The translations under genes were made by a program, and so were the position numbers. Below are positions 1 through 64,000 of a stretch of 64,000 nucleotides of DNA, in pieces. The notes under the pieces were generated by a model. The model made no database searches and had not been told where the DNA came from. It saw nothing but the letters and a program-made list of their open reading frames with translations. The DNA comes from Synechococcus sp. M44_DOE_062 (GTDB lineage Bacteria; Cyanobacteriota; Cyanobacteriia; Thermostichales; Thermostichaceae). Numbering within the stretch: position 1 is the stretch's first letter; the number at the start of each line of letters is the position of its first letter. The stretch is taken from NCBI GenBank assembly GCA_015295985.1, contig DVDX01000060.1, positions 1 to 64,000 on the forward strand, read 5' to 3'.

Positions 1-26
1 CGCGTCTGCCGTTCCGCCACGTCCGC
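1..26 (-). tRNA. partial tRNA-Leu (5' portion only, truncated by window edge)
   Basis: Reverse complement reads GCGGACGTGGCGGAACGGCAGACGCG, typical acceptor/D-arm of bacterial tRNA-Leu; anticodon is outside the window. Confidence 0.65.
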
Positions 27-86
27 CCTCACCCATCCTAACTCCCTACCCCCGCCACGGCGATCTGCAGGGCAGCAACTTTAGCA

Positions 87-1049
87 TCATCCCCATTTGG
101 AATCAGAATCCCGCTCCAAGTCACGAAAAAGAGGCGTGCTTAGGTAGCGTTCCCCAAAGCTGGGCTGGATCATCACAATCCGCTTGCCGGCATTTTCCGG
201 TCGCCGTCCTACCTGAATGGCTCCCGCTAAGGCAGCCCCAGTGGAAATGCCGGAGAGGATCCCTTCTTCCTTGGCCAGGCGCCGACTGTAGACCATGCTC
301 TCTTCATCTTCCACTGCAATCACCTCATCCAGCAGGTCGCGCCGCAGCACATCAGGCACGAATCCTGCTCCGATCCCTTCAATGCGATGAAAGCCGGGCC
401 GGCCACCACTCAAGACAGCACTGGCCTTGGGTTCAACGGCCACCAGTCGAATGGCCGGGTTTTTCCCCTTCAAAAACTCGCCCGCCCCCGTGATGGTGCC
501 ACCGGTGCCTACCCCTGCCACCAGGATGTCCACCTGACCATCGGTATCTTCCCAAATTTCCGGGCCGGTGGTTCTGGCATGAATCTGGGGGTTGGCGGGA
601 TTGGTGAACTGGCCCAACATATAAGCGTTGGGAGTGCGGCGGACGATCTCTTCGGCCTTCCAGATGGCTTCCCCCATGCCTCCAGCACTGCTGGCCAGAT
701 AAACCTCTGCCCCGTAGGCTTTCAACAGCAGTCGCCGCTCAAGGCTCATGCTCTCAGGCATGACGATGATGAGCCGGTAACCCTTGGCAGCAGCGGCCAT
801 GGCCAAGCCAATGCCGGTATTGCCAGAGGTGGGCTCCACCAAGATGGTCTTGCCGGGGGTGATCAAGCCAGCTTGTTCGGCAGCCTCGATCATGCTGACG
901 GCAATGCGATCTTTCACCGAGGCGGCGGGGTTAAAGCTCTCCAACTTCACCACAATCTCGGCCAGACACCCCTCCGACTGAGGGATCCGATTCAACCGCA
1001 CCAGCGGGGTGCGACCGATGAGCTGGGTGATGTTGGCGGCAATTTTCAT
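87..1049 (-). CDS. cysK: cysteine synthase A (O-acetylserine sulfhydrylase)
   Basis: [25 protein letters not shown]...[15 protein letters not shown]...[22 protein letters not shown]-lysine motif. Internal Met chosen as start. Confidence 0.93.
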
Positions 1050-1294
1050 GGCTAACAAAAAGGAAGCAACCAATTGCAACAGCGGGCCGTAGGCCTTAAG
1101 TCCAGAGCACTCGGTGGCCTTGTGCGATGCTAACCCTTAAATCAACTCGCTGGCGCTCCCCTTTCAGGATCTCACTGCTCTTGGCCCAGCATTGAGGGGG
1201 ATCCCTGCATTCCTTGAAATTTTGAAAGGGAGGGCAACAAAACCCCTCCAGAAAATGATTTAGAGTGAGATCACACCGGAAGGACGAGTCCATT

Positions 1295-3250
1295 ATGCAC
1301 CTGAGTGACATCACTCATCCCAACCAGCTCCGCAACCTGAACCTCAGCCAGTTGCGCAGCCTGGCCCGCCAGATTCGCGACAAGCATCTGCAGACTGCTG
1401 CCAATTCCCCGGTCGGCTGTCATCTGGGGCCGGGGCTGGGGGTGGTGGAGCTGACTTTGGCCCTCTACAAGACCCTCGATCTGGATCGGGACAAGGTGAT
1501 CTGGGATGTGGGGCACCAGGCTTATGCCCACAAAATGCTCACCGGCAGGTACCACAATTTCCACACGTTGCGCCAAAAAGGGGGCATTGCTGGCTACTTG
1601 AAGCGCAGCGAGAGCCGCTTCGATCACTTTGGGGCGGGGCACGCTTCCACCAGCATTTCGGCAGCTTTGGGCATGGCCATCGCCCGGGATCGGCGAGGAG
1701 ACAACTTCAAGGTGGTGGCCATCATTGGGGATGGGGCCCTAACCGGAGGCATGGCCTACGAAGCCATCAACCACGCCGGGCACCTGCCCAAGACCAACCT
1801 GATGGTGGTGCTCAACGACAACGGCATGTCCATTTCCCCCAACGTGGGAGCGATCCCTCGCTATCTAAACCGCCTGCGCCTCAGCCCGCCGGTGCAGTTT
1901 TTGGCCGATAGCCTGGAAGAGCAACTGAAGAATCTCCCCCTGCTGGGATCCAGCCTCAGCCCAGAAATTGACCGCCTCAAGGAAACGGTAAAGCTGGTTA
2001 CCGCCGTGCAAAACAACAAAGCAGGCATCATCTTTGAGGAGCTGGGCTTTACCTACGTGGGGCCGGTGGATGGGCATAACCTGGCGGAATTGCTGGATGC
2101 TTTTGAGTTGGCCCACGGCATTTCTGGGCCAGTACTGGTGCATGTGGCCACCGTCAAAGGCAAGGGCTACCCGCCTGCCGAAGCTGAACAGGTGGGGTAT
2201 CACGCCCAATCCCGCTTCGACCTGGCCACTGGCAAGCCCTACCCGCCCACCAAGCCCAAGCCCCCCAGCTACAGCAAAGTCTTTGGCCATGCCCTCTGCA
2301 AGTTGGCCGAGCGGGATCCCCGCATTATTGGCATCACCGCTGCCATGGACACGGGCACCGGCCTGGACAAGCTGAAGGAAAAGCTGCCGGATCAGTTTGT
2401 GGATGTGGGGATCGCCGAGCAGCACGCTGTAACGTTGGCCGCCGGCATGGCCTGTGAGGGGATGCGCCCGGTGGTGGCCATTTACTCCACCTTCCTACAG
2501 CGGGCCTACGACCAGATCATCCACGATGTCTGCATCCAAAAGTTGCCGGTCTTCTTCTGCTTGGATCGGGCGGGAGTTGTGGGAGCCGATGGCCCCACCC
2601 ACCAAGGCATGTACGACATCGCCTATCTGCGCTGTATTCCGGAAATGGTGCTGATGGCTCCCAAAGATGAAGCGGAGCTACAGCGCATGGTGGTGACCGG
2701 GATCCAGTACACCAAGGGCCCCATTGCCATGCGTTACCCGCGCGGCTCTGGCGTAGGGGTGCCTCTGGCAGAAGAGGGGTGGGAGCCCCTGCCCATTGGC
2801 AAGGCCGAGGTGTTGCGCAGCGGCGGTGAGGTGTTGATCCTGGCCTATGGGTCGATGGTCCATCCCAGTCTGCAGGCCGCGGAGATCTTGAAAGAACACG
2901 GTATCTCAGCCACGGTGGTCAATGCCCGCTTCGCCAAGCCTCTGGATACCGAGCTGATCCTGCCTTTGGCCGAACAGAGCCGCTTGGTGGTGACAGTGGA
3001 AGAAGGCTGCCTCATGGGGGGGTTTGGCTCAGCGGTGGCCGAAGCCTTGCTCGACGCTGACCTGACAGTGCCCTTGTTGCGCCTGGGGGTGCCGGACGTG
3101 TGGGTGGAGCACGCCACCCCCGAGGAATCCTTGGCAGAACTGGGCTTGAACAGCGCTGGGATTGCCGAGCGGATTCGGGCCAAGTTTCAGGCACAGGTTC
3201 TCAAGGGATCCCCTGTGGAAGCTCCCGCTGTCAATTCCTGCAATTCCTGA
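1295..3250 (+). CDS. dxs: 1-deoxy-D-xylulose-5-phosphate synthase
   Basis: ORF with [29 protein letters not shown]..., [21 protein letters not shown] motif, C-terminal transketolase domain. Confidence 0.95.
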
Positions 3251-3252
3251 GC

Positions 3253-4173
3253 CTATTCCGAAAGGCCCATCCGCCGGTTGAACTGCTCGATGGCGGCTTG
3301 CTGCAGAGCTTCTGCAACAGGGCGGCTACGCAGGAGGATCTGCACATCTCGCAGCAGGTTTTCTCGCCACAGGTTCTCCCGCAACACTTGCAGGCGGGCG
3401 TAGTTGGGATCCAAGCGCATGGCCTTTGCCCCCAGTTCCTCAGCCCGTTTGGTTTCTCCCCGGATGTAGAGGGCAGTCGCCAGGGCCAAATAGGGCTCTG
3501 CTACAGAGTCATTCATCTCTATCGTGCGTTCCCAGCGATCGATGGCGGCGTCCAGATCCCCCTGCTCATAGTCCACCAAGCCCATGTTGTTCATGGCCGG
3601 CCAATAGGTGGAATCCAACTGCAAGGTCTTCTCATATTCCCGCCGGGCCGCATCCCACCGATCCAGCATGAGGTAGGCATTGCCCAGTTGGAAGCGGGCG
3701 TTGGGGTTATCCGGTTGCAGGGCAACAGCCCGTTCCAGGGTTTCAGCGGCGGCAAAGTAGCTGCCCTGCCGCAAATAAGCCGATCCCAGCGAGTAGAGGA
3801 CATCCCCATCTTGAGGAGACAGGGCGCGGGCCCTTTGCAACGATGCAATGGCTTGCTCTAGGTTCCCCAGTTCTAGGTGTACGTTACCCAAAACATAGAG
3901 CAGCTCTGAGGAGTTGGGCACTATGGCCACTGCCAGTTGTAGGCGGCGCAGCGCTTCTTCCGTCTGACCAAACTGGGCTAACCGCAGCGAGTCAGTGGCC
4001 AGTTGCAGTGCTTGGGCCTGCATCAAGCCCCCATTGGGCAAAGGGACGTGCAGCAACACCTGGGCCTGGGCAGAGCTCCACCCTCCCATCCCCAACACAA
4101 CTGCCAGGCCCACCGACAAGGCTTGCCAGGGCCGGACGGATAACTGGAACAACAGTGGCGGCATGATACCCAC
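3253..4173 (-). CDS. tetratricopeptide-repeat protein with N-terminal signal/TM segment
   Basis: Repeated TPR motifs (NSSELLYVLGNVHLELGNLEQAIASLQRA, NPNARFQLGNAYLMLDRWDAARREYEKTL). Confidence 0.85.
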   Translation of the reverse strand: MGIMPPLLFQLSVRPWQALSVGLAVVLGMGGWSSAQAQVLLHVPLPNGGLMQAQALQLATDSLRLAQFGQTEEALRRLQLAVAIVPNSSELLYVLGNVHLELGNLEQAIASLQRARALSPQDGDVLYSLGSAYLRQGSYFAAAETLERAVALQPDNPNARFQLGNAYLMLDRWDAARREYEKTLQLDSTYWPAMNNMGLVDYEQGDLDAAIDRWERTIEMNDSVAEPYLALATALYIRGETKRAEELGAKAMRLDPNYARLQVLRENLWRENLLRDVQILLRSRPVAEALQQAAIEQFNRRMGLSE

Positions 4174-4261
4174 GCAATAAATCAGGTCATGCCCATGTTA
4201 GCTGCAACAGCCGGGGATCCCTACTTCTCAGTGTTCTCCTCTGCAACTGCCATCGGCCAAA

Positions 4262-5815
4262 TCAGAGGCGTCGCCACCGCCGCCCTGCTTGGGTGAGCAG
4301 ATCTTCGGCAGCCTTTGGACCCCAGGTGCCAGCCTCATAGGTGAACAGAGGCGGTACAGCACTGCCGCCATTGCCGCTGCCGGGCTCCGATTCCCAGGCC
4401 GACAACACCGGCGTCACCACCCGCCAAGCCGCTTCGACCTCATCGGCACGGGTGAACAGCGTTGGATCTCCCAACAGACAATCTAGGAGCAGGCGATCAT
4501 AAGCATCCGGTGTACCCGCTCCAAAAGCCGTCCCATAGCGGAAATCCATGTCCACTGAGCGGGTGCGGATCTCCGGCCCCGGCATCTTGGCCTCAAAGCG
4601 CAACGAGATACCCTCATTGGGTTGGATACGCAGCACCAGGATGTTGGGGCTGACTTCCCGGGCTGCCGATTGGAACAGGGAAAGGGGCACCTGCTTAAAG
4701 TGAATGGCCACCTCGGAAACCTTTTTGGGCAGGCGTTTCCCGGTGCGCAAGTAAAAGGGCACCCCCTTCCACCGCCAAGTATCACATTCCAGTTTCAGGG
4801 CGACGTAGGTGGGGGTTTGCGAGTTGGGATTGACGTTGGGCTCCTGCCGATAGCCCAACACCGGCTTGCCGGCAATCCAGCCAGGGCCGTATTGCGCCCG
4901 CACCGCTGCGGCTGCCACATTGCGGGTATCGGCTAGGCGGGTGGCCTGCAGCACCTTGGTTTTTTCGTTACGCACCCCATCACTGCGCAGAGAGACAGGC
5001 GGCTCCATAGCCGTGAGACAGTAGACCTGCATCAAGTGGTTTTGCACCATGTCCCGCAGGGCGCCGGCAGCATCGTAGTAGCCGGCTCGATCCTCCACCC
5101 CCACGGTTTCCGCTACCGTGATCTGCACATGGTCGATGTAGTTACGGTTCCAGAGGGGCTCAAAAATGGCGTTGGCAAAGCGGAAGACCAGCAAATTCTG
5201 CACCGTCTCTTTGCCCAAGTAATGATCAATGCGGTAGACCTGCTCTTCCTGGCAAATCCGCTGCAGGATGCGGTTGAGCTCCTGGGCCGAGGTGAGATCG
5301 TGGCCAAAGGGCTTTTCGATCACCACCCGCGTTTTCGTCGGATCGGCCACCATGCCGGCTGCCCCCAACTGTTGGATGGCCTGAGCATAAAAGTCCGGTG
5401 CCACCGCCAGATAGAACACCCGGTTGCCACGGGTGCCCCGCTCCTCATCCAACTGGCTGAGCAGTTGCTTCAGGCGAAGGTAGCCTTCTGGATCCCCGAT
5501 ATCCAGGCGGCAATAGAACAGGCGGCTGGCAAAGTCCTGCCATAGGGCCTCCGGCCCCAAGTCCTGGGGGGCGAACTCCTGCACAGCAGCCCGCATCTTT
5601 TCCCGGTAAACCTCGTGAGTCCAATCGCGGCGGGCCACCCCCACCAAGGTAAACTCCGGCGGCAGTCGTCGCTGCACAAACAGCCGGTGGTAGGCCGGGA
5701 TCAGCTTGCGAGCCGCCAGATCCCCAGAAGCTCCAAACTGCACCAAAATACAGGGATCCGGAGTGCGCTCTTGGTTGAGACCAACACGGAGAGGGTTTTC
5801 AGCCAGGGTCACCAT
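4262..5815 (-). CDS. zwf: glucose-6-phosphate 1-dehydrogenase
   Basis: ORF with [15 protein letters not shown] and [21 protein letters not shown]. Confidence 0.95.
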
Positions 5816-5859
5816 AGAGTCGGCTCAGCCTAGGTGGATAGGGTTGGGGAAAAGAGCGG

Positions 5860-6996
5860 CTAGGGGGTCAGAGAACCTTCCAGGCAGCGCAGCACTTCGG
5901 TCACATTCTCACGGCTGCCAATGATGAGGGGCACCCGTTGGTGGAGGGATTGGGGAACAATATCCAGGATGGCCTCGGTGCCGGTGGTGGCTGCCCCACC
6001 CGCCTGCTCGGCCAGAAAAGCCAGGGGATTGGCCTCGTACATTAGGCGCAGCTTGCCTTCCGGTTTTTTCTGGGTGCCGGGATAGAGGTAAACTCCCCCC
6101 TGCAGCAGAATGCGGTGAAAATCTGCCACCAAAGCGCCGCTGTAGCGGGAGATGTAGCCATCGCGGCGGTGAACATAGCGAACGAAGTTTTGGATCCCTT
6201 CGCTCCAGTGGCAGAAATAGCCCTCGTTGAGGCTGTAGACGGAGCCGCGTTCAGGAATGCGGATGTCGCTGCGGGAGAGGATAAATTCCCCCAAGCTGGG
6301 ATCCAACGTGAAACCGTGTACCCCCTTGCCGACGGAATAGACCAGTTGGGTGCTGGGGCCGTAGAGAATATACCCTGCAGCCAGTTGGCGACGGCCCGGT
6401 TGCAGCAGGTCTTGGTTGTCCGCTTCCGGGCGATCCTCAAGAGGGTGAAGGACGGAGAAGATAGAGCCGACGCTGAGGTTGGCGTCAATGTTGGAGGATC
6501 CATCCAGGGGATCGATCATCAGGGCCAAGCGGCTGAGGGAGCAGTTTTCCGGCAGGCGAGCCGGGGTTTTCATCTCCTCCGAGACCAGCCGACACACCAG
6601 GCCCGTTTGCTCCAAGGCGCGAATGAAGGCCCGGTTGGCATAGTCGTCCATCTGTTGCTGTTCTTCCCCTTGGACATTGACGCTGCCGGTAACCCCCAGC
6701 GCCCCTTCGATCAGTCCTGCCTGACTCAGCCGCCGGGCAATCATCTTGCCGGCCAGGGCAATGCGGTTCATCAGGGCGCTGAAGTCTTGGGCTTCTGCCG
6801 TAAAGCTGCCAAACTGCTGCAAAACATGACGGGAGAGGGTGAGCACGTCCCGCGACATCTCCTGTGAGGACTCTGTCCCGCCAACGCGGTCGGCGCTGCT
6901 GGACACTACCGGCGGGGAGGGAGGAGAGCTGAGAACCATACGAGGCTTCGCCAACACGAAAGAAAAACACCCATACAGGGGATCCCCGACCCCCAC
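5860..6996 (-). CDS. fbp: fructose-1,6-bisphosphatase class I
   Basis: ORF with [23 protein letters not shown] and [18 protein letters not shown]-terminal start uncertain (hairpin repeat in 5' region). Confidence 0.93.
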
Positions 6997-7228
6997 ATCT
7001 TGACTCGGAGTGCAAGGACTCGGTCTCGCTAGGGCGATTGGAACTTGGGATCCCTTCTATTAGGTAGGCTGGCCGATCCTCGGCGCAGGTGCAGACAACT
7101 TACAGAGTTGCTTCAGATTTGGCTTGGATCCCTCTTTCCGGGAAAGCTCATGTTCCCCCGAAGAAACGCGGTAGGATGAGCTCTACCCCTTTTCTTCTCT
7201 TCCTACTTCGTCCCGGTTTCCTCTTGCA

Positions 7229-8929
7229 ATGATGGCCAATTCCCCTTTCCCGCTGCGCAGCCAAGTGGTTACCCAGGGGGTACAGCGCTCCCCCAACCGC
7301 GCCATGCTCAGAGCCGTGGGCTTTCGCGACGAAGACTTCGGCAAGCCCATTGTCGGCATTGCCAACGCCCACAGCACCATCACCCCCTGCAACATGGGGA
7401 TCCAAACTCTGGCGGAGCGGGCGGAGGCAGCTCTGAAGGCAGCCGGCTGTATGCCCCAGGTGTTCGGCACCATCACCATCAGCGATGGCATTTCCATGGG
7501 CACGGAGGGGATGAAATACTCGCTGGTGTCGCGGGAGGTGATTGCCGATTCCATCGAGACGGTGGTCAACGGCCAGAGCATGGATGGCCTCTTGGCCATT
7601 GGCGGTTGCGACAAGAACATGCCGGGGGCGATGATCGCCATGGCCCGCCTCAATGTGCCTTCTATCTTCGTCTACGGCGGCACCATCAAGCCCGGTCACT
7701 ACAATGGCCGCGACCTCACCATCGTGAGCGCTTTTGAAGCCGTAGGGGAGTTCAGTGCCGGGCGCATCTCCGAGGAAGAGCTGCTGGCGGTGGAGCGCCA
7801 CGCCTGTCCTGGTGCCGGATCCTGCGGCGGCATGTACACGGCCAACACCATGTCCAGCGCGTTTGAGGCTATGGGGATGAGCCTGCCCTACTCCTCCACC
7901 ATGGCCGCAGAAGACGAAGAAAAAGCCGAAAGTGCAGCTCAATCGGCCAAGGTCCTGGCAGAGGCCATCAAAGCCAACATCCGCCCGCGGGACATCATCA
8001 CCCGCAAAAGCATTGAAAACGCCATCTCGGTGATCATGGCCGTAGGGGGATCCACCAACGCCGTGTTGCACTTCCTGGCCATTGCCCATGCCGCAGAGGT
8101 GCCCCTCACCCTAGATGATTTTGAGACTATCCGTGCTCGTGTGCCTGTCCTCTGCGATCTCAAGCCTTCAGGACGGTTTGTGGCCACCGACCTGCACCGG
8201 GCCGGTGGGATCCCCCAAGTGATGAAAATGTTGCTCAACCACGGCCTACTGCACGGGGACTGCCTCACCATCTCCGGCCAGACCCTTGCAGAGGTGCTGC
8301 GGGATGTACCGGATGAGCCCCCCGCCGACCAAGAAGTCATCCGCCCCTGGCACAACCCCCTGTATCCCCAAGGGCACCTGGCCATTCTCAAGGGAAACCT
8401 GGCCAGCGAAGGGGCAGTGGCCAAAATTACCGGCGTCAAGAAGCCGCAAATTACTGGGCCGGCGCGGGTCTTCGATTCGGAAGAATCCTGCCTGCAGGCC
8501 ATCCTCTCCGGCCAGATCCGAGCAGGGGATGTGGTGGTCATCCGCTACGAAGGCCCCAAAGGTGGGCCCGGCATGCGGGAGATGCTCTCGCCCACTTCGG
8601 CCATTATCGGCGCCGGCTTGGGAGATAGCGTTGGCCTGATCACCGATGGCCGCTTTTCCGGCGGCACCTACGGCATGGTGGTGGGCCATGTGGCTCCTGA
8701 AGCCTATGTGGGGGGCACGATTGCCCTGGTGGAAGAAGGGGATCTCATCACCATCGATGCTCCGGCTCGCCTATTACACCTGCATGTGAGCGACGAAGAA
8801 CTGGCCCGCCGCCGCGCCCGCTGGTCTCCTCCTGAGCCTCGCTACAAACGGGGCACCCTAGCCAAGTACGCCAAGCTGGTCTCCAGCAGCAGCCTGGGGG
8901 CAGTGACGGATTTAAACCTGTGGGATTAG
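7229..8929 (+). CDS. ilvD: dihydroxy-acid dehydratase
   Basis: ORF with [28 protein letters not shown] and [31 protein letters not shown]. Confidence 0.95.
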
Positions 8930-8972
8930 GGTCGTTTCGATTCAAACTAGGACACTGCAACCGCAACCCAAT
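8930..8972 (+). repeat. solo left end of the MITE-like element, abutting the ilvD stop codon
   Basis: gggtcgtttcgattcaaactaggacactgcaaccgcaaccc immediately after the stop at 8929. Confidence 0.6.
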
Positions 8973-9029
8973 GTTGACTGCAGGAGGCCAGAGAGCTTTC
9001 GTGGCCTACAGTCCTTAGAATTGCGATTC

Positions 9030-10478
9030 TTACGAGTCTTTTCGTAACCTAGAGAACAAATACACCCCATCTTGGTGGTACAGAAGCTGAAATTGGGTTT
9101 CCTTGTGTAGAGCTTCAATCAGGACATGGGAAAACTCTGAACTACTGCGCCACCCCGGATGACGGCTATTTAGCAACACGTAATCAAAGGGATCCCATTG
9201 AGAAGGCGGGGATCCATTGAAGTGTCTCTCATCTGTAAAGTAGATTACAAGTCGATGGGTGAGGTGGGGGCTGATCTCATGGGTGGTGAGAACGCCCCCT
9301 TGGGTGGTGATCTGGGCAAGAGCGTGTCGGGTTGCCTGCCAAGTGTCTAGGGAGCTGAGATAAATTGAGCCAAAAAAGGTGTATTTCCCCAAGGCTAAAA
9401 AGGCCAGCGCAGACCAGATCAGAGGCAATTTTCTATCTTTTATAAAATGGCTCTGGAAGGATTGGTTTTTCACATTCTCGATGACGGCCAAGAACAAGAA
9501 AGGAACGATAGGCAAAGCGTATTGATGTACCAGATCCCGATAGACAGGATTGCTGGAGAGTATATTTAAGCCCAGGGTAGGCAGGGCAGGGATCCAAGGA
9601 TCCCAATGCCGCCAAGAGAGACCCCAAGCTAAAGGCACGACCAACAAAAATCCATAAAACAGGGTGTCCAGGGAGAAGACTTTGCTCAAAACCAACATTG
9701 GTCTCAAGATTAAGCTTTGAACAATTTCCGCAACAGAATCGCCCAGATGGTCGTAGTGGGAAATAGCTGCCGGCTCGCTGCCGCTAAAGTGAGGAATGAT
9801 CCCAAAAGTGGCTATTCCAAACCAAGCTAACCCTGCTGTAATTGCCACCCAGCCACCCAATTGGCAGCGCCGTTGCCAGCGTCCTTGAATTCGTCCTTTT
9901 TCCCAAAACAACAGCCAGACTCCCAGAGCAACAACGTTGAGAGATAACACCGCCTTACAGCCGAGGATGCCACTCAAACACAGAAGGAACCCCCACAATT
10001 TTCCAGAGCGAATGCAGAGCACAGCCGCCAAGAAAAGGGGAACAGCTATGACCTCTGGATGAAAATCAAAAAGGTTGGCGTTAAAAATGGCCGGGTAGAG
10101 AAGATAGGCCCCGGCAATCACCATTGCTTGGCCGGGATCGATCTTGGCCTGAAGTGCAAGGTGATAAATAGCCAACGCTCCCAAGGTTAACGCCAGAGAT
10201 TGGAGTCCAAATAGCCAATAGACCGAGGGGACAATGCGATACAAGAGACTGATAGGGTAGAGAATAAAGGCCGCATGATCCCCAAGGATATGGATCCCTC
10301 GAATGGTAGAAAAAGGAATCTCGCCTCGACTGATTAGATATATGGATTGATCAAAAATGCCAAGATCATACCCTCCGGACTGAAACAGGTGATGCCGTAC
10401 AACACTACAGCCCAAGAGAACAAAAAAATGACCAACCATAATTGCCAACAGAAGTGGGGGCAGAGGATGATTCTTCAT
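9030..10478 (-). CDS. DUF2079-like multi-pass membrane protein
   Basis: Hydrophobic multi-TM ORF with GGYDLGIFDQSIYLISRGEIPFSTIRGIHILGDHAAFILYPISLLYRI. Confidence 0.75.
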   Translation of the reverse strand: MKNHPLPPLLLAIMVGHFFVLLGCSVVRHHLFQSGGYDLGIFDQSIYLISRGEIPFSTIRGIHILGDHAAFILYPISLLYRIVPSVYWLFGLQSLALTLGALAIYHLALQAKIDPGQAMVIAGAYLLYPAIFNANLFDFHPEVIAVPLFLAAVLCIRSGKLWGFLLCLSGILGCKAVLSLNVVALGVWLLFWEKGRIQGRWQRRCQLGGWVAITAGLAWFGIATFGIIPHFSGSEPAAISHYDHLGDSVAEIVQSLILRPMLVLSKVFSLDTLFYGFLLVVPLAWGLSWRHWDPWIPALPTLGLNILSSNPVYRDLVHQYALPIVPFLFLAVIENVKNQSFQSHFIKDRKLPLIWSALAFLALGKYTFFGSIYLSSLDTWQATRHALAQITTQGGVLTTHEISPHLTHRLVIYFTDERHFNGSPPSQWDPFDYVLLNSRHPGWRSSSEFSHVLIEALHKETQFQLLYHQDGVYLFSRLRKDS

Positions 10479-10562
10479 AAGAGCCAGAGCTTTTGGATCC
10501 TATAGGTCTTGGTAAAGCAACTTTATCGTTTTTCCCAGCCTTGCACGGCATCCTAGCAAGAT

Positions 10563-10602
10563 CTATAGTCATTTTAATTTAAACTAGGGCATTGCCCCTA
10601 CA
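10563..10602 (+). repeat. solo left end of the MITE-like element, directly upstream of copy 1
   Basis: ctatagtcattttaatttaaactagggcattgcccctaca parallels ctatggtcatttcgattcaaactagaacactgcgcccata. Confidence 0.65.
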
Positions 10603-10603
10603 C

Positions 10604-10769
10604 CTATGGTCATTTCGATTCAAACTAGAACACTGCGCCCATATCTAAAGCATTGAACGCATGGGGTCAAAAGGATTTTCAAGGACTCTGTCCCGCTAGC
10701 GCGGTCGCGTCAGCGTTGCGTAGCAACACAGTAGTTCAGGTGTCTCACCCCAACCTGAAATGACCATAG
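10604..10769 (+). mobile_element. MITE-like element, copy 1, with 47-bp hairpin repeat inserted at about 10685-10731
   Basis: Begins ctatggtcatttc and ends gaaatgaccatag: perfect 13-bp terminal inverted repeats. Confidence 0.75.
10685..10731 (+). repeat. hairpin repeat inserted inside MITE-like copy 1
   Basis: actctgtcccgctagcgcggtcgcgtcagcgttgcgtagcaacacag; absent from copy 2. Confidence 0.7.
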
Positions 10770-10853
10770 ATTGTACAGAAGATTCACCTCAAGTCCAGGC
10801 ATCTCTCTTTCCTCTGGAGTATCCAGCTTGTCGAGGATGAGGATACGGATGGG

Positions 10854-13822
<2,969 letters not shown>

Positions 13823-13981
13823 CCGTTGCTAAGGTTAACTCAGTTCGCTGCAGCTTGGATGATCCTGGGATCTAGCCATTGATCTAAGGCTGAATGAATC
13901 TATCCATCCTGCCTGGCGATCCCAGGGATCCAAGCAACCTTGGAAATTGGCTAGGTTGGGTTAGGGCTTGTTGGGGATCTT

Positions 13982-14698
13982 TTGTTGGTGAGCGATTCTC
14001 TGGATGTCCAGGTTTCTCTGTCCGCTATTTTGGCCGATCTGCAAAAAGCCCTGGGATCTCTAGGGCTGGGCCATCTCCAGGTACAAGCGCGGCTTTCCGG
14101 CCACCGCCTGTTGCTGCGTCTAGAGGGGGATCCCCTGCCTGAGCCAGATGCTTTGCTGGGAAGCCTCTCGCCGGCGTTGGAGCAAATGGCGCTGACCCAC
14201 AGGCAGCGTCGGGTGGAGCTTTTTGGCTTTCCGGCCAATGAAGGGATCCCGGAATGGCACCGCGAGTGGCGCTACCAGCCCCAGTCCAACCCCAACAGCC
14301 CTCTGTATCGCGCTCGGCAGGGGGATGGGGTGGCCATCCAGCAGGTGTTGAATTACCTGTTGCGCCCGGAAGGGATCCAAGCACGGGTTCATTTCCATCC
14401 CAAACTGGGCCTCTTGCAGGTGAACTTGCAGGGGGCAGAAGCTCCGGATCCGGCTTGGGCTAAGGATTTTCTGCGGCGAGCCTTGACCCGTCTGGAATGG
14501 ACGTTCTTGCAACGGCTGCGGCTTTCTGGACAAAAACTGGGCTCCTTTTTCCCAGCCTGGAGCCAGGAGTTTGATCTCAAACAGCCCGCCTTTTGGCAGG
14601 CCCCTCAGGTTCCTCTGACCAAACGATCTGGGATTGCGGAGAAGGAAATCTCTCCGGTGGACAAGCCGCCATCCCCTTCCCCTGCCACCCTAGACTGA
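13982..14698 (+). CDS. hypothetical protein, possibly cyanobacteria-specific
   Basis: Open frame with coding-like composition between ETF-QO and fmt, same strand; no family recognised; start uncertain. Confidence 0.55.
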   Translation: MLVSDSLDVQVSLSAILADLQKALGSLGLGHLQVQARLSGHRLLLRLEGDPLPEPDALLGSLSPALEQMALTHRQRRVELFGFPANEGIPEWHREWRYQPQSNPNSPLYRARQGDGVAIQQVLNYLLRPEGIQARVHFHPKLGLLQVNLQGAEAPDPAWAKDFLRRALTRLEWTFLQRLRLSGQKLGSFFPAWSQEFDLKQPAFWQAPQVPLTKRSGIAEKEISPVDKPPSPSPATLD

Positions 14699-14722
14699 AG
14701 AACAGTGCTCATCGGGGTTAGC

Positions 14723-15691
14723 ATGCGGGTTGTTTTTTTCGGCACACCGGAGTTTGCTCTGCCTTCGCTGCGGATCCTGTTGCAGCCGCAGTCTCCCTTT
14801 GAAGTGGTGGGATTGGTCTGTCAGCCGGATCGGCCCCAGGGGCGAGGGCAAAAGGTGCTCCCGCCCGTTACCAAAGTGTTGGCTCAAGCCCACGGGATCC
14901 CTGTGTGGCAGCCTGTCCGCTTGCGGCGGGATGCAGAGGTGCTGGCAGCTTTGCAGGCCCTGGCCGCCGATGTGTTTGTGGTGGTGGCTTACGGCCAGAT
15001 CTTGCCCCTGACGGTGTTGCAGATGCCCAAGCTGGGCTGTGTGAATGTGCATGGATCCCTGTTGCCGGCCTATCGTGGCGCTGCGCCCATCCAGTGGGCC
15101 ATTGCCAATGGAGAAACCGAGACCGGCGTGACCACCATGCTCATGGATGAGGGAATGGATACGGGGGCCATCTTGCTCCAGGCCAAGCTGCCTATTGGAT
15201 CAGAGCAAACCAGCCTGGAATTGGCACCCCAACTGGCTCAACTGGGGGCAGAACTCTTGGTGGAAACGCTCTTGAAATTGGAGAAAGGCGAACTCACCCC
15301 CATCCCTCAGGATGGATCCCTGGCTACTTACGCTCCTCTGTTAAAGAAGCCAGATTTTCATCTGGATTGGCAGCGCTCGGCTCAAGCTTTGCACAATCAA
15401 ATTCGCGCCTTTTCCCCCAACTGCTTCACCGGTTTACAGGGGCAGCGGATAAAAATTGTCCGCTCTGGCTCTCCCCAACTGCACCCACCGCCCTCTGAGA
15501 TCCCCCAGGGCAGTCCCGGAGAAGTGGTGGGGTTGGCCAGAGGAGAAGGGATCTATGTGGCTACAGGAGAGGGATCCCTGTTGATTCGACGGGCGCAACT
15601 GCCCGGCAGAAAAGAACAATCCGCTTGGGACTTGGTCAATGGCGGCCAGCTCAAGATGGGGATGCGTTTTGAGCCGCTCCCGGATGCTTGA
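14723..15691 (+). CDS. fmt: methionyl-tRNA formyltransferase
   Basis: ORF with MRVVFFGTPEFALPSLR, VNVHGSLLPAYRGAAPIQWAI, ETGVTTMLMDEGMDTGAIL. Confidence 0.95.
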   Translation: MRVVFFGTPEFALPSLRILLQPQSPFEVVGLVCQPDRPQGRGQKVLPPVTKVLAQAHGIPVWQPVRLRRDAEVLAALQALAADVFVVVAYGQILPLTVLQMPKLGCVNVHGSLLPAYRGAAPIQWAIANGETETGVTTMLMDEGMDTGAILLQAKLPIGSEQTSLELAPQLAQLGAELLVETLLKLEKGELTPIPQDGSLATYAPLLKKPDFHLDWQRSAQALHNQIRAFSPNCFTGLQGQRIKIVRSGSPQLHPPPSEIPQGSPGEVVGLARGEGIYVATGEGSLLIRRAQLPGRKEQSAWDLVNGGQLKMGMRFEPLPDA

Positions 15692-15737
15692 GAGTCCATA
15701 ACAGGGGCGCGGTCAACTCAAATGGCGGCGAACCGGT

Positions 15738-15775
15738 CCCCCCTCTCTCTCTGGGAGAAGGGCTGGGGGTGAGGA
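15738..15775. repeat. REP-like CTCTCTCTGGGAGAAGGGCTGGGGGTGAGG element between convergent genes
   Basis: ccccctctctctctgggagaagggctgggggtgagga lies between the ends of fmt(+) and radC(-); imperfect inverted repeat. Confidence 0.5.
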
Positions 15776-16507
15776 CTATTCCGGCTGGGGAAACTCCTGC
15801 CAGAGGTCAGTGCGTTGGCGCAAGCTGAGGAACTGTCCGCCGCCGAGGATAAGGTGATCCAAAACCGGGATCTGTAGCAGTTGCCCCGCCTGCAAGAGCT
15901 GCCGGGTGAGGGCAAGATCTTCTGGGCTGGGATCCAGGCAACCGGAAGGGTGATTGTGGGCAACGAGGATGCGACTGGCTCCCTGTTTGATGGCGCTGCG
16001 GAAAGTCTCCCGCGGATGAGACAGGGTTTCGGTGGCGGTGCCCCGGGTTACAATCTGCTGGCTGAGCAGACGGTGCTTGATATCCAGGTGCAAGACGGCG
16101 AAGTGCTCTTGAGATTCCCACATCAAGTCACCACTCAGGGCCATAGCCGCTTGTTCCGGCGACTCAATAACTGTCCGGTCTGGTGGACGACTCAAAAACA
16201 CCCGTCGTCCCAGCTCGATGGCAGCCAACACCGTTGCTGCTTTGGCCGGGCCAATGCCTTCGATCTGGATAAGCTCCCCCGCTTCCACCTGGCGCAACTG
16301 GGCCAAGGGATCCCCTTGGGCTTCTAACTTTTTCAGGAGCAACTGGGCTAGGCCGACTGCCGAGAGTTTGCCCGGCCCCTGTCCGGTGTTGAGCAAAATG
16401 GCCAGCAGCTCCGCGTGGGAGAGGTTCCTTGCTCCTTGGCTAAGCAGCCGCTCGCGGGGGCGATCTTGGGCGGGAATATCGCTGATGCGCAGCACGTACT
16501 GGCTCAT
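15776..16507 (-). CDS. radC: DNA repair protein RadC (JAB/MPN domain)
   Basis: ORF with [27 protein letters not shown] and [23 protein letters not shown]. Confidence 0.93.
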
Positions 16508-16514
16508 ATTGCGG

Positions 16515-18296
16515 CTAGGGCGGAGAAGAGAAGTGGGGAGAAGCTTTCAGCAGCCAAAACGGGCTTCGGCGCTCAAGGGCCTGCCAAGATCCCAGTGTGG
16601 CATCTGACCCGTTATCGGGAACGGCCAACTCCGCCACAAAGGGATCCCAAGTCACCAAGTAGTCGGGCATTTTCCTTCTGACCTGCCAGTTAGCCAACTC
16701 GGCTCGGTTAGCCGCGTAGGGCACCCGTAGCGGGCCGTAAAAATACGGCACAAAAGAGCGAAAGCCGTACAGGCCAACCGTCCCGGACAAAGCGGGCTCT
16801 GGGCTTTTTTCTGAAACGGTAAACCGTTGGAAAAAGTCGATAGCTCCCCCTTGGGTGTGTTGCAGCAGGCGGGGGAAAACCCAGCCCCAAGCCAGTTGGG
16901 CGCTTAGTCCGGTGGCCAAGAGCAGACTCGCCCATCCCCAACCTTTGTGCCGACCCCTGATCCAGGCCAGCCCCCCCAGCACCAAGAGCAAAGCAGGGCC
17001 ATAGGTGAAGCGGGGCCAATCCACCTCAGCTTGCAGATAGCCCAGCACCAAGCTGTCCGATAGACCCTGGAAAAGATCGGGAAGAGGGATCCCCAAAGTT
17101 TCCAATCTCTTCTTGACCACCGACATCAGCAGGATGGGATCCTGGGATCCCAGCCAGGGCAGCACCAGCCACAGGGCCAGCCAAAACAAGCCGCTCAGCA
17201 GGATCCAGCAACCTTCCCAAAAGCTGAGCCGGGCCTCTTCTAACCCCAGGCCCTGCAGGCGCACAGCAGCGAAGTAGGCCCCAATCGGATAGAGCAGCGA
17301 GGTGTAGTGCACCAGCTTGGTTTGCACCAGCAGCGAAAACAAGGCCAGCACCACCGCAAAAGCCACCAACAGCAGATGTTCTGCCCGCCGAGTCAAATCC
17401 ACCAAGCCCATACGTCTGGGGATCGCCTGCAGGATCCCGGCCAAGGCCAGAGCGCCCCAGGGAAAGCACCCCAAGGCAAAGGCCAGCAGATGAAAATAAA
17501 CCGGGCCGGGATGCCCATCCGAGGTGGTGAGGATGCGCCATTGGTAGCGCCCAAACTCTTCCACCCATTGCGGCCCCCGTTGCACCCCTTCCAGCGCCAG
17601 CCAAGCGAGGGGAACAGCCGCCGCCAAGCCCAGGAAGGCCAGGCTTTCTCCCCATGCAATCGGTGGATCCCGGTGCCAGACCTTGTAGCCAACCCAGATG
17701 AGCAGCGGCAACACCAACCCCACCGGCCCTTTGGCCAACACCGCCAAGCCCAGGGCCAGCGCCCCCACCCCTTGCCAAACCCGACCGGAGCGCCCCACTC
17801 GACGCGCTTGATCCGCGGCCAACAGGGATCCCAGACCCACCCCCATCCCCAGATTCAACAGCGGGTCGATGAGGCCGGTTTTGTAAAAAAACAAGGGCAG
17901 GTAGCCCGTCAGCAGCAGGATCCCCCACAAGCAGCCAAACCCCACCCCGCGCAGATGGGATCCCCACCCCACCAGCAGCGCCACCGTGATCCCGCCCACC
18001 CAGGCATTGGGCAACCGCGCCGCCCATTCGTTCATCCCCAAAGCAGCCATGGACAGGGCCTGCAGCCAAAAAAACAGAGGCGGCTTTTCAAAAAAGGGCT
18101 CCCCGTTGATCGCCAACGAGAGCGGATCCCCGCTGGCCAGCATCTGCCGCGCCAAGCTGGCGTAAATCAGCTCATCCCAGTCGAACAGATAGGGGATCCC
18201 CTGCCCCCATAGGAGCCATAGCCCGGCCAAAAGCCCCATCCCCAAGGCCCATCCCAGGGATCCTTTGAAAGGCAAGCAGGCCGGGAACCTAAGCAT
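16515..18296 (-). CDS. GT39/ArnT-like glycosyltransferase membrane protein
   Basis: Multi-TM ORF with [43 protein letters not shown]; likely start at internal Met overlaps the upstream CDS stop by 8 bp. Confidence 0.85.
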
Positions 18297-19353
18297 GGAA
18301 GGCCGCCCATCGTTCCACCCGGCCCACATGTTGAGGCGACCGCATCAGCTGCAGCAACTGGGCTGCCAGAGCGGATCCCTCCATCTCCGCCGGAATCTCC
18401 ACCCCACACCAACGGCTGGAGCTACTCTGCAGGGCAGCTATCCACTCCGGGGCCAGGGATCCCCGCGCCACCCCGATCAATTGCGGCAGAGGCTCCCGAC
18501 GATACAGACCAATCCAGCGCAAGCCCAGTTGAAAAGGCCCCGGTCGGAAACGGGGGTTCAAGCGGCCATCCGCCTCAAACTTGCTCAACATCACCTGCAG
18601 AGAGCAGATCTGGCGAGTATTGAGCGCAGGAGCCGAAGGCACAAGGCGGGCGCGGAACGTGGCAACCATCTCCGCAAAGGGGATCTGAACGGTTTGCTCT
18701 TCTCCCGGCGTGGTGTCAAACGCATAGCCGTAGGCAAGGCTGTCCCAGCCCCCCTGATCCCGTAGTAAGACCTTATACCGCTGCCCATCCCCTCGCAGGC
18801 GCAACTCTATGCCGGCAAACCCCGATAAGTCCAGCGGCGGCTGCCAATTGCGGGTGCGCGTGGAAACAAACCCCCCAAAGTTGGCCGTGGAAACTTGCCC
18901 CGTAAACAGAAGCTGCCCCTCCCCCCACTGCAACTGGCTTTGGCTCACCCCTCCCATCACCACATCATCCAAAATGCCCCAAAACCGGTTCAGATCTGGG
19001 TTGGGCCGGCGAAAGTCGAACAGCATTCGTTCCGTTTGCCCACTGCTACGCAATTGCTCCAGATAAGCCTTGGCCGTTGGCGGATCCCCCAAACCCAGGA
19101 TCACCGTTGCCGTCGCCCAATCTGGCCTATGGCTCACCTCCACGCCCTGCTGGCGCAGCGCCTCCGCCAGCCCGTCAGGCAAACCTTCCCCCACCACCCC
19201 CACCTGGATAGGAGCCGGCTCGGAAAGAGAAGGTGGCACACAATCTTCCTCCACAGCCCGAAACCCATTCTGAACCCAACGCCACACCTCAGCCAAAGGC
19301 AGGGCCTCATAGTAGGTGATGGTGTTCCAGAACCGCCCCAGATCCCAAGGCAT
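18289..19353 (-). CDS. CIA30-domain protein (complex I intermediate-associated protein 30 family)
   Basis: WGILDDVVMGGVSQSQLQWGEGQLLFTGQVSTANFGGFVSTRTRNW...GIELRLRGDGQRYKVLLRD matches the CIA30 family pattern. Confidence 0.82.
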   Translation of the reverse strand: MPWDLGRFWNTITYYEALPLAEVWRWVQNGFRAVEEDCVPPSLSEPAPIQVGVVGEGLPDGLAEALRQQGVEVSHRPDWATATVILGLGDPPTAKAYLEQLRSSGQTERMLFDFRRPNPDLNRFWGILDDVVMGGVSQSQLQWGEGQLLFTGQVSTANFGGFVSTRTRNWQPPLDLSGFAGIELRLRGDGQRYKVLLRDQGGWDSLAYGYAFDTTPGEEQTVQIPFAEMVATFRARLVPSAPALNTRQICSLQVMLSKFEADGRLNPRFRPGPFQLGLRWIGLYRREPLPQLIGVARGSLAPEWIAALQSSSSRWCGVEIPAEMEGSALAAQLLQLMRSPQHVGRVERWAAFHA

Positions 19354-19420
19354 GACTCTACCTCATCTTCTCAGATTCACAGAGCGCAGTTGGCTCACCA
19401 GTAGGGCAAGTGGCAATCCA

Positions 19421-19515
19421 AGTGACATACTCCCGACGCTCACCCCTTATTGCTACGCAACGCTACGCGACGCGGACAGAGGGCGGGACTTCCCGGCGGG
19501 CTAGCTAACTACCTC
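19421..19515. mobile_element. possible IS200/IS605-type right-end relic carrying a hairpin repeat
   Basis: agtgacatactcccgacgctcacc...gagggcgggacttcccggcgggctagctaac resembles the 3' ends of cyanobacterial tnpB-type elements (from memory); contains ttgctacgcaacgctacgcgacgcg. No transposase ORF adjacent. Confidence 0.4.
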
Positions 19516-19661
19516 TCCAGCCCAGGGATCCGATTCAAATGTCAATACAACGATCCCTTCCAGAGAGCTGAGGGCAAGAAGCCTTGTGCTTGACCTGCAA
19601 AAAGCTGGACTCACTCAAGAAGGCAAGATACCAAAAGATATCGGATGGGTATTGTGGATCC

Positions 19662-21023
19662 CTAGCTTAGGGCAGCACTGAAGAACTCCACCGCTTCTGC
19701 CAACACGTCCAAAAAGCAATCCACCTCCGCCAATGTGTTGTACAGGTAAACACTGGCTCGGGCGGTGGATTGTACTCTCAAATAGCGATGGAGAGGCTGA
19801 GTGCAGTGGTGCCCCGCTCGAATGGCAATGCCCTGCTCATCCAGCAAGGTAGATAGGTCATGGGGATGGACGGCCTCTACTGAAAAGCTGACTAGCCCTG
19901 CCCGTCGCGCCGGATCCTTGGGGCCATAAACTGTAATACCCGCTATGCGCTGGATCCCGTCCAAGAGGCGAGCGATCAACCTTTGTTCATGGGCATGAAC
20001 TTGCTCCAGACCGATCTGGCTCAAGTAATCTACGGCTGCCCCCAGTCCCACCGCCTGGGCAATCGCCGGTGTACCGGCCTCAAATTTGTGGGGGATATCG
20101 GCGTAGGTGGCGTGATCCCAGTACACATCGGCGATCATCTCTCCCCCGCCCAAAAAGGGGGGCATCGCTCGCAACAGCTCCCGCCTACCGTAGAGGACGC
20201 CAATCCCCGTTGGGCCACACATCTTGTGCCCCGAAAAAGCCAGCCAATCGCAATTCAGCGCCTGGACATCCACAGGCATGTGAGGCACACTCTGGCAAGC
20301 ATCCAGCAAAACCTTGGCCCCGTAGCGATGGGCCAGCTCAGTCATCTCCTGGACAGGGTTGATGGATCCCAGCATGTTGGAGACCTGGGTTACTGCCACC
20401 AAGCGGGTGCGGTCGTTGAGCAAAGACCGGTAGTGCTCCAGGTCTAGCTCTCCCTCTGGCGTGATCTGGATGAACTTGAGGTGGGCTCCTGTCCTTTGGG
20501 CCACCCATTGCCACGGGATTAGGTTGCTGTGGTGCTCCATCACCGAGAGGACAATCTCATCTCCCCGCTCCAGATGGCTCAAGCCCCAACTGTAGGCCAC
20601 CAGATTGATGGCTTCGCTGGCATTGCGAGTGTAGATGATCTCCTGAGGAGAAGGCGCGTTCACAAAACGAGCGATCTTTTCCCGTGCTCCCTCATAGGCA
20701 TCTGTGGCTTCGTTGCTCAGCGTATGCACCCCGCGATGCACGTTGGCGTTGCAGTGTCGATAGTAATGATCCATCGCCTGCAGGACTGCCAGTGGCTTTT
20801 GAGAAGTGGCAGCGTTGTCAAAGTAGATCAGCGGGTGGCCGTTGATCTGGCGCTGCAGAATCGGAAAGTCTGACCGTACCTGGGCAGCCAGGTCGAAAGA
20901 ATGATCAAGCTTGAAAGAAGAAAGGGGGGATACCGCCATAGTCTGTGCAAAAGGCCCGCTTCCCTCAGTATGACATTGCTTCGGGCCAGCCCTTGGCAAA
21001 CCCCTCCGCCCAACCCGTTGCAA
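19662..21023 (-). CDS. sufS: cysteine desulfurase SufS family
   Basis: ORF with YFDNAATSQKPLAVLQAMDHYYRHCNANVHRGVHTLS, AFSGHKMCGPTGIGVLYGR and RAGHHCTQPLHRYL. Start probably internal (MAVSPLSSFKLDHSF). Confidence 0.93.
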   Translation of the reverse strand: MQRVGRRGLPRAGPKQCHTEGSGPFAQTMAVSPLSSFKLDHSFDLAAQVRSDFPILQRQINGHPLIYFDNAATSQKPLAVLQAMDHYYRHCNANVHRGVHTLSNEATDAYEGAREKIARFVNAPSPQEIIYTRNASEAINLVAYSWGLSHLERGDEIVLSVMEHHSNLIPWQWVAQRTGAHLKFIQITPEGELDLEHYRSLLNDRTRLVAVTQVSNMLGSINPVQEMTELAHRYGAKVLLDACQSVPHMPVDVQALNCDWLAFSGHKMCGPTGIGVLYGRRELLRAMPPFLGGGEMIADVYWDHATYADIPHKFEAGTPAIAQAVGLGAAVDYLSQIGLEQVHAHEQRLIARLLDGIQRIAGITVYGPKDPARRAGLVSFSVEAVHPHDLSTLLDEQGIAIRAGHHCTQPLHRYLRVQSTARASVYLYNTLAEVDCFLDVLAEAVEFFSAALS

Positions 21024-21063
21024 CGGCCAGGGATCCCTTCCGCCCTGACCTGAAAGCGAAACT

Positions 21064-21100
21064 TGTCACAAAATGTAACCTGATGTTAAGATTAGTTACA
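21064..21100. promoter_or_regulatory. candidate HLR1 (RpaB) sites upstream of HLIP gene
   Basis: Minus strand of 21064-21079 reads GTTACATTTTGTGACA (one mismatch to [GT]TTACAWWNN[GT]TTACA); plus strand 21085-21100 reads GTTAAGATTAGTTACA (two mismatches in the first half-site). Confidence 0.5.
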
Positions 21101-21117
21101 GCAACCGATATGAGGTA

Positions 21118-21342
21118 TTGACAATGCAATCGTCTCCCAGGATTCCTTCTCGCCTAGACTCCGCTTCTGTTGCCCAGTACTACGACACCACCAACGACTG
21201 GATTCCGGGCTGGACGGAGCAAGCGGAGCGTTGGAATGGACGCTTGGCCATGTTGGGCTTCGTGATCAGCATCGCTACGGAAGCGGTATTGGGCCACAGT
21301 GTTTTCGCCAGCACTCTCGGCCAGTGGCTGGGTCTGCAATAA
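21118..21342 (+). CDS. high-light-inducible / chlorophyll a/b-binding-like protein (HLIP)
   Basis: Single-helix motif WTEQAERWNGRLAMLGFVISIATEAVLGHSVFAS. Confidence 0.9.
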   Translation: MTMQSSPRIPSRLDSASVAQYYDTTNDWIPGWTEQAERWNGRLAMLGFVISIATEAVLGHSVFASTLGQWLGLQ

Positions 21343-21477
21343 TCTGCAATAATTTGTCAAAGAACTTTTCGGTAGAGCCACATTGGACATCTCACAGACC
21401 TTCTCTTCGGCTTTGAGATGCTGTGGTTCTGCCTTTTTTGGAGCTCTTTTACCCTTCGATCCCTATCTTGAAATCCG

Positions 21478-21786
21478 ATGATGCTTGACAATCCCTTCCT
21501 CCCCTACATTGCCGTAATGGTGGCCGGGTTGGTGGCTGCTGTTGCAATTGGCTCGATGGCTTTCTTCAACTCCAAGCGCCCTGCCGGTTGGGAGAGTGCC
21601 GGTCGCCCGCGGTACGTACCCCAGTACGGTCAAGACGGCGACACCCCGCCGGAGTGGGAGATTGGCTGGACGGAGAAGGCGGAGCGATGGAACGGGCGGC
21701 TGGCCATGCTGGGGTTTGCCATAAGTGTTGTGGTAGAGGCCATTGTGGGCCACAGTGTGTTTGCCTCTGCACTGGGGATCCGCTGA
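21478..21786 (+). CDS. second HLIP with an additional N-terminal TM segment
   Basis: N-terminal PFLPYIAVMVAGLVAAVAIGSMAFF plus WTEKAERWNGRLAMLGFAISVVVEAIVGHSVFASALG. Confidence 0.9.
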   Translation: MMLDNPFLPYIAVMVAGLVAAVAIGSMAFFNSKRPAGWESAGRPRYVPQYGQDGDTPPEWEIGWTEKAERWNGRLAMLGFAISVVVEAIVGHSVFASALGIR

Positions 21787-21834
21787 TCCAAGTTGAAAGC
21801 TGTCTGACGGCTCGAAAGATTAGAAAATGGCAGC

Positions 21835-21859
21835 AGGAGAGCGCTGCCTCTCCTTTTTT
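21835..21859 (+). terminator. rho-independent terminator downstream of HLIP genes
   Basis: AGGAGAG-cgctgc-CTCTCCT followed by TTTTT: 7-bp perfect stem, 6-nt loop, T-tract. Confidence 0.8.
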
Positions 21860-21929
21860 GGCCTGAACTGAGCCTTCGCTAAGCTGGCCGCAGGGGGAGC
21901 TTCTGCAAGATCACTGTCGGCCTTCGGCT

Positions 21930-22709
21930 TTACCACTGGATAATCTTTTTCTGAACGGCTGTCATGCACATGGCAACACGGGCGTTGATCTCATCCTCAG
22001 AGCCGAAAATGTCCAACTTTTCTTTGAGCCTTTGGATACAGTTTTGCACGGTCTTCTTGCTGGTGTGAATGCGATCGGCGATGGCTTGGTCGGTGAGGGC
22101 TTCTTTGCAGAGCAAGTTCAAGACCTCAATTTCTCGTTCCGTCAGCTTCGTGAGACCGCGTAACTCCCGCGGCATACGCAATTCTCCATTCAGAGCACTT
22201 TTGGCCCCCTCCAGAAACACGGTGCGCCGTTCCATTTTGTTGACCGCGGCAAACCCACCCTGGTGTTTGCTGATCAGGCCCACCAATGGAGTTAGCAGCA
22301 GCGGCTCGCTGGAATAGGCCATCACATTCAGGGTGGGGTAGTTCTCAAAAATATGGCGCAGGAACTCTAGGCCAGGCTCGGCAGACTGCTCTCCGCTGGT
22401 TTGACCGTAGAGCAGATCGGCTACAACCAAGTCCGGTTGTTCCCGCTGCAAGCGCAGGATGGCGTCCATAGGGTTGGTGACCGTAATGCATTGAGCATCG
22501 GCTGCAATCCGTTGCAGCCACTCACAGTTGTTTTGGGCCACCTCTGGATGATCTTCGACAATCAAAAACTTGAGCGGGGCAGTGGGGCTTTCAACCTCGG
22601 GCATCAATCCACTCCTCTGATCCATTCTTGTCATTATTCTTGTCATTTGTTCCTTGCCAGGCGGGCACAGCCGAATATGCTTGCAGGCAAGGATCCCACC
22701 TGTAAGCAT
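21930..22709 (-). CDS. response regulator with LuxR/NarL-type HTH output domain
   Basis: Receiver FLIVEDHPEVAQNN..QPDLVVADLLYG and HTH LTEREIEVLNLLCKEALTDQAIADRIHTSKKTVQNCIQRLKEKL. Start uncertain. Confidence 0.85.
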   Translation of the reverse strand: MLTGGILACKHIRLCPPGKEQMTRIMTRMDQRSGLMPEVESPTAPLKFLIVEDHPEVAQNNCEWLQRIAADAQCITVTNPMDAILRLQREQPDLVVADLLYGQTSGEQSAEPGLEFLRHIFENYPTLNVMAYSSEPLLLTPLVGLISKHQGGFAAVNKMERRTVFLEGAKSALNGELRMPRELRGLTKLTEREIEVLNLLCKEALTDQAIADRIHTSKKTVQNCIQRLKEKLDIFGSEDEINARVAMCMTAVQKKIIQW

Positions 22710-22820
22710 AGCTCGTAGCAGGTTACCCCAGTCTAGCCTCAGGTAGGGGTTTAGAGGTGAGCCTGGGGGGGTAGGAAAGAACAGGCTAGGCTAGAGGGTG
22801 ATGTCAACCGGATCTGAACT

Positions 22821-23567
22821 GTGGTACCCCTGCAAGATTGCAACCCAACCACCCGCACAGCCTATGTCACTTATGCCCTGGTGATCGTTAACATCTTAAT
22901 CTTTCTGTACCAGCTAACCCTGTCGCCACAAGAGTTGGCAGCTTTTTTCCGAGAGTGGGCAGTGGTACCGACAGAGTTGACGGCCAGTTTTCGAGGAGAG
23001 ATCACCTCTTCGTCGCGTCCAGAATGGGTAACCCTATTCACCTCACAATTTCTGCATGGGGGCTTTCTCCACATTGGTGGGAACATGCTTTTTTTGTGGG
23101 TTTTCGGCAACAATGTTGAAGATCGCTTGGGCCATGTGCGTTACCTCATCTTTTACCTGGCTTGCGGAGCTTTGGCTGCGCTAACGCAGTGGTTTTTCGA
23201 TATGGGATCCCCCATTCCTTCACTGGGGGCAAGTGGTGCCATTGCCGGCGTATTGGGAGCGTATATTTTGCGTTTTCCACGGGCCGAGATCCTGACCCTG
23301 GTGCCCTTGGGTATTTTCATCACAACCCTCTACGTTCCAGCTTGGGTGTTCTTGGGCTTTTGGTTCATCCAGCAGGCCTTCTACGGCATTGCCAGCCTAC
23401 AGACACCTACCAACATCGGCATGCAGGGTGGGGGAATTGCCTACTGGGCCCATGCAGGCGGTTTTGTGTTTGGGGCCATTTTGGGGCCGCTGATGGGGCT
23501 ATTTTCCGGCAAAAGCCCTTATGACCGCCAAATGACTTGGCAACAACGCGACAGGGATCCGTTTTGA
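22821..23567 (+). CDS. rhomboid-family intramembrane serine protease
   Basis: ORF with QFLHGGFLHIGGNMLFLWVFGNNVEDRLGHVRYLIFYL and GASGAIAGVLGAYI (GxSG). Confidence 0.93.
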   Translation: MVPLQDCNPTTRTAYVTYALVIVNILIFLYQLTLSPQELAAFFREWAVVPTELTASFRGEITSSSRPEWVTLFTSQFLHGGFLHIGGNMLFLWVFGNNVEDRLGHVRYLIFYLACGALAALTQWFFDMGSPIPSLGASGAIAGVLGAYILRFPRAEILTLVPLGIFITTLYVPAWVFLGFWFIQQAFYGIASLQTPTNIGMQGGGIAYWAHAGGFVFGAILGPLMGLFSGKSPYDRQMTWQQRDRDPF

Positions 23568-23632
23568 TTTGATCGGCTTTGATACTTTCTCAGCCTATTG
23601 TCAATCGGATAGCAGCTTGATGGGAGAAAGCC

Positions 23633-24229
23633 ATGGTCAGTCTATCTGCCAAGCCTCTAACTCTGGAAGACTTTCTACAACAGCCGGAAACTCAGCCCGC
23701 CAGCGAGTTCATCGAAGGAGAAATTATCCAGAAGCCCACACCACAGGGAAAACATAGCCGTCTCCAACTAAAGCTGGGTAGCTTCATTAACGAGATGTTG
23801 GAGCCTTCTCAACTGGGAATGGCATTTACAGAGCTGCGCTGCACCTTCGCCGGATACGCGATTGTGCCCGATATTTCTGTGATCCCCTGGGATCGGATCC
23901 CTGTGGACGAAGATGGCACCATTCAAAATCTCATCTCCTTTTGTCCTGATTGGATGATTGAGATTCTCTCTCCCGATCAAAATCCAATGAAGCTGGTCAA
24001 AAAAATCTTGATTGGCCTGGATCACGGCTGCCAAATGGGGTGGATTGTGGCTCCTGAAGAAAGGGTTGTTTTTGTCTGCCCTGCCGGGCAACAGCCAACG
24101 GTGCATGAGGATCCCCAAGAGGTGATCCCCGCTCCTGCCTTCGCCCAAGGGATCCAACTGACAATCGCGACTTTGTTTGGCTGGATGCAAGTTCAAGCTG
24201 ACGAGAGCCGCAAGCCCAACGCAGGATAG
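23633..24229 (+). CDS. Uma2-family (DUF820) putative endonuclease
   Basis: LTLEDFLQQPETQPASEFIEGEIIQKPTPQGKHSRLQ...VPDISVIPWDRIP...PDWMIEILSPDQ. Confidence 0.9.
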   Translation: MVSLSAKPLTLEDFLQQPETQPASEFIEGEIIQKPTPQGKHSRLQLKLGSFINEMLEPSQLGMAFTELRCTFAGYAIVPDISVIPWDRIPVDEDGTIQNLISFCPDWMIEILSPDQNPMKLVKKILIGLDHGCQMGWIVAPEERVVFVCPAGQQPTVHEDPQEVIPAPAFAQGIQLTIATLFGWMQVQADESRKPNAG

Positions 24230-24294
24230 AAAGGGAGTGGATCTCCTTCCACCCCTCAGTTCTTACCTCAATTCAAATTCAAGATTCACAAGAT

Positions 24295-25899
24295 TCAGTC
24301 GTTGTAGAGGGCAGGAGCTTGGGCAACCGTCTCACCAGTTTGGGGCAGCTCCTGCCGCAGCAGTGCCACCAGGGCATTAGTGGATTGGTCGTAGAGGCTG
24401 GTCACCAGTTTGGGATAGAGCCCAATGCCAATGATAGGGATCAGCAGGCAGGCGATGATGAACACCTCGCGCGGCTCGGCATCCACCAATTCTTCGTGTT
24501 CGGTGAGCTCTTTGTTCTCCGGGCCAAAGAAAATCTGCCGCAACATCGACAGCAGGTAGATAGGGGTCAGGATCACCCCAACTGCCGCCAGGAAAACCAC
24601 CACCAGCCGGAAGGGGAGAGAGTAAGCATCGGTGGTGGCCATGCCAATAAACACCATGATCTCGGCCACAAAGCCGCTCATCCCGGGTAGAGCCAAAGAG
24701 GCCAGCGAGCAGGCGGTGAACATGGAGAAGATCTTGGGCATCTTCAGGCCCACACCGCCCATTTCTTCCAGCTCCAGTGTGTGGGTGCGGTCGTAGGTGG
24801 CCCCCACCAAGAAGAACAGGCTGGCCCCAATGAGCCCGTGGGAGATCATCTGCAACATGGCCCCGCTCATGCCGATTTCGGTCAGGGATCCGATGCCGAT
24901 GAGCACAAAACCCATGTGGCTGATGGAAGAATAGGCGATCTTCCGCTTCAGGTTGCGCTGCGCGAAAGAGGTGAGGGCTGCAAAGATGATGTTCACCACT
25001 CCCAGTACGATCAGCACCGGCGCAAAGTAAAGATGGGCATCCGGCAGCATACCCGCATTCATACGCATTAGGGCATAGCCCCCCATCTTGAGCAGGATCC
25101 CCGCCAGCAGCATGTGCACCGGCGCAGTGGCTTCTCCATGGGCATCGGGCAGCCAGGTGTGCAAGGGGAAAATGGGCAGCTTCACCCCATAGGCAATGAG
25201 GAAGGCCCCGTACATCAGCAGTTGGAAGGTGAGCGGATAGGTCTTGCGGGCCAGATCCGTCATGTCAAAGCTGATGGGATCCCCGTAGAAGGCCATGGCC
25301 AGACCTGCCACCAAAATAAACAGGGAGCTGAGGGCCGTGTAGAGGATAAACTTGGTGGCCGCGTAGAGGCGGTTTGCCCCACCCCAAATGGAGAGGAGCA
25401 AGTACACCGGGATCAGCTCCAATTCCCACATCAGGAAGAAGAGCAACATGTCCTGCACGGCAAACACCCCGATTTGCCCGCCGTACATGGCCAACATCAA
25501 GAAGTAGAAGAGGCGAGGCTTGAGGGTGACCGGCCAAGCGGCCAAAATGGCTAGGGTGGTGATAAACGCCGTGAGCAGGATCAGCGGCATGGAGAGGCCA
25601 TCGGCCCCCACCGACCAACTCAAGCCCACTTGGGGTACCCAGGTATAGCGCTCCAGCAGTTGCAAGCCCGTCTGGCCGGGATCGTAGCCAACATAGAAGC
25701 CGGCCAGCAGAATCAGCAGATCCGTGACCGCGATGAACAAAGCAAACCAGCGGATCCGCTCGGCCAACTTTTGCGCATAGGCGCGGCTACTGGGATCCCC
25801 AGCCGGTGCTGGGATCCAGGGGATGAATAGGGCGGCCAACACAGGGTAAACGATGACCGTGGTCAGCCAAGGAAACTCGTTCAAGCTGGGCAGCGCCAT
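24295..25899 (-). CDS. ndhD: NAD(P)H-quinone oxidoreductase chain 4
   Basis: Multi-TM ORF with [41 protein letters not shown]. Confidence 0.94.
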
Positions 25900-26137
25900 G
25901 GATGTAACCTCGTTTGTGCCATACCACCAGGGGGATCCTTGCGGGCTGCAATCCGACAGCCCTTTACCAGAATCGCCCTTGAGTATCTATGCTTAGCAGA
26001 TTTACAGGATTATCTTAAGGCTCCCTCTCCCTTTCCGTTGGGATCCCTGGGATGGAGCAGATGCATTGGTGGATGTTGTACCCGAAAATCAGAAGGAAGT
26101 AATCTTTCACTGTCCTCCCAAGGTAACCCATCTCATC

Positions 26138-27016
26138 ATGCCTCAACCCAAACTGATCATCCACGGCGGAGCCGGCAGCGCCCTGGAAGGGGAAAGCAGC
26201 CTGGAAAAAGTGAGGGGATCCCTGCGGCAGGTGGTGGAGAGTACCTACGAGCTGCTACTAGCCGGGCAGAGTGCCGAGGCGGCGGTGATGCATGCCTGCC
26301 AGTTGCTGGAAGATGATCCGCTCTACAACGCTGGGACGGGGTCGGTCTTGCAATCGGATGGGCAGATCCGCATGAGCGCTGCTCTCATGAACGGGGCCAC
26401 CCAGTCTTTTAGCGGGGTGATCAATGTCAGTCGGGTTCAGCATCCCATCCTCATGGCCCAGGCTCTGCAATCTAGCCCGGATCGGGTGGTAGCCGAACAA
26501 GGGGCGGCAGAGCTGGCGCGGGAACTGAAGTTGCCAGTCTATGACCCAGCCACTCTCAAGCGGGTTCAAGAGTGGGTGCAGTTGCGCCAAACCCATCCCC
26601 CAACCAGGGTTCTCACCGCTCTGGCCATGGGCACGGTGGGAGCGGTGGCGCTGGATCAACAGGGGCAAATCTGTGCCGGCACCTCCACCGGCGGGCGGGG
26701 GTTCGAACGGGTGGGGCGGGTGAGCGATTCGGCCACTCCGGCGGGAACCTATGCCAGTGCAGCGGCGGGGGTCAGTTGCACCGGTGTTGGGGAAGATATT
26801 TTGGATGAGAGCTTGGCGGCGCGGATCGTGATTCGAGTGGAAGATGGCCTCAGCTTGAAAGCTGCCATGGCCAAGTCTTTTCAAGAGGCCCGCCAACGTC
26901 GCCGCTCCTTCGGGGCCATTGCTCTATCGCGTTCGGGCGAGATTGCTTGGGATACCACCACCGACCTGCTGCTGGCCGCCTATCACGATGGGCAGGGGAT
27001 CGGCTTGACAATCTAA
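26138..27016 (+). CDS. isoaspartyl peptidase/L-asparaginase (Ntn-hydrolase)
   Basis: KLIIHGGAGSALEGE, YNAGTGSVLQSDGQIRMSAALMNG and GTVGAVALDQQGQICAGTSTGG (catalytic Thr). Confidence 0.92.
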   Translation: MPQPKLIIHGGAGSALEGESSLEKVRGSLRQVVESTYELLLAGQSAEAAVMHACQLLEDDPLYNAGTGSVLQSDGQIRMSAALMNGATQSFSGVINVSRVQHPILMAQALQSSPDRVVAEQGAAELARELKLPVYDPATLKRVQEWVQLRQTHPPTRVLTALAMGTVGAVALDQQGQICAGTSTGGRGFERVGRVSDSATPAGTYASAAAGVSCTGVGEDILDESLAARIVIRVEDGLSLKAAMAKSFQEARQRRRSFGAIALSRSGEIAWDTTTDLLLAAYHDGQGIGLTI

Positions 27017-27132
27017 ACTGCCAACTGAGCTTGCGGGATTAGACCTGGACAAGCCTAAGGCGGTTGGGTAAGAGTAGAAATAGTACTTAAACAAACCAAG
27101 TCCGCTCCCTGGCGGGCCACTGTAGGGCGTTT

Positions 27133-28167
27133 ATGGCACTTCACGCGGAGTTACACCGCCATTTGGGCGGGTCGGTTGTTCCCCGGATTCTGTGGCGCTA
27201 TTTCCATCGCCAGGGATCCCCTTTGGCACAGCGCTTTCCCACCTATGCCGAGTTTGAGGAGTTCTACACGCGCCCGCGCAACACCCTCGAAGATTACTTA
27301 GAGCTGCACACACTGGTGGAACAGGTGCAAACCCTGGAAACCCTGCCCTATTTTATCTACCGCCTGCTGCGGGGAGCTTACGTCTTTGAGGATCTGGCCT
27401 ACCTAGAGATTCGCTACACTCCCTACCTGCGCACGGATCCCACCCTGGATGAGGCGGAGCGCCTCAAGCAGATGCGCCAGGTGATCGAGACGGTGGGACA
27501 GGCCAGCCAACAGCGGGAGTATCCCATCGTCACCACCCAGATCGTCTGTTTGCACTCGCGCCTGCCCAGCCACATCAACCGGGCCATGGTGGAAGCTGCC
27601 GCCGAGTCGGAGTATGTGTGTGCCATTGACTTGGCCGGGGGAGACAAGCCCTATGGCGAACGCATGGACGAGTGGATTGAGCTGTTCAAGTATGCGCTGG
27701 CCCGCGGCCTAAAAACCACTGCCCACCTGTACGAAACGTTGGATGGCTGCTACCCGCAGTTGCTGCCCTATGTCTCGCGGATCGGCCATGGCATTCAGAT
27801 CCCTCTCCACTATCCAGAATTGCTGCCGGAGCTGGCACGGCGAGGGCAATGCTTGGAAGTTTGTCCTACCACCTATCTAAAAACAGGAACCCTGCCCAGT
27901 TTGGAGCCCCTCAAGATTGTGTTTGACCGCTGCTTTGACGCGGGAGTAGATATTGCCATCTGTACTGACAACGCCGGCTTGCACAATGTGCGCCTGCCGT
28001 TTGAATACGAGAACCTGCTGACCCACGACATCATTGATTTCGAGCAGCTCAAACACTGCCAGGAAGCAGCCTTTCGTCACGCTTTTGCCTGGCCCTACAA
28101 GGGGCGTCCAGCCTCATTGTTGTCGGAGTTGCAGCAGGGGGTATCTGCCTCTTTGGTGGCTCTCTAG
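27133..28167 (+). CDS. adenosine deaminase family protein
   Basis: ALHAELHRHLGGSVVPRILWRYF, RIGHGIQ, EVCPTTYLKTG, ICTDNAGLHN. Confidence 0.88.
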   Translation: MALHAELHRHLGGSVVPRILWRYFHRQGSPLAQRFPTYAEFEEFYTRPRNTLEDYLELHTLVEQVQTLETLPYFIYRLLRGAYVFEDLAYLEIRYTPYLRTDPTLDEAERLKQMRQVIETVGQASQQREYPIVTTQIVCLHSRLPSHINRAMVEAAAESEYVCAIDLAGGDKPYGERMDEWIELFKYALARGLKTTAHLYETLDGCYPQLLPYVSRIGHGIQIPLHYPELLPELARRGQCLEVCPTTYLKTGTLPSLEPLKIVFDRCFDAGVDIAICTDNAGLHNVRLPFEYENLLTHDIIDFEQLKHCQEAAFRHAFAWPYKGRPASLLSELQQGVSASLVAL

Positions 28168-28358
28168 GTGATGGGCTGCTGACTGCTTTTCCAAGTTTTT
28201 CATCCTGACTTCTTATGGGGAAGGGATCCGCAACAGGGCTAGGGGCAGTTTTCGCAGGGGAAATAACGGCTTGGATCCCTTGCTCAGAGGGATGTTGAGC
28301 GGCTTCCGAGGGTGGATGCAGCCCAACAGAATCCAATGCTGAGTCTACTGAGTCAAGC

Positions 28359-29162
28359 ATGAAGGTTTACATCAGCGCCGATATCGAGGGGATCGCTGGC
28401 ATCGGCCATTGGGATGAGGCCACCATCGGACAGCCAGGTTATGAGCCATTCCGAGAGCAGATGACCCGAGAAGTGATCGCGGCTTGTGAGGGATCCCTGG
28501 CTGCCGGAGCCACGCAGATCACGGTCAAAGATGCCCATGACTCGGGGCGGAACCTCATCCCTGAGCGGTTGCCGGAGCCGGTGCAACTCATCCGCGGCTG
28601 GAGCGGCCACCCCTACTGCATGGTGCAAGAGCTGGATCGCAGTTACGATGCCTTGATCTTGATCGGCTATCATGCCCGCGCCGGATCTGCTGCCAACCCC
28701 CTCGCCCACACCTACACCACCGAAGTTAGCCAAATCCGACTGAACGGCCAGGCCATCGCCGAGTTTCACCTGGTCAGCCTCACGGCTGCCTATGAGGGAG
28801 TCCCGGTTGTGTTTGTAGCCGGAGATGCAGAGGTGTGTGCCGCAGCGAAAGCTTATGACGCCCAAATCGAGACGGTGGTCACCCACAAAGGGATGGGCCA
28901 GTCGGTGATTGCGCCACATCCGCAGCAAGTTTTGCGGGCCATCCGCCAAGGTGTAGAGGGATCCCTGAGGCAGTTGTCGGCCTACCGGCCTCGCCCACTG
29001 CCGGATCACTTTCAATTGGAAGTGGACTACAAGGATCCTGCCCGGGCCTACCGCAAGTCTTTTTATCCCGGCTGCCGGTGGGTTGCCGATGCCACGGTTC
29101 GGCTGGAAGTTTCCGACTGGTTTGAGGTGTTGCGGGCTTTGGAGTTTATCGTACTCACCTAG
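28359..29162 (+). CDS. M55-family D-aminopeptidase (DppA-like)
   Basis: MKVYISADIEGIAGIGHWDEA, DAHDSGRNLIPERLPEPVQLIRGW. Confidence 0.9.
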   Translation: MKVYISADIEGIAGIGHWDEATIGQPGYEPFREQMTREVIAACEGSLAAGATQITVKDAHDSGRNLIPERLPEPVQLIRGWSGHPYCMVQELDRSYDALILIGYHARAGSAANPLAHTYTTEVSQIRLNGQAIAEFHLVSLTAAYEGVPVVFVAGDAEVCAAAKAYDAQIETVVTHKGMGQSVIAPHPQQVLRAIRQGVEGSLRQLSAYRPRPLPDHFQLEVDYKDPARAYRKSFYPGCRWVADATVRLEVSDWFEVLRALEFIVLT

Positions 29163-30228
29163 CCGCGTCTGATGGGGATCCAAATGGCATCTCGATAAGG
29201 CAAGCGGCAGCTTCCTTGAGGCTGGTCTCGGAAAGGTCAGACAGCTCAATCCGGGCCCGAATGCGATTGAAGTTTTGCTGCAGCCCGTGCCAATAGGTGG
29301 GGTCGTAGTGCTGCTCCAACAACTCCCGTACAAACTGCGGCCAGTCTTGGGCGTCGATCAGCTCAAACCAACGCTGCAAGCAGGCCTGGCCAAGGCGGGA
29401 CTTCAGAGGCAGCAATTTCCCCTTTAGCGCTTGGGGGTGGGCAATCCAGTGGGGATAATGGGCGATCAACCCCTTGACTCGCTCCTCCAAGGGCAACTGC
29501 ACTTCGACACAGTCGGCTTGGGTAAGGGCTTGCCAAAGGGCAGGCGGCAGATGGAGCTGGCCCACTTTGGCACTCTCAGCTTCCACCCAGACCGGCTTAG
29601 CGGGATCCCACTGGAGAAAAACCTGCACCAGTTGACTTTCAAAGCTCTTCTGACTGGGCTGCGGCGTTCCCCACTCAGCCCCCAGAAGGGATCCCCGGTG
29701 ACAGGCCAGCTTTTCTAGATCGAGGACTTGGGATCCCTGTTGGCGCAGATGGTCAAGCAACTGGGTTTTGCCACTCCCTGTTGGCCCGCAGAGCACTCGG
29801 TAGGTAAATTCCTGGGGCAAGATCTGCAGTTGCCGGCGCACCCAGGCCCGGTAAGTTTTGTAGCCCCCTTGCAAGACCGTAACCTGCCAGCCCACCTGGG
29901 ACAACACCAACGCCAAGCTGGCAGAGCGCTGCCCACCGCGCCAGCAGTAGATTAGGGGCCGGTAATCGCGATCTTTATCGGCAAAATGGGTTTGCAAGTG
30001 GCGACTGATGTTCTGGGCCACCAAGCTTGCCCCTCGTTTGCGGGCTGTAAAGGGATTCACCTGCTTGTAGAGCGTGCCCACCTCTGCCCGTTCTGTATCG
30101 TAGAGTACAGGCAAGTTGATGGCTCCCGGCCAATGATCCTCTGCAAACTCTGTCGGAGAGCGCACATCGATGATTTCGCTGTAGGTGTGCAGCCAGGGCT
30201 CTGCAGTGAAGTGAATCGGAGGAGACAC
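29155..30228 (-). CDS. mnmH: tRNA 2-selenouridine synthase (rhodanese + P-loop)
   Basis: IIDVRSPTEFAEDHWPGAINLPVLYDTERAEVGTLYKQ, YCWRGGQRSASLALVLSQVGW, VLCGPTGSGKTQLL. 3' end overlaps the convergent M55 peptidase by 8 bp. Confidence 0.92.
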   Translation of the reverse strand: MSPPIHFTAEPWLHTYSEIIDVRSPTEFAEDHWPGAINLPVLYDTERAEVGTLYKQVNPFTARKRGASLVAQNISRHLQTHFADKDRDYRPLIYCWRGGQRSASLALVLSQVGWQVTVLQGGYKTYRAWVRRQLQILPQEFTYRVLCGPTGSGKTQLLDHLRQQGSQVLDLEKLACHRGSLLGAEWGTPQPSQKSFESQLVQVFLQWDPAKPVWVEAESAKVGQLHLPPALWQALTQADCVEVQLPLEERVKGLIAHYPHWIAHPQALKGKLLPLKSRLGQACLQRWFELIDAQDWPQFVRELLEQHYDPTYWHGLQQNFNRIRARIELSDLSETSLKEAAACLIEMPFGSPSDAAR

Positions 30229-30447
30229 AAACTTAGGGATGGAAATGGCAAGCTAGCGCGATCTTGAACAGTTTCTAGCTTAGCCAACGCTGCTGCTCAA
30301 GGAAGCCCAGGGCTAACCCTAGCCCATCCCCTCGCGGGTGGACTTCTCGCTTTTCCAGAAGTTTAGGCAAGGTCCCTGGAACATGCAGGATGCCATTTGC
30401 CGCTCTCAAAAAAGTTACAGAGGTCTTCAGGCTCTCCAGGTGCCATC

Positions 30448-31284
30448 TCAGATAGAAAGGTGAGCTCGAACTTTTTCTTCATCCATTTGGTCGGTCGGCC
30501 CTTCCATGATAAGGGATCCATTTTCCATGAGATAAAAGTAATCGGCTAGGCTTTGGGCAAACTCAAAATACTGCTCCACCAGCAGCACGGAAACCCCTCG
30601 CTCTTTCTGAATGCGGGTGATGGCTTCTTCGATCTCGATAATGATGGAGGGTTGGATCCCTTCTGTGGGCTCATCTAGGAGCAAAAGTTTGGGCTCCGCC
30701 ACCAAAGCTCTGGCAATCGCTAACTGCTGCTGCTGCCCACCGCTCAAATCCCCGCCTAGACGTTTAAGAAAAGAACGCAGAATTGGGAATAAGTCATAGA
30801 TAAACTCAGGTATGATCCGTTCTTTGTTTGGGGCAGCTTCTAACCCCACCAGCAGGTTTTCCTCAACCGTTAAGCGGGGAAAAATCTCCCGTCCTTGGGG
30901 CACATAGCCGATACCGGCACGGGCTCGCCAATTGGGAGGGTAATGGTTAATAGGACGGCCCTCAAAAGCAATTTTGCCTGTGCAGTCTTTCAGAAGCCCC
31001 ATCAGGGCTTTAAGCGTGGTGGTTTTGCCCATGCCATTGCGACCCAGAAGGCAAACCGCTTGGCCCGGAAAGATCTTAAAAGAGAGATCCTTTACAATTA
31101 AGCTCTGGCCGTAGTAAACCCTCAAATCGGAGACCTCCAGAAGAGGCCCAGATCCATCTCGGGATAGATTTTGTGTTGCGGTCGCGTTTTCCGTGTTCAT
31201 GGGCCTGCGCATGGTTTGGCTAGATACAGAGCTATGGCCTTTCTGTTTAGTTTTTTGCCTTATGGGATCCGAGATAGACCTCAA
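30448..31284 (-). CDS. urtE: urea ABC transporter ATP-binding subunit
   Basis: LGRNGMGKTTTLKALMGL, LSGGQQQQLAIARAL; last gene of urt operon; start may be 31200 (MNTENATATQ). Confidence 0.9.
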   Translation of the reverse strand: MRSISDPIRQKTKQKGHSSVSSQTMRRPMNTENATATQNLSRDGSGPLLEVSDLRVYYGQSLIVKDLSFKIFPGQAVCLLGRNGMGKTTTLKALMGLLKDCTGKIAFEGRPINHYPPNWRARAGIGYVPQGREIFPRLTVEENLLVGLEAAPNKERIIPEFIYDLFPILRSFLKRLGGDLSGGQQQQLAIARALVAEPKLLLLDEPTEGIQPSIIIEIEEAITRIQKERGVSVLLVEQYFEFAQSLADYFYLMENGSLIMEGPTDQMDEEKVRAHLSI

Positions 31285-32044
31285 TAACTCTCGGGTCGTT
31301 TTTCACATCCTCAAAGGTACCTTCGCACAGCACCGATCCCTGGTGCAAAACAGTAACCTTGCGGGCAATTTGCCGGACAAATACCATATCATGTTCAATC
31401 ACCAAAATGGTGTGGCTTTGGGCTAAGGATTGAATCAACTCTCCTGTAGCTTCTGTTTCTTTGTCCGTCATCCCGGCTACGCATTCATCCAGCAGTAGCA
31501 AATCTGGATCTTGAGCAATCACCATGCCAATCTCCAACCATTGCTTTTCTCCGTGGGAAAGCAGCCCTGCTGGAACCCGATCCTTATGGCTGAGGCCAAT
31601 GGTTTCCAAAAGAGCATCCGTCTCTTCTCGCAGATGCTTTTTGCCAAATAGGGTGGGAAAAACCCTTTTGTTGGGGTTGAGGGATAGCTCCAAGTTTTCT
31701 CGCACACTCAAGTTTTGATAGACCCGCGGTGTCTGAAACTTGCGCCCAACACCCAAAATGGAGATCTCATGTTCCTTGAGCTTGGTTAGATCCTTTCCTT
31801 TGAACAGCACTCGCCCTCGAGTGGGCTTAACCTTGCCCGTCAGCACATCGAGAAACGTAGTCTTGCCTGCCCCATTGGGGCCGATGACCACCCGCAGCTC
31901 CCCTTCCTCCAGAGAGAAGTTCAGCCTGTCCAAAGCCTTGAAGCCATCAAAGCTGACGGTGAGATCCTGAGTTTGTAAAATTTGTCGGGTAGCGGTGGGA
32001 GCTGCAGTGAGCATAGGGATCACATCCAAGAACGGAAAGGCCAA
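31247..32044 (-). CDS. urtD: urea ABC transporter ATP-binding subunit
   Basis: GPNGAGKTTFLDVLTGKVKPTRG, LLLLDECVAGMTDKET. Confidence 0.9.
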   Translation of the reverse strand: MAFPFLDVIPMLTAAPTATRQILQTQDLTVSFDGFKALDRLNFSLEEGELRVVIGPNGAGKTTFLDVLTGKVKPTRGRVLFKGKDLTKLKEHEISILGVGRKFQTPRVYQNLSVRENLELSLNPNKRVFPTLFGKKHLREETDALLETIGLSHKDRVPAGLLSHGEKQWLEIGMVIAQDPDLLLLDECVAGMTDKETEATGELIQSLAQSHTILVIEHDMVFVRQIARKVTVLHQGSVLCEGTFEDVKNDPRVIEVYLGSHKAKN

Positions 32045-32180
32045 AGGTCAAACCGGATTCTCAACCCATCAAATAAACCCATCAAATAGGGGAGGAAACT
32101 TGGCATCGCTGGCTCACCCATGAGATCTGGAATCCTCTTATATCTTGCACATAACTGACATCCTCAAGAGAAAGCCAGAT

Positions 32181-33326
32181 TTAGGCCGGAGAAGTATTTG
32201 CTAAACGCCTGCGCCAAAGCTGAACGGTGACCCAAAGTTGCCTGCCTTGGGTGCGCACCCAGCCCACCAGTCCATCCGGCAACACCAGCACCACCAGCAG
32301 GAACAATCCCCCTTGGAAAAACAGCCAAATCTCCGGAAAATTTTCGCTCAGCAAGCTCTTGGCAAAGTTGACCAACAGAGCCCCCAGCACTGCCCCCACC
32401 AAACTGGCCCGACCTCCCACTGCTACCCAGATCACCATTTCAATGGAAAAGGGAACGGCCATCGCGTTGGGAGAGATGATCCCGGTTTGCAAGGTAAACA
32501 GCGCTCCGGCAATGCCTGCCAGGGCAGCAGACACAGCAAACACCAGCACTTTAAAGCCGGTGGGATCGTAGCCGGAAAAACGAACCCGTGGCTCGTCATC
32601 TCGAATGGCTACCAGGATCCGACCAAACAAGCCGCTGGTGAGCCAACGACAGAGAAGGTAAGCCAAAACCACCGCCACGACTGTAGTGACATAGACAGCA
32701 AAGCGCATCTCGGACGAGTTGACATCTAAGCCAAACAAGGTCTGGAAGTTGGTTAGGCCATTGGTACCGTTAATTAAGCGCTGTTGGCCATTGAAGAAGT
32801 TAAAGAAAATAATCGTGGTGGCCTGAGTTAAAATGGAGAAATAAACCCCCCGGATGCGATTTCTCACCACCAAATACCCCAGGGCTGCCGCCACCAAAGC
32901 CGGGATCAAGACCACGGCAACAGCCGTGAAGGGAAACGAATAAAAGGGGTACCAAAACCAGGGCAATTCCGTTACCCCATAGAGGCTGAAAAACTCCGGT
33001 ATCTGACCTTCCGGCAATTGCAGCTTCAGGTGCATTCCCAGAGCGTAGCCACCCAAAGCAAAGAACACCCCATGCCCCAGACTGAGCATGCCAGTATAGC
33101 CCCAGATGAGGTCGATCCCCAAAGCCACAATGCTGAGGGCCAGAAATCGTCCCAGTAGGTTAAGCCGAAAACCGGACAACACAGTTGGGGCCACAAAGAT
33201 CAAGGCCAGCACCAAAAGGACAAGGATCCCGGCCTCCCATAGGAGCTTGCGAGAAGGACTGGGATCCCGCTCGGCAGCGGGAACAGCCACTTCATGGTCA
33301 GCACGGGGGGGATGAACCAGTTTCAT
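32181..33326 (-). CDS. urtC: urea ABC transporter permease
   Basis: Multi-TM LivM-like ORF with GIDLIWGYTGMLSLGHGVFFALGGYALGMHL. Confidence 0.92.
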   Translation of the reverse strand: MKLVHPPRADHEVAVPAAERDPSPSRKLLWEAGILVLLVLALIFVAPTVLSGFRLNLLGRFLALSIVALGIDLIWGYTGMLSLGHGVFFALGGYALGMHLKLQLPEGQIPEFFSLYGVTELPWFWYPFYSFPFTAVAVVLIPALVAAALGYLVVRNRIRGVYFSILTQATTIIFFNFFNGQQRLINGTNGLTNFQTLFGLDVNSSEMRFAVYVTTVVAVVLAYLLCRWLTSGLFGRILVAIRDDEPRVRFSGYDPTGFKVLVFAVSAALAGIAGALFTLQTGIISPNAMAVPFSIEMVIWVAVGGRASLVGAVLGALLVNFAKSLLSENFPEIWLFFQGGLFLLVVLVLPDGLVGWVRTQGRQLWVTVQLWRRRLANTSPA

Positions 33327-33835
33327 GGGCTTTGTGAGGGAGTAGAAGATGAGGGATCTAACCAGAAAGATTCGCTCAAGAGAGCCGATAGCGTCAGTTC
33401 CACAGGCAACTGTCCAGGGATCCGGAAGTCAGGGTATTCCAACTGAACCGTCTCCGCCGCCTCTTGCAACAGTTCTGGCAGGTTTTCCAACAGCACTTGG
33501 CTCAAACTGGGGGAGTCTCGCAGGTTACGCTGGAGCTGCCGCCGTTGCTCGCGAACGATCAATTCCCATCCTCGATAGTTCTCGGGCTGGGGTAGATAGC
33601 ATCGCTTGAGCAGGTGCTGCAGCAGAATCTCGGCTCGGTTGAGGATCTCTCGTTTTTCGGAGCGGCCCAAGCTCTCTACCTCGTCAATGAGATGGTTCAG
33701 ATCCAGATGGTCAAAGTCTCGCTTCTTGAGACGCTCTGCCGTATCCAGGATCCAGAGGTAGAAATCCCGATCGTAAAGGCTGGCGGTGGGGTCTGACTCC
33801 AGGGCTTGAGACATGGGATCCCTCAGCAAACGCAA
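33323..33835 (-). CDS. DUF29-family protein
   Basis: SLYDRDFYLWILDTAERLKKRDFDHLDLNHLIDEVESLGRSEKREILNRAEILLQHLLKRCYLPQ; 3' end overlaps urtC start by 4 bp. Confidence 0.9.
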   Translation of the reverse strand: MRLLRDPMSQALESDPTASLYDRDFYLWILDTAERLKKRDFDHLDLNHLIDEVESLGRSEKREILNRAEILLQHLLKRCYLPQPENYRGWELIVREQRRQLQRNLRDSPSLSQVLLENLPELLQEAAETVQLEYPDFRIPGQLPVELTLSALLSESFWLDPSSSTPSQSP

Positions 33836-33843
33836 CAGCTTCC

Positions 33844-35001
33844 TTAGGCATCCACCGTACGACCTTTTTCGGGGAAAAGGCCACGAGGGCGCACCTGCAA
33901 AAAGGCCACGATCAAAGCAAAGACCATCACCTTAGCCATGCTGGTGGTGGCAAAAAAGTTGAGGGTATCGGTCAAGATGGGCACGTTGGGAAAGATCAAA
34001 GCCAGCGTCCCTGAGCCGATGACAAAGTTGGCAATCCCGATCCCAAGCGCCGCTACAATGCTGCCCAAGAGCTTGCCCACCCCTCCCACGACAACCACCA
34101 TAAAGGTATCCACGATGTAGTTTTGGCCGGTATTGGGCCCCACGGATCCCAGCAGGCTGACCGCCACGCCAGCCACTCCCGCCAGACCTGAGCCAATAGC
34201 AAAGGTGAGGGCATCCACCTTTTGCGTAGGGATCCCTACACAAGCGCTCATGGCCCGGTTTTGGGTAACTGCCCGGATACGCAGACCCCAGCGGGTGCGT
34301 TGCAAGAAGAAGTACAGCCCCAGGATGCAGAGGATGGTGAGGGCGATAATAAACAGGCGGGTATTGGGCAAAAACAGGTTGCCCACCGGGATCCCACCCC
34401 CCAGCCACCGGGGAGCCGTCACGTCTTTGTTCTGGGCGCCGAACCAAGGCTGAGTGACGGCCAAAGCATAGGTTTGCGCCAGCACCCGCCCCCCCACCGC
34501 TGCAATGGCCGTAGAAAGCAGCAACAGCAGCGTTAGCACCCAACCCTTGAGACGCGGCCAATCTGCCCGCCTGGACAAAAGCCACCAGCCGCCGAAAAAG
34601 AGCACTGCGAAGGCCCCCAAGCGCAAAGCCAGCACCCAATTGACGCTGCGCACAAACTGCTGCAGGATCAGGCTCACGCCCCAGGTGGCCAGAAGGGTTT
34701 CCAGGGGCCGGCCATACAAAAAGCGGATCACCCCCCGCTCTAAGGCCAGCCCCACCAGAGCAGTGACAGCAAAGGCTGCCACCAAAGCCGGGAAGATATA
34801 CAGATCCCGCCAGGGATCCCCCAGGGGCCGGAAAGCATTTTGCACCACAAAGGTGGTGTAGGCCCCCAGCATCATCAGCTCCCCGTGGGCCATGTTGATG
34901 ACGCCCATAAGGCCAAAAACAATGGCCAAGCCCAAAGCGGCTATCAGCAAGACGGTGCCGATACTGATGCCGTTAAACAAGCTATCCAGGAGCAAGGTCA
35001 T
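33844..35001 (-). CDS. urtB: urea ABC transporter permease
   Basis: LivH-like ORF with GISIGTVLLIAALGLAIVFGLMGVINMAHGELMMLGAYTTFV. Start at internal Met. Confidence 0.92.
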   Translation of the reverse strand: MTLLLDSLFNGISIGTVLLIAALGLAIVFGLMGVINMAHGELMMLGAYTTFVVQNAFRPLGDPWRDLYIFPALVAAFAVTALVGLALERGVIRFLYGRPLETLLATWGVSLILQQFVRSVNWVLALRLGAFAVLFFGGWWLLSRRADWPRLKGWVLTLLLLLSTAIAAVGGRVLAQTYALAVTQPWFGAQNKDVTAPRWLGGGIPVGNLFLPNTRLFIIALTILCILGLYFFLQRTRWGLRIRAVTQNRAMSACVGIPTQKVDALTFAIGSGLAGVAGVAVSLLGSVGPNTGQNYIVDTFMVVVVGGVGKLLGSIVAALGIGIANFVIGSGTLALIFPNVPILTDTLNFFATTSMAKVMVFALIVAFLQVRPRGLFPEKGRTVDA

Positions 35002-35111
35002 GGGCAGGGGATCCTCCTTCCAACTTGACTGGGGAAGCTTCTTAAGCAGCAGAGCGGGATCCCCAACCCCATGCAAACGGCAAGGAATCCCGCCCACAGC
35101 CACCAGCAGGA

Positions 35112-36386
35112 CTAGCTGACTTTGTAGCGACCGCCCTTGGCCGGATCTGACCAATCACAGGCAAAGCCCTTGGTTTCCGCCACAAACTGGTTCCAGGGCT
35201 GCGGCTCCACGGCATCCGTAGAGAAAATGACATCAAACAAACCATCAGAGCGCACCTGGCCGATCCGCACATATTTGGTCAGGTGGTGGTTGGTGTTCAT
35301 GGTTACCAAGCCTTCAGGGGCATCGAAGGTCTGGCCGTAGGCTGCCTTCCGCACAGCGTCGATCTCCACCGTTCCCGCTTTTTCTGCCGCCTGCTTCCAG
35401 ATGTAAACCATGATGTAGGCGGCTTCCATCGGGTCGTTGGTGACGCGGTTTTGGCCGTATTCTGCCTTGAAAGCCTCCACAAACTTCTTGTTGGCAGGCG
35501 TATCCACCGTCATAAAGTAGTTCCAGGCGGCAAAGTGCCCTTCCAAAAATTCCGGGCCAATCGCCTGCACTTCTTCTTCGGCAATGCTGACGGACATGGA
35601 AGGATAGCGATCCGGCCCCAGCCCTGCCCCTTTCAGTTGTTTGAAAAAGGCCACGTTGCTGTCGCCATTCAAGCTGTTGTAGATCACACCGCCATTGGGA
35701 AGAGCGGCCCGGATCTTGCTGATGATGGGGGTAACTTCTGTATTGCCCAAAGGCAGATAGTCTTCACCCACCACCTTACCCCCCAGGGCTTCCAACTGGG
35801 CCTTGATGATGGTGTTGGCCGTGCGGGGGAACACGTAATCGGATCCCACCAGGAAAAACTCTTTGCCTTTGTTCTTGAGCAGCCATTCCACCGATGGCTC
35901 TATCTGCTGGTTGGGAGCAGCGCCGGTGTAGAAGATGTTTTTGGAGCACTCTTGTCCTTCGTACTGCACGGGATACCAGAGCAGGTGCTGCTTGGATTCA
36001 AACACCGGCAACACGGCTTTGCGGCTAGCGGAAGTCCAGCAGCCGAAGACCGTTGCCACCTTGTCCACATCGATCAATTTGGTGGCTTTCTCGGCAAAGG
36101 TTGGCCAATCGGAAGCGCCATCCTCGATAATGGGCTCAATCTGCTTGCCCAAAACCCCACCGGCGGCATTGATCTCTTTGATAGCCAGCTTTTCGGCATC
36201 CACCACGCTGGTTTCCGAAATGGCCATGGTGCCGCTGAGGGAGTGCAAAATGCCAACGCGAATGGTCTCTCCCTGGGCGTAGGCAGGCACAGACCGCTTC
36301 ACCCAGATCTGTGGCCCCAAGGCAGCTCCGGCTCCGGCCAGAGCACCCATTTTCAGCACTTGACGACGATTAAAAGATAGAGCCAT
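35112..36386 (-). CDS. urtA: urea ABC transporter substrate-binding protein
   Basis: Signal peptide [19 protein letters not shown], then [39 protein letters not shown]. Confidence 0.93.
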
Positions 36387-36643
36387 CGGTGATCTCCGAA
36401 ACGAAGTGAGTGTAAAGGGTGTTAAGAAGTCCAGTTTTTGCAGCAGCCCGGCCAACGGGGGGAAGCACTTAGCTCATCACCTCGTCCACGTGTTGCATCT
36501 GCCCAACTGCGCTTGGCTGAGGCTTTCACCGAATGCCTTCCCAAGTCAAGCAAGGGGAAAGGCTAATCCTGCAGTCGAGAAAGCGTTGTGCATCCCTGTT
36601 GCCTTAACGTGTTCCATCAAACCCATTTGGCTCGGAGAGAATT

Positions 36644-36657
36644 GTATCGTGGGATAC
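36644..36657 (-). promoter_or_regulatory. NtcA box GTA-N8-TAC upstream of urtA
   Basis: Sequence gtatcgtgggatac is exactly GTA-N8-TAC; on the minus strand TTTGAT (near TANNNT) follows 22 nt downstream. Confidence 0.6.
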
Positions 36658-36758
36658 CTTTTCCGGAATCCGAGCCCTTTCCCCCCAGGCTGTAGGCAGA
36701 GGCAGGGATCCCTTGCTCCCGGCATAATAGGGGTTCTGGGGTGGAGAATTAACAGCCT

Positions 36759-38687
36759 ATGGTGCAACAGGCCGGCTATGGATCTTGGCGATCCCCGGTT
36801 ACCGCTGACCTGGTGGTGACGGGATCCCTGCGCTTGGGACAGATGGTTTGGGATGGGGGGGATCTCTACTGGACGGAGGGCCGCCCACAAGAGAAGGGGC
36901 GAAACGTGCTGATGCGGCGCTCTGCCGACGGGATCCCGGTGGAACTCACGCCAGCACCCTTCAATGTGCGAACGCGGGTGCATGAGTATGGAGGCGGAGC
37001 CTACTGGGTGGCAGAGGGGGCGGTGTATTTTTGCCACTTTGCCGATCAACGGCTCTACTGGCTGCTGCCGGGTTCGGATCCCCAGCCCCTGACAGAAGCA
37101 GGCCCCTATCGCTACGCCGACGGAGTGGTGGATCGGGCACGTGGACGCATCCTCTGTGTGCGGGAGGATCACAGCCGCCAGGGAGAGCCGGAAAACAGCC
37201 TTGTCTCAATTGACTTGGAAAGCGGATCCCAGCAGATTTTGGCCTCTGGGCACGATTTCTACGCCAGCCCGCACCTCAGCCCAGACGGTCAGACCCTGGT
37301 ATGGCTGACCTGGGATCACCCCCAGATGCCCTGGGATGGGACGGAACTGTGGCGAGCAGAGGTGGCAGCAGATGGCACTCTAGGAGAGCCGCAAAAAATA
37401 GCCGGTGGCCCCGCAGAGTCGATCTTTCAACCTCAGTGGTCACCAGAGGGGGATCTCTACTTTGTTTCAGATCGCAGCGGCTGGTGGAACCTCTATCGCT
37501 GGGATCCCCAGGGCCCAGTTCCCCTCTGTCCTATGGAAGCGGAGTTTGGAGAGCCCCAGTGGGTGTTCGGCCTGAGCACCTATGGCTTTACCGGGGATGG
37601 GCGCATTCTGGCCTGCTACCGGCAAGGGGGTCTGTGCCATTTGGCTTACCTGGATCCCCATTGCGGCCAATTGCAAAGGATCCCTTTGCCCTACACCGAG
37701 ATCCACAGCCTACGGGTCAGTGGGGAAAAAGCCGCTTTCCTGGCCGGATCCCCGACGGAAGCCATGGCCTTGGTCTGTTTGGATTTGTCTGTTGGACAGG
37801 TGGAAGTGGTGGCCCGTTCCAGCAGCGTGACGGTGGATCCTGACTATCTGTCGCTCCCAGAGCCTGTTGCTTTTCCCACCGGCGGCGGTAAGGAAGTGGC
37901 CTACGCCTTCTTCTATCCCCCCAAGAACCGCGACTTTGTTGCCCCTGCTGGCGAAAAGCCACCCCTGTTGGTGAAAAGCCACGGCGGGCCTACCGGGGCA
38001 ACGGCAGCCGTGCTCAACCTAGGGATCCAATACTGGACCAGTCGGGGGATTGCGGTTTTGGATGTGAACTATCGCGGCAGCAGCGGCTACGGACGCGCCT
38101 ATCGGGATGCCCTCAAAGGCCGGTGGGGCCTGGTGGATGTGGAAGACTGCATTGCCGGAGCCGAATTTTTGGCAGAACAGGGCAAGGTGGACGGGGAACG
38201 GCTGCTCATTCAGGGTGGCAGCGCTGGGGGCTATACCACGTTGGCGGCCTTGACCTTCCACAGAGTCTTCCGGGCGGGTGCCAGCTACTACGGGGTGAGC
38301 GATCTAGAAGCCCTGGCCCAGGAAACCCACAAGTTCGAGTCGCACTACTTGGATAGCCTCATTGGCCCCTACCCAGAGCGGCAGGATCTCTACCGGGAGC
38401 GCTCCCCCATTCATCACCTGGAGGGCCTCAATTGCCCGGTTATCTTCTTTCAAGGCTTGGAAGACGCCATTGTGCCCCCCAATCAGGCAGAGAGGATGGT
38501 GGCAGCGCTGCGGGCCAAAGGGATCCCGGTGGCCTATGTGCCCTTCGAGGGAGAGCAACACGGCTTTCGCCAGGCAGCCAACATCAAAAGGGCCTTGGAG
38601 GCAGAGCTTTACTTTTATGCCCAGGTGCTGGGGTTTCCGCTGGCAGAACCTCTTGAGCCCGTTCGGATCGAGAACTTGGACACCTGA
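36759..38687 (+). CDS. S9-family prolyl oligopeptidase
   Basis: C-terminal alpha/beta-hydrolase with [43 protein letters not shown]. Confidence 0.92.
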
Positions 38688-38748
38688 TGATGACTGCTCA
38701 ATGGGTCGAGTGAAGAGCAAGAAGGGATCCCGTCTCACCCATGACTCA

Positions 38749-38862
38749 ATTGCTCCGCAACACTGTCACGACCGAGCAGCCACTCAGCAGCCACTCTATG
38801 ACGGACTTACCAGCCGACCCGGATGGAGTCATCGATGTTGCTCCGCAACACTGTCGCAACTG
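38749..38862 (-). repeat. two direct copies of the hairpin repeat (TTGCTCCGCAACACTGTCRC)
   Basis: attgctccgcaacactgtcacgacc (from about 38750) and gttgctccgcaacactgtcgcaac (from about 38834) in the intergenic region. Confidence 0.8.
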
Positions 38863-38880
38863 CTGGTAAGAAAGCTGATC

Positions 38881-39585
38881 ATGAGCGTCAGTAGCCCTTC
38901 CTTCCGTGAACTGCCCATCTTAGAAAGCGGCGATCGTCTCACCCGCGATGAGTTTGAACGGCGCTATCAAGCCATGCCTCAGCTCGAAAAAGCCGAGCTG
39001 ATTGAGGGAATTGTTCACGTGGCATCCCCCCTCAGATATCGCCGACATGGCAGACCACACAGCCACATCATGGCCTGGCTGGGAGTTTATGAAGCAGCAA
39101 CGCCGGGGGTTGAGTCGGCGGGCAATCCAACCGTCCGCCTGGACTTGGACAATGAGCCGCAGCCAGATGCCATATTGCGGATGCACGAATCTTGTGGGGG
39201 ACAGTCTCGCATTAGCGAGGATGACTACATTGAGGGTGCACCGGAGCTGATTGTGGAGATTGCCGCCAGCACAGCTTCCTACGACCTGCATGACAAGCTG
39301 CGGGCCTACCGGCGCAATGGTGTGCGGGAATATCTGGTCTGGCTAAACCAAGAGCAAGTCTTTCGCTGGTATGTCTTCCAGAATGGAGAGTACCTGCTGC
39401 AACAGCCCAATGAGTCGGGCGCTTTGTCCAGTCGAGTATTTCCAGGGTTGTGGTTAGCCGTGGACGCGCTGCTGACGGGCAACATGCAGCAGGTGTTGGG
39501 TGTGCTGCAAAGGGGAATTGAGTCGGAGGAACACCAGGAGTTTGCGGCGCGGTTGGCAACCCGAGGAGCAGAGGCTAGGGCCTAG
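38881..39585 (+). CDS. Uma2-family (DUF820) putative endonuclease
   Basis: LTRDEFERRYQAMPQLEKAELIEGIVHVASPLR...PDAILRMHESCGG...PELIVEIAASTASYDLHDKLRAYRRNGVREYLVW. Confidence 0.92.
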   Translation: MSVSSPSFRELPILESGDRLTRDEFERRYQAMPQLEKAELIEGIVHVASPLRYRRHGRPHSHIMAWLGVYEAATPGVESAGNPTVRLDLDNEPQPDAILRMHESCGGQSRISEDDYIEGAPELIVEIAASTASYDLHDKLRAYRRNGVREYLVWLNQEQVFRWYVFQNGEYLLQQPNESGALSSRVFPGLWLAVDALLTGNMQQVLGVLQRGIESEEHQEFAARLATRGAEARA

Positions 39586-39628
39586 GCCATGAGTCGGAGG
39601 GACGGGTTTATGCTCGCAAAGGCTCAGG

Positions 39629-40105
39629 TTAATGGCTGTGGGCCAACAGGTTGGGCTCGAAGACATCCATCTCCAACTGAAACGGGATCCCCATGTGGGC
39701 TAGCCAGTCCTGCAGGGGATCATCGGCTAGCGCCAGGATCTGTCCTTGGAGGGAAACGTGGGCCGGGCGGTGCCAATTGCCCAGTTGATGAATCACCTGG
39801 CCCATCTGGATGGGGTTTTCAGGTTGAATCAGGAGCACCGGTTCGGCTTGGGCTTTGACCCGAATGTGTCGCTGCGCATCCGCATAGAGGAGATCCCCAT
39901 CGTGAAGATGGGTGCCCCGAGGCAGCATCAACTGGATCTGGGTGCCCCGGTCGCTCACCAGCCGTTGCCGGGATCGCTGGCGGTCGTGCCAGGTGAGGGA
40001 AACCACTTCCAATTGGCCAGGGATCCCTTCTGGCGGCTCGTCCAGCAGTTGCATCACCGTAATGGCCGCGGGATCCTCTCCGGCAGCATGGGGATCTTCG
40101 CTCAT
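39629..40105 (-). CDS. ureE: urease accessory protein UreE
   Basis: LTWHDRQRSRQRLVSDRGTQIQLMLPRGTHLHDGDLLY...VLLIQPENPIQMGQVIHQLGNWH...VFEPNLLAHSH. Confidence 0.82.
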   Translation of the reverse strand: MSEDPHAAGEDPAAITVMQLLDEPPEGIPGQLEVVSLTWHDRQRSRQRLVSDRGTQIQLMLPRGTHLHDGDLLYADAQRHIRVKAQAEPVLLIQPENPIQMGQVIHQLGNWHRPAHVSLQGQILALADDPLQDWLAHMGIPFQLEMDVFEPNLLAHSH

Positions 40106-40449
40106 GGCAGGGACTCCAGATATTGGCTGAGGTCTTCTTGAAGGCGAGAGAACTCCACTTCGGTGGAAAGGCGCAGCCCTTCCGTTTTCACAGTAACCAA
40201 CACCTTGGCTGCGTGGGGGCCAGCCCAGATGTTGGGGTTGCAAAACATCTCCAAAGAGAGGTCGGCAGCAGAATGATGAAACTCAACCGGATCCTGAGGC
40301 TGCTGCCGGGAGCTGCCCGAGGGAATCTTGAGTCGTTCCAAGAGGATTTGCAGGGCCTTGTGCCATTGTTGTGCCGCCTCAAGCGAGAGGGAGAAACTGG
40401 CCGAGCCGGTTGCGAAGTTGAGGGCAAACTGAGGAAAATGGGTAGTCAT
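40102..40449 (-). CDS. hypothetical protein, translationally coupled to ureE
   Basis: 115-aa ORF whose stop overlaps the ureE start by 4 bp (ATGA-type). Confidence 0.6.
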   Translation of the reverse strand: MTTHFPQFALNFATGSASFSLSLEAAQQWHKALQILLERLKIPSGSSRQQPQDPVEFHHSAADLSLEMFCNPNIWAGPHAAKVLVTVKTEGLRLSTEVEFSRLQEDLSQYLESLP

Positions 40450-40527
40450 GGAAGCCCGTACCGTTCGCGAAGTGTCCTCTGGAGGGCAGCATTGGACAAC
40501 AACAGTATCTTACGTCAGCTATTGCTG

Positions 40528-40818
40528 ATGGGCGTGGGCACAACCACTCTGCTGGCGGAGCAGTTGAAGAAAGCTGCCGACGACTTGGTGCAGAAGGGGC
40601 AGCTCAACCCAGAAGAGGCATCCAATGTCATCAACAACCTGCTCAACCAGGTAAAAGCCGAGCAGAGCAACTTTGAATCCTATGTTCAGCGGCAGGTGCG
40701 CAACGTCCTACAGGATCTGGGCGTGCCCCGCCAATCGGAAATGGACGAGCTGCGCGGGCGGCTGGATCGGCTGGAGCGGCAGGTGCGCAATTTGGAAAAT
40801 CAGGTTTACCGTCGCTAG
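40528..40818 (+). CDS. phasin-like coiled-coil protein
   Basis: [92 protein letters not shown]. Start may be further upstream. Confidence 0.7.
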
Positions 40819-40946
40819 CCAAGCCTTCCCTTTTTGCCGTTGAGGCTGGCTCATGTGCAGCCAGGCAGGGTTTTGCCGAGCATTCCAGTGCCCTCAAGTT
40901 AATCCCCAGATCAAGTCCACAAGTCCAAGAGTTCATCGCAGTTCCC

Positions 40947-41549
40947 ATGCCAAGCGAAGTTTTGACCATCACAGGCCGAGGGATCCCCCTGCTGGGCAAC
41001 GACATCGACACCGACCGAATTATCCCGGCCCGCTTTTTGAAGTGCGTCACTTTTGACGGCTTGGGCCAGCACGTGTTTGCCGACGACCGCGCCCAGGATC
41101 CCGGCCAACACCCCTTCGATCAACCTCAGTACCAGGGATCCCAGATCCTTGTGGTCAATGCCAATTTTGGCTGTGGCTCCAGCCGGGAGCATGCGCCCCA
41201 AGCGCTGGCCAAGTGGGGGATCCGCGCCCTCATTGGCGAAAGCTTTGCCGAGATCTTCTTCGGCAACTGCTTGGCTCTAGGGATCCCTTGTGTCACGGCA
41301 CCCCCGGCTGTGATTCAAGCCCTGCAGAAGGCGGTGGCCGAAGATCCCCAGCTCCAGTTGACGCTGGATCTGCCCAACAAACAGGTGCGCTGGGGGGAGA
41401 ATACCGCGGCTGTGGAGATCCCCCAGGGAGCCTGGCAAATGCTGGTGCAGGGCACCTGGGACGCCACAGGACAACTGCTGGCCGCCAAAGCTCAGATTCA
41501 ACAAGTAGCCGCTTCTTTGCCCTACGTGCGTTGGCAGCAGGCCCGTTGA
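40947..41549 (+). CDS. leuD: 3-isopropylmalate dehydratase small subunit
   Basis: [23 protein letters not shown] and [19 protein letters not shown]. Confidence 0.94.
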
Positions 41550-42601
41550 GCCATCCTCTCCCCCCTGATACCCATACATGGCTGGGCAGCGCCGACCCGG
41601 ATTTTATGGATTTGGCAATCCGGGAGATAGAAGCTGCGGATCCAGAGGCTGCCGTGCAGCGGCTGAAGGAAGCACCTGGCTTGGTGTGGGTGTGCAGCCA
41701 ACGCTCATTTGCTGACCTGGCTGAGGCTTGGCAAGCTAACCCGCCCATTTTTTTGCGCCACATCTGCCCCATTCACCAAGAACGGCGGCTGGCCGAGGGA
41801 TCCCCCGTTAAATTGCGCCTGGATGGGGAACTGTTGGCAGCCATTGACCCCACTCTCAGCTTTTCGGTTCAAACGCGCCTGTTTGGGGAGCGGAATCTCA
41901 AGCCCTTCCAGGTCAATGAAACCCTGGCAGAACAGGTAGTCGCGGCGGTGGGATCCCCCCTGCAAGTCAAAGACCCCCAGCAGGTGATCTCAGTGGTGAT
42001 CCTGGCTCAACCGATGGGCATTCGCGCTTGGCTGGGCCTATCCTTGGCTGCCCAGAACCTCTCCAACTGGGCCGGCGGGATCCATCGCTTTCGGCGGGAT
42101 CCAGAGCAGATCAGCCGCTCCGAGTTGAAGCTGCTGGAGGCCATCCAGGTGTTTCAGATTCCCTTGGTGCCAGGGGGACAGGCTTTGGATCTGGGGGCAG
42201 CGCCGGGGGGATGGTCGCGCATTCTACGCCTGTATGGCCAGCAGGTCACGGCAGTGGATCCGGCGGACTTGGACGAGCGCCTCAGCCAAGATCCGGGGAT
42301 CTGCCACCATCGCCTCAGCGCCCAAGCCTACTTGGCCCGTGGCCCAGGCCGGTTTCACCTCATCCTCAACGACATGCGCATGGATGGCCCGGCTTCTGCC
42401 CGCCTGATGGTGGCTTTTGCCCCCCATCTGCAGCCACAGGGGAGAGCTGTGATGACCCTGAAATTACCTCACCAACACCGCCTGCCAGTGCTGCGGCAAA
42501 GTCTGCAGATCTTGGGTAGTGCCTTCCCCGTGGTGAGGGCCCGCCACCTGTTCCACAACCGCAGCGAAGTCACCCTCTACTTGGGGATCCCTGCCCCTTA
42601 A
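41546..42601 (+). CDS. FtsJ/RlmM-like SAM-dependent methyltransferase
   Basis: [30 protein letters not shown] and [10 protein letters not shown]. In-frame TTG at 41546 overlaps the leuD stop (TTGA). Confidence 0.8.
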
Positions 42602-42792
42602 TCTGCCGTTTCCACCACCTGAATCTCCCGGCGGAGCACCATTTCGCGAATGGACTCCAGCAAGCCTATCTCTTCGGGGGAGATTTTGCCGTCCGCCCGG
42701 ATGGCGCTGACGATTTGATTCACCTCTGTGCGGGTGAGCTTTTTGTCTTCCAAGGCTCGATCCACCAGCGCTTGCAATTGCGAAAACTCCAT
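42598..42792 (-). CDS. small hypothetical protein
   Basis: [64 protein letters not shown]; coding-like. Confidence 0.6.
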   Translation of the reverse strand: MEFSQLQALVDRALEDKKLTRTEVNQIVSAIRADGKISPEEIGLLESIREMVLRREIQVVETAD

Positions 42793-42932
42793 AAGGCTCC
42801 TCCGCGCGTGAACAGGTCTTGTCGCCTCATTTCCTCATCCAAGCTACCCGCGCTGCCCAAAATCTCCTGCAAGTGCAAGATTCTCTTCAGATATCCTAAA
42901 AAAGATGTGAAACCCACCGAGAGGAAGACATC

Positions 42933-43172
42933 ATGGCTGGCCCGGATCCCAGGAGCACCACGCACGATTGCGCCACCCTCTGTCGAGATGGCTGTGTCTT
43001 GGGAGAAGACTGCCCCCACCGAGAGGCAGCTCGCCAAGCCGTGGCCTTTGTCATGAGCACTGACTGGGAGACCTTGATGCGGATTGCCGAATCCAAGAAC
43101 CTACCCAAAAGCTCCCCTCAAGAAGAGATGGATCCCCTGCAGTTTTTGGAGAATTACCGCTTGGGCGGGTAA
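42933..43172 (+). CDS. small Cys-containing hypothetical protein
   Basis: HDCATLCRDGCVLGEDCPHREAARQ; upstream divergent partner of 42598 ORF. Confidence 0.6.
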   Translation: MAGPDPRSTTHDCATLCRDGCVLGEDCPHREAARQAVAFVMSTDWETLMRIAESKNLPKSSPQEEMDPLQFLENYRLGG

Positions 43173-43263
43173 GCCCCAATGGAGTCTTTCCAAGGGCAAG
43201 GGATCCCTGCTGAGGATCCAGGGGTTTTGAGCCATACTGAGTTTGGTGGGATCCCTGGATTCT

Positions 43264-43677
43264 ATGGTTTCGCCTTGGATCGTCATCGGATTACTCCTCA
43301 TTTTTGCCGAATTGTTTTTGCCAGAATTGGTTGCCGGCTCGGTGGGGCTGGCGGCCCTCTTGGCAGGGCTTTTGGCCTATTTGGGTTTGCCAATCTGGGT
43401 GCAATTTGTCGCCTGGATTGGAGGGTCGGTGGTGTTGATTATCCTCAGCCGCCGTCTGGTGCCCCATGGGTCGGTTCAGATAGAGGAATCTCGCGAGGCG
43501 CGGGCAATCACCGCCATTCCGCCGGGCGAACGGGGGCGGGTTTCTTATCTGGGTTCCACCTGGAACGCCAAGTGCAGCATCCCCAACCTAGAAATCCAAG
43601 CTGGGCAGGAGCTCTATGTGGTGGAGCGGCAGGGAAATACCCTCATCGTCATGCCGGCCAAGATGCTCAAGTCCTGA
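43264..43677 (+). CDS. NfeD-family membrane protein
   Basis: WIVIGLLLIFAELFLPELVAGSVGLAALLAGLLAYLGLPIW... then OB-fold AKCSIPNLEIQAGQELYVVERQGNTLIV. Confidence 0.82.
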   Translation: MVSPWIVIGLLLIFAELFLPELVAGSVGLAALLAGLLAYLGLPIWVQFVAWIGGSVVLIILSRRLVPHGSVQIEESREARAITAIPPGERGRVSYLGSTWNAKCSIPNLEIQAGQELYVVERQGNTLIVMPAKMLKS

Positions 43678-43776
43678 ACCGGACAGATTCTTTTGTTCCC
43701 CTGTTGCTCTGAGCGAGGGATCCCTGCTTGGGTGTGCATCAGAGGCGGGGATCTGGCATAATCACAAAAGCTAAGC

Positions 43777-43850
43777 CGGGATGTAGCGCAGCTTGGTAGC
43801 GCATCTGCTTTGGGAGCAGAGGGCCGCAGGTTCAAATCCTGTCATCCCGA
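43777..43850 (+). tRNA. tRNA-Pro (TGG)
   Basis: 74-nt cloverleaf: cgggatg acceptor, tagcgcagcttggtagcgca D arm, ctgctttgggagcag anticodon arm, gcaggttcaaatcctg T arm, catcccga. Confidence 0.93.
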
Positions 43851-44031
43851 TCCTGCCTGCACCAAGAACAGAGCCATTCGCGTTCTTGGCCGATAGCTTC
43901 GCGCTTATCCAGGGCCCCAAAATCCTCCCATTGATGTTGCTAACTGCCAAAGCGGGCGTCTATTGGTGGAGGCGCAGTCTTTGTCTTGAAGGCGCAAGAA
44001 GCAAACTCTTCGATGCCATCGAATGGGTGGG

Positions 44032-44271
44032 TCAGGCAGCCAAGCGGGATCCCTTGTAGCCAGGCTGAGGGAAAAAAGAAGCAAGCACAAAAAAGGCAGG
44101 GTTGACTTGCCCCTGCCGAGAAGATCGAGAGCTGAGAGCCTGCTCTCCTTGCCGCAATCGTTGCATCAAGGCGCGGTTCCGCTTGTCCAGTTGGCGCTTG
44201 CGCGCTGATCCCCCACGACTGCGACGGTTTCTGCCCTGATAGCGGGGAGATTCATGAGATTTCAACAGCAT
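44032..44271 (-). CDS. small basic hypothetical protein
   Basis: SHESPRYQGRNRRSRGGSARKRQLDKRNRALMQRLRQGEQ; Arg-rich, short; weak support. Confidence 0.35.
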   Translation of the reverse strand: MLLKSHESPRYQGRNRRSRGGSARKRQLDKRNRALMQRLRQGEQALSSRSSRQGQVNPAFFVLASFFPQPGYKGSRLAA

Positions 44272-44361
44272 GGGATCCCCTTAATGAACTAAATGGGCCT
44301 GTCCAATTCTAAGCGAAGCCTCAGCCATTGACCACAAGACCGGCGGCGCAAGCTGCGGCAT

Positions 44362-45894
44362 TCATGGCTGGGGACAGGCCACCTTCGTCAACTCATTCTG
44401 TCCGAATGAGTTATGGAGAACTCCGCTTTGGGACAGCCAGTCTTTTAGGCGATGGGTAGCTCGACAATCATCCTCGTTGTAGATGAGCGAGTGCTCCAAA
44501 TATCTGCGCTCCCGAGTTTCCAGCCATTGGCTATACCAGTAAATGGACTGGGCGCCATTGGCATCCGGCAGACGCCATTGAAACCCCAACCAGCGGGCGA
44601 TGTTTTTCAGGGAATAGCTCTCAATCGGCAGCACCACCGAGCGTTGCACCCAGGCATGTAAATCCACAAAGCGCTGCAACAATAGGCGCACTTGTCGGGG
44701 ATCCGTGCGGTACTGCTCCCCCAGCCGTCGGCAGGTCTGCACCTCAAAGCCGTGAAAGTGGTAGATGGGAGCGTCAGGATAACGTTGTGCCAGTTGCAAG
44801 AATTGCTCCCAAGCTTGCCTTTCTTCCCGTGGCTCGGCGGCCAGGCAACTGTGGTAGTTCGCAACTTTTTTCCCCTCGGCTTGCTCCACCACCAGCAGCC
44901 CCAGCAAATAGGCGACGTTGTGACGGGGATCCGCCTCGATATCGAAGTACAGCTCTACAGGTGTGGTGGGCAGGGTTTGCGGGGGGGATTGAATCCAGAG
45001 GGGCTGCCGGCTGAGGGTGGCACGGGCTTGCAGTTGCAGTTGCAGGGCTACGCCGGATCCCAACTTGGGAATGGCTTGCAACCTATCCAACTGAGCGTTG
45101 GCCAGGGCTTCAATCGAGTCGATCCCCGCCTCTTGCAACAGGGGGTAGCGGGATCCCGTCACGCCTGGCAGCAGGCTGAGGGGTTGGGCGGTGGCGTTCA
45201 ACTGCCGACAATGCTCCCGCCAGTGGCAAAGATGACAGCGGCTGCGGGCCATAAACACCTGCGGCGGTTCCGGCTGGCTGAGGGAGTGCAGATACTCCTG
45301 CAGCAATTGCCGCACCTGTGCTCGTCGGCGGCTCAGGTGGACAGGGTGCCACTTCCCATCTTTCAGGATCAAAATGCCTTGCTTGGGAACGTTCCCCTGC
45401 AGGGATCCGAGCAATTCTGCCTGCAAAGCCAGTACCAATTCGTACTCCGGTTTGGGGCGTTTGCCGATACGAATATGAACCGGCAGATAGGAAGATTGGG
45501 CGGCGCGACGACTTCTGCCAACGAGAGTGGGATCCCGAATCAGCAGATCCAGGGAGCTGCTCACCCAAACGGAATAAAATTGGGCATCCTCTTCTGACTC
45601 CCAAACCAGCTCTGCAGCAATCTGTCCGCCGTAGATCCGCTCTGCCCCGCCGGCCATAGCTGCCAAGAGGGCCTCGTTCCCTGGCCCGATTCGCTCTCCG
45701 GGGAATTGCTCAAACACAGTGGCTGCCAGGGCTTGGCGATCCCGCCGCCATTGCTCCAGCAGGTTGTCCGGTGGCAGCTTGGCCTCTTGAGGGCCAACCC
45801 GATCCAGGTAAGGCAAGCGTCGGCAACGAAAAAAAGCAAGCAGCTCTTCAGCCTCAACAGAACCCTGTCCTGCTGCTGCAACCTGGCACTCCAA
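44362..45894 (-). CDS. TM0106-family RecB-like putative nuclease (RNase H-fold C-terminus)
   Basis: CHLCHWREHCRQLNATAQPLSLLPGVT, ELYFDIEADPRHNVAYLLGLLV, SLKNIARWLGFQWRLPDANGAQSIYWYSQWLET. Confidence 0.85.
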   Translation of the reverse strand: MECQVAAAGQGSVEAEELLAFFRCRRLPYLDRVGPQEAKLPPDNLLEQWRRDRQALAATVFEQFPGERIGPGNEALLAAMAGGAERIYGGQIAAELVWESEEDAQFYSVWVSSSLDLLIRDPTLVGRSRRAAQSSYLPVHIRIGKRPKPEYELVLALQAELLGSLQGNVPKQGILILKDGKWHPVHLSRRRAQVRQLLQEYLHSLSQPEPPQVFMARSRCHLCHWREHCRQLNATAQPLSLLPGVTGSRYPLLQEAGIDSIEALANAQLDRLQAIPKLGSGVALQLQLQARATLSRQPLWIQSPPQTLPTTPVELYFDIEADPRHNVAYLLGLLVVEQAEGKKVANYHSCLAAEPREERQAWEQFLQLAQRYPDAPIYHFHGFEVQTCRRLGEQYRTDPRQVRLLLQRFVDLHAWVQRSVVLPIESYSLKNIARWLGFQWRLPDANGAQSIYWYSQWLETRERRYLEHSLIYNEDDCRATHRLKDWLSQSGVLHNSFGQNELTKVACPQP

Positions 45895-45956
45895 CGGCGG
45901 ACAACCTCAGCTCTGCTGTCATTGTGGCACGTCCTCGGGCTGCCCTTTGGGATCCC

Positions 45957-46235
45957 TCAAGACTTGGGATCCTGAGCGGGCAGGAGATGGGCGATAATGC
46001 GCTCAATCGTCTCAGACTGCCGACGAGCTGTATCGGCTTGCTGTTGACATATCGCCTTTAACTCTCCCAGCCAGGTGTTGTGCTCTTGGGATATCAGCAC
46101 ATGTTGTTGAACAATGGTTTTCAAATGGGTCAGGTCATCCTTGACGAAGCTGACGGTTTCGGCCAGGGTCAACACGGCCCCAACCAGGCGATCCAGCCGG
46201 AAGTCAATTTGATCGAATCGGTCTTTGCTCTGCAT
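45957..46235 (-). CDS. hypothetical coiled-coil protein
   Basis: DRFDQIDFRLDRLVGAVLTLAETVSFVKDDLTHLKTIVQQHVLISQEHNTWLGELKAICQQQADTARRQSETIERII. Confidence 0.55.
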   Translation of the reverse strand: MQSKDRFDQIDFRLDRLVGAVLTLAETVSFVKDDLTHLKTIVQQHVLISQEHNTWLGELKAICQQQADTARRQSETIERIIAHLLPAQDPKS

Positions 46236-46638
46236 TTTGCTTAGATCAAATTGGTTAGTAGAGGGTATCGGTGGGTGCTGAGGGAGGTCGCTTCACTAAG
46301 AAGAAAGCCCCGGCCTAACAGCCAGCCCACTCAAGCTTGTGTCTCCATTGTTACCCATACGTACAGATACAGCATTAGCCATTCAGCGCAACTTCCCCTA
46401 CCTGCTGTACGATCCCGCTCTGCCCTGCGGACGCAACTCACCCTTCAGGCGCAATGTATACTAATTTTGCAGAGCTTAGAGAAAAACCACAGAGAACGAG
46501 ATCACAGCCACGGAAGACTTGAAGGGATAGCATAAACTACTGCCAAGGGCAGGGATCCCTGATAGAACCTGCAGCTTGCTGACACGGCTGACGTATGCTG
46601 GAGAAGAAAGATTTCTTCACACTTTACCGGAGCGGACT

Positions 46639-47532
46639 GTGACAGCTCTTTCGATGGCCCCAACCTTGTCCCAAACCAAGACGGCGGCGGTGGAAATGCA
46701 GGGGGTGTGGAAACGCTTTGGGCAGCAGGTTGCCGTTCAGGATCTGAGCCTGCAGATCCCGCAGGGGGAAGTGTTTGCCCTGTTGGGGCCCAACGGAGCC
46801 GGGAAATCCACCACCATCCGCATGCTCACCAGCCTTACCCGACCCAGCCAGGGATCCATCCAGGTGGGGGGGTATGATGTGGTGCGGGATCCCGTGTCGG
46901 TGCGGCGGCAGATTGGGGTAGTGTTGCAACCCATCACCCTAGAGGCAGAGCTGACTGTTTGGGAAAGCCTGGAGTTTCACGCCCGCATGCACCACATTCC
47001 CAACCCGGAGCGGCAACGGCGTATCGATGAATGGCTGGGGTATGTGCGGCTGGCGGATCGGCGGCACGACAAGGTAAAAACCCTCTCAGGTGGGATGAAA
47101 CGGCGCTTGCAGGTGGCCAGGGCACTGCTGCATCATCCCCAGATTTTGTTTTTGGACGAGCCCACCGTCGGGTTGGATCCCCAGGCGCGGCGGCTGTTGT
47201 GGGAGATCTTGCGGGATCTGAACCAACAGGGCATGACCTTGTTGATTACAACCCACTATATGGAAGAGGCGGAAGAGCTGTGCGACCGCATTGGCATCAT
47301 GGATGGGGGAAGGTTGATCGAGTTGGGCAGCACCGAGCAACTGCGGGCCAAGTACGGAGAGGCTCTGCTGGTGCGCTCCTGTCCTGGCCGGGAGGTGGGC
47401 TACACCTTTTTCCCCAGCTTGGCGGAAGCTCAGCGGCAGTTGGAAGCAGAACCGGACAAAACCGGCCTCATGGTGCGCCCGGCCAACTTAGAAGACATTT
47501 TTGTGCGTTTGACGGGTCGCCGCCTGGATTAG
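46639..47532 (+). CDS. ABC transporter ATP-binding protein (DrrA/CcmA-like)
   Basis: LLGPNGAGKSTTIRMLTSLTRPSQG, LSGGMKRRLQVARALLHHPQILFLDEPTVGLDPQARR. Confidence 0.92.
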   Translation: MTALSMAPTLSQTKTAAVEMQGVWKRFGQQVAVQDLSLQIPQGEVFALLGPNGAGKSTTIRMLTSLTRPSQGSIQVGGYDVVRDPVSVRRQIGVVLQPITLEAELTVWESLEFHARMHHIPNPERQRRIDEWLGYVRLADRRHDKVKTLSGGMKRRLQVARALLHHPQILFLDEPTVGLDPQARRLLWEILRDLNQQGMTLLITTHYMEEAEELCDRIGIMDGGRLIELGSTEQLRAKYGEALLVRSCPGREVGYTFFPSLAEAQRQLEAEPDKTGLMVRPANLEDIFVRLTGRRLD

Positions 47533-47784
47533 AGAACCCAAAGCCCCCAAGCGCGAAAAAAACTGTGTCTTGTTGCAGTGCGATGCTCCAGCCATCTTGA
47601 TTTTTCTATTTGGATTCTATCTAGTATTTGGATTCTATCTAGAGTTGCGTGGGGTGAACCTGTTTCGCCGTACTGATCCCTGGCTTCCCTCTGCCAAAAG
47701 GAAGAGGACTGAAGGTGAGTTGGGGAGTGTTTCCATGTCCTGCTTGCGCGCTTATGGCGGGGAAGATGCCAACTTTTTCTCTGC

Positions 47785-48486
47785 CTACCCCTCTTTGGGG
47801 CTGGGGGGCTCGAACTTGTAGCCAACTCCGCGCACGGTGCGGATCAACTCCGGTTGGCTGGTATCGGTTTCCAACTTCTTGCGAATTTGGCCGATGTGGA
47901 CATCGACCACCCGCTCATCTCCCTCGTGGTTGAAGTCCCACACCTCTTGAATCAGCTCAGCCCGTCGCCAAACCCGCCCCGGATGTCGGGCCATAGCGTA
48001 GAGCAAATCGAACTCCAGTGCTGTTAAGTTGATCGAACGCTGCTCGCGGATGACTGCTCGGGTTTCTGGGTCAATGACCAAAGAGGCGAAGGTCAAGACC
48101 GGTGCGCTGGCCATTTCGGTTTTCATTCGCTGCCGCCGCAGGATGGCCTGCACTCGCGCCTGTAACTCCGGCAAGCTGAAGGGCTTAGTCAGGTAATCAT
48201 CCGCCCCCAACTGGAATCCATGCAACTTGTCGGCAGGGCTGACGCGGCTGGTCAACATCAGCACATACACGCCGGTCTCTTTTTGCATTTGCTGGCAGAG
48301 GTCGTAGCCGCTCACATCCGGCAAGTTCAGATCCAAAATCACCAAGGCTGGCTGAAAAGTGCGCAACTGCTGTAGGCCCTCGGCCCCCGTCATCGCCACC
48401 TCTATAGAATACCCCTGCCGCTGCAAATACCGCTGCAGCAGAGCGCAAATGCTGGGATCGTCATCGATGATGAGGATGCGGGACAT
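47785..48486 (-). CDS. OmpR/PhoB-family response regulator
   Basis: Receiver RILIIDDDPSICALLQRYL...GADDYLTKPFSLPEL and winged-helix VDVHIGQIRKKLETDTSQPELIRTVRGVGYKFEP. Confidence 0.93.
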   Translation of the reverse strand: MSRILIIDDDPSICALLQRYLQRQGYSIEVAMTGAEGLQQLRTFQPALVILDLNLPDVSGYDLCQQMQKETGVYVLMLTSRVSPADKLHGFQLGADDYLTKPFSLPELQARVQAILRRQRMKTEMASAPVLTFASLVIDPETRAVIREQRSINLTALEFDLLYAMARHPGRVWRRAELIQEVWDFNHEGDERVVDVHIGQIRKKLETDTSQPELIRTVRGVGYKFEPPSPKEG

Positions 48487-48959
48487 GGCAGCCTGGCAAT
48501 CTCGAAGTTAGTAGGAGACAAGGTCGCAGGGTGTTGGGGTGTAGGGATCCCTCCGGCAGCCCATAGGCAACCATCACACAGAGGTAGTGGATCCTCAGCT
48601 CGCCAGGTGGGAGGGGAAAAAGAGCCTTGTCAACAGGGCAAACTTGACCCCAACCTCGGCTGGAAAGGGCAACAAACGCAGGTGATTCACGAGTTATTGA
48701 ACACCTAAATCTTAAATCTTATTTCAAGTCTTTATGTCTAGGGTCACACGGGAAGTTTATCCTTGCCGAGGCCGCCCTCCTGTGCGTCAATCAACGGAGG
48801 CTTATCCAAGAACCTTGGGCATTATCTTACTGAGTTGCCTGAATGGCAGAGGAAATCCGTCAAGCAGATCCTTGCACCTGGAGTTAATCTGGAAGCCGTG
48901 GCGCTTCTGTTCCTGTCTCGAGGTCTTGCCTTAGTGTGGGCAGTTCATCCTGGAGGCCT

Positions 48960-49340
48960 ATGTACACCGATCCCGATGAAGTCTTCCGCAAAGATGTCCA
49001 GTTGGCCCTCTTCACCTGGGGGATCCTGGAGTTGGCTTGCTTCGTGATCATCCCCTTCACCGGAGCCTACGCATTCTCGCAAGTGGAGGCTTGGCTGTGG
49101 CCCTCTTTGGTTTTGGGGCCGGTGGGGGCAGTGGTGGTGGCTCTCTGTTCTAGGACGGTGCTGGCTGCCAACAACATCCCGGATCCCAGGAGAAAAAAAG
49201 CCCAGCGGCAAGTGGCTCAGGTGATCAGTCTTTTCGGCTTTCTGGGGTTGGCGCTGCCCCTCCTTCTGGCAGGATGGGTATTTGGCCGGGAGATTTTGAC
49301 GACCGACTGGCAAAATAGGTTCACCGACACCAATAAGTAG
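48960..49340 (+). CDS. small membrane protein, unknown function
   Basis: MYTDPDEVFRKDVQLALFTWGILELACFVIIPFTGAYAFSQVEAWLWPSLVLGPVGAVVVAL..; about three hydrophobic segments. Confidence 0.65.
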   Translation: MYTDPDEVFRKDVQLALFTWGILELACFVIIPFTGAYAFSQVEAWLWPSLVLGPVGAVVVALCSRTVLAANNIPDPRRKKAQRQVAQVISLFGFLGLALPLLLAGWVFGREILTTDWQNRFTDTNK

Positions 49341-49560
49341 AAGTTATAGAAGTTAATCTCTAACGCCCTTGCCCTCTGGAGTCCCGTCGGCACCTCCTGT
49401 AGGTACAGCAAGAGCGCTGCGCAACGATGCTATAGATTGGGATGCAGTCACGTCAGCGTTGCAGAGCCATAACGCTCTGGCTTTTGTAAATCTTCGGTTT
49501 TGGCGGGGATCCCACTCTCCTTGTGGATTCTTGCCTGCAGCGTTGCAGGAAGGTTTTTGG

Positions 49561-50343
49561 ATGGCTAACTACCCGATGCGAGGCCGTTCTTCTCCTGTTT
49601 CCGGCAGTTTTCCCCTGGGCACCTTGGTGGTGATGAGTGTCTCGGTTGGGGCTCTGGCCGCCTTGGGTTGGCAGTTGTGGCAGCTTGTTGCCCCGATGTT
49701 GGCTCCCCCTGCCCCGCCTCAATTTCCGCAGGCCGTGCGCTTGGATCCCTTGCCCAGCCCGGCAACTTTTCCCTCTCCCTTGCCTGGCCCTGCTGCAGGC
49801 ACTGTTGACCCTGAGGGGTTTCCCCCCGGCAGCCGCGGGCGGGTGATCGAGCCGATTGGCCTGGCAATCCGCAGCCAACCTTCCGCCGATGGAGCCTACC
49901 AAGGGGGAATTGTGGTGGGGGAAGTGGTGACGGTGTTGGAGTACAGCGCCGATGGTCGTTGGCAACGGGTGCGGCGGGAGTTGAACGGACAAGAGGGCTG
50001 GGTGCGTGCCGGCAATTTGGGCCCTGTAGACGGTGCTTCGGCCTCAACTGCTTCCAATCCCACTCGTGAATCTGCTCCTTCGCCAACTCAGTCCCCCGTC
50101 GCGTCAGCGTTGCAGAGCAATGTAACGACAGTGGTCTCTCCAGGTGAGCGGGGACGGGTGATCGAGCCCATCGGCCTGGCGCTGCGGGCCACTCCAGAGC
50201 GGGAGGGAACCTACATTGGCGGTGTGCCCATGAACGAGGTGGTGACGGTGCTGGGCCTCAGCGAGGATGGCCGCTGGCAGCGCATCCGCCGTCAGAATGG
50301 ACAGGAAGGTTGGGTACGGGCGGGGAATTTGGCGCAGGAGTAG
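49561..50343 (+). CDS. membrane-anchored protein with two SH3b domains
   Basis: Two similar units GRVIEPIGLAIRSQPSADGAYQGG..GRWQRVRRELNGQEGWVRAGNL and GRVIEPIGLALRATPEREGTYIGG..GRWQRIRRQNGQEGWVRAGNL. Confidence 0.82.
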   Translation: MANYPMRGRSSPVSGSFPLGTLVVMSVSVGALAALGWQLWQLVAPMLAPPAPPQFPQAVRLDPLPSPATFPSPLPGPAAGTVDPEGFPPGSRGRVIEPIGLAIRSQPSADGAYQGGIVVGEVVTVLEYSADGRWQRVRRELNGQEGWVRAGNLGPVDGASASTASNPTRESAPSPTQSPVASALQSNVTTVVSPGERGRVIEPIGLALRATPEREGTYIGGVPMNEVVTVLGLSEDGRWQRIRRQNGQEGWVRAGNLAQE

Positions 50344-50437
50344 CCATACAAATGCCCCGGTGGGGGATTGTGGGAGGAGGGAAGGCTGTGTTTCGGTGGA
50401 ACAGTACCGAGCCACCCATGGACAGAACAAGACCCCG

Positions 50438-50462
50438 GTTGCGTCAGCGTTGCGGAGCAATG
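50438..50462 (+). repeat. hairpin repeat gcgtcagcgTTGCggaGCAAtg
   Basis: ggttgcgtcagcgttgcggagcaatg; hairpin TTGC-GGA-GCAA. Confidence 0.8.
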
Positions 50463-50993
50463 ATGCTTTCTCGTTGTTGGCCTCTTGGCTTCCTCCTTCT
50501 TAGTTTGCTTGAGCCTGCTCCCGCCTGGGCCCATGGGGTGGAAGTCTCTTTTCGGGCTGTTCCCGCTTTTGAGATCGAGGCCCACTACGATTCTGGGGAA
50601 CCGATGGGATCCGCCCAGGTGATGGTGTTTGCGCCGACGGATCCCACTGCCCCTTGGCAGGAGGGACGGACGGATGTGCAGGGACGATTTCTGCTGCAGC
50701 CAGATCCCAGCCTGACGGGCCTCTGGCAGGTGCGGATTTACCAGGCCGGGCATGGGGTGTTGGTCAATGTGCCGGTGGGCGAGGAGTTTGCTCAGGCAGA
50801 AAGGATCCCCGCCGGTTCCCCACCCTTTGGGCCTTTGCAGCGGGGGGTTATGGCCGCCTGCATCATTTGGGGCTGTCTGGGCACAGCTCTGTTCTTCTCC
50901 AGGCCGCGTCAGTCTGTTCATGCAGCAGTGGAGAGCCCATCGGTCTCAGGAGCTCCAGGGTCATCCCAGGTCAGCCCCTCTGCTCTGGAGTAG
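50460..50993 (+). CDS. secreted/membrane protein adjacent to cbiM (possibly cobalt-uptake accessory)
   Basis: Signal peptide MLSRCWPLGFLLLSLLEPAPAWAHGVEVSF, Ig-like FAPTDPTAPWQEGRTDVQGRFLLQPDPSLTGLWQVRIYQAGHG, C-terminal TM. Confidence 0.65.
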   Translation: MMLSRCWPLGFLLLSLLEPAPAWAHGVEVSFRAVPAFEIEAHYDSGEPMGSAQVMVFAPTDPTAPWQEGRTDVQGRFLLQPDPSLTGLWQVRIYQAGHGVLVNVPVGEEFAQAERIPAGSPPFGPLQRGVMAACIIWGCLGTALFFSRPRQSVHAAVESPSVSGAPGSSQVSPSALE

Positions 50994-51001
50994 GATCGGC
51001 C

Positions 51002-51703
51002 ATGCACATCAGCGATGGCATTTTGCCGGCACCGCTTTGGCTGGGGGGCTATGGCATCACCGCTCTCATCACCGGCTACAGCTTGCGGCTTCTCCGTCAC
51101 GTCGGCGTTACGGAGCAATGTCCTTGGTGGGAAAGGGATCCCCGCTATATTGCTACGCAACGCTGTCGCGACCAGTTGCCCAAGGCGGCTTTGCTCACGG
51201 CTGTCTTTTTTGTGGCCTCTTCCATTCATCTGCCCTTTCCCCCGGCCAGCCTGCATCTGGTGCTGAATGGGTTGATGGGCCTGATGTTGGGGGCTTTGGC
51301 CTATCCGGCCATTGTGGTGGGCTTGTTTTTTCAGGTGGTGGCCTTTGGCCATGGGGGCCTGACCACGTTGGGCATCAACGCCGCCATCATGGGGATCCCG
51401 GCGCTCTTGGCCGGTGGGATTTTTCGGGCGGGCCGTCGGGTGATGGGGGCCGGGGTGTCTGCTTTCTTGGCGGGAGCGGTGGGGGTGGGGCTGGCGGTGC
51501 TGTTGTTTTACGGGGTGGTTATGGCTGCTGTGGTTGACGCCGACAGCGGGGTTCTGTCCCCAGAAGCCGGTCGCCTCGCTTTGGGTAGCTTGGTGGTGGC
51601 CCATCTCCCCCTGATGGTGGTGGAGGGGTTGTTCGCCAGTTGGGTGGTGCTGTTTTTGCAGCGGGTACAACCGGCGCTGCTGGGCGACTATGGCAAAAGA
51701 TGA
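51002..51703 (+). CDS. cbiM: cobalt ECF transporter S component CbiM
   Basis: MHISDGILPAPLWLGGYGITALITGYSLRLL, KAALLTAVFFVASSIHLPFPPASLHLVLNGLMGLMLG. Confidence 0.88.
   Translation: MHISDGILPAPLWLGGYGITALITGYSLRLLRHVGVTEQCPWWERDPRYIATQRCRDQLPKAALLTAVFFVASSIHLPFPPASLHLVLNGLMGLMLGALAYPAIVVGLFFQVVAFGHGGLTTLGINAAIMGIPALLAGGIFRAGRRVMGAGVSAFLAGAVGVGLAVLLFYGVVMAAVVDADSGVLSPEAGRLALGSLVVAHLPLMVVEGLFASWVVLFLQRVQPALLGDYGKR
51097..51176. repeat. two opposed hairpin repeats inside cbiM
   Basis: cacgtcggcgttacggagcaatg (forward) and tattgctacgcaacgctgtcgcgacc (reverse), both in the cbiM reading frame. Confidence 0.8.
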
Positions 51704-52544
51704 AGCTGGCTCAGGGATCCCTTGCTGCCGGCGCGGTCATCAATCCCATCCTGACCTCCCCAAACCCCCTTCCTGGCTCCACCGGTGGCAACCTCTGCCT
51801 AAGGTGCTGGGTCTGATGGCCCTGATGGCGGCTTTCGCTTCGGTGAGGAGCCTGACCCTCTTGCCCCTCATCTGGGCGCTGGTGGCCGGACTGTGGAGCC
51901 TGTCGGGATTGCCTTGCAGCCTTATTGCTCCGCAACGCTGTCGCGACGGGCTGAAACGGCTGGCAGCCCCAGGGCTGTTGGTGGCAGGGCTGATGGGGAT
52001 CCTTCCCTTCTGGGCGGGGGAAACCCTCCTGTGGCGCTGGGGATCCCTGGCTTTGCGCTGGGAGGGGCTGGAGATGGCGCTCCGCATAGGGGGGAGGGGG
52101 CTGGCCCTGTTCGCTCTCACCATGCTACTGCTGGAGACCACCCCCATGTTGGAACTGTTGGCAGCTTTGCGGCAACTGGGGATCCCAGACCTGCTTTTGG
52201 AACTGGCCTGGCTCACCCAGCGCTATCTGCAAGAGATGGCTGCTCAGTGGGAGCAGATGCAACGAGCAGCCCGGTTGAGGGGTTGGCGACCGCGGGGATC
52301 CCTGTGGCGTCCTGGGCCGGCTCTAAGACAAGATCTGCCCTTTCTGGCCGCTTCGGTGGGCACCCTGTTGGTTCGCAGCTACGAGCGCTCGCAGAGGGTT
52401 TATCAGGCTTTGCGCCTGCGAGGCTATGGACGGGCACCTCTGTTTCCGACGGCGGCTAGCAGGGATCCCTACAGTTGGGCGGCTACTGCGTTGGCCGTGG
52501 CTACGGCTGTATTGCTCCGCAACGCTGATGCGGCCCTCAACTAG
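51690..52544 (+). CDS. cbiQ: cobalt ECF transporter T component CbiQ
   Basis: Multi-TM ORF with LAWLTQRYLQEMAAQWEQMQRAARLRGWRPR (coupling-helix-like) and SYERSQRVYQALRLRGYGR. Confidence 0.85.
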   Translation: MAKDEAGSGIPCCRRGHQSHPDLPKPPSWLHRWQPLPKVLGLMALMAAFASVRSLTLLPLIWALVAGLWSLSGLPCSLIAPQRCRDGLKRLAAPGLLVAGLMGILPFWAGETLLWRWGSLALRWEGLEMALRIGGRGLALFALTMLLLETTPMLELLAALRQLGIPDLLLELAWLTQRYLQEMAAQWEQMQRAARLRGWRPRGSLWRPGPALRQDLPFLAASVGTLLVRSYERSQRVYQALRLRGYGRAPLFPTAASRDPYSWAATALAVATAVLLRNADAALN

Positions 52545-52600
52545 AATGGATAAGCCTCTGACGAGCTGCCCCTTTTTGATGCTCAGTTTATGAATCGTCT

Positions 52601-54010
52601 ATGAATCGGTTGGAAACGACCCTCTCCAGAGCCATTTCAGACCCCCCATTTGTGTCAGCGGTGCAGACGACAAAGGCGTCGGTTGCTGTCTTACACCTGG
52701 GCTGCGAGAAAAACCGGGTGGACACCGAGCACATGCTGGGCTTGCTGGCTCAAGCAGGTTACCGGGTGGATGGGGACGAAGAAAGTGCTGACTATGTGAT
52801 CGTCAACACCTGTAGCTTCATTGAGGCAGCGCGGCAGGAGTCGGTCAGCACCCTGATGGAGCTGGCGGTACAGGGCAAGAAAATCGTTATTGCCGGCTGC
52901 TTGGCGCAACACTTCCAAGAGGAGCTGCTGCAAGAGATCCCAGAGGCCGTGGCCTTGGTGGGTACTGGCGACTACCACCAGATCGTCCAGGTGATCGAGC
53001 GGGCGGAGCGGGGAGAGCGGGTCAATGCCGTTACTTCCAGCTTGGATTACATTGCCGACGAGACCGTACCCCGCTATCGCACCACCCATGCGCCTGTGGC
53101 CTACCTGCGGGTAGCCGAGGGCTGTGATTACCGCTGCTCTTTCTGCATCATTCCCCACTTGCGGGGCAACCAACGCTCCCGCTCCATTGAGTCGATCCTA
53201 CGGGAAGCCGAACAACTGGCCGAAGAGGGGGTGCAGGAGCTGATTTTAATTTCCCAGATCACCACCCAGTATGGGATCGATCTCTACGGAGAGCCGCGGC
53301 TGGCGGATCTCATTCGCGCCCTGGGCAAGATCCCCATCCCCTGGATCCGCATGCTCTACGCTTACCCCACCGGCATCACGCCCGCAGTGGTGGAGGCCAT
53401 CCAAGAAACTCCCAATTTCTTGCCTTACCTGGATTTGCCCCTACAGCACAGCCATCCGCAGATCCTCAAGGCCATGAATCGCCCCTGGCAAGGGCAGGTT
53501 AACGACCGGGTGATCGAGCGGCTGCGCCAGGCGTTGCCCAATGCTGTGCTGCGCACCAGCTTCATTGTCGGGTTTCCCGGGGAAACGGAGGAACACTTCC
53601 AGCATCTGCTGGCCTTTGTGCAGCGCCACCAATTTGACCATGTGGGGGTGTTTACCTTTTCCCCCGAAGAAGGCACCCCCGCCTACCATCTCCCCCATCA
53701 GGTTCCACAGCCCCTCAAAGAAGAGCGCCGTGCCCGTCTGATGCAGATGCAGCAGGGGATCGCCTTCCGTCGCAACCGCGAGCAGGTGGGCCGGGTGGTT
53801 CCCGTTCTCTTGGAGCAGGAAAACCCCAGAACCGGCGAGTGGATTGGCCGTTCTCCCCGCTTTGCCCCTGAGGTGGACGGAGTGGTGTATGTGCAGGGGC
53901 AGGGATCCCTGGGATCCCTGGTGCCGGTGCAGATCACCCGTGCCGAGCCTTACGATCTCTTTGGCCAAGTGGTGGCAGCGCCGGCGGACTTTAACTGGAG
54001 TGGGCGGTAG
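52601..54010 (+). CDS. rimO: ribosomal protein S12 methylthiotransferase
   Basis: [46 protein letters not shown] radical-SAM motif. Confidence 0.95.
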
Positions 54011-54060
54011 CGGCGCAAAGCACTTTGGTAGGATCTTCATCCACGGGAGAGGAGCTGGGA

Positions 54061-54831
54061 ATGACTACCCTTCGCGGCAGTGGGACGGAGTCTTTGGATG
54101 AGCTAAAACAGGCGGCAGCCCGAGCCGCCGTTCAAAAGGTGCAGTCGGGGATGGTGGTGGGGCTGGGCACGGGATCCACAGCCGCCTTTGCTGTCAGCGC
54201 CCTAGCGGAGCGGATGCAAACCGAAGGTCTGCAGATTGTCGGTGTGCCTACCTCGGAGCGCACGGCTGAACAGGCCCGCTCCCTGGGGATCCCACTGGCT
54301 ACCCTGGAGGAGCAGCCCCGCCTGGATCTGGCCATCGATGGGGCCGACGAAATCGAAGTGGGATCCCTAAACCTGATCAAAGGGGCCGGAGGAGCTCTGT
54401 TGCGGGAAAAATTGGTGGAGGCCAGCGCCGCCGAGCTGATCATCGTTGCCGATGCCTCTAAAAAAGTTGCGCAGTTGGGCACCCGCTTTCCCGTGCCTGT
54501 GGAAGTGGTGCGGTTTGGCTGGAAAACCACCTTGGCCCGGGTGGAGGCCATTGGCTGTGCAGCCACGCTGCGGTTGAATGCCCAAGGGGATCCCTACCTG
54601 ACGGATGAGCAGCACTACATCCTCGATTGCCAATTCGGCCCTATGGCGGATCCCGCTAAGATTGCCGATCAACTAAAAGGGACGGTGGGGGTTGTGGAAC
54701 ATGGCCTGTTCATCGGTATGGCCAAAGAGGCAATCATCGCGCTCCCGTCGCGACAGCGGGACGGAGTCCTTACTAGGATCGAAACGCTGCAACCAGGCTG
54801 TGAGGAGAGAGGAGTGAGGAGAGAGAAGTGA
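54061..54831 (+). CDS. rpiA: ribose-5-phosphate isomerase A
   Basis: VGLGTGSTAAFAVSALAERM, LDLAIDGADEIEVGSLNLIKGAGGALLREKLVE. C-terminus runs through a hairpin repeat and a purine tract. Confidence 0.93.
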   Translation: MTTLRGSGTESLDELKQAAARAAVQKVQSGMVVGLGTGSTAAFAVSALAERMQTEGLQIVGVPTSERTAEQARSLGIPLATLEEQPRLDLAIDGADEIEVGSLNLIKGAGGALLREKLVEASAAELIIVADASKKVAQLGTRFPVPVEVVRFGWKTTLARVEAIGCAATLRLNAQGDPYLTDEQHYILDCQFGPMADPAKIADQLKGTVGVVEHGLFIGMAKEAIIALPSRQRDGVLTRIETLQPGCEERGVRREK

Positions 54832-54906
54832 GGAGTGAGGATACTTCATACTTCCTTCTCACTACTCGCTGCTCTTTTCTCGTTTCTCTTTTCTCACTTC
54901 TCCCTG
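54801..54906. repeat. purine tract followed by pyrimidine tract
   Basis: gaggagagaggagtgaggagagagaagtgaggagtgagga then ttccttctcactactcgctgctcttttctcgtttctcttttctcacttctccc. Confidence 0.7.
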
Positions 54907-54932
54907 TGGGCTCTAGACCAACCTTCTGCCCC

Positions 54933-56318
54933 ATGCTGACCCTACAAACTGTGGCCGACCTGCTGCAAACTCCCCTGCAGGGGGATCCCCATTTGCTGCG
55001 GTTTCCCATTCGGGCCATTTGCACCGACAGCCGCCAATTGCAGCCAGGCTCGGTCTTCGTGGCGCTGCGGGGGGAACGGTTTGATGGACATGACTTCATT
55101 CCGCAAGCCTTGGCCAGAGGGGCTGTTGCCGTCATCAGCCAGCGTCCGGTGGCCGGGCCCCATTTTCAAGTCTCAGATACCTTAGCTGCCTACCAGCGCA
55201 TTGCCAGAGGCTGGCGGGAGCAGTTTTCCCCCCCTGTAGTGGCCATCACGGGCTCAGCAGGCAAAACCACCACCAAAGAAATGCTGGCGGCTGCCCTGTC
55301 CCGCTACGGCACAGTTCTCAAAACAGAAGCCAACCACAACAACGACATCGGGGTTGCTCAAACACTGCTCCAGATGCAACCGGAGCATCAGTTTGTGGTT
55401 CTGGAAATGGCCATGCGCGGCCCTGGAGAAATTCGCCGACTGGCTCAGATGGCTCAACCCACCCACGCCTTGATCACCCATATCGGTACCGCCCACATTG
55501 GCAGACTGGGATCCCGTGCGGCCATTGCCGCCGCCAAGTGCGAGCTGCTGCAAGAGCTAGGACAAGGGGTGGCTCTGCTCAATGGAGAAGATCCCTTGCT
55601 GTTGTCCACCGCCGCCAGCCTGTGGTCGGGACAAACCCTCACCTATCGCGTTAGCGGGACGGAGTCCCATGGCCTGGAAAGTGCTCCGCACCGCTACCGC
55701 GATCGGGGGAACTTACGAGGAGAATGGGATCCCCAAGCCCAAACGGTAACCGTGGAGGGCCTAACGCTACCTGTGCCTCTGCCTGGAAGGCATCATGCCC
55801 TCAACTGGATGGGGGTGCTGGCTGCTTTGCGCAGCTTGGGGCTGGATTGGGAGCGGCTCCGAGAACCCATCGCCTTGCCCACCCATCTGGAGGGGCGCAA
55901 CCGCCATCTCAAACTGGCGGGAGATGTGGAAATCTGGGATGAAACCTACAATGCCTCGCCGGAAGCGATGATTGCAGCTCTGCACCTGTTGGCTCAAACT
56001 CCGGGGAAACGGCGCTGGGCCATTCTCGGCCCGATGCGGGAATTGGGAGAGCATGCACCTCAACTCTATGCGGAGGTGGGTCGGGCGGCTGCCCCTTTGG
56101 GGCTGGATCGGGTCTTGCTCTTGGATCCGGAAGGGGAGATGCAACCGCTGCTCGACCAAAAACCGGCAGCCCAGGCAGAACGCTGCGAGGATGTATCGGA
56201 ACTGCTGGAAGTCTTGCTGCATCAGGTACAAGCCGGGGATCGGCTGCTGTTCAAAGCAGCACGGGCTGTCGAGCTGGAGCGGGTGCTGCGCCGCTTTTTG
56301 CAGGAGTGGCAGGCATAG
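54933..56318 (+). CDS. murF: UDP-N-acetylmuramoyl-tripeptide--D-alanyl-D-alanine ligase
   Basis: ITGSAGKTTTKEMLAAALS, TEANHNNDIGVAQTLLQ, DETYNASPEAMIAALHLLA. Confidence 0.94.
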   Translation: MLTLQTVADLLQTPLQGDPHLLRFPIRAICTDSRQLQPGSVFVALRGERFDGHDFIPQALARGAVAVISQRPVAGPHFQVSDTLAAYQRIARGWREQFSPPVVAITGSAGKTTTKEMLAAALSRYGTVLKTEANHNNDIGVAQTLLQMQPEHQFVVLEMAMRGPGEIRRLAQMAQPTHALITHIGTAHIGRLGSRAAIAAAKCELLQELGQGVALLNGEDPLLLSTAASLWSGQTLTYRVSGTESHGLESAPHRYRDRGNLRGEWDPQAQTVTVEGLTLPVPLPGRHHALNWMGVLAALRSLGLDWERLREPIALPTHLEGRNRHLKLAGDVEIWDETYNASPEAMIAALHLLAQTPGKRRWAILGPMRELGEHAPQLYAEVGRAAAPLGLDRVLLLDPEGEMQPLLDQKPAAQAERCEDVSELLEVLLHQVQAGDRLLFKAARAVELERVLRRFLQEWQA

Positions 56319-56449
56319 GCTAAACTGAGGGATGTATCGATGGAAAGCCTGCGTCCCTCGGTTGAGAGGAGATCGATCCAAGCCGGTCGCCCCAGCGGGA
56401 CGGAGCCCTAGTTCATTCCTCGTCGATAGTTGCCCTTTTTGCGTACGGC

Positions 56450-56674
56450 ATGTACTACCACAATCCCTCTCTGCGCGAAGAACCTCGCGATCAGCCGCCA
56501 ATGGTGGTGCCCTCTCCTAGCAGCCTCTCCATTCTCGACTGGTTGCGCAAAGAGGGCCGGTTGATCGAGCAGCCCATTGAGGTCTCTGAAATGGTTTTGG
56601 AAGAAGACATCGACGATATCGACGACTTGATCGGGGACGACTACGACGAAGACTTCGAGCCCGAAGAAGAGTAA
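56450..56674 (+). CDS. DUF3134-like small acidic protein
   Basis: MYYHNPSLREEPRDQPPMVVPSPSSLSILDWLRKEGRLI...EEDIDDIDDLIGDDYDEDFEPEEE. Confidence 0.8.
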   Translation: MYYHNPSLREEPRDQPPMVVPSPSSLSILDWLRKEGRLIEQPIEVSEMVLEEDIDDIDDLIGDDYDEDFEPEEE

Positions 56675-56798
56675 GCATAACTGTCAGGATCATTACGAGC
56701 TCGTTAGCTCATTTATCCCTATTTATCCCTTCACCCGGCACCGTGAGGGTGTCAACTTTTGCGCTGCCGATAGATCGACAGCTCGAACAAATGAAACA

Positions 56799-56917
56799 AT
56801 ACAGTCGTTTCAGGTTAGAGTGAGACGCCTGAGCTACCAAGAAAAGTCTTCCGGCCCCGCGCATTCAACGCTTCAGGTGTGGGTGCAGTGTCTTAGTTTG
56901 AATCAGAATGACTATAG
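56799..56917 (-). mobile_element. 119-bp MITE-like element, copy 2
   Basis: Reverse complement aligns along its length with 10604-10769 once 10685-10731 is removed (166-47=119); ends resemble CTATGGTCATTTC...GAAATGACCATAG. Confidence 0.7.
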
Positions 56918-57039
56918 ATGTAGACGAACGATTGCGTAGCGGTGCGGAGCACTTTGCCAATGTGGTGACAGCCGACATAGAAGCTTCCAACGGTGTGATC
57001 CACGTCATCGACAAGGTGATCCTGCCCCCGCAAAGCTAA
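56908..57039 (+). pseudogene. 3' remnant of a fasciclin-domain gene
   Basis: Short frame [43 protein letters not shown]; the ..[19 protein letters not shown] end is the typical C-terminal FAS1 motif; 5' part missing and replaced by repeats. Confidence 0.6.
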
Positions 57040-57163
57040 CCTGCCGGTACTGAGGTTCTAAATCCTGCGGGGTCTAGTCCTCTGGCAGCCCCTGCCCCTA
57101 GTGGTGGGGGTTTTGCATTGTCAGCCCGGCGATACTCAAGGGATCCCTGACCTTGGTCTCTCT

Positions 57164-57406
57164 CTACAAGTCGATGCCAACGCTGGAAGCGTAGATCGCC
57201 TCCACCGACACGCCCGACACCCGCTGAGGACGCACGATCATGTACTCATTGTCCATTTGCTTGGGCAAGGTGATGAACTCTTCGCCGCCCACCATGAGGT
57301 TGTTGATCAACTCGGTGTATTCTCTGGCTTCTTTGACCCGTACCTGCATGGTTTGTCCACCTTCCAGCATGATGTGGACAAGATATCCGTCAGGTTTTCT
57401 GGCCAT
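57164..57406 (-). CDS. conserved-looking small hypothetical protein
   Basis: MARKPDGYLVHIMLEGGQTMQVRVKEAREYTELINNLMVGGEEFITLPKQMDNEYMIVRPQRVSGVSVEAIYASS. Confidence 0.6.
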   Translation of the reverse strand: MARKPDGYLVHIMLEGGQTMQVRVKEAREYTELINNLMVGGEEFITLPKQMDNEYMIVRPQRVSGVSVEAIYASSVGIDL

Positions 57407-57582
57407 GGATGCTCCTGCTGGGTGAACCAAAGGGTGTTCTTACGAACATTATTCCCCCTTTCGAGACCGCTAACCAACCCCTGACTCTTCCGTGAAATCT
57501 GAAATTGGGCTGCGCCAAACCGAATCCCAAGCCTTAGCATAGTGGAAGCGAAATGTGCTCATTTTAATCTTCCTCGCGCTCC

Positions 57583-58491
57583 ATGCCCCATTTGCCTGAT
57601 GTCTCTGCTGCCCATCGTGAGCTGGAGTGGAACGGAGTTCCTTCCACCCCGACAAACGACGCCCAACCCCTGAGCCGCTCTACCGTGAAGGATCCCATCA
57701 CCACCCGTTCCGACATCATTGCCGTTGGGGGAGCAGAGGACAAGGAAAATGAGTGCCACATCCTTTGGGAGTTCTTCCGCCGAGCGGGGGGAAAGTCTGC
57801 CCACATCACCATCGTGCCCGCGGCTTCTGGGATCCCGGCGGTGCTGGGGGAGATCTACGCCAACATTTTTCAGCAGATGGGGGCAGCCAGCCTCCAAGTT
57901 CTGGATATCCGCAACCCGATGGAGGCGAGGGATCCCGATAACGTCGAGAAAATCCGTTCCTCCACCGGCATCTACTTCACGGGCGGGGATCAGGAGCGGC
58001 TGGCAGAGGTGCTGGCCCACAGCGAGCTGATGGAGGCCATTCGACAGCAGTGGCAGCGGGGGCAAACGGTGATTGCTGGAACCAGCGCCGGAGCTTCTGC
58101 ATTGGGGCAGCAGATGATCTCCCGCGGCTACAGCGGAGAACCGCCCACACCGGCAATTGTAACGGTGAAGACGGGCTTGGGCCTTTTGCCCCGCGTCATC
58201 ATCGATCAACATTTCCATCAGCGCAATCGCCTGGTGCGGCTTGTTACGGCGGTGGCCCACTACCCTCAATGTTTGGGCATCGGCATCGACGAGAATACGG
58301 CGGTGGTGATCCAGGCCGACGATGTGATGGAGGTGATCGGCTTGGGCACAGTGACGATTGTGGACGGGACGCAACTGTACTCGACTGTTCAGGAGGCGGC
58401 AGCGGATGAGTATTTTCGGCTGCACAACGCCCGCATTCACTTTCTGCCGCCGGGATCCCGATTCGATCTCAACACCTTGTCTCCACTCTGA
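57583..58491 (+). CDS. cphB: cyanophycinase
   Basis: IIAVGGAEDKENECHILWEFFRRAGGKSAHITIVPAASG, VIAGTSAGASALGQQMI, RVIIDQHFHQRNRLVRLVTAVA. Confidence 0.94.
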   Translation: MPHLPDVSAAHRELEWNGVPSTPTNDAQPLSRSTVKDPITTRSDIIAVGGAEDKENECHILWEFFRRAGGKSAHITIVPAASGIPAVLGEIYANIFQQMGAASLQVLDIRNPMEARDPDNVEKIRSSTGIYFTGGDQERLAEVLAHSELMEAIRQQWQRGQTVIAGTSAGASALGQQMISRGYSGEPPTPAIVTVKTGLGLLPRVIIDQHFHQRNRLVRLVTAVAHYPQCLGIGIDENTAVVIQADDVMEVIGLGTVTIVDGTQLYSTVQEAAADEYFRLHNARIHFLPPGSRFDLNTLSPL

Positions 58492-58501
58492 CTGCTGAAA
58501 T

Positions 58502-60331
58502 GTGACTGCTGAAAACTTTGTCCTGCCAAGGCGGCTGGACTGGCGCAACCTCAACACCCTCTGGGGATCCCTATTGGCCGAAACCTTAAGTCGGCTGGGT
58601 TGCCGTTTGGCGGTGGTCTGCCCCGGATCCCGCTCAGCGCCCCTGACCTACGCGCTGGCCCAGCACCCCGACATCGAGGCAATTCCCGTGCTGGATGAGC
58701 GGTCAGCAGCTTTTTTTGCTCTGGGATTGGCCCAGCAAACCCGGCAGCCCATTCCCCTGGTGTGTACTTCCGGCAGCGCTGCTGCTCATTTTTTCCCGGC
58801 TCTCCTCGAGGCAGCCGAAAGTGGCTTTCCCCTGCTGATCCTGACGGCGGATCGGCCCCCAGAGCTGCGCCACTGTCGTGCCGGCCAAGCAATTGACCAA
58901 GTGAAGCTCTACGGTCACTACCCCAACTGGCAGGCGGAATTGGCCGTGCCCAGCGCGGATCCGGCAGCCCTGGCCTACCTGCGCCAAACCCTAGTGCACG
59001 CCTGGGAGCGCACTCTTTACCCCTTTCCCGGCCCTGTGCATTTGAATGTGCCCTTCCGGGATCCCCTAGCTCCCGTTGCTGACGGCAGCACTGCGCCTTT
59101 AATTCATTTGCAGGAAGATCCAGAGTTTGAGAAGACCTTTTTCCGTGGGGTTGTTCCCTTATGCACCCGCCCTTCCTTCCAGGCAGTGCGGATCTCTTTT
59201 CAGGCGGAGACAGCTTCCTTTTGGCAGGAGTGGCGCGGTTGTGAGCGGGGGGTGATCTTGGCGGGGCCGGCTCAACCAGTGGATCCCCAGCGCTATGTAG
59301 AGGCGGTAGCCCATCTGGCGATGGCTTTGGGGTGGCCGGTTCTGGCCGAGGGGCTCTCTCCCTTACGCAACTACGCTTCCCTCAACCCCTATCTCATCAC
59401 CACCTACGACCTCATCCTGCAGCGGGATCGGCCCCAGCTTTGGCCGGAGCAAGTCATCCAACTGGGATCTTTGCCCACCAGCAAAGTGCTGCGGCAAACC
59501 CTGGCCAAGGTTGCTCCCCGCGTTTGGCGGTTGGATCCCCGTCCCGACAATGGGGATCCCCTGCACAACCCCAGCACCCATTTGCCTTTTGCTGTGGAAG
59601 AGTGGGTCGCCGGGATCCCAGAAGCAGCGGCCAAGCCAACAACTTTTCTGCAGGGCTGGCTGACAGCGGAAGCACAAATCCGTGCCGCCCTAGACCAGGC
59701 TATGACTGACCTATCGGAGTGGTTTGAGGGCAAGGTTGCCTGGTGGCTGGCCCACCACCTGCCCCCAGAGACACCGCTGTTTATTGCCAACAGCACGCCA
59801 GTGCGGGATGTGGAGTGGTTTTGGCCCCCCAACGACCGCCGCATCCGGCCCTACTTCAATCGCGGCACCAATGGCATCGATGGGATCCTCTCTACCGCTT
59901 TGGGGGTGGCCCACTGCCCAAGTGCTCCCCACCACTCTCGCAAACGCTCAGCGGTGCTGCTGACTGGAGATCTGGCCTTTCTCCACGACAGCGGCGGCCT
60001 ACGGCTCGGCCAACAGGTGCAGGGATCCCTGACCATTCTCCTCATCAATAACCAGGGGGGCGGGATTTTCGAGCTGCTGCCCATTGCTGAGGCGGGCCCA
60101 CCCTTTGAGCCCTATTTTGCCACACCCCAGGCAGTGGATTTTGCCCTCCTCTGCCAAGCCCATGGCATTCCCCATCGCCGAGTGGAAAGCTGGCAAGAGC
60201 TGGCCCAAGCTCTGGATCCGTTGCCTGCCCAAGGGGTGCGGGTGCTGGAGATCCTTACGGATCGAAAAGCTGATGCTCAGCGGCGGCGGGAGTGGTTTCG
60301 AGAGTGGTCGGAGCTGCCATCCAAGCCTTGA
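58502..60331 (+). CDS. menD: 2-succinyl-5-enolpyruvyl-6-hydroxy-3-cyclohexene-1-carboxylate synthase
   Basis: [69 protein letters not shown] start. Confidence 0.94.
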
Positions 60332-61394
60332 CCTGCTTCCAGATCTGTTCTGGCAAATCCTCAGCTTCGCAGTCTAGCCACAGAGCCGTGCACTGACCCC
60401 TGGGTGACAGGGTACCGTGGGCATGGCCCTTTTGGATCCCTAGCATGGCCCGGAACCAAGTCATCTGCCGTTTGGCAAATTGGCGGGTGCGCCGCACAAT
60501 CAGGGGCTGCAGTTCGGCTTCCCGGATCTGCCCCTCCAGGTAGGCGCCGATTTCCGCGTAGCCCAAAGTGTTCAAGAGGGGCAGGTGGGGCCCATAGCGC
60601 TCCCGCAGGGTTTTCACCTCCTCGATCCACCCCCGCTCCATCATCTCCGCCGTGCGCCGGGCAATGCGTTGTTCCAAACGGGGCATCGGGCAGCTCAACC
60701 CCAGGATCAAGATGGGGTAGTGGGGGGGATGAGCCTGCCGCAGGCTGGAAGCCGGCTTCCCAGTGGCGTAAACAATCTCCAAGGCACGCAGCGTGCGTAC
60801 TGCGTCATGGGGATGAATGCGCTGGGCAGCAACAGGATCCAACTGCTGCAGCCAGGCGTAGCGGATCTCAGGGGGCCAAGTTTCCAGTTGTGTTCTCAGT
60901 TGGGGCTGCGGGGGTACAGCAGGGATCCCCAGGCCAGCAGTCACCGATTGGATGTAGAGACCGGTGCCCCCCACCAAGATGGGAGTCTGTCCCTGCCGAT
61001 GGGCCTCAGCGATGCGGGCTTGGGCCGCCTGCTGAAACTCGGCCACCGTGTAGGTGTGGCAGGGATCAACAATATCGATCAACTCGTGGGGCCAAAGGGC
61101 CTGCTCGGCGGGGGTAGGCTTGGCCGTGCCGATGTCAAACTCGCGGTAGACCTGGCGAGAATCCGCATTCAACAACGGGGATCCCAGCCGTTGGGCCAAA
61201 AGCAGCGCCTGTCGAGATTTCCCGGTGGCCGTAGGGCCGGCAATGACGATCAATCCCGGCCATTCTGTCCGGTCAGAAGCTGCTGCAGCGGGAATGCCAT
61301 TCTCGGAAGTTGCGCACATTTCGTTCTCATCGGCGGCGCGGAGCACCTTAGTTTCGAGATATTCAGGATCTGCAAGAAAATTCACACAAGGCAA
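60255..61394 (-). CDS. miaA: tRNA dimethylallyltransferase
   Basis: [44 protein letters not shown]. True start likely internal. Confidence 0.93.
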
Positions 61395-61503
61395 CAGGTT
61401 AAAATTTTCAAAGGGCTTTGGCTCTGTGGCTAAAATGGAGCTTCCATCGCGTTAGCGGTGTGGAGCATTTCGGCTTTACCTTTCTGGCTTTTCGGGGTTC
61501 TCG

Positions 61504-62355
61504 GTGATCTCATCTTACGTCCCTGCTTCTACTGGGTTGGGCGGCGGTTGCCCACAGCTCAGGCTACCTCTACAGATGCGGATGCTCACCCCGCTGCTGC
61601 TTGCTTCGGCAAGACGTGGTCTTAGCTGTCTTGGCCGGGCGGTTGGGGCAGGGATCCTGACGGTTTTGTTGGCGTGGGAACCTTGCCCAGCGCTAGGGGA
61701 GACCTTGGTGCTGAAGCAGGGAGAAGTGCGCACCCTGCCCCTGTTGCAAACGCGGGCCCGGCTGCCCTTGCAAATGGAAATGCTCTATCTGGGCATGGTC
61801 GAGGAGCGCTTCTTGAGCTACGCCCGCGCCAACAATTGGGAGACCATTTCCAGCGACCGAGAGGATCCCCGTTGGAGCCGCTGGCAACTGCGCCCTGGGG
61901 GTGAGGCTCTTTACCTGCCTGCTTCCTTTTCTTCTAAGGAAGACTCACCCATCTATGCCCGTGGGTTTTATGTGCAAGCCTATTTTGTTGGCGGACGCCT
62001 GGCGGGGATGCACCTGATTCGCAACCCCGAAGAGCCGGGCTTCAACTTGACAGCCCTGCAAAGGCTTATCCGCGCCTGGTTTCCCGATAATCGCCTGATG
62101 TTGTATTACCAAGTCCTGCCAGAGGATCCCGATCAGCAAGTGCTGGGCGCCTATTTGGGCACCATTCCTCCCCCCTACCTTGCCGACATTCGGCGCAACC
62201 GCGTGCCTTTTTGTCAGACTTTTCTCAGCCCCACTTCGCCCCAGCCGATCATCCCACCCTCCGTCGATGTGCCTCCCCACTGCTTGGGCACGACTGCCGT
62301 CAACAGCGGGACGGGGCCTTACGCTGCCCAGAAAGAGACTGCTGCTTTGCGCTAG
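61504..62355 (+). CDS. hypothetical secreted protein
   Basis: Signal-like N-terminus (LLLASARRGLSCLGRAVGAGILTVLLAWEPCPALG); unknown domain; hairpin repeats at and beyond the 3' end. Confidence 0.6.
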   Translation: MISSYVPASTGLGGGCPQLRLPLQMRMLTPLLLASARRGLSCLGRAVGAGILTVLLAWEPCPALGETLVLKQGEVRTLPLLQTRARLPLQMEMLYLGMVEERFLSYARANNWETISSDREDPRWSRWQLRPGGEALYLPASFSSKEDSPIYARGFYVQAYFVGGRLAGMHLIRNPEEPGFNLTALQRLIRAWFPDNRLMLYYQVLPEDPDQQVLGAYLGTIPPPYLADIRRNRVPFCQTFLSPTSPQPIIPPSVDVPPHCLGTTAVNSGTGPYAAQKETAALR

Positions 62356-62518
62356 TTGCAACAGCGTTGCGTAGCAATAAGGTGTGTGAGGCTAAAGCCA
62401 TTCCCCCTCTGTGGACAAAGAGCCGGGAGTGAGGGGTCAGCTCACGTCAGCGGCGCAAAGCGCTGGGGTCAAGCCGGATTTCAGTAAGGGAGCAGTCTCC
62501 TTCAAATTAAACTGTGGC

Positions 62519-63229
62519 TTAAACTGTCACCAACTCGGGACGGCGGCTGTTGCGAATGCTGCGAATGGCTTCTGCATAGTCTTTGGCCTTAAACACCGCC
62601 GAGCCTGCCACAATGGCATTGGCTCCCGCCTCGATCACCTGCCAAGCGTTGCTTCCCTTCAAGCCACCATCCACCTCGATCCAGGGATCCAAACCACGCT
62701 CATCACACATGGCCCGCAACTGGCGAATCTTGGGCACCACTGCCGGAATGAAACTTTGCCCACCAAATCCGGGGTTGACACTCATGATCAACACCAGATC
62801 CACCAGATCCAGCACGTATTGGATCAGCTCCAAAGGGCTAGCCGGATTGAGCACCACGCCCGCTTGCTTGCCTAGATCCTTGATTTGGCTGAGGGTGCGG
62901 TGTAAGTGAATGGTGGAGCTGGACTCTGCGTGCACGGAAATAATATCGGCTCCTGCCTTGGCAAAATCGGCCACATAGTTCTCTGGCTCCACGATCATCA
63001 GGTGGACATCTAGGGGCTTAGCCGTCACTGGGCGCAGGGCTTCCACCACCAATGGGCCAATGGTGATGTTGGGCACAAAGCGGCCATCCATCACGTCCAC
63101 ATGGATCCAGTCGGCCCCCGCTTCATCCACTGCCCGTACTTCTTCTCCCAAGCGGCTAAAGTCCGCCGAAAGAATAGAGGGGGCAATCACAATTGGTTTT
63201 TGCCCAGAGGTTGCTGACGGCTGCACCAT
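62519..63229 (-). CDS. rpe: ribulose-phosphate 3-epimerase
   Basis: [60 protein letters not shown]. Confidence 0.95.
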
Positions 63230-63334
63230 GGTGAGTATCGGGAATTGTGAACAGAGAAACGGAGAAACCTGCTCCTCTATGGTACGGGGTTTGATCCCCT
63301 TTGCAAAGCGTCATATCTTCTCTCAGCTTGGCAC

Positions 63335-63646
63335 TCAAGGCTCCGAGGGCAACGTGGACTCTCGCAACAGGATCCCGTTCGCGTTAGCAGGACGCAGTCC
63401 TTTGGAGCCCCCATCGCCGAGCCGCAACCTCTGCAAGACTTGGGCAAAGCGACGCCAGGGATCCAGCGGTTCCGTTCTCATCAGTGGGACGAAGTCCTTG
63501 TTGCTTTGAGGCTCTGGAGAAGACTGTTCAGAGGGAGCAGGATCCTTTTCTTCCAACCTCAGAGAAAGCTGCTGCAACTGCATGTAGATGCTATTCACAG
63601 CTAGCATGGCCAAGACGGTGCCAAAAAACTTGGTGCGGGATCCCAT
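63335..63646 (-). CDS. hypothetical protein with N-terminal TM segment
   Basis: MGSRTKFFGTVLAMLAVNSIYMQLQQLSLRLEEK; downstream half includes two repeat copies. Confidence 0.4.
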   Translation of the reverse strand: MGSRTKFFGTVLAMLAVNSIYMQLQQLSLRLEEKDPAPSEQSSPEPQSNKDFVPLMRTEPLDPWRRFAQVLQRLRLGDGGSKGLRPANANGILLRESTLPSEP

Positions 63647-63794
63647 AGGTCAACCCCTGTGCGAGAACAAGAGTAGGGTCGTCGCCGGTGCGCTAGCTCC
63701 AACTTAGCTCACAGGTTTGGCTTGCTGTCCGAGAAAATATGGATGTTCGCGTTGGCCTTGCAAAGCCCTACGGTTAAGATTCCCCAACCAGACG

Positions 63795-64000
63795 ATGACT
63801 GCCCCACAAAAAACCACCTACCATCACCTGCACACCGCCCTTTGGGTGAGCGATCTGGCCAGAGCGGAACATTTTTACGGAACGGTGCTTGGGATCCCCA
63901 AGGTGGAACGGTTGCCGTTTGACTTTCCCGGCGCTTGGTATCAAGTGGGTTCCTCCCAAATTCATTTAATTGTGGCTGAGGAGCTGATAGATCAAGGGCA
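63795..64000 (+). CDS. VOC/glyoxalase-family protein, partial (window edge)
   Basis: MTAPQKTTYHHLHTALWVSDLARAEHFYGTVLGIPKVERLPFDFPGAWYQVGSSQIHLIV. Confidence 0.85.
   Translation, partial: MTAPQKTTYHHLHTALWVSDLARAEHFYGTVLGIPKVERLPFDFPGAWYQVGSSQIHLIVAEELIDQG

Follow-up and report, generated by a model that had tools for sequence, protein, structure and literature searches.

A probable nested composite in Synechococcus sp. M44_DOE_062: 24-nt SDR-type units within an IS630/Tc1-mariner-type MITE

In the stretch of 64,000 nt analysed here from Synechococcus sp. M44_DOE_062 (GCA_015295985.1, contig DVDX01000060.1, positions 1 to 64,000; hereafter the window), the feature at 10604-10769 is most likely a nested composite, in which a MITE of the IS630/Tc1-mariner type carries two 24-nt SDR units placed head to head. 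The outer element is a non-autonomous, old IS630-type MITE, of an ordinary kind. Nested in it are units of SDR type, whose host lineage lacks HIP1; their target is looser, their copy number high, and insertion in frame is frequent. The source genome (G000; 2.93 Mb in 90 contigs) was compared mainly with G004, a congeneric complete genome with 93% identity over the window, with G001, also from the genus, and with G005, from a sister species. The parts of the composite and a second copy of the MITE are the following:

10604-10769, plus strand: MITE copy with perfect 13-bp terminal inverted repeats (from the repeats, the BLASTN family and the reading of 65 copies).
10564-10768, plus strand: whole inserted element including the TA target duplication (from the orthologous empty site in G004).
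10563-10603, plus strand: extra truncated MITE left end, in tandem, which stops at a family-internal TA (CACC-TA) (41-bp direct repeat, 73% identity).
10682-10705, minus strand: unit a, a 24-nt double-hairpin SDR unit whose minus-strand sequence is ACCGCGCTAGCGGGACAGAGTCCT (compared with empty MITEs, a precise insertion of 24 bp at TTTTC^TCAGTAGC).
10704-10727, plus strand: unit b, a 24-nt double hairpin, GTCGCGTCAGCGTTGCGTAGCAAC (L007 of G000 with b, compared with L146 of G004 and L049 of G001 without it).
56800-56916, minus strand: second MITE copy, 117 bp, without an SDR unit (common to G004, empty in G001).

The original prediction, made from the window alone, described a MITE-like element with exact 13-bp inverted ends and without a transposase ORF, and all of this holds. 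The repeats are found at 10604-10616 and 10757-10769. As a stand-alone proof they were rejected, since about 0.26 perfect 13-bp inverted pairs with arms at most 200 bp apart are expected by chance in 64 kb. The decisive evidence is the copy number of the MITE and not the TIR alone: 62 BLASTN matches to the element were found in the source genome, with E values outside the window as low as 1e-45, and reading in three genomes of the genus gave 65 distinct copies with both ends. The consensus has about 117 bp and runs from TATGGTCATTTCGATTCAAACTAG at the left end to CACCCTAACCTGAAACGACCATA at the right end, while the length of the copies, which number dozens, ranges from 105 to 288 bp. None of the family carries a transposase gene. 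The second locus, predicted at 56799-56917 on the reverse strand, is a real copy without the insert, shorter by the 47 bp that had been claimed, and only its borders had to be corrected to 56800-56916. This copy is flanked by TA and its orthologous site in G001 is empty.

The borders of the first locus needed more revision. A MITE copy does lie at 10604-10769, but a 41-bp second left end (10563-10603) precedes it in tandem, and the inserted element is therefore 10566-10766, between the TA at 10564-10565 and the TA at 10767-10768. A right-hand part matching this extra left end was not found downstream. The simplest reading is a MITE inserted into a MITE, with the remainder then deleted. The insert, in turn, had been placed at 10685-10731; compared with the empty consensus TTTTC^TCAGTAGC it occupies 10681-10728, as 48 bp in place of one T, and the length difference of 47 bp between both loci stands.

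At the orthologous site of G004 the element is absent (GATC-TG-GATTCGG, against GATC-TA[element]TA-GATTGTA in G000). Comparison of this empty site with the TA-flanked element in G000 indicates that the target is TA and that it is duplicated, which supplies the target-site duplication that the prediction had left to be looked for in the flanks. Within the 65 copies, TA is present at the start in 51 and at the end in 43. Outside the TA, the MITE ends agree at 20/28 and 19/28 positions with those of an IS630-family IS of about 940 bp in G005 (PF13358; L073 and L081), an agreement reached by 0 of 200,000 shuffles. The IS630 copies of G001 were rejected as parents, their ends agreeing at 9-12/28 positions only. 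No match to an IS630 transposase (PF13358) was found in G000, a draft assembly in which a collapsed repeat is possible; the autonomous IS anticipated by the prediction has been found, as an IS630 with matching ends, in the sister species and not in the source genome. An autonomous partner in the same genome is not essential, and MITEs can outlive their parent IS. We suggest that an IS630-family transposase, acting in trans, would have inserted the MITE at TA. Because the copies are just about 75-85% alike, the family is probably inactive at present, and some 110 MITE sites at about 80% identity hold too little to resolve a formal tree. The TA duplication, the IS630-like ends, the lack of an ORF, the many copies and the intergenic location are shared with other IS630/Tc1-mariner-derived MITEs, such as Nezha and the ISSoc2-derived MITEs of thermophilic Synechococcus (Nelson et al. 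2012, in a citing passage of PMC10969869). Unlike in those, no autonomous IS630 was found in G000, the copies are old, and the likeness to the IS630 of G005 is a comparison of ends only.

The 47 bp had been taken for one hairpin unit, a reading that we reject: compared with MITEs in the 24-bp state, the insert resolves into two nested double-hairpin units, as 24 + 23 bp. Unit b stands head to head with unit a, at the GCG^AT(C) end of the latter, with 1 nt lost. At two internal sites the MITE copies show distinct alternative states. Site B (TTTTC^TCAGTAGC) can lack an insert, contain unit a (24 bp, AAGGACTCCGTCCCGCTGGCGCGA) or contain 47 bp, consisting of unit a plus unit b (GTCGCGNCAGCGTTGCGTAGCAAC) at the GCG^ATC-like end of a. 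The 24-bp state of this site is present in G000, G004 and G001, the 47-bp state in G000 alone. Site A (GTTG^AATGCA) is empty or contains 24 bp (GTCGCGTCAGCGTTGCGGAGCAAT). Repeats of 8 nt (TCGCGTCN) often lie next to unit b at this site, and a third 24-nt unit, unit c (TTCCCGTCAGGGTGCCGTAGGCAT), is often found there nested inside unit b.

The two loci of the window had been regarded as an occupied/empty pair that directly supports the mobility of the hairpin. The hairpin is indeed separately mobile, but the two loci are paralogous and the difference between them alone proves little. Mobility is shown by the orthologous occupied/empty sites of G000 and G004 together with copies within one genome that differ by exactly 24 nt. 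Ten MITE pairs with flanks matching on both sides were used as the orthologous comparison set. Among them, L007 (G000) has 47 bp at the site where L146 (G004) and L049 (G001) have 24 bp, and the same difference separates L005 from L152. In three further pairs of orthologous MITEs the difference concerns site A, or both sites together: L093 (a+b+c) from L127 (none), L022 (none) from L138 (b), and L120 (none) from L135 (b). Since the orthologous states differ, units have been gained or lost within MITEs that were already fixed. It could be argued that a single 47-bp insertion hit a master MITE and that all carriers descend from that copy, in which case the nested pair would be uninformative on hairpin mobility. 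Every carrier has the insert at one site with the shared 1-nt loss, and a subfamily inheriting the insert would give the same picture. We find this history improbable given the five orthologous differences above and the movement of units outside MITEs as well. On the other hand, the identical 1-nt loss in all 47-bp copies suggests that unit b spread partly by gene conversion or MITE copying instead of repeated insertion.

Outside the MITEs, the alignment of the window with syntenic G004 gave a peak of indel sizes at exactly 24 bp, with 11 events, compared with 0 of 22 or 23 bp and 2 of 25 bp. Most of these 11 indels (at least 7) are double-hairpin units. The following units and unit-like sequences of the window were listed, the first six from base-level alignments:

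50438-50461, plus strand: 24-nt unit, absent from the orthologous G004 site.
51924-51947, minus strand: 24-nt unit within cbiQ, in frame as 8 codons, missing in G004.
54748-54771, plus strand: 24-nt unit close to the 3' end of rpiA, in frame, missing in G004.
55645-55668, plus strand: first murF unit, 24 nt, in frame, missing in G004.
55680-55703, minus strand: second murF unit, in frame, stem GTGC/GCAC, opposite orientation, absent from G004.
56387-56410, plus strand: 24-nt unit downstream of murF, absent from G004.
51149-51172, minus strand: 24-nt unit in the cbiM ORF, with a matching unit in the syntenic G004 stretch.
6867-6890: unit-like sequence in the class 1 fructose-bisphosphatase ORF.
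54071-54094: unit-like sequence in the rpiA 5' region.
50098-50121: unit-like sequence in the ORF of an SH3-domain protein.

Some of the last four are possibly older and in common with G004. The insertions at 50438, 51924, 54748, 55645, 55680 and 56387 are clean, and the murF sites are empty in G001 too. As 24 bp correspond to eight codons, the reading frame is kept by units inside ORFs, and the G004 orthologs of RpiA, MurF and CbiQ are found without the 8-residue inserts. Over 845 kb, an empty counterpart was found for 23 of the 69 strict members; in 19 of these the difference is exactly 24 bp, and the flanks are 93-100% identical in several of the 19 pairs, with 98-100% in some. In G004, copies of a 282-bp repeat differ by nothing but a 24-nt unit. 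The units insert as exactly 24 bp, without target duplication and in either orientation, and they are found between genes, within MITEs and other repeats, within one another and, in frame, within genes. In the 69-member list, which was chosen for pairing, the left flank is mostly CTG, CCG or GCG and the right flank mostly A, preferences that indicate a target of approximately (C)YG^A. Two further observations come from G004: the 282-bp repeat is non-coding (G004:C1:106653, 123774 and 146825) and possibly a second MITE family, and at window position 43674, about 100 bp upstream of a tRNA gene (43777-43850), G004 has 1.3 kb of extra DNA.

The 24-bp differences might instead be precise deletions, or replication slippage, of an old and once ubiquitous hairpin. 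Hairpins are prone to deletion, and two genomes cannot polarise the direction at every site. We judge such an origin very improbable, however, since empty MITE copies are the commonest class, G001 has the smaller state at the L007 locus as well as the empty murF sites, and nothing requires deletions to be precisely 24 bp long at sites that are unrelated and lack flanking repeats. An ancestral insert that was deleted from the second copy of the window, an outcome that the prediction had named as its own refutation, does not hold for unit b, which is absent from the orthologous MITE in both G004 and G001; for unit a, MITEs that lack it form the commonest class.

The unit has the form NT-CGC-GNNA-GCG-NNNN-GKA-N'N'N'N'-T, with two adjacent mini-hairpins and no coding capacity. 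Searching for its constant part (CGCGNNAGCG-N4-GKA-N4), with pairing not required, we obtained 66 matches in 845 kb, and the second stem was fully paired in 53 of them, with at least 9 stem sequences (GGAC, TTGC, GTGC, GGCC, GCGC and AGCC among them); spacing-shifted controls gave 0-2 matches and 0 paired. In unit c the first stem is changed to CCC/GGG. When all 3-4-3/4-3-4 double hairpins were scanned, 228 were found against about 150 at most neighbouring offsets, with 249 at offset -3; this general excess is modest because most such matches are chance, and the signal lies in the CGC/GNNA family. Single-unit folding z-scores are also modest (-1.5 to -2.3), and no Rfam family was matched by a search with the unit.

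The 14-mer of unit a is present in 165 copies in G000, 192 in G004 and 45 in G001, with 0 for the reversed control. A covariance model built from 46 units matched 46 of 146 cyanobacterial genomes; counts in the genus, saturated at the 54 candidates scored per genome, are higher than those in families f18, f24, f26 and others. Among 85,462 prokaryote species, with records of this genus left out, the exact unit-a pattern was found in cyanobacteria only (Geitlerinema sp. BBD 1991-9, Baaleninema simplex PCC 7105, a Gloeomargaritales strain, a Thermosynechococcus MAG and an uncultured cyanobacterium), and none was found in viral contigs. In Geitlerinema sp. BBD 1991-9, a distant cyanobacterium, unit a occupies a constant place in many copies of a longer repeat, ctaaggggaggtgccg[unit]taggcggaggggtcat (L230, L231, L233-L236, L238-L241, L243, L246 and L247). 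Units of three other genomes, G143, G123 and G108 (L250, L252 and L259), lie in a cyanobacterial repeat, GTAGGTTGGGTTG^..GGAACGAAACCCAACA, and tandem arrays of unit a, of period 24, as well as dense clusters of units were seen in G004 (G004:C1:2594309-2594418 and 320272-325298).

The motif GGGATCCC occurs 100 times in the window, where 2.8 are expected, and HIP1 (GCGATCGC) 0 times. The presence of GGGATCCC in place of HIP1 marks the thermophilic Synechococcus JA-3-3Ab/JA-2-3B group (PMC4390886). The host presumably belongs to this group. In f24 and f26, some units are exactly in HIP1, as GCG[unit]ATCGC (L251, L258 and L269), like SDR5, whose insertion site is given in a passage of PMC4390886 as within HIP1, between the third and fourth nucleotide (GCG^ATCGC). 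SDR4, SDR5 and SDR6 of Nostoc and relatives (Elhai et al. 2008) are cited in PMC4390886 and PMC3116915, and as far as the citing passages describe them, our units share their size class of 21-27 nt, the two-stem structure with compensatory changes, the lack of target duplication, and the nesting, which occurs in one another as well as in minitransposons and short tandem repeats. Nesting is seen here at the two MITE sites, in unit c within unit b and in the 8-nt TCGCGTCN repeats beside unit b. The likeness to those SDRs is one of description, and unlike them our units number in the hundreds, many in frame within housekeeping genes. Since the target in the genus is (C)YG^A, looser than that of SDR5, and the window of this GGGATCCC-bearing host lacks HIP1, the units are filed as SDR-type and not as SDR5.

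Regarding the form in which they move, the loops are informative. The first loop is GNNA in 60 of 73 units, and in 55 of these 60 its third base is a pyrimidine, so these are not the GNRA loops of RNA. The two loops of the unit match C(GNNA)G and C(GKA)G, motifs known for their exceptional stability in single-stranded DNA. In DNA folding the two-hairpin structure is dominant on both strands, and unit b reaches a fold frequency of 0.74 as DNA compared with 0.20, not dominant, as RNA. The loop pattern favours a DNA over an RNA intermediate. An RNA intermediate, with retroposition or reverse-splicing-like insertion, has been proposed for cyanobacterial SDRs, and Elhai and colleagues are said to have favoured it in 2008. 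Paired changes that conserve the structure and the frequent location within transcribed genes would suit such a route, but the loops (GNYA instead of GNRA), the weaker RNA fold of unit b and the occurrence of both unit orientations in genes make it doubtful here.

Our own proposal, tentative and to be taken as possible rather than probable, is that the 24-nt unit moves as a folded DNA single strand, selected for the extra-stable C(GNNA)G and C(GKA)G loops, and that its 24-bp length permits frameshift-free entry to housekeeping genes, the genome being continually seeded with 8-residue inserts. What moves would be a segment of single-stranded DNA, folded by means of its two loops, and its placement at the target might be due to a single-strand enzyme, encoded by the host or by an IS, or to a replication-linked reaction.

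It could also be that a single-strand transposase of the cell, of the IS200/IS605 type (HUH/Y1), uses the units as minimal substrates. Elements of the IS200/IS605 family have hairpin recognition, make no target duplication and insert at a short fixed left target, which is comparable to (C)YG^, and Y1 transposase genes are present in 6/6 genomes of the genus. We nevertheless consider this unlikely. The number of Y1_Tnp matches, counted without splitting RAYT from IS200/IS605, does not track the units (2 matches and 192 unit-a 14-mers in G004, 19 and 45 in G001), and the unit hairpins come to 1-2 nt of the ends, a shorter distance than at the known ends of IS200/IS605 elements. With REPINs and RAYT (PMC3116915) our units have in common the short hairpins without coding capacity and a possible Y1-type helper enzyme; a REPIN, however, consists of two inverted REPs and is mostly extragenic, whereas here the unit is a single 24-nt double hairpin, and no dedicated RAYT was singled out among the unsplit Y1_Tnp matches. 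Rickettsia palindromic elements resemble our units as in-frame repeats in unrelated protein genes, but have about 150 bp instead of 24 bp (PMC10969869).

Mobile double-hairpin elements of mitochondrial DNA consist of two adjacent small hairpins and occur in genes and spacers. Our units resemble them in the paired small hairpins, the mobility and the presence in both genes and spacers, a likeness by description between different genomes, as these elements are mentioned in a passage of PMC2670323.

SDRs are claimed to be among the smallest mobile DNAs, and their mode of movement has been a question since 2008. The genus provides units in the hundreds, sister strains with full sequences, exact 24-bp occupied/empty pairs and repeat copies that are otherwise identical, and because of these the direction, rate, target and strand of the insertions are measurable. 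A DNA rather than an RNA intermediate, as favoured by the loops, is a testable change to the mechanism proposed for SDRs. The in-frame 8-residue inserts in RpiA, MurF and CbiQ are a source of protein variation.

Follow-up and report, generated by a model that had tools for sequence, protein, structure and literature searches.

The two opposed repeats in the cobalt transporter gene cbiM of a hot-spring Synechococcus genome (G000) are best explained, with high probability, by a 24-nt mobile hairpin unit that inserted twice, independently, and that is of the same kind as the small dispersed repeats (SDRs) of cyanobacteria. The cbiM case is one among hundreds, and thus it is the mobile unit, rather than CbiM, that needs explaining. 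The locus lies in the window, by which we mean the whole 64-kb stretch of DNA that was analyzed, and has these features:

51002–51703, + strand: cbiM, substrate-specific subunit of a cobalt ECF transporter, 233 amino acids, identified by Pfam and fold; the open reading frame (ORF) is intact around the inserts
51096–51119, + strand: unit copy 1 in cbiM, GTCACGTCGGCGTTACGGAGCAAT, residues 32–40, decayed relative to the sister species
51149–51172, − strand: unit copy 2 in cbiM, GTCGCGACAGCGTTGCGTAGCAAT, residues 50–57, same sequence in the sister species (G002)

The ORF product is CbiM (Pfam PF01891, E = 1.7e-42). Its predicted fold matches 5x3x and 4m5b in Foldseek (TM up to 0.80), H2 and H85 are invariant across 30 sequences, and the N-terminal MHISDG motif is present. 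The two copies form an opposed pair with 24-nt arms that are 79% complementary and spaced 29 nt apart. Both are in frame, and HVGVTEQC and (Y)IATQRCRD are indeed their translations, as a preliminary description of this DNA had read them. That description proposed that two hairpin repeats had been inserted in frame between transmembrane (TM) helices, adding a hydrophilic loop of about 25 to 30 residues. The position and the frame hold: the units are absent in four genus mates, and the AlphaFold model (AF2) places them between TM1 and TM2, with helices at residues 10–37 and 50–74 and a low-confidence segment between (residues 37–49, pLDDT of about 50). Copy 1 spans the end of TM1 and this loop, and copy 2 is the start of TM2. 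The size does not hold, since alignment with homologues lacking the units defines an insert of 51 nt relative to G001 (24 + 24 + 3), or 17 residues. What was added is two 24-nt units and one codon; the CPWWERDP between the copies is not part of the repeat.

The preliminary description had also named what would speak against an insertion, namely homologues without the repeats but with a related loop of similar length. In relatives without the units, the loop is shorter and its sequence unrelated, so no such case was found. From SLR to QLP, the TM1–TM2 loop has 28 residues here versus 9 to 16 in unit-free genus mates, and distant CbiM proteins have even shorter ones. Both copies are common to G000 and G002 and missing from G001, G003, G004, and G005, with cbiM in the same surroundings in all five other genus genomes. 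Copy 2 is a clean 24-nt insertion relative to these relatives. Copy 1 lies in a divergent loop and aligns with 3 nt of difference beyond its 24 nt, so its empty site is the less clean of the two. Both copies are older than the G000/G002 split, so the order in which they arrived, and the reading as gains here instead of losses in four relatives, are a matter of parsimony.

That both copies persist in two species, and that another opposed pair sits in one ORF (55645–55703), might be taken to mean that the cbiM pair is a recruited functional element, either an RNA hairpin or a protein loop selected for cobalt transport. We consider this very unlikely. Between G000 and G002, copy 1 carries four nonsynonymous and no synonymous differences, compared with 7 and 31 in the remainder of cbiM (P = 0.003), and the G000 differences disrupt one stem pair. 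The CbiM proteins of four genus mates, like more distant ones, do without the units, and the modeled loop is of low confidence. The substitution check that had been suggested for the insert therefore favors relaxed constraint over recruited function, and the loop looks tolerated rather than selected.

Further units occur in the same window:

50098–50121, + strand: unit within the gene of an SH3-domain protein (VASALQSNV), missing in aligned relatives
50438–50461, + strand: unit lying upstream of cbiM and not within any called gene; site empty in G002
51690–52544, + strand: cbiQ, T component, with its own species-specific unit
51924–51947, − strand: unit inside cbiQ (LIAPQRCRD), a clean 24-nt insertion missing in all five genus mates
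52511–52534, − strand: unit at the 3′ end of cbiQ (VLLRNADAALN*), also in G002
54747–54770, + strand: in-frame GGGAC-class unit close to the C-terminus of a putative rpiA ORF (PSRQRDGVL), empty in G002
55645–55668, + strand: GGGAC-class unit, the first member of an inverted pair within a single ORF; site empty in G002
55680–55703, − strand: GGTGC-class unit, second of that inverted pair, empty in G002

The opposed pair at 55645–55703 is species-specific and joins two stem classes with about 10 nt of host DNA between them. Elsewhere in the window (19436–19500), a GTTGC-class unit sits in the middle of an IS200/IS605-type right-end remnant (CCCGCCCTCTGTCCG ... GGGAGTATGTCAC), and unit nests in IS605-type right-end remnants recur in G000 and G002.

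The unit consensus is N, TCGCGNYAGC, five stem bases, a loop of GGA or GTA, and five complementary bases. A free base followed by TCGCG opens the unit, the closing base is variable, and the unit ends with the stem. Stem classes with compensatory changes are GTTGC, GGGAC, GGTGC, GGGCC, GGCGC, GTCGC, and GTGCC. When units were chosen by their 5′ part alone in 858 kb, 117 of 162 had all five stem positions paired (G-T counted). Stem pairs 12–22, 13–21, and 14–20 lay far above every shuffle, with 13–21 paired in 193 of 238 units versus a shuffle maximum of 124; a G11–T23 closing pair is present in 129 of 238 distinct units. A second class, TTCCCGYYAGGGTGCCGTAGGCAT (class B), has C3–G10 instead of the G3–C10 of the main class, and its units sit inside main-class units, in their GCGG^AGC loops. 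Four class-B units lie exactly in the GG^A loop of a resident main-class unit (G000:C10 at 98333 and 122833, and C12 at 84951 and 104283, in sample coordinates).

A 17-nt core of the unit matches 14 times in the 64-kb window versus 0.22 expected. Genome-wide, when up to two mismatches are allowed, it matches 134 times versus 0 for a reversed control. Our unit finder returned 190 units in 858 kb of G000 and none in dinucleotide shuffles, a count that extrapolates to several hundred units per genome. The G000 draft assembly comprises 90 contigs, and several of them break inside unit arrays (among them tandem 24-nt arrays at the G000:C40 and G000:C22 ends), so the draft probably undercounts arrays. 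Contigs ending in arrays could invite the suspicion of coincidental repeats, assembly error, or local slippage. The probability of this is negligible, given the absence of units from shuffles, their dispersed rather than local distribution, and the same cbiM units in the complete genome of G002 (95% protein identity); the genome comparisons refute it.

Mobility of the unit was recognizable without consulting the repeat itself. In an indel census of G000 against its sister species G002 (257 kb at 91% identity; G002 is one contig of 3,046,682 bp, and G001 comprises 2,932,766 bp), 17 indels were exactly 24 nt long, compared with 0 to 3 at each length from 19 to 23 and from 25 to 30 nt. The majority of the 24-nt inserts are units. 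Clean empty orthologous sites number 52 (37 in G002, 15 in G000) and represent 45 distinct sites; the clean insertions are single units rather than inverted doublets. The target read from these 45 sites is CYG^A, with no target duplication: C at −3 in 30 of 45, C or T at −2 in 37, G at −1 in 23, and A at +1 in 35 (P = 1e-16). The +1 base is retained in only 22 of 45 sites, versus 118 of 135 at +2 to +4 (P = 4e-7), and thus about half of the cases are 25 nt replacing one. Some boundaries can be read two ways, as 24 nt with an adjacent substitution or as 25 nt replacing 1. Insertion ahead of a resident unit that starts with A accounts for some of the 24-nt tandem arrays. The mobility step itself we infer from these genome comparisons.

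Several candidate determinants of insertion or carriage were rejected. Hairpin loops are not favored targets, as 24 of 45 junctions fell in a predicted loop versus a fraction of 0.486 at control sites. The dominant octamer GGGATCCC was the insertion site at 0 of 45 empty sites. Phage carriage was likewise dismissed: 98 stretches in a viral collection fit the pattern, just one with a fully paired stem, which is the chance level. As for larger elements bounded by units, some flanks are shared, many are overlapping neighbors or relatives of IS605-type ends, and no single carrier emerged. Unit orientation showed no clear pattern relative to replication in 1.2 Mb of G002.

Called genes make up 82% of the sample but hold 83 of 190 units in G000 and 97 of 200 in G002; insertions in genes are therefore thinned yet common. 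Since 24 is divisible by three and many unit frames lack stop codons, an insertion in a gene would add eight residues. Preservation of the frame needs no special cause, since the unit always adds a net 24 nt, at intergenic sites too, and it is thus a property of unit length. Insertions in tolerant loops, such as the TM1–TM2 loop of CbiM, would survive and may then decay like ordinary coding sequence. In-gene units are mainly sense (59:24 in G000 and 79:18 in G002), a bias exceeding the 1.17-fold surplus of CYGA that the sense strand itself carries, and it is weaker among the most recent insertions (12:6).

Cyanobacterial SDRs are reportedly 21 to 27 nt long (Elhai et al. 2008). The unit shares their dispersed length of about 24 nt (a net 24 nt at clean sites), their hairpin with compensatory changes, and the recent mobility seen in empty orthologous sites. 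Strict-pattern counts within the genus are 206 (G000), 60 (G001), 249 (G002), 36 (G003), 9 (G004), and 100 (G005). In a scan of the phylum, 29 of 292 genomes match, with one to sixteen copies outside the genus, and sampled units elsewhere in cyanobacteria have the same 24-nt form. Three units read in G251 lie in GCG^ATCGC (full HIP1) twice and in CCG^ATCGC (CCGATCGC) once; in Nostoc-like genomes, the loop of a GGTTGGGTTG...AACCCAAC repeat hosts many of the units. SDR5 also inserts precisely, between HIP1 nucleotides 3 and 4 (GCG^ATCGC; PMC4390886), a position that fits the G^A rule of the unit. Because G251 units occupy HIP1 at the SDR5 position, we would file the unit as an SDR in kind, set beside SDR5 by insertion place and description rather than by the SDR5 consensus. 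There are differences from SDR5: none of the 45 G000/G002 empty sites is HIP1 or the dominant octamer, the Thermostichus-like units are far more numerous than those in the sampled other cyanobacteria, and nearly half of them lie in genes, with the A often replaced. The window itself contains 100 copies of GGGATCCC and 0 of HIP1 (GCGATCGC), a pattern reported for JA strains (PMC4390886). What is new here is the large family in Thermostichus-like genomes, its target rule, its use within genes, and the lack of a detectable reverse transcriptase.

To our knowledge, the way in which repeats of this size (about 24 nt) move has been an open question since 2008, and we know of almost nothing that moves in pieces as small as this. 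Elhai et al. 2008 reportedly proposed that SDRs spread via an RNA intermediate and reverse transcriptase. The strongly conserved hairpin, its G-U-compatible closing pairs, and the mainly sense orientation of in-gene units would suit that route. However, none of the six genus genomes gave a match to the reverse transcriptase model RVT_1 (PF00078), which does fire in control genomes, even though insertions separate these species. This speaks against a present-day RNA intermediate, as does the weaker sense bias of the latest insertions. The enzyme could have been lost earlier or supplied from outside; overall, we regard the RNA route as improbable.

A second possibility is that an IS200/IS605 (HUH Y1) transposase mobilizes the units in trans, as RAYTs do for REP/REPIN. 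A short imperfect hairpin and the lack of target duplication suit single-stranded DNA transposition, PF01797 hits are present in all six genomes, and units nest in the right ends of IS605-type remnants. Nevertheless, the Y1 hits of G000 are interrupted or fragmentary, and hits do not track units (19 hits and 60 strict units in G001 versus 2 hits and 249 in G002). The units have a single hairpin, lack paired left and right ends, and carry neither a GTAG nor a CGTC tag, and the target is CYG^A rather than a fixed tetranucleotide. This makes the Y1 explanation doubtful, if far from negligible.

The mobilizer is most likely a hairpin-recognizing DNA enzyme acting in trans. Such an enzyme, probably working on single-stranded DNA, would copy the unit to new sites: a single unit would enter CYG^A without target duplication, often exchanging the A for 25 nt, with a net gain of 24 nt. 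In its full form, an undescribed DNA-only machinery that uses no reverse transcriptase, recognizes a single 24-nt hairpin, and replaces the A of CYGA by 25 nt, we put this forward tentatively and with less than even confidence.

Other known systems resemble the unit in part. REP/REPIN sequences are also high-copy hairpins of about 20 nt, with opposed doublets in REPINs (PMC3116915). But they bear a GTAG or CGTC end tag (PMC3733652) that the units lack, the REPIN moves as an inverted doublet whereas the units here move as singlets, and REPs are mainly extragenic, which these units are not. Of the Y1 transposase associated with REP/RAYT, G000 has interrupted or fragmentary hits and G002 one intact hit. 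IS200/IS605 elements and their miniature derivatives likewise make no target duplication, and their remnants serve as nests for units, but the 24-nt unit is without their two-ended architecture. Rickettsia palindromic elements are likewise hairpin repeats that have entered unrelated protein genes in frame (PMC10969869, PMC3733652), as are the many units in called genes here; they are about 150 bp long (PMC10969869), compared with 24 nt.

If the DNA-only machinery is real, the unit would rank with the smallest pieces of DNA that move, adding eight residues to proteins at hundreds of sites in each genome. The idea of an RNA intermediate becomes testable in this clade: units number in the hundreds, their length is exact and their target follows a rule, complete genomes of close relatives are at hand, and a reverse transcriptase has not been detected. 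The units naturally supply proteins with small in-frame insertions, similar to the Rickettsia elements but much smaller: with exactly 24 nt added at each landing, eight amino acids can enter a protein without breaking it.
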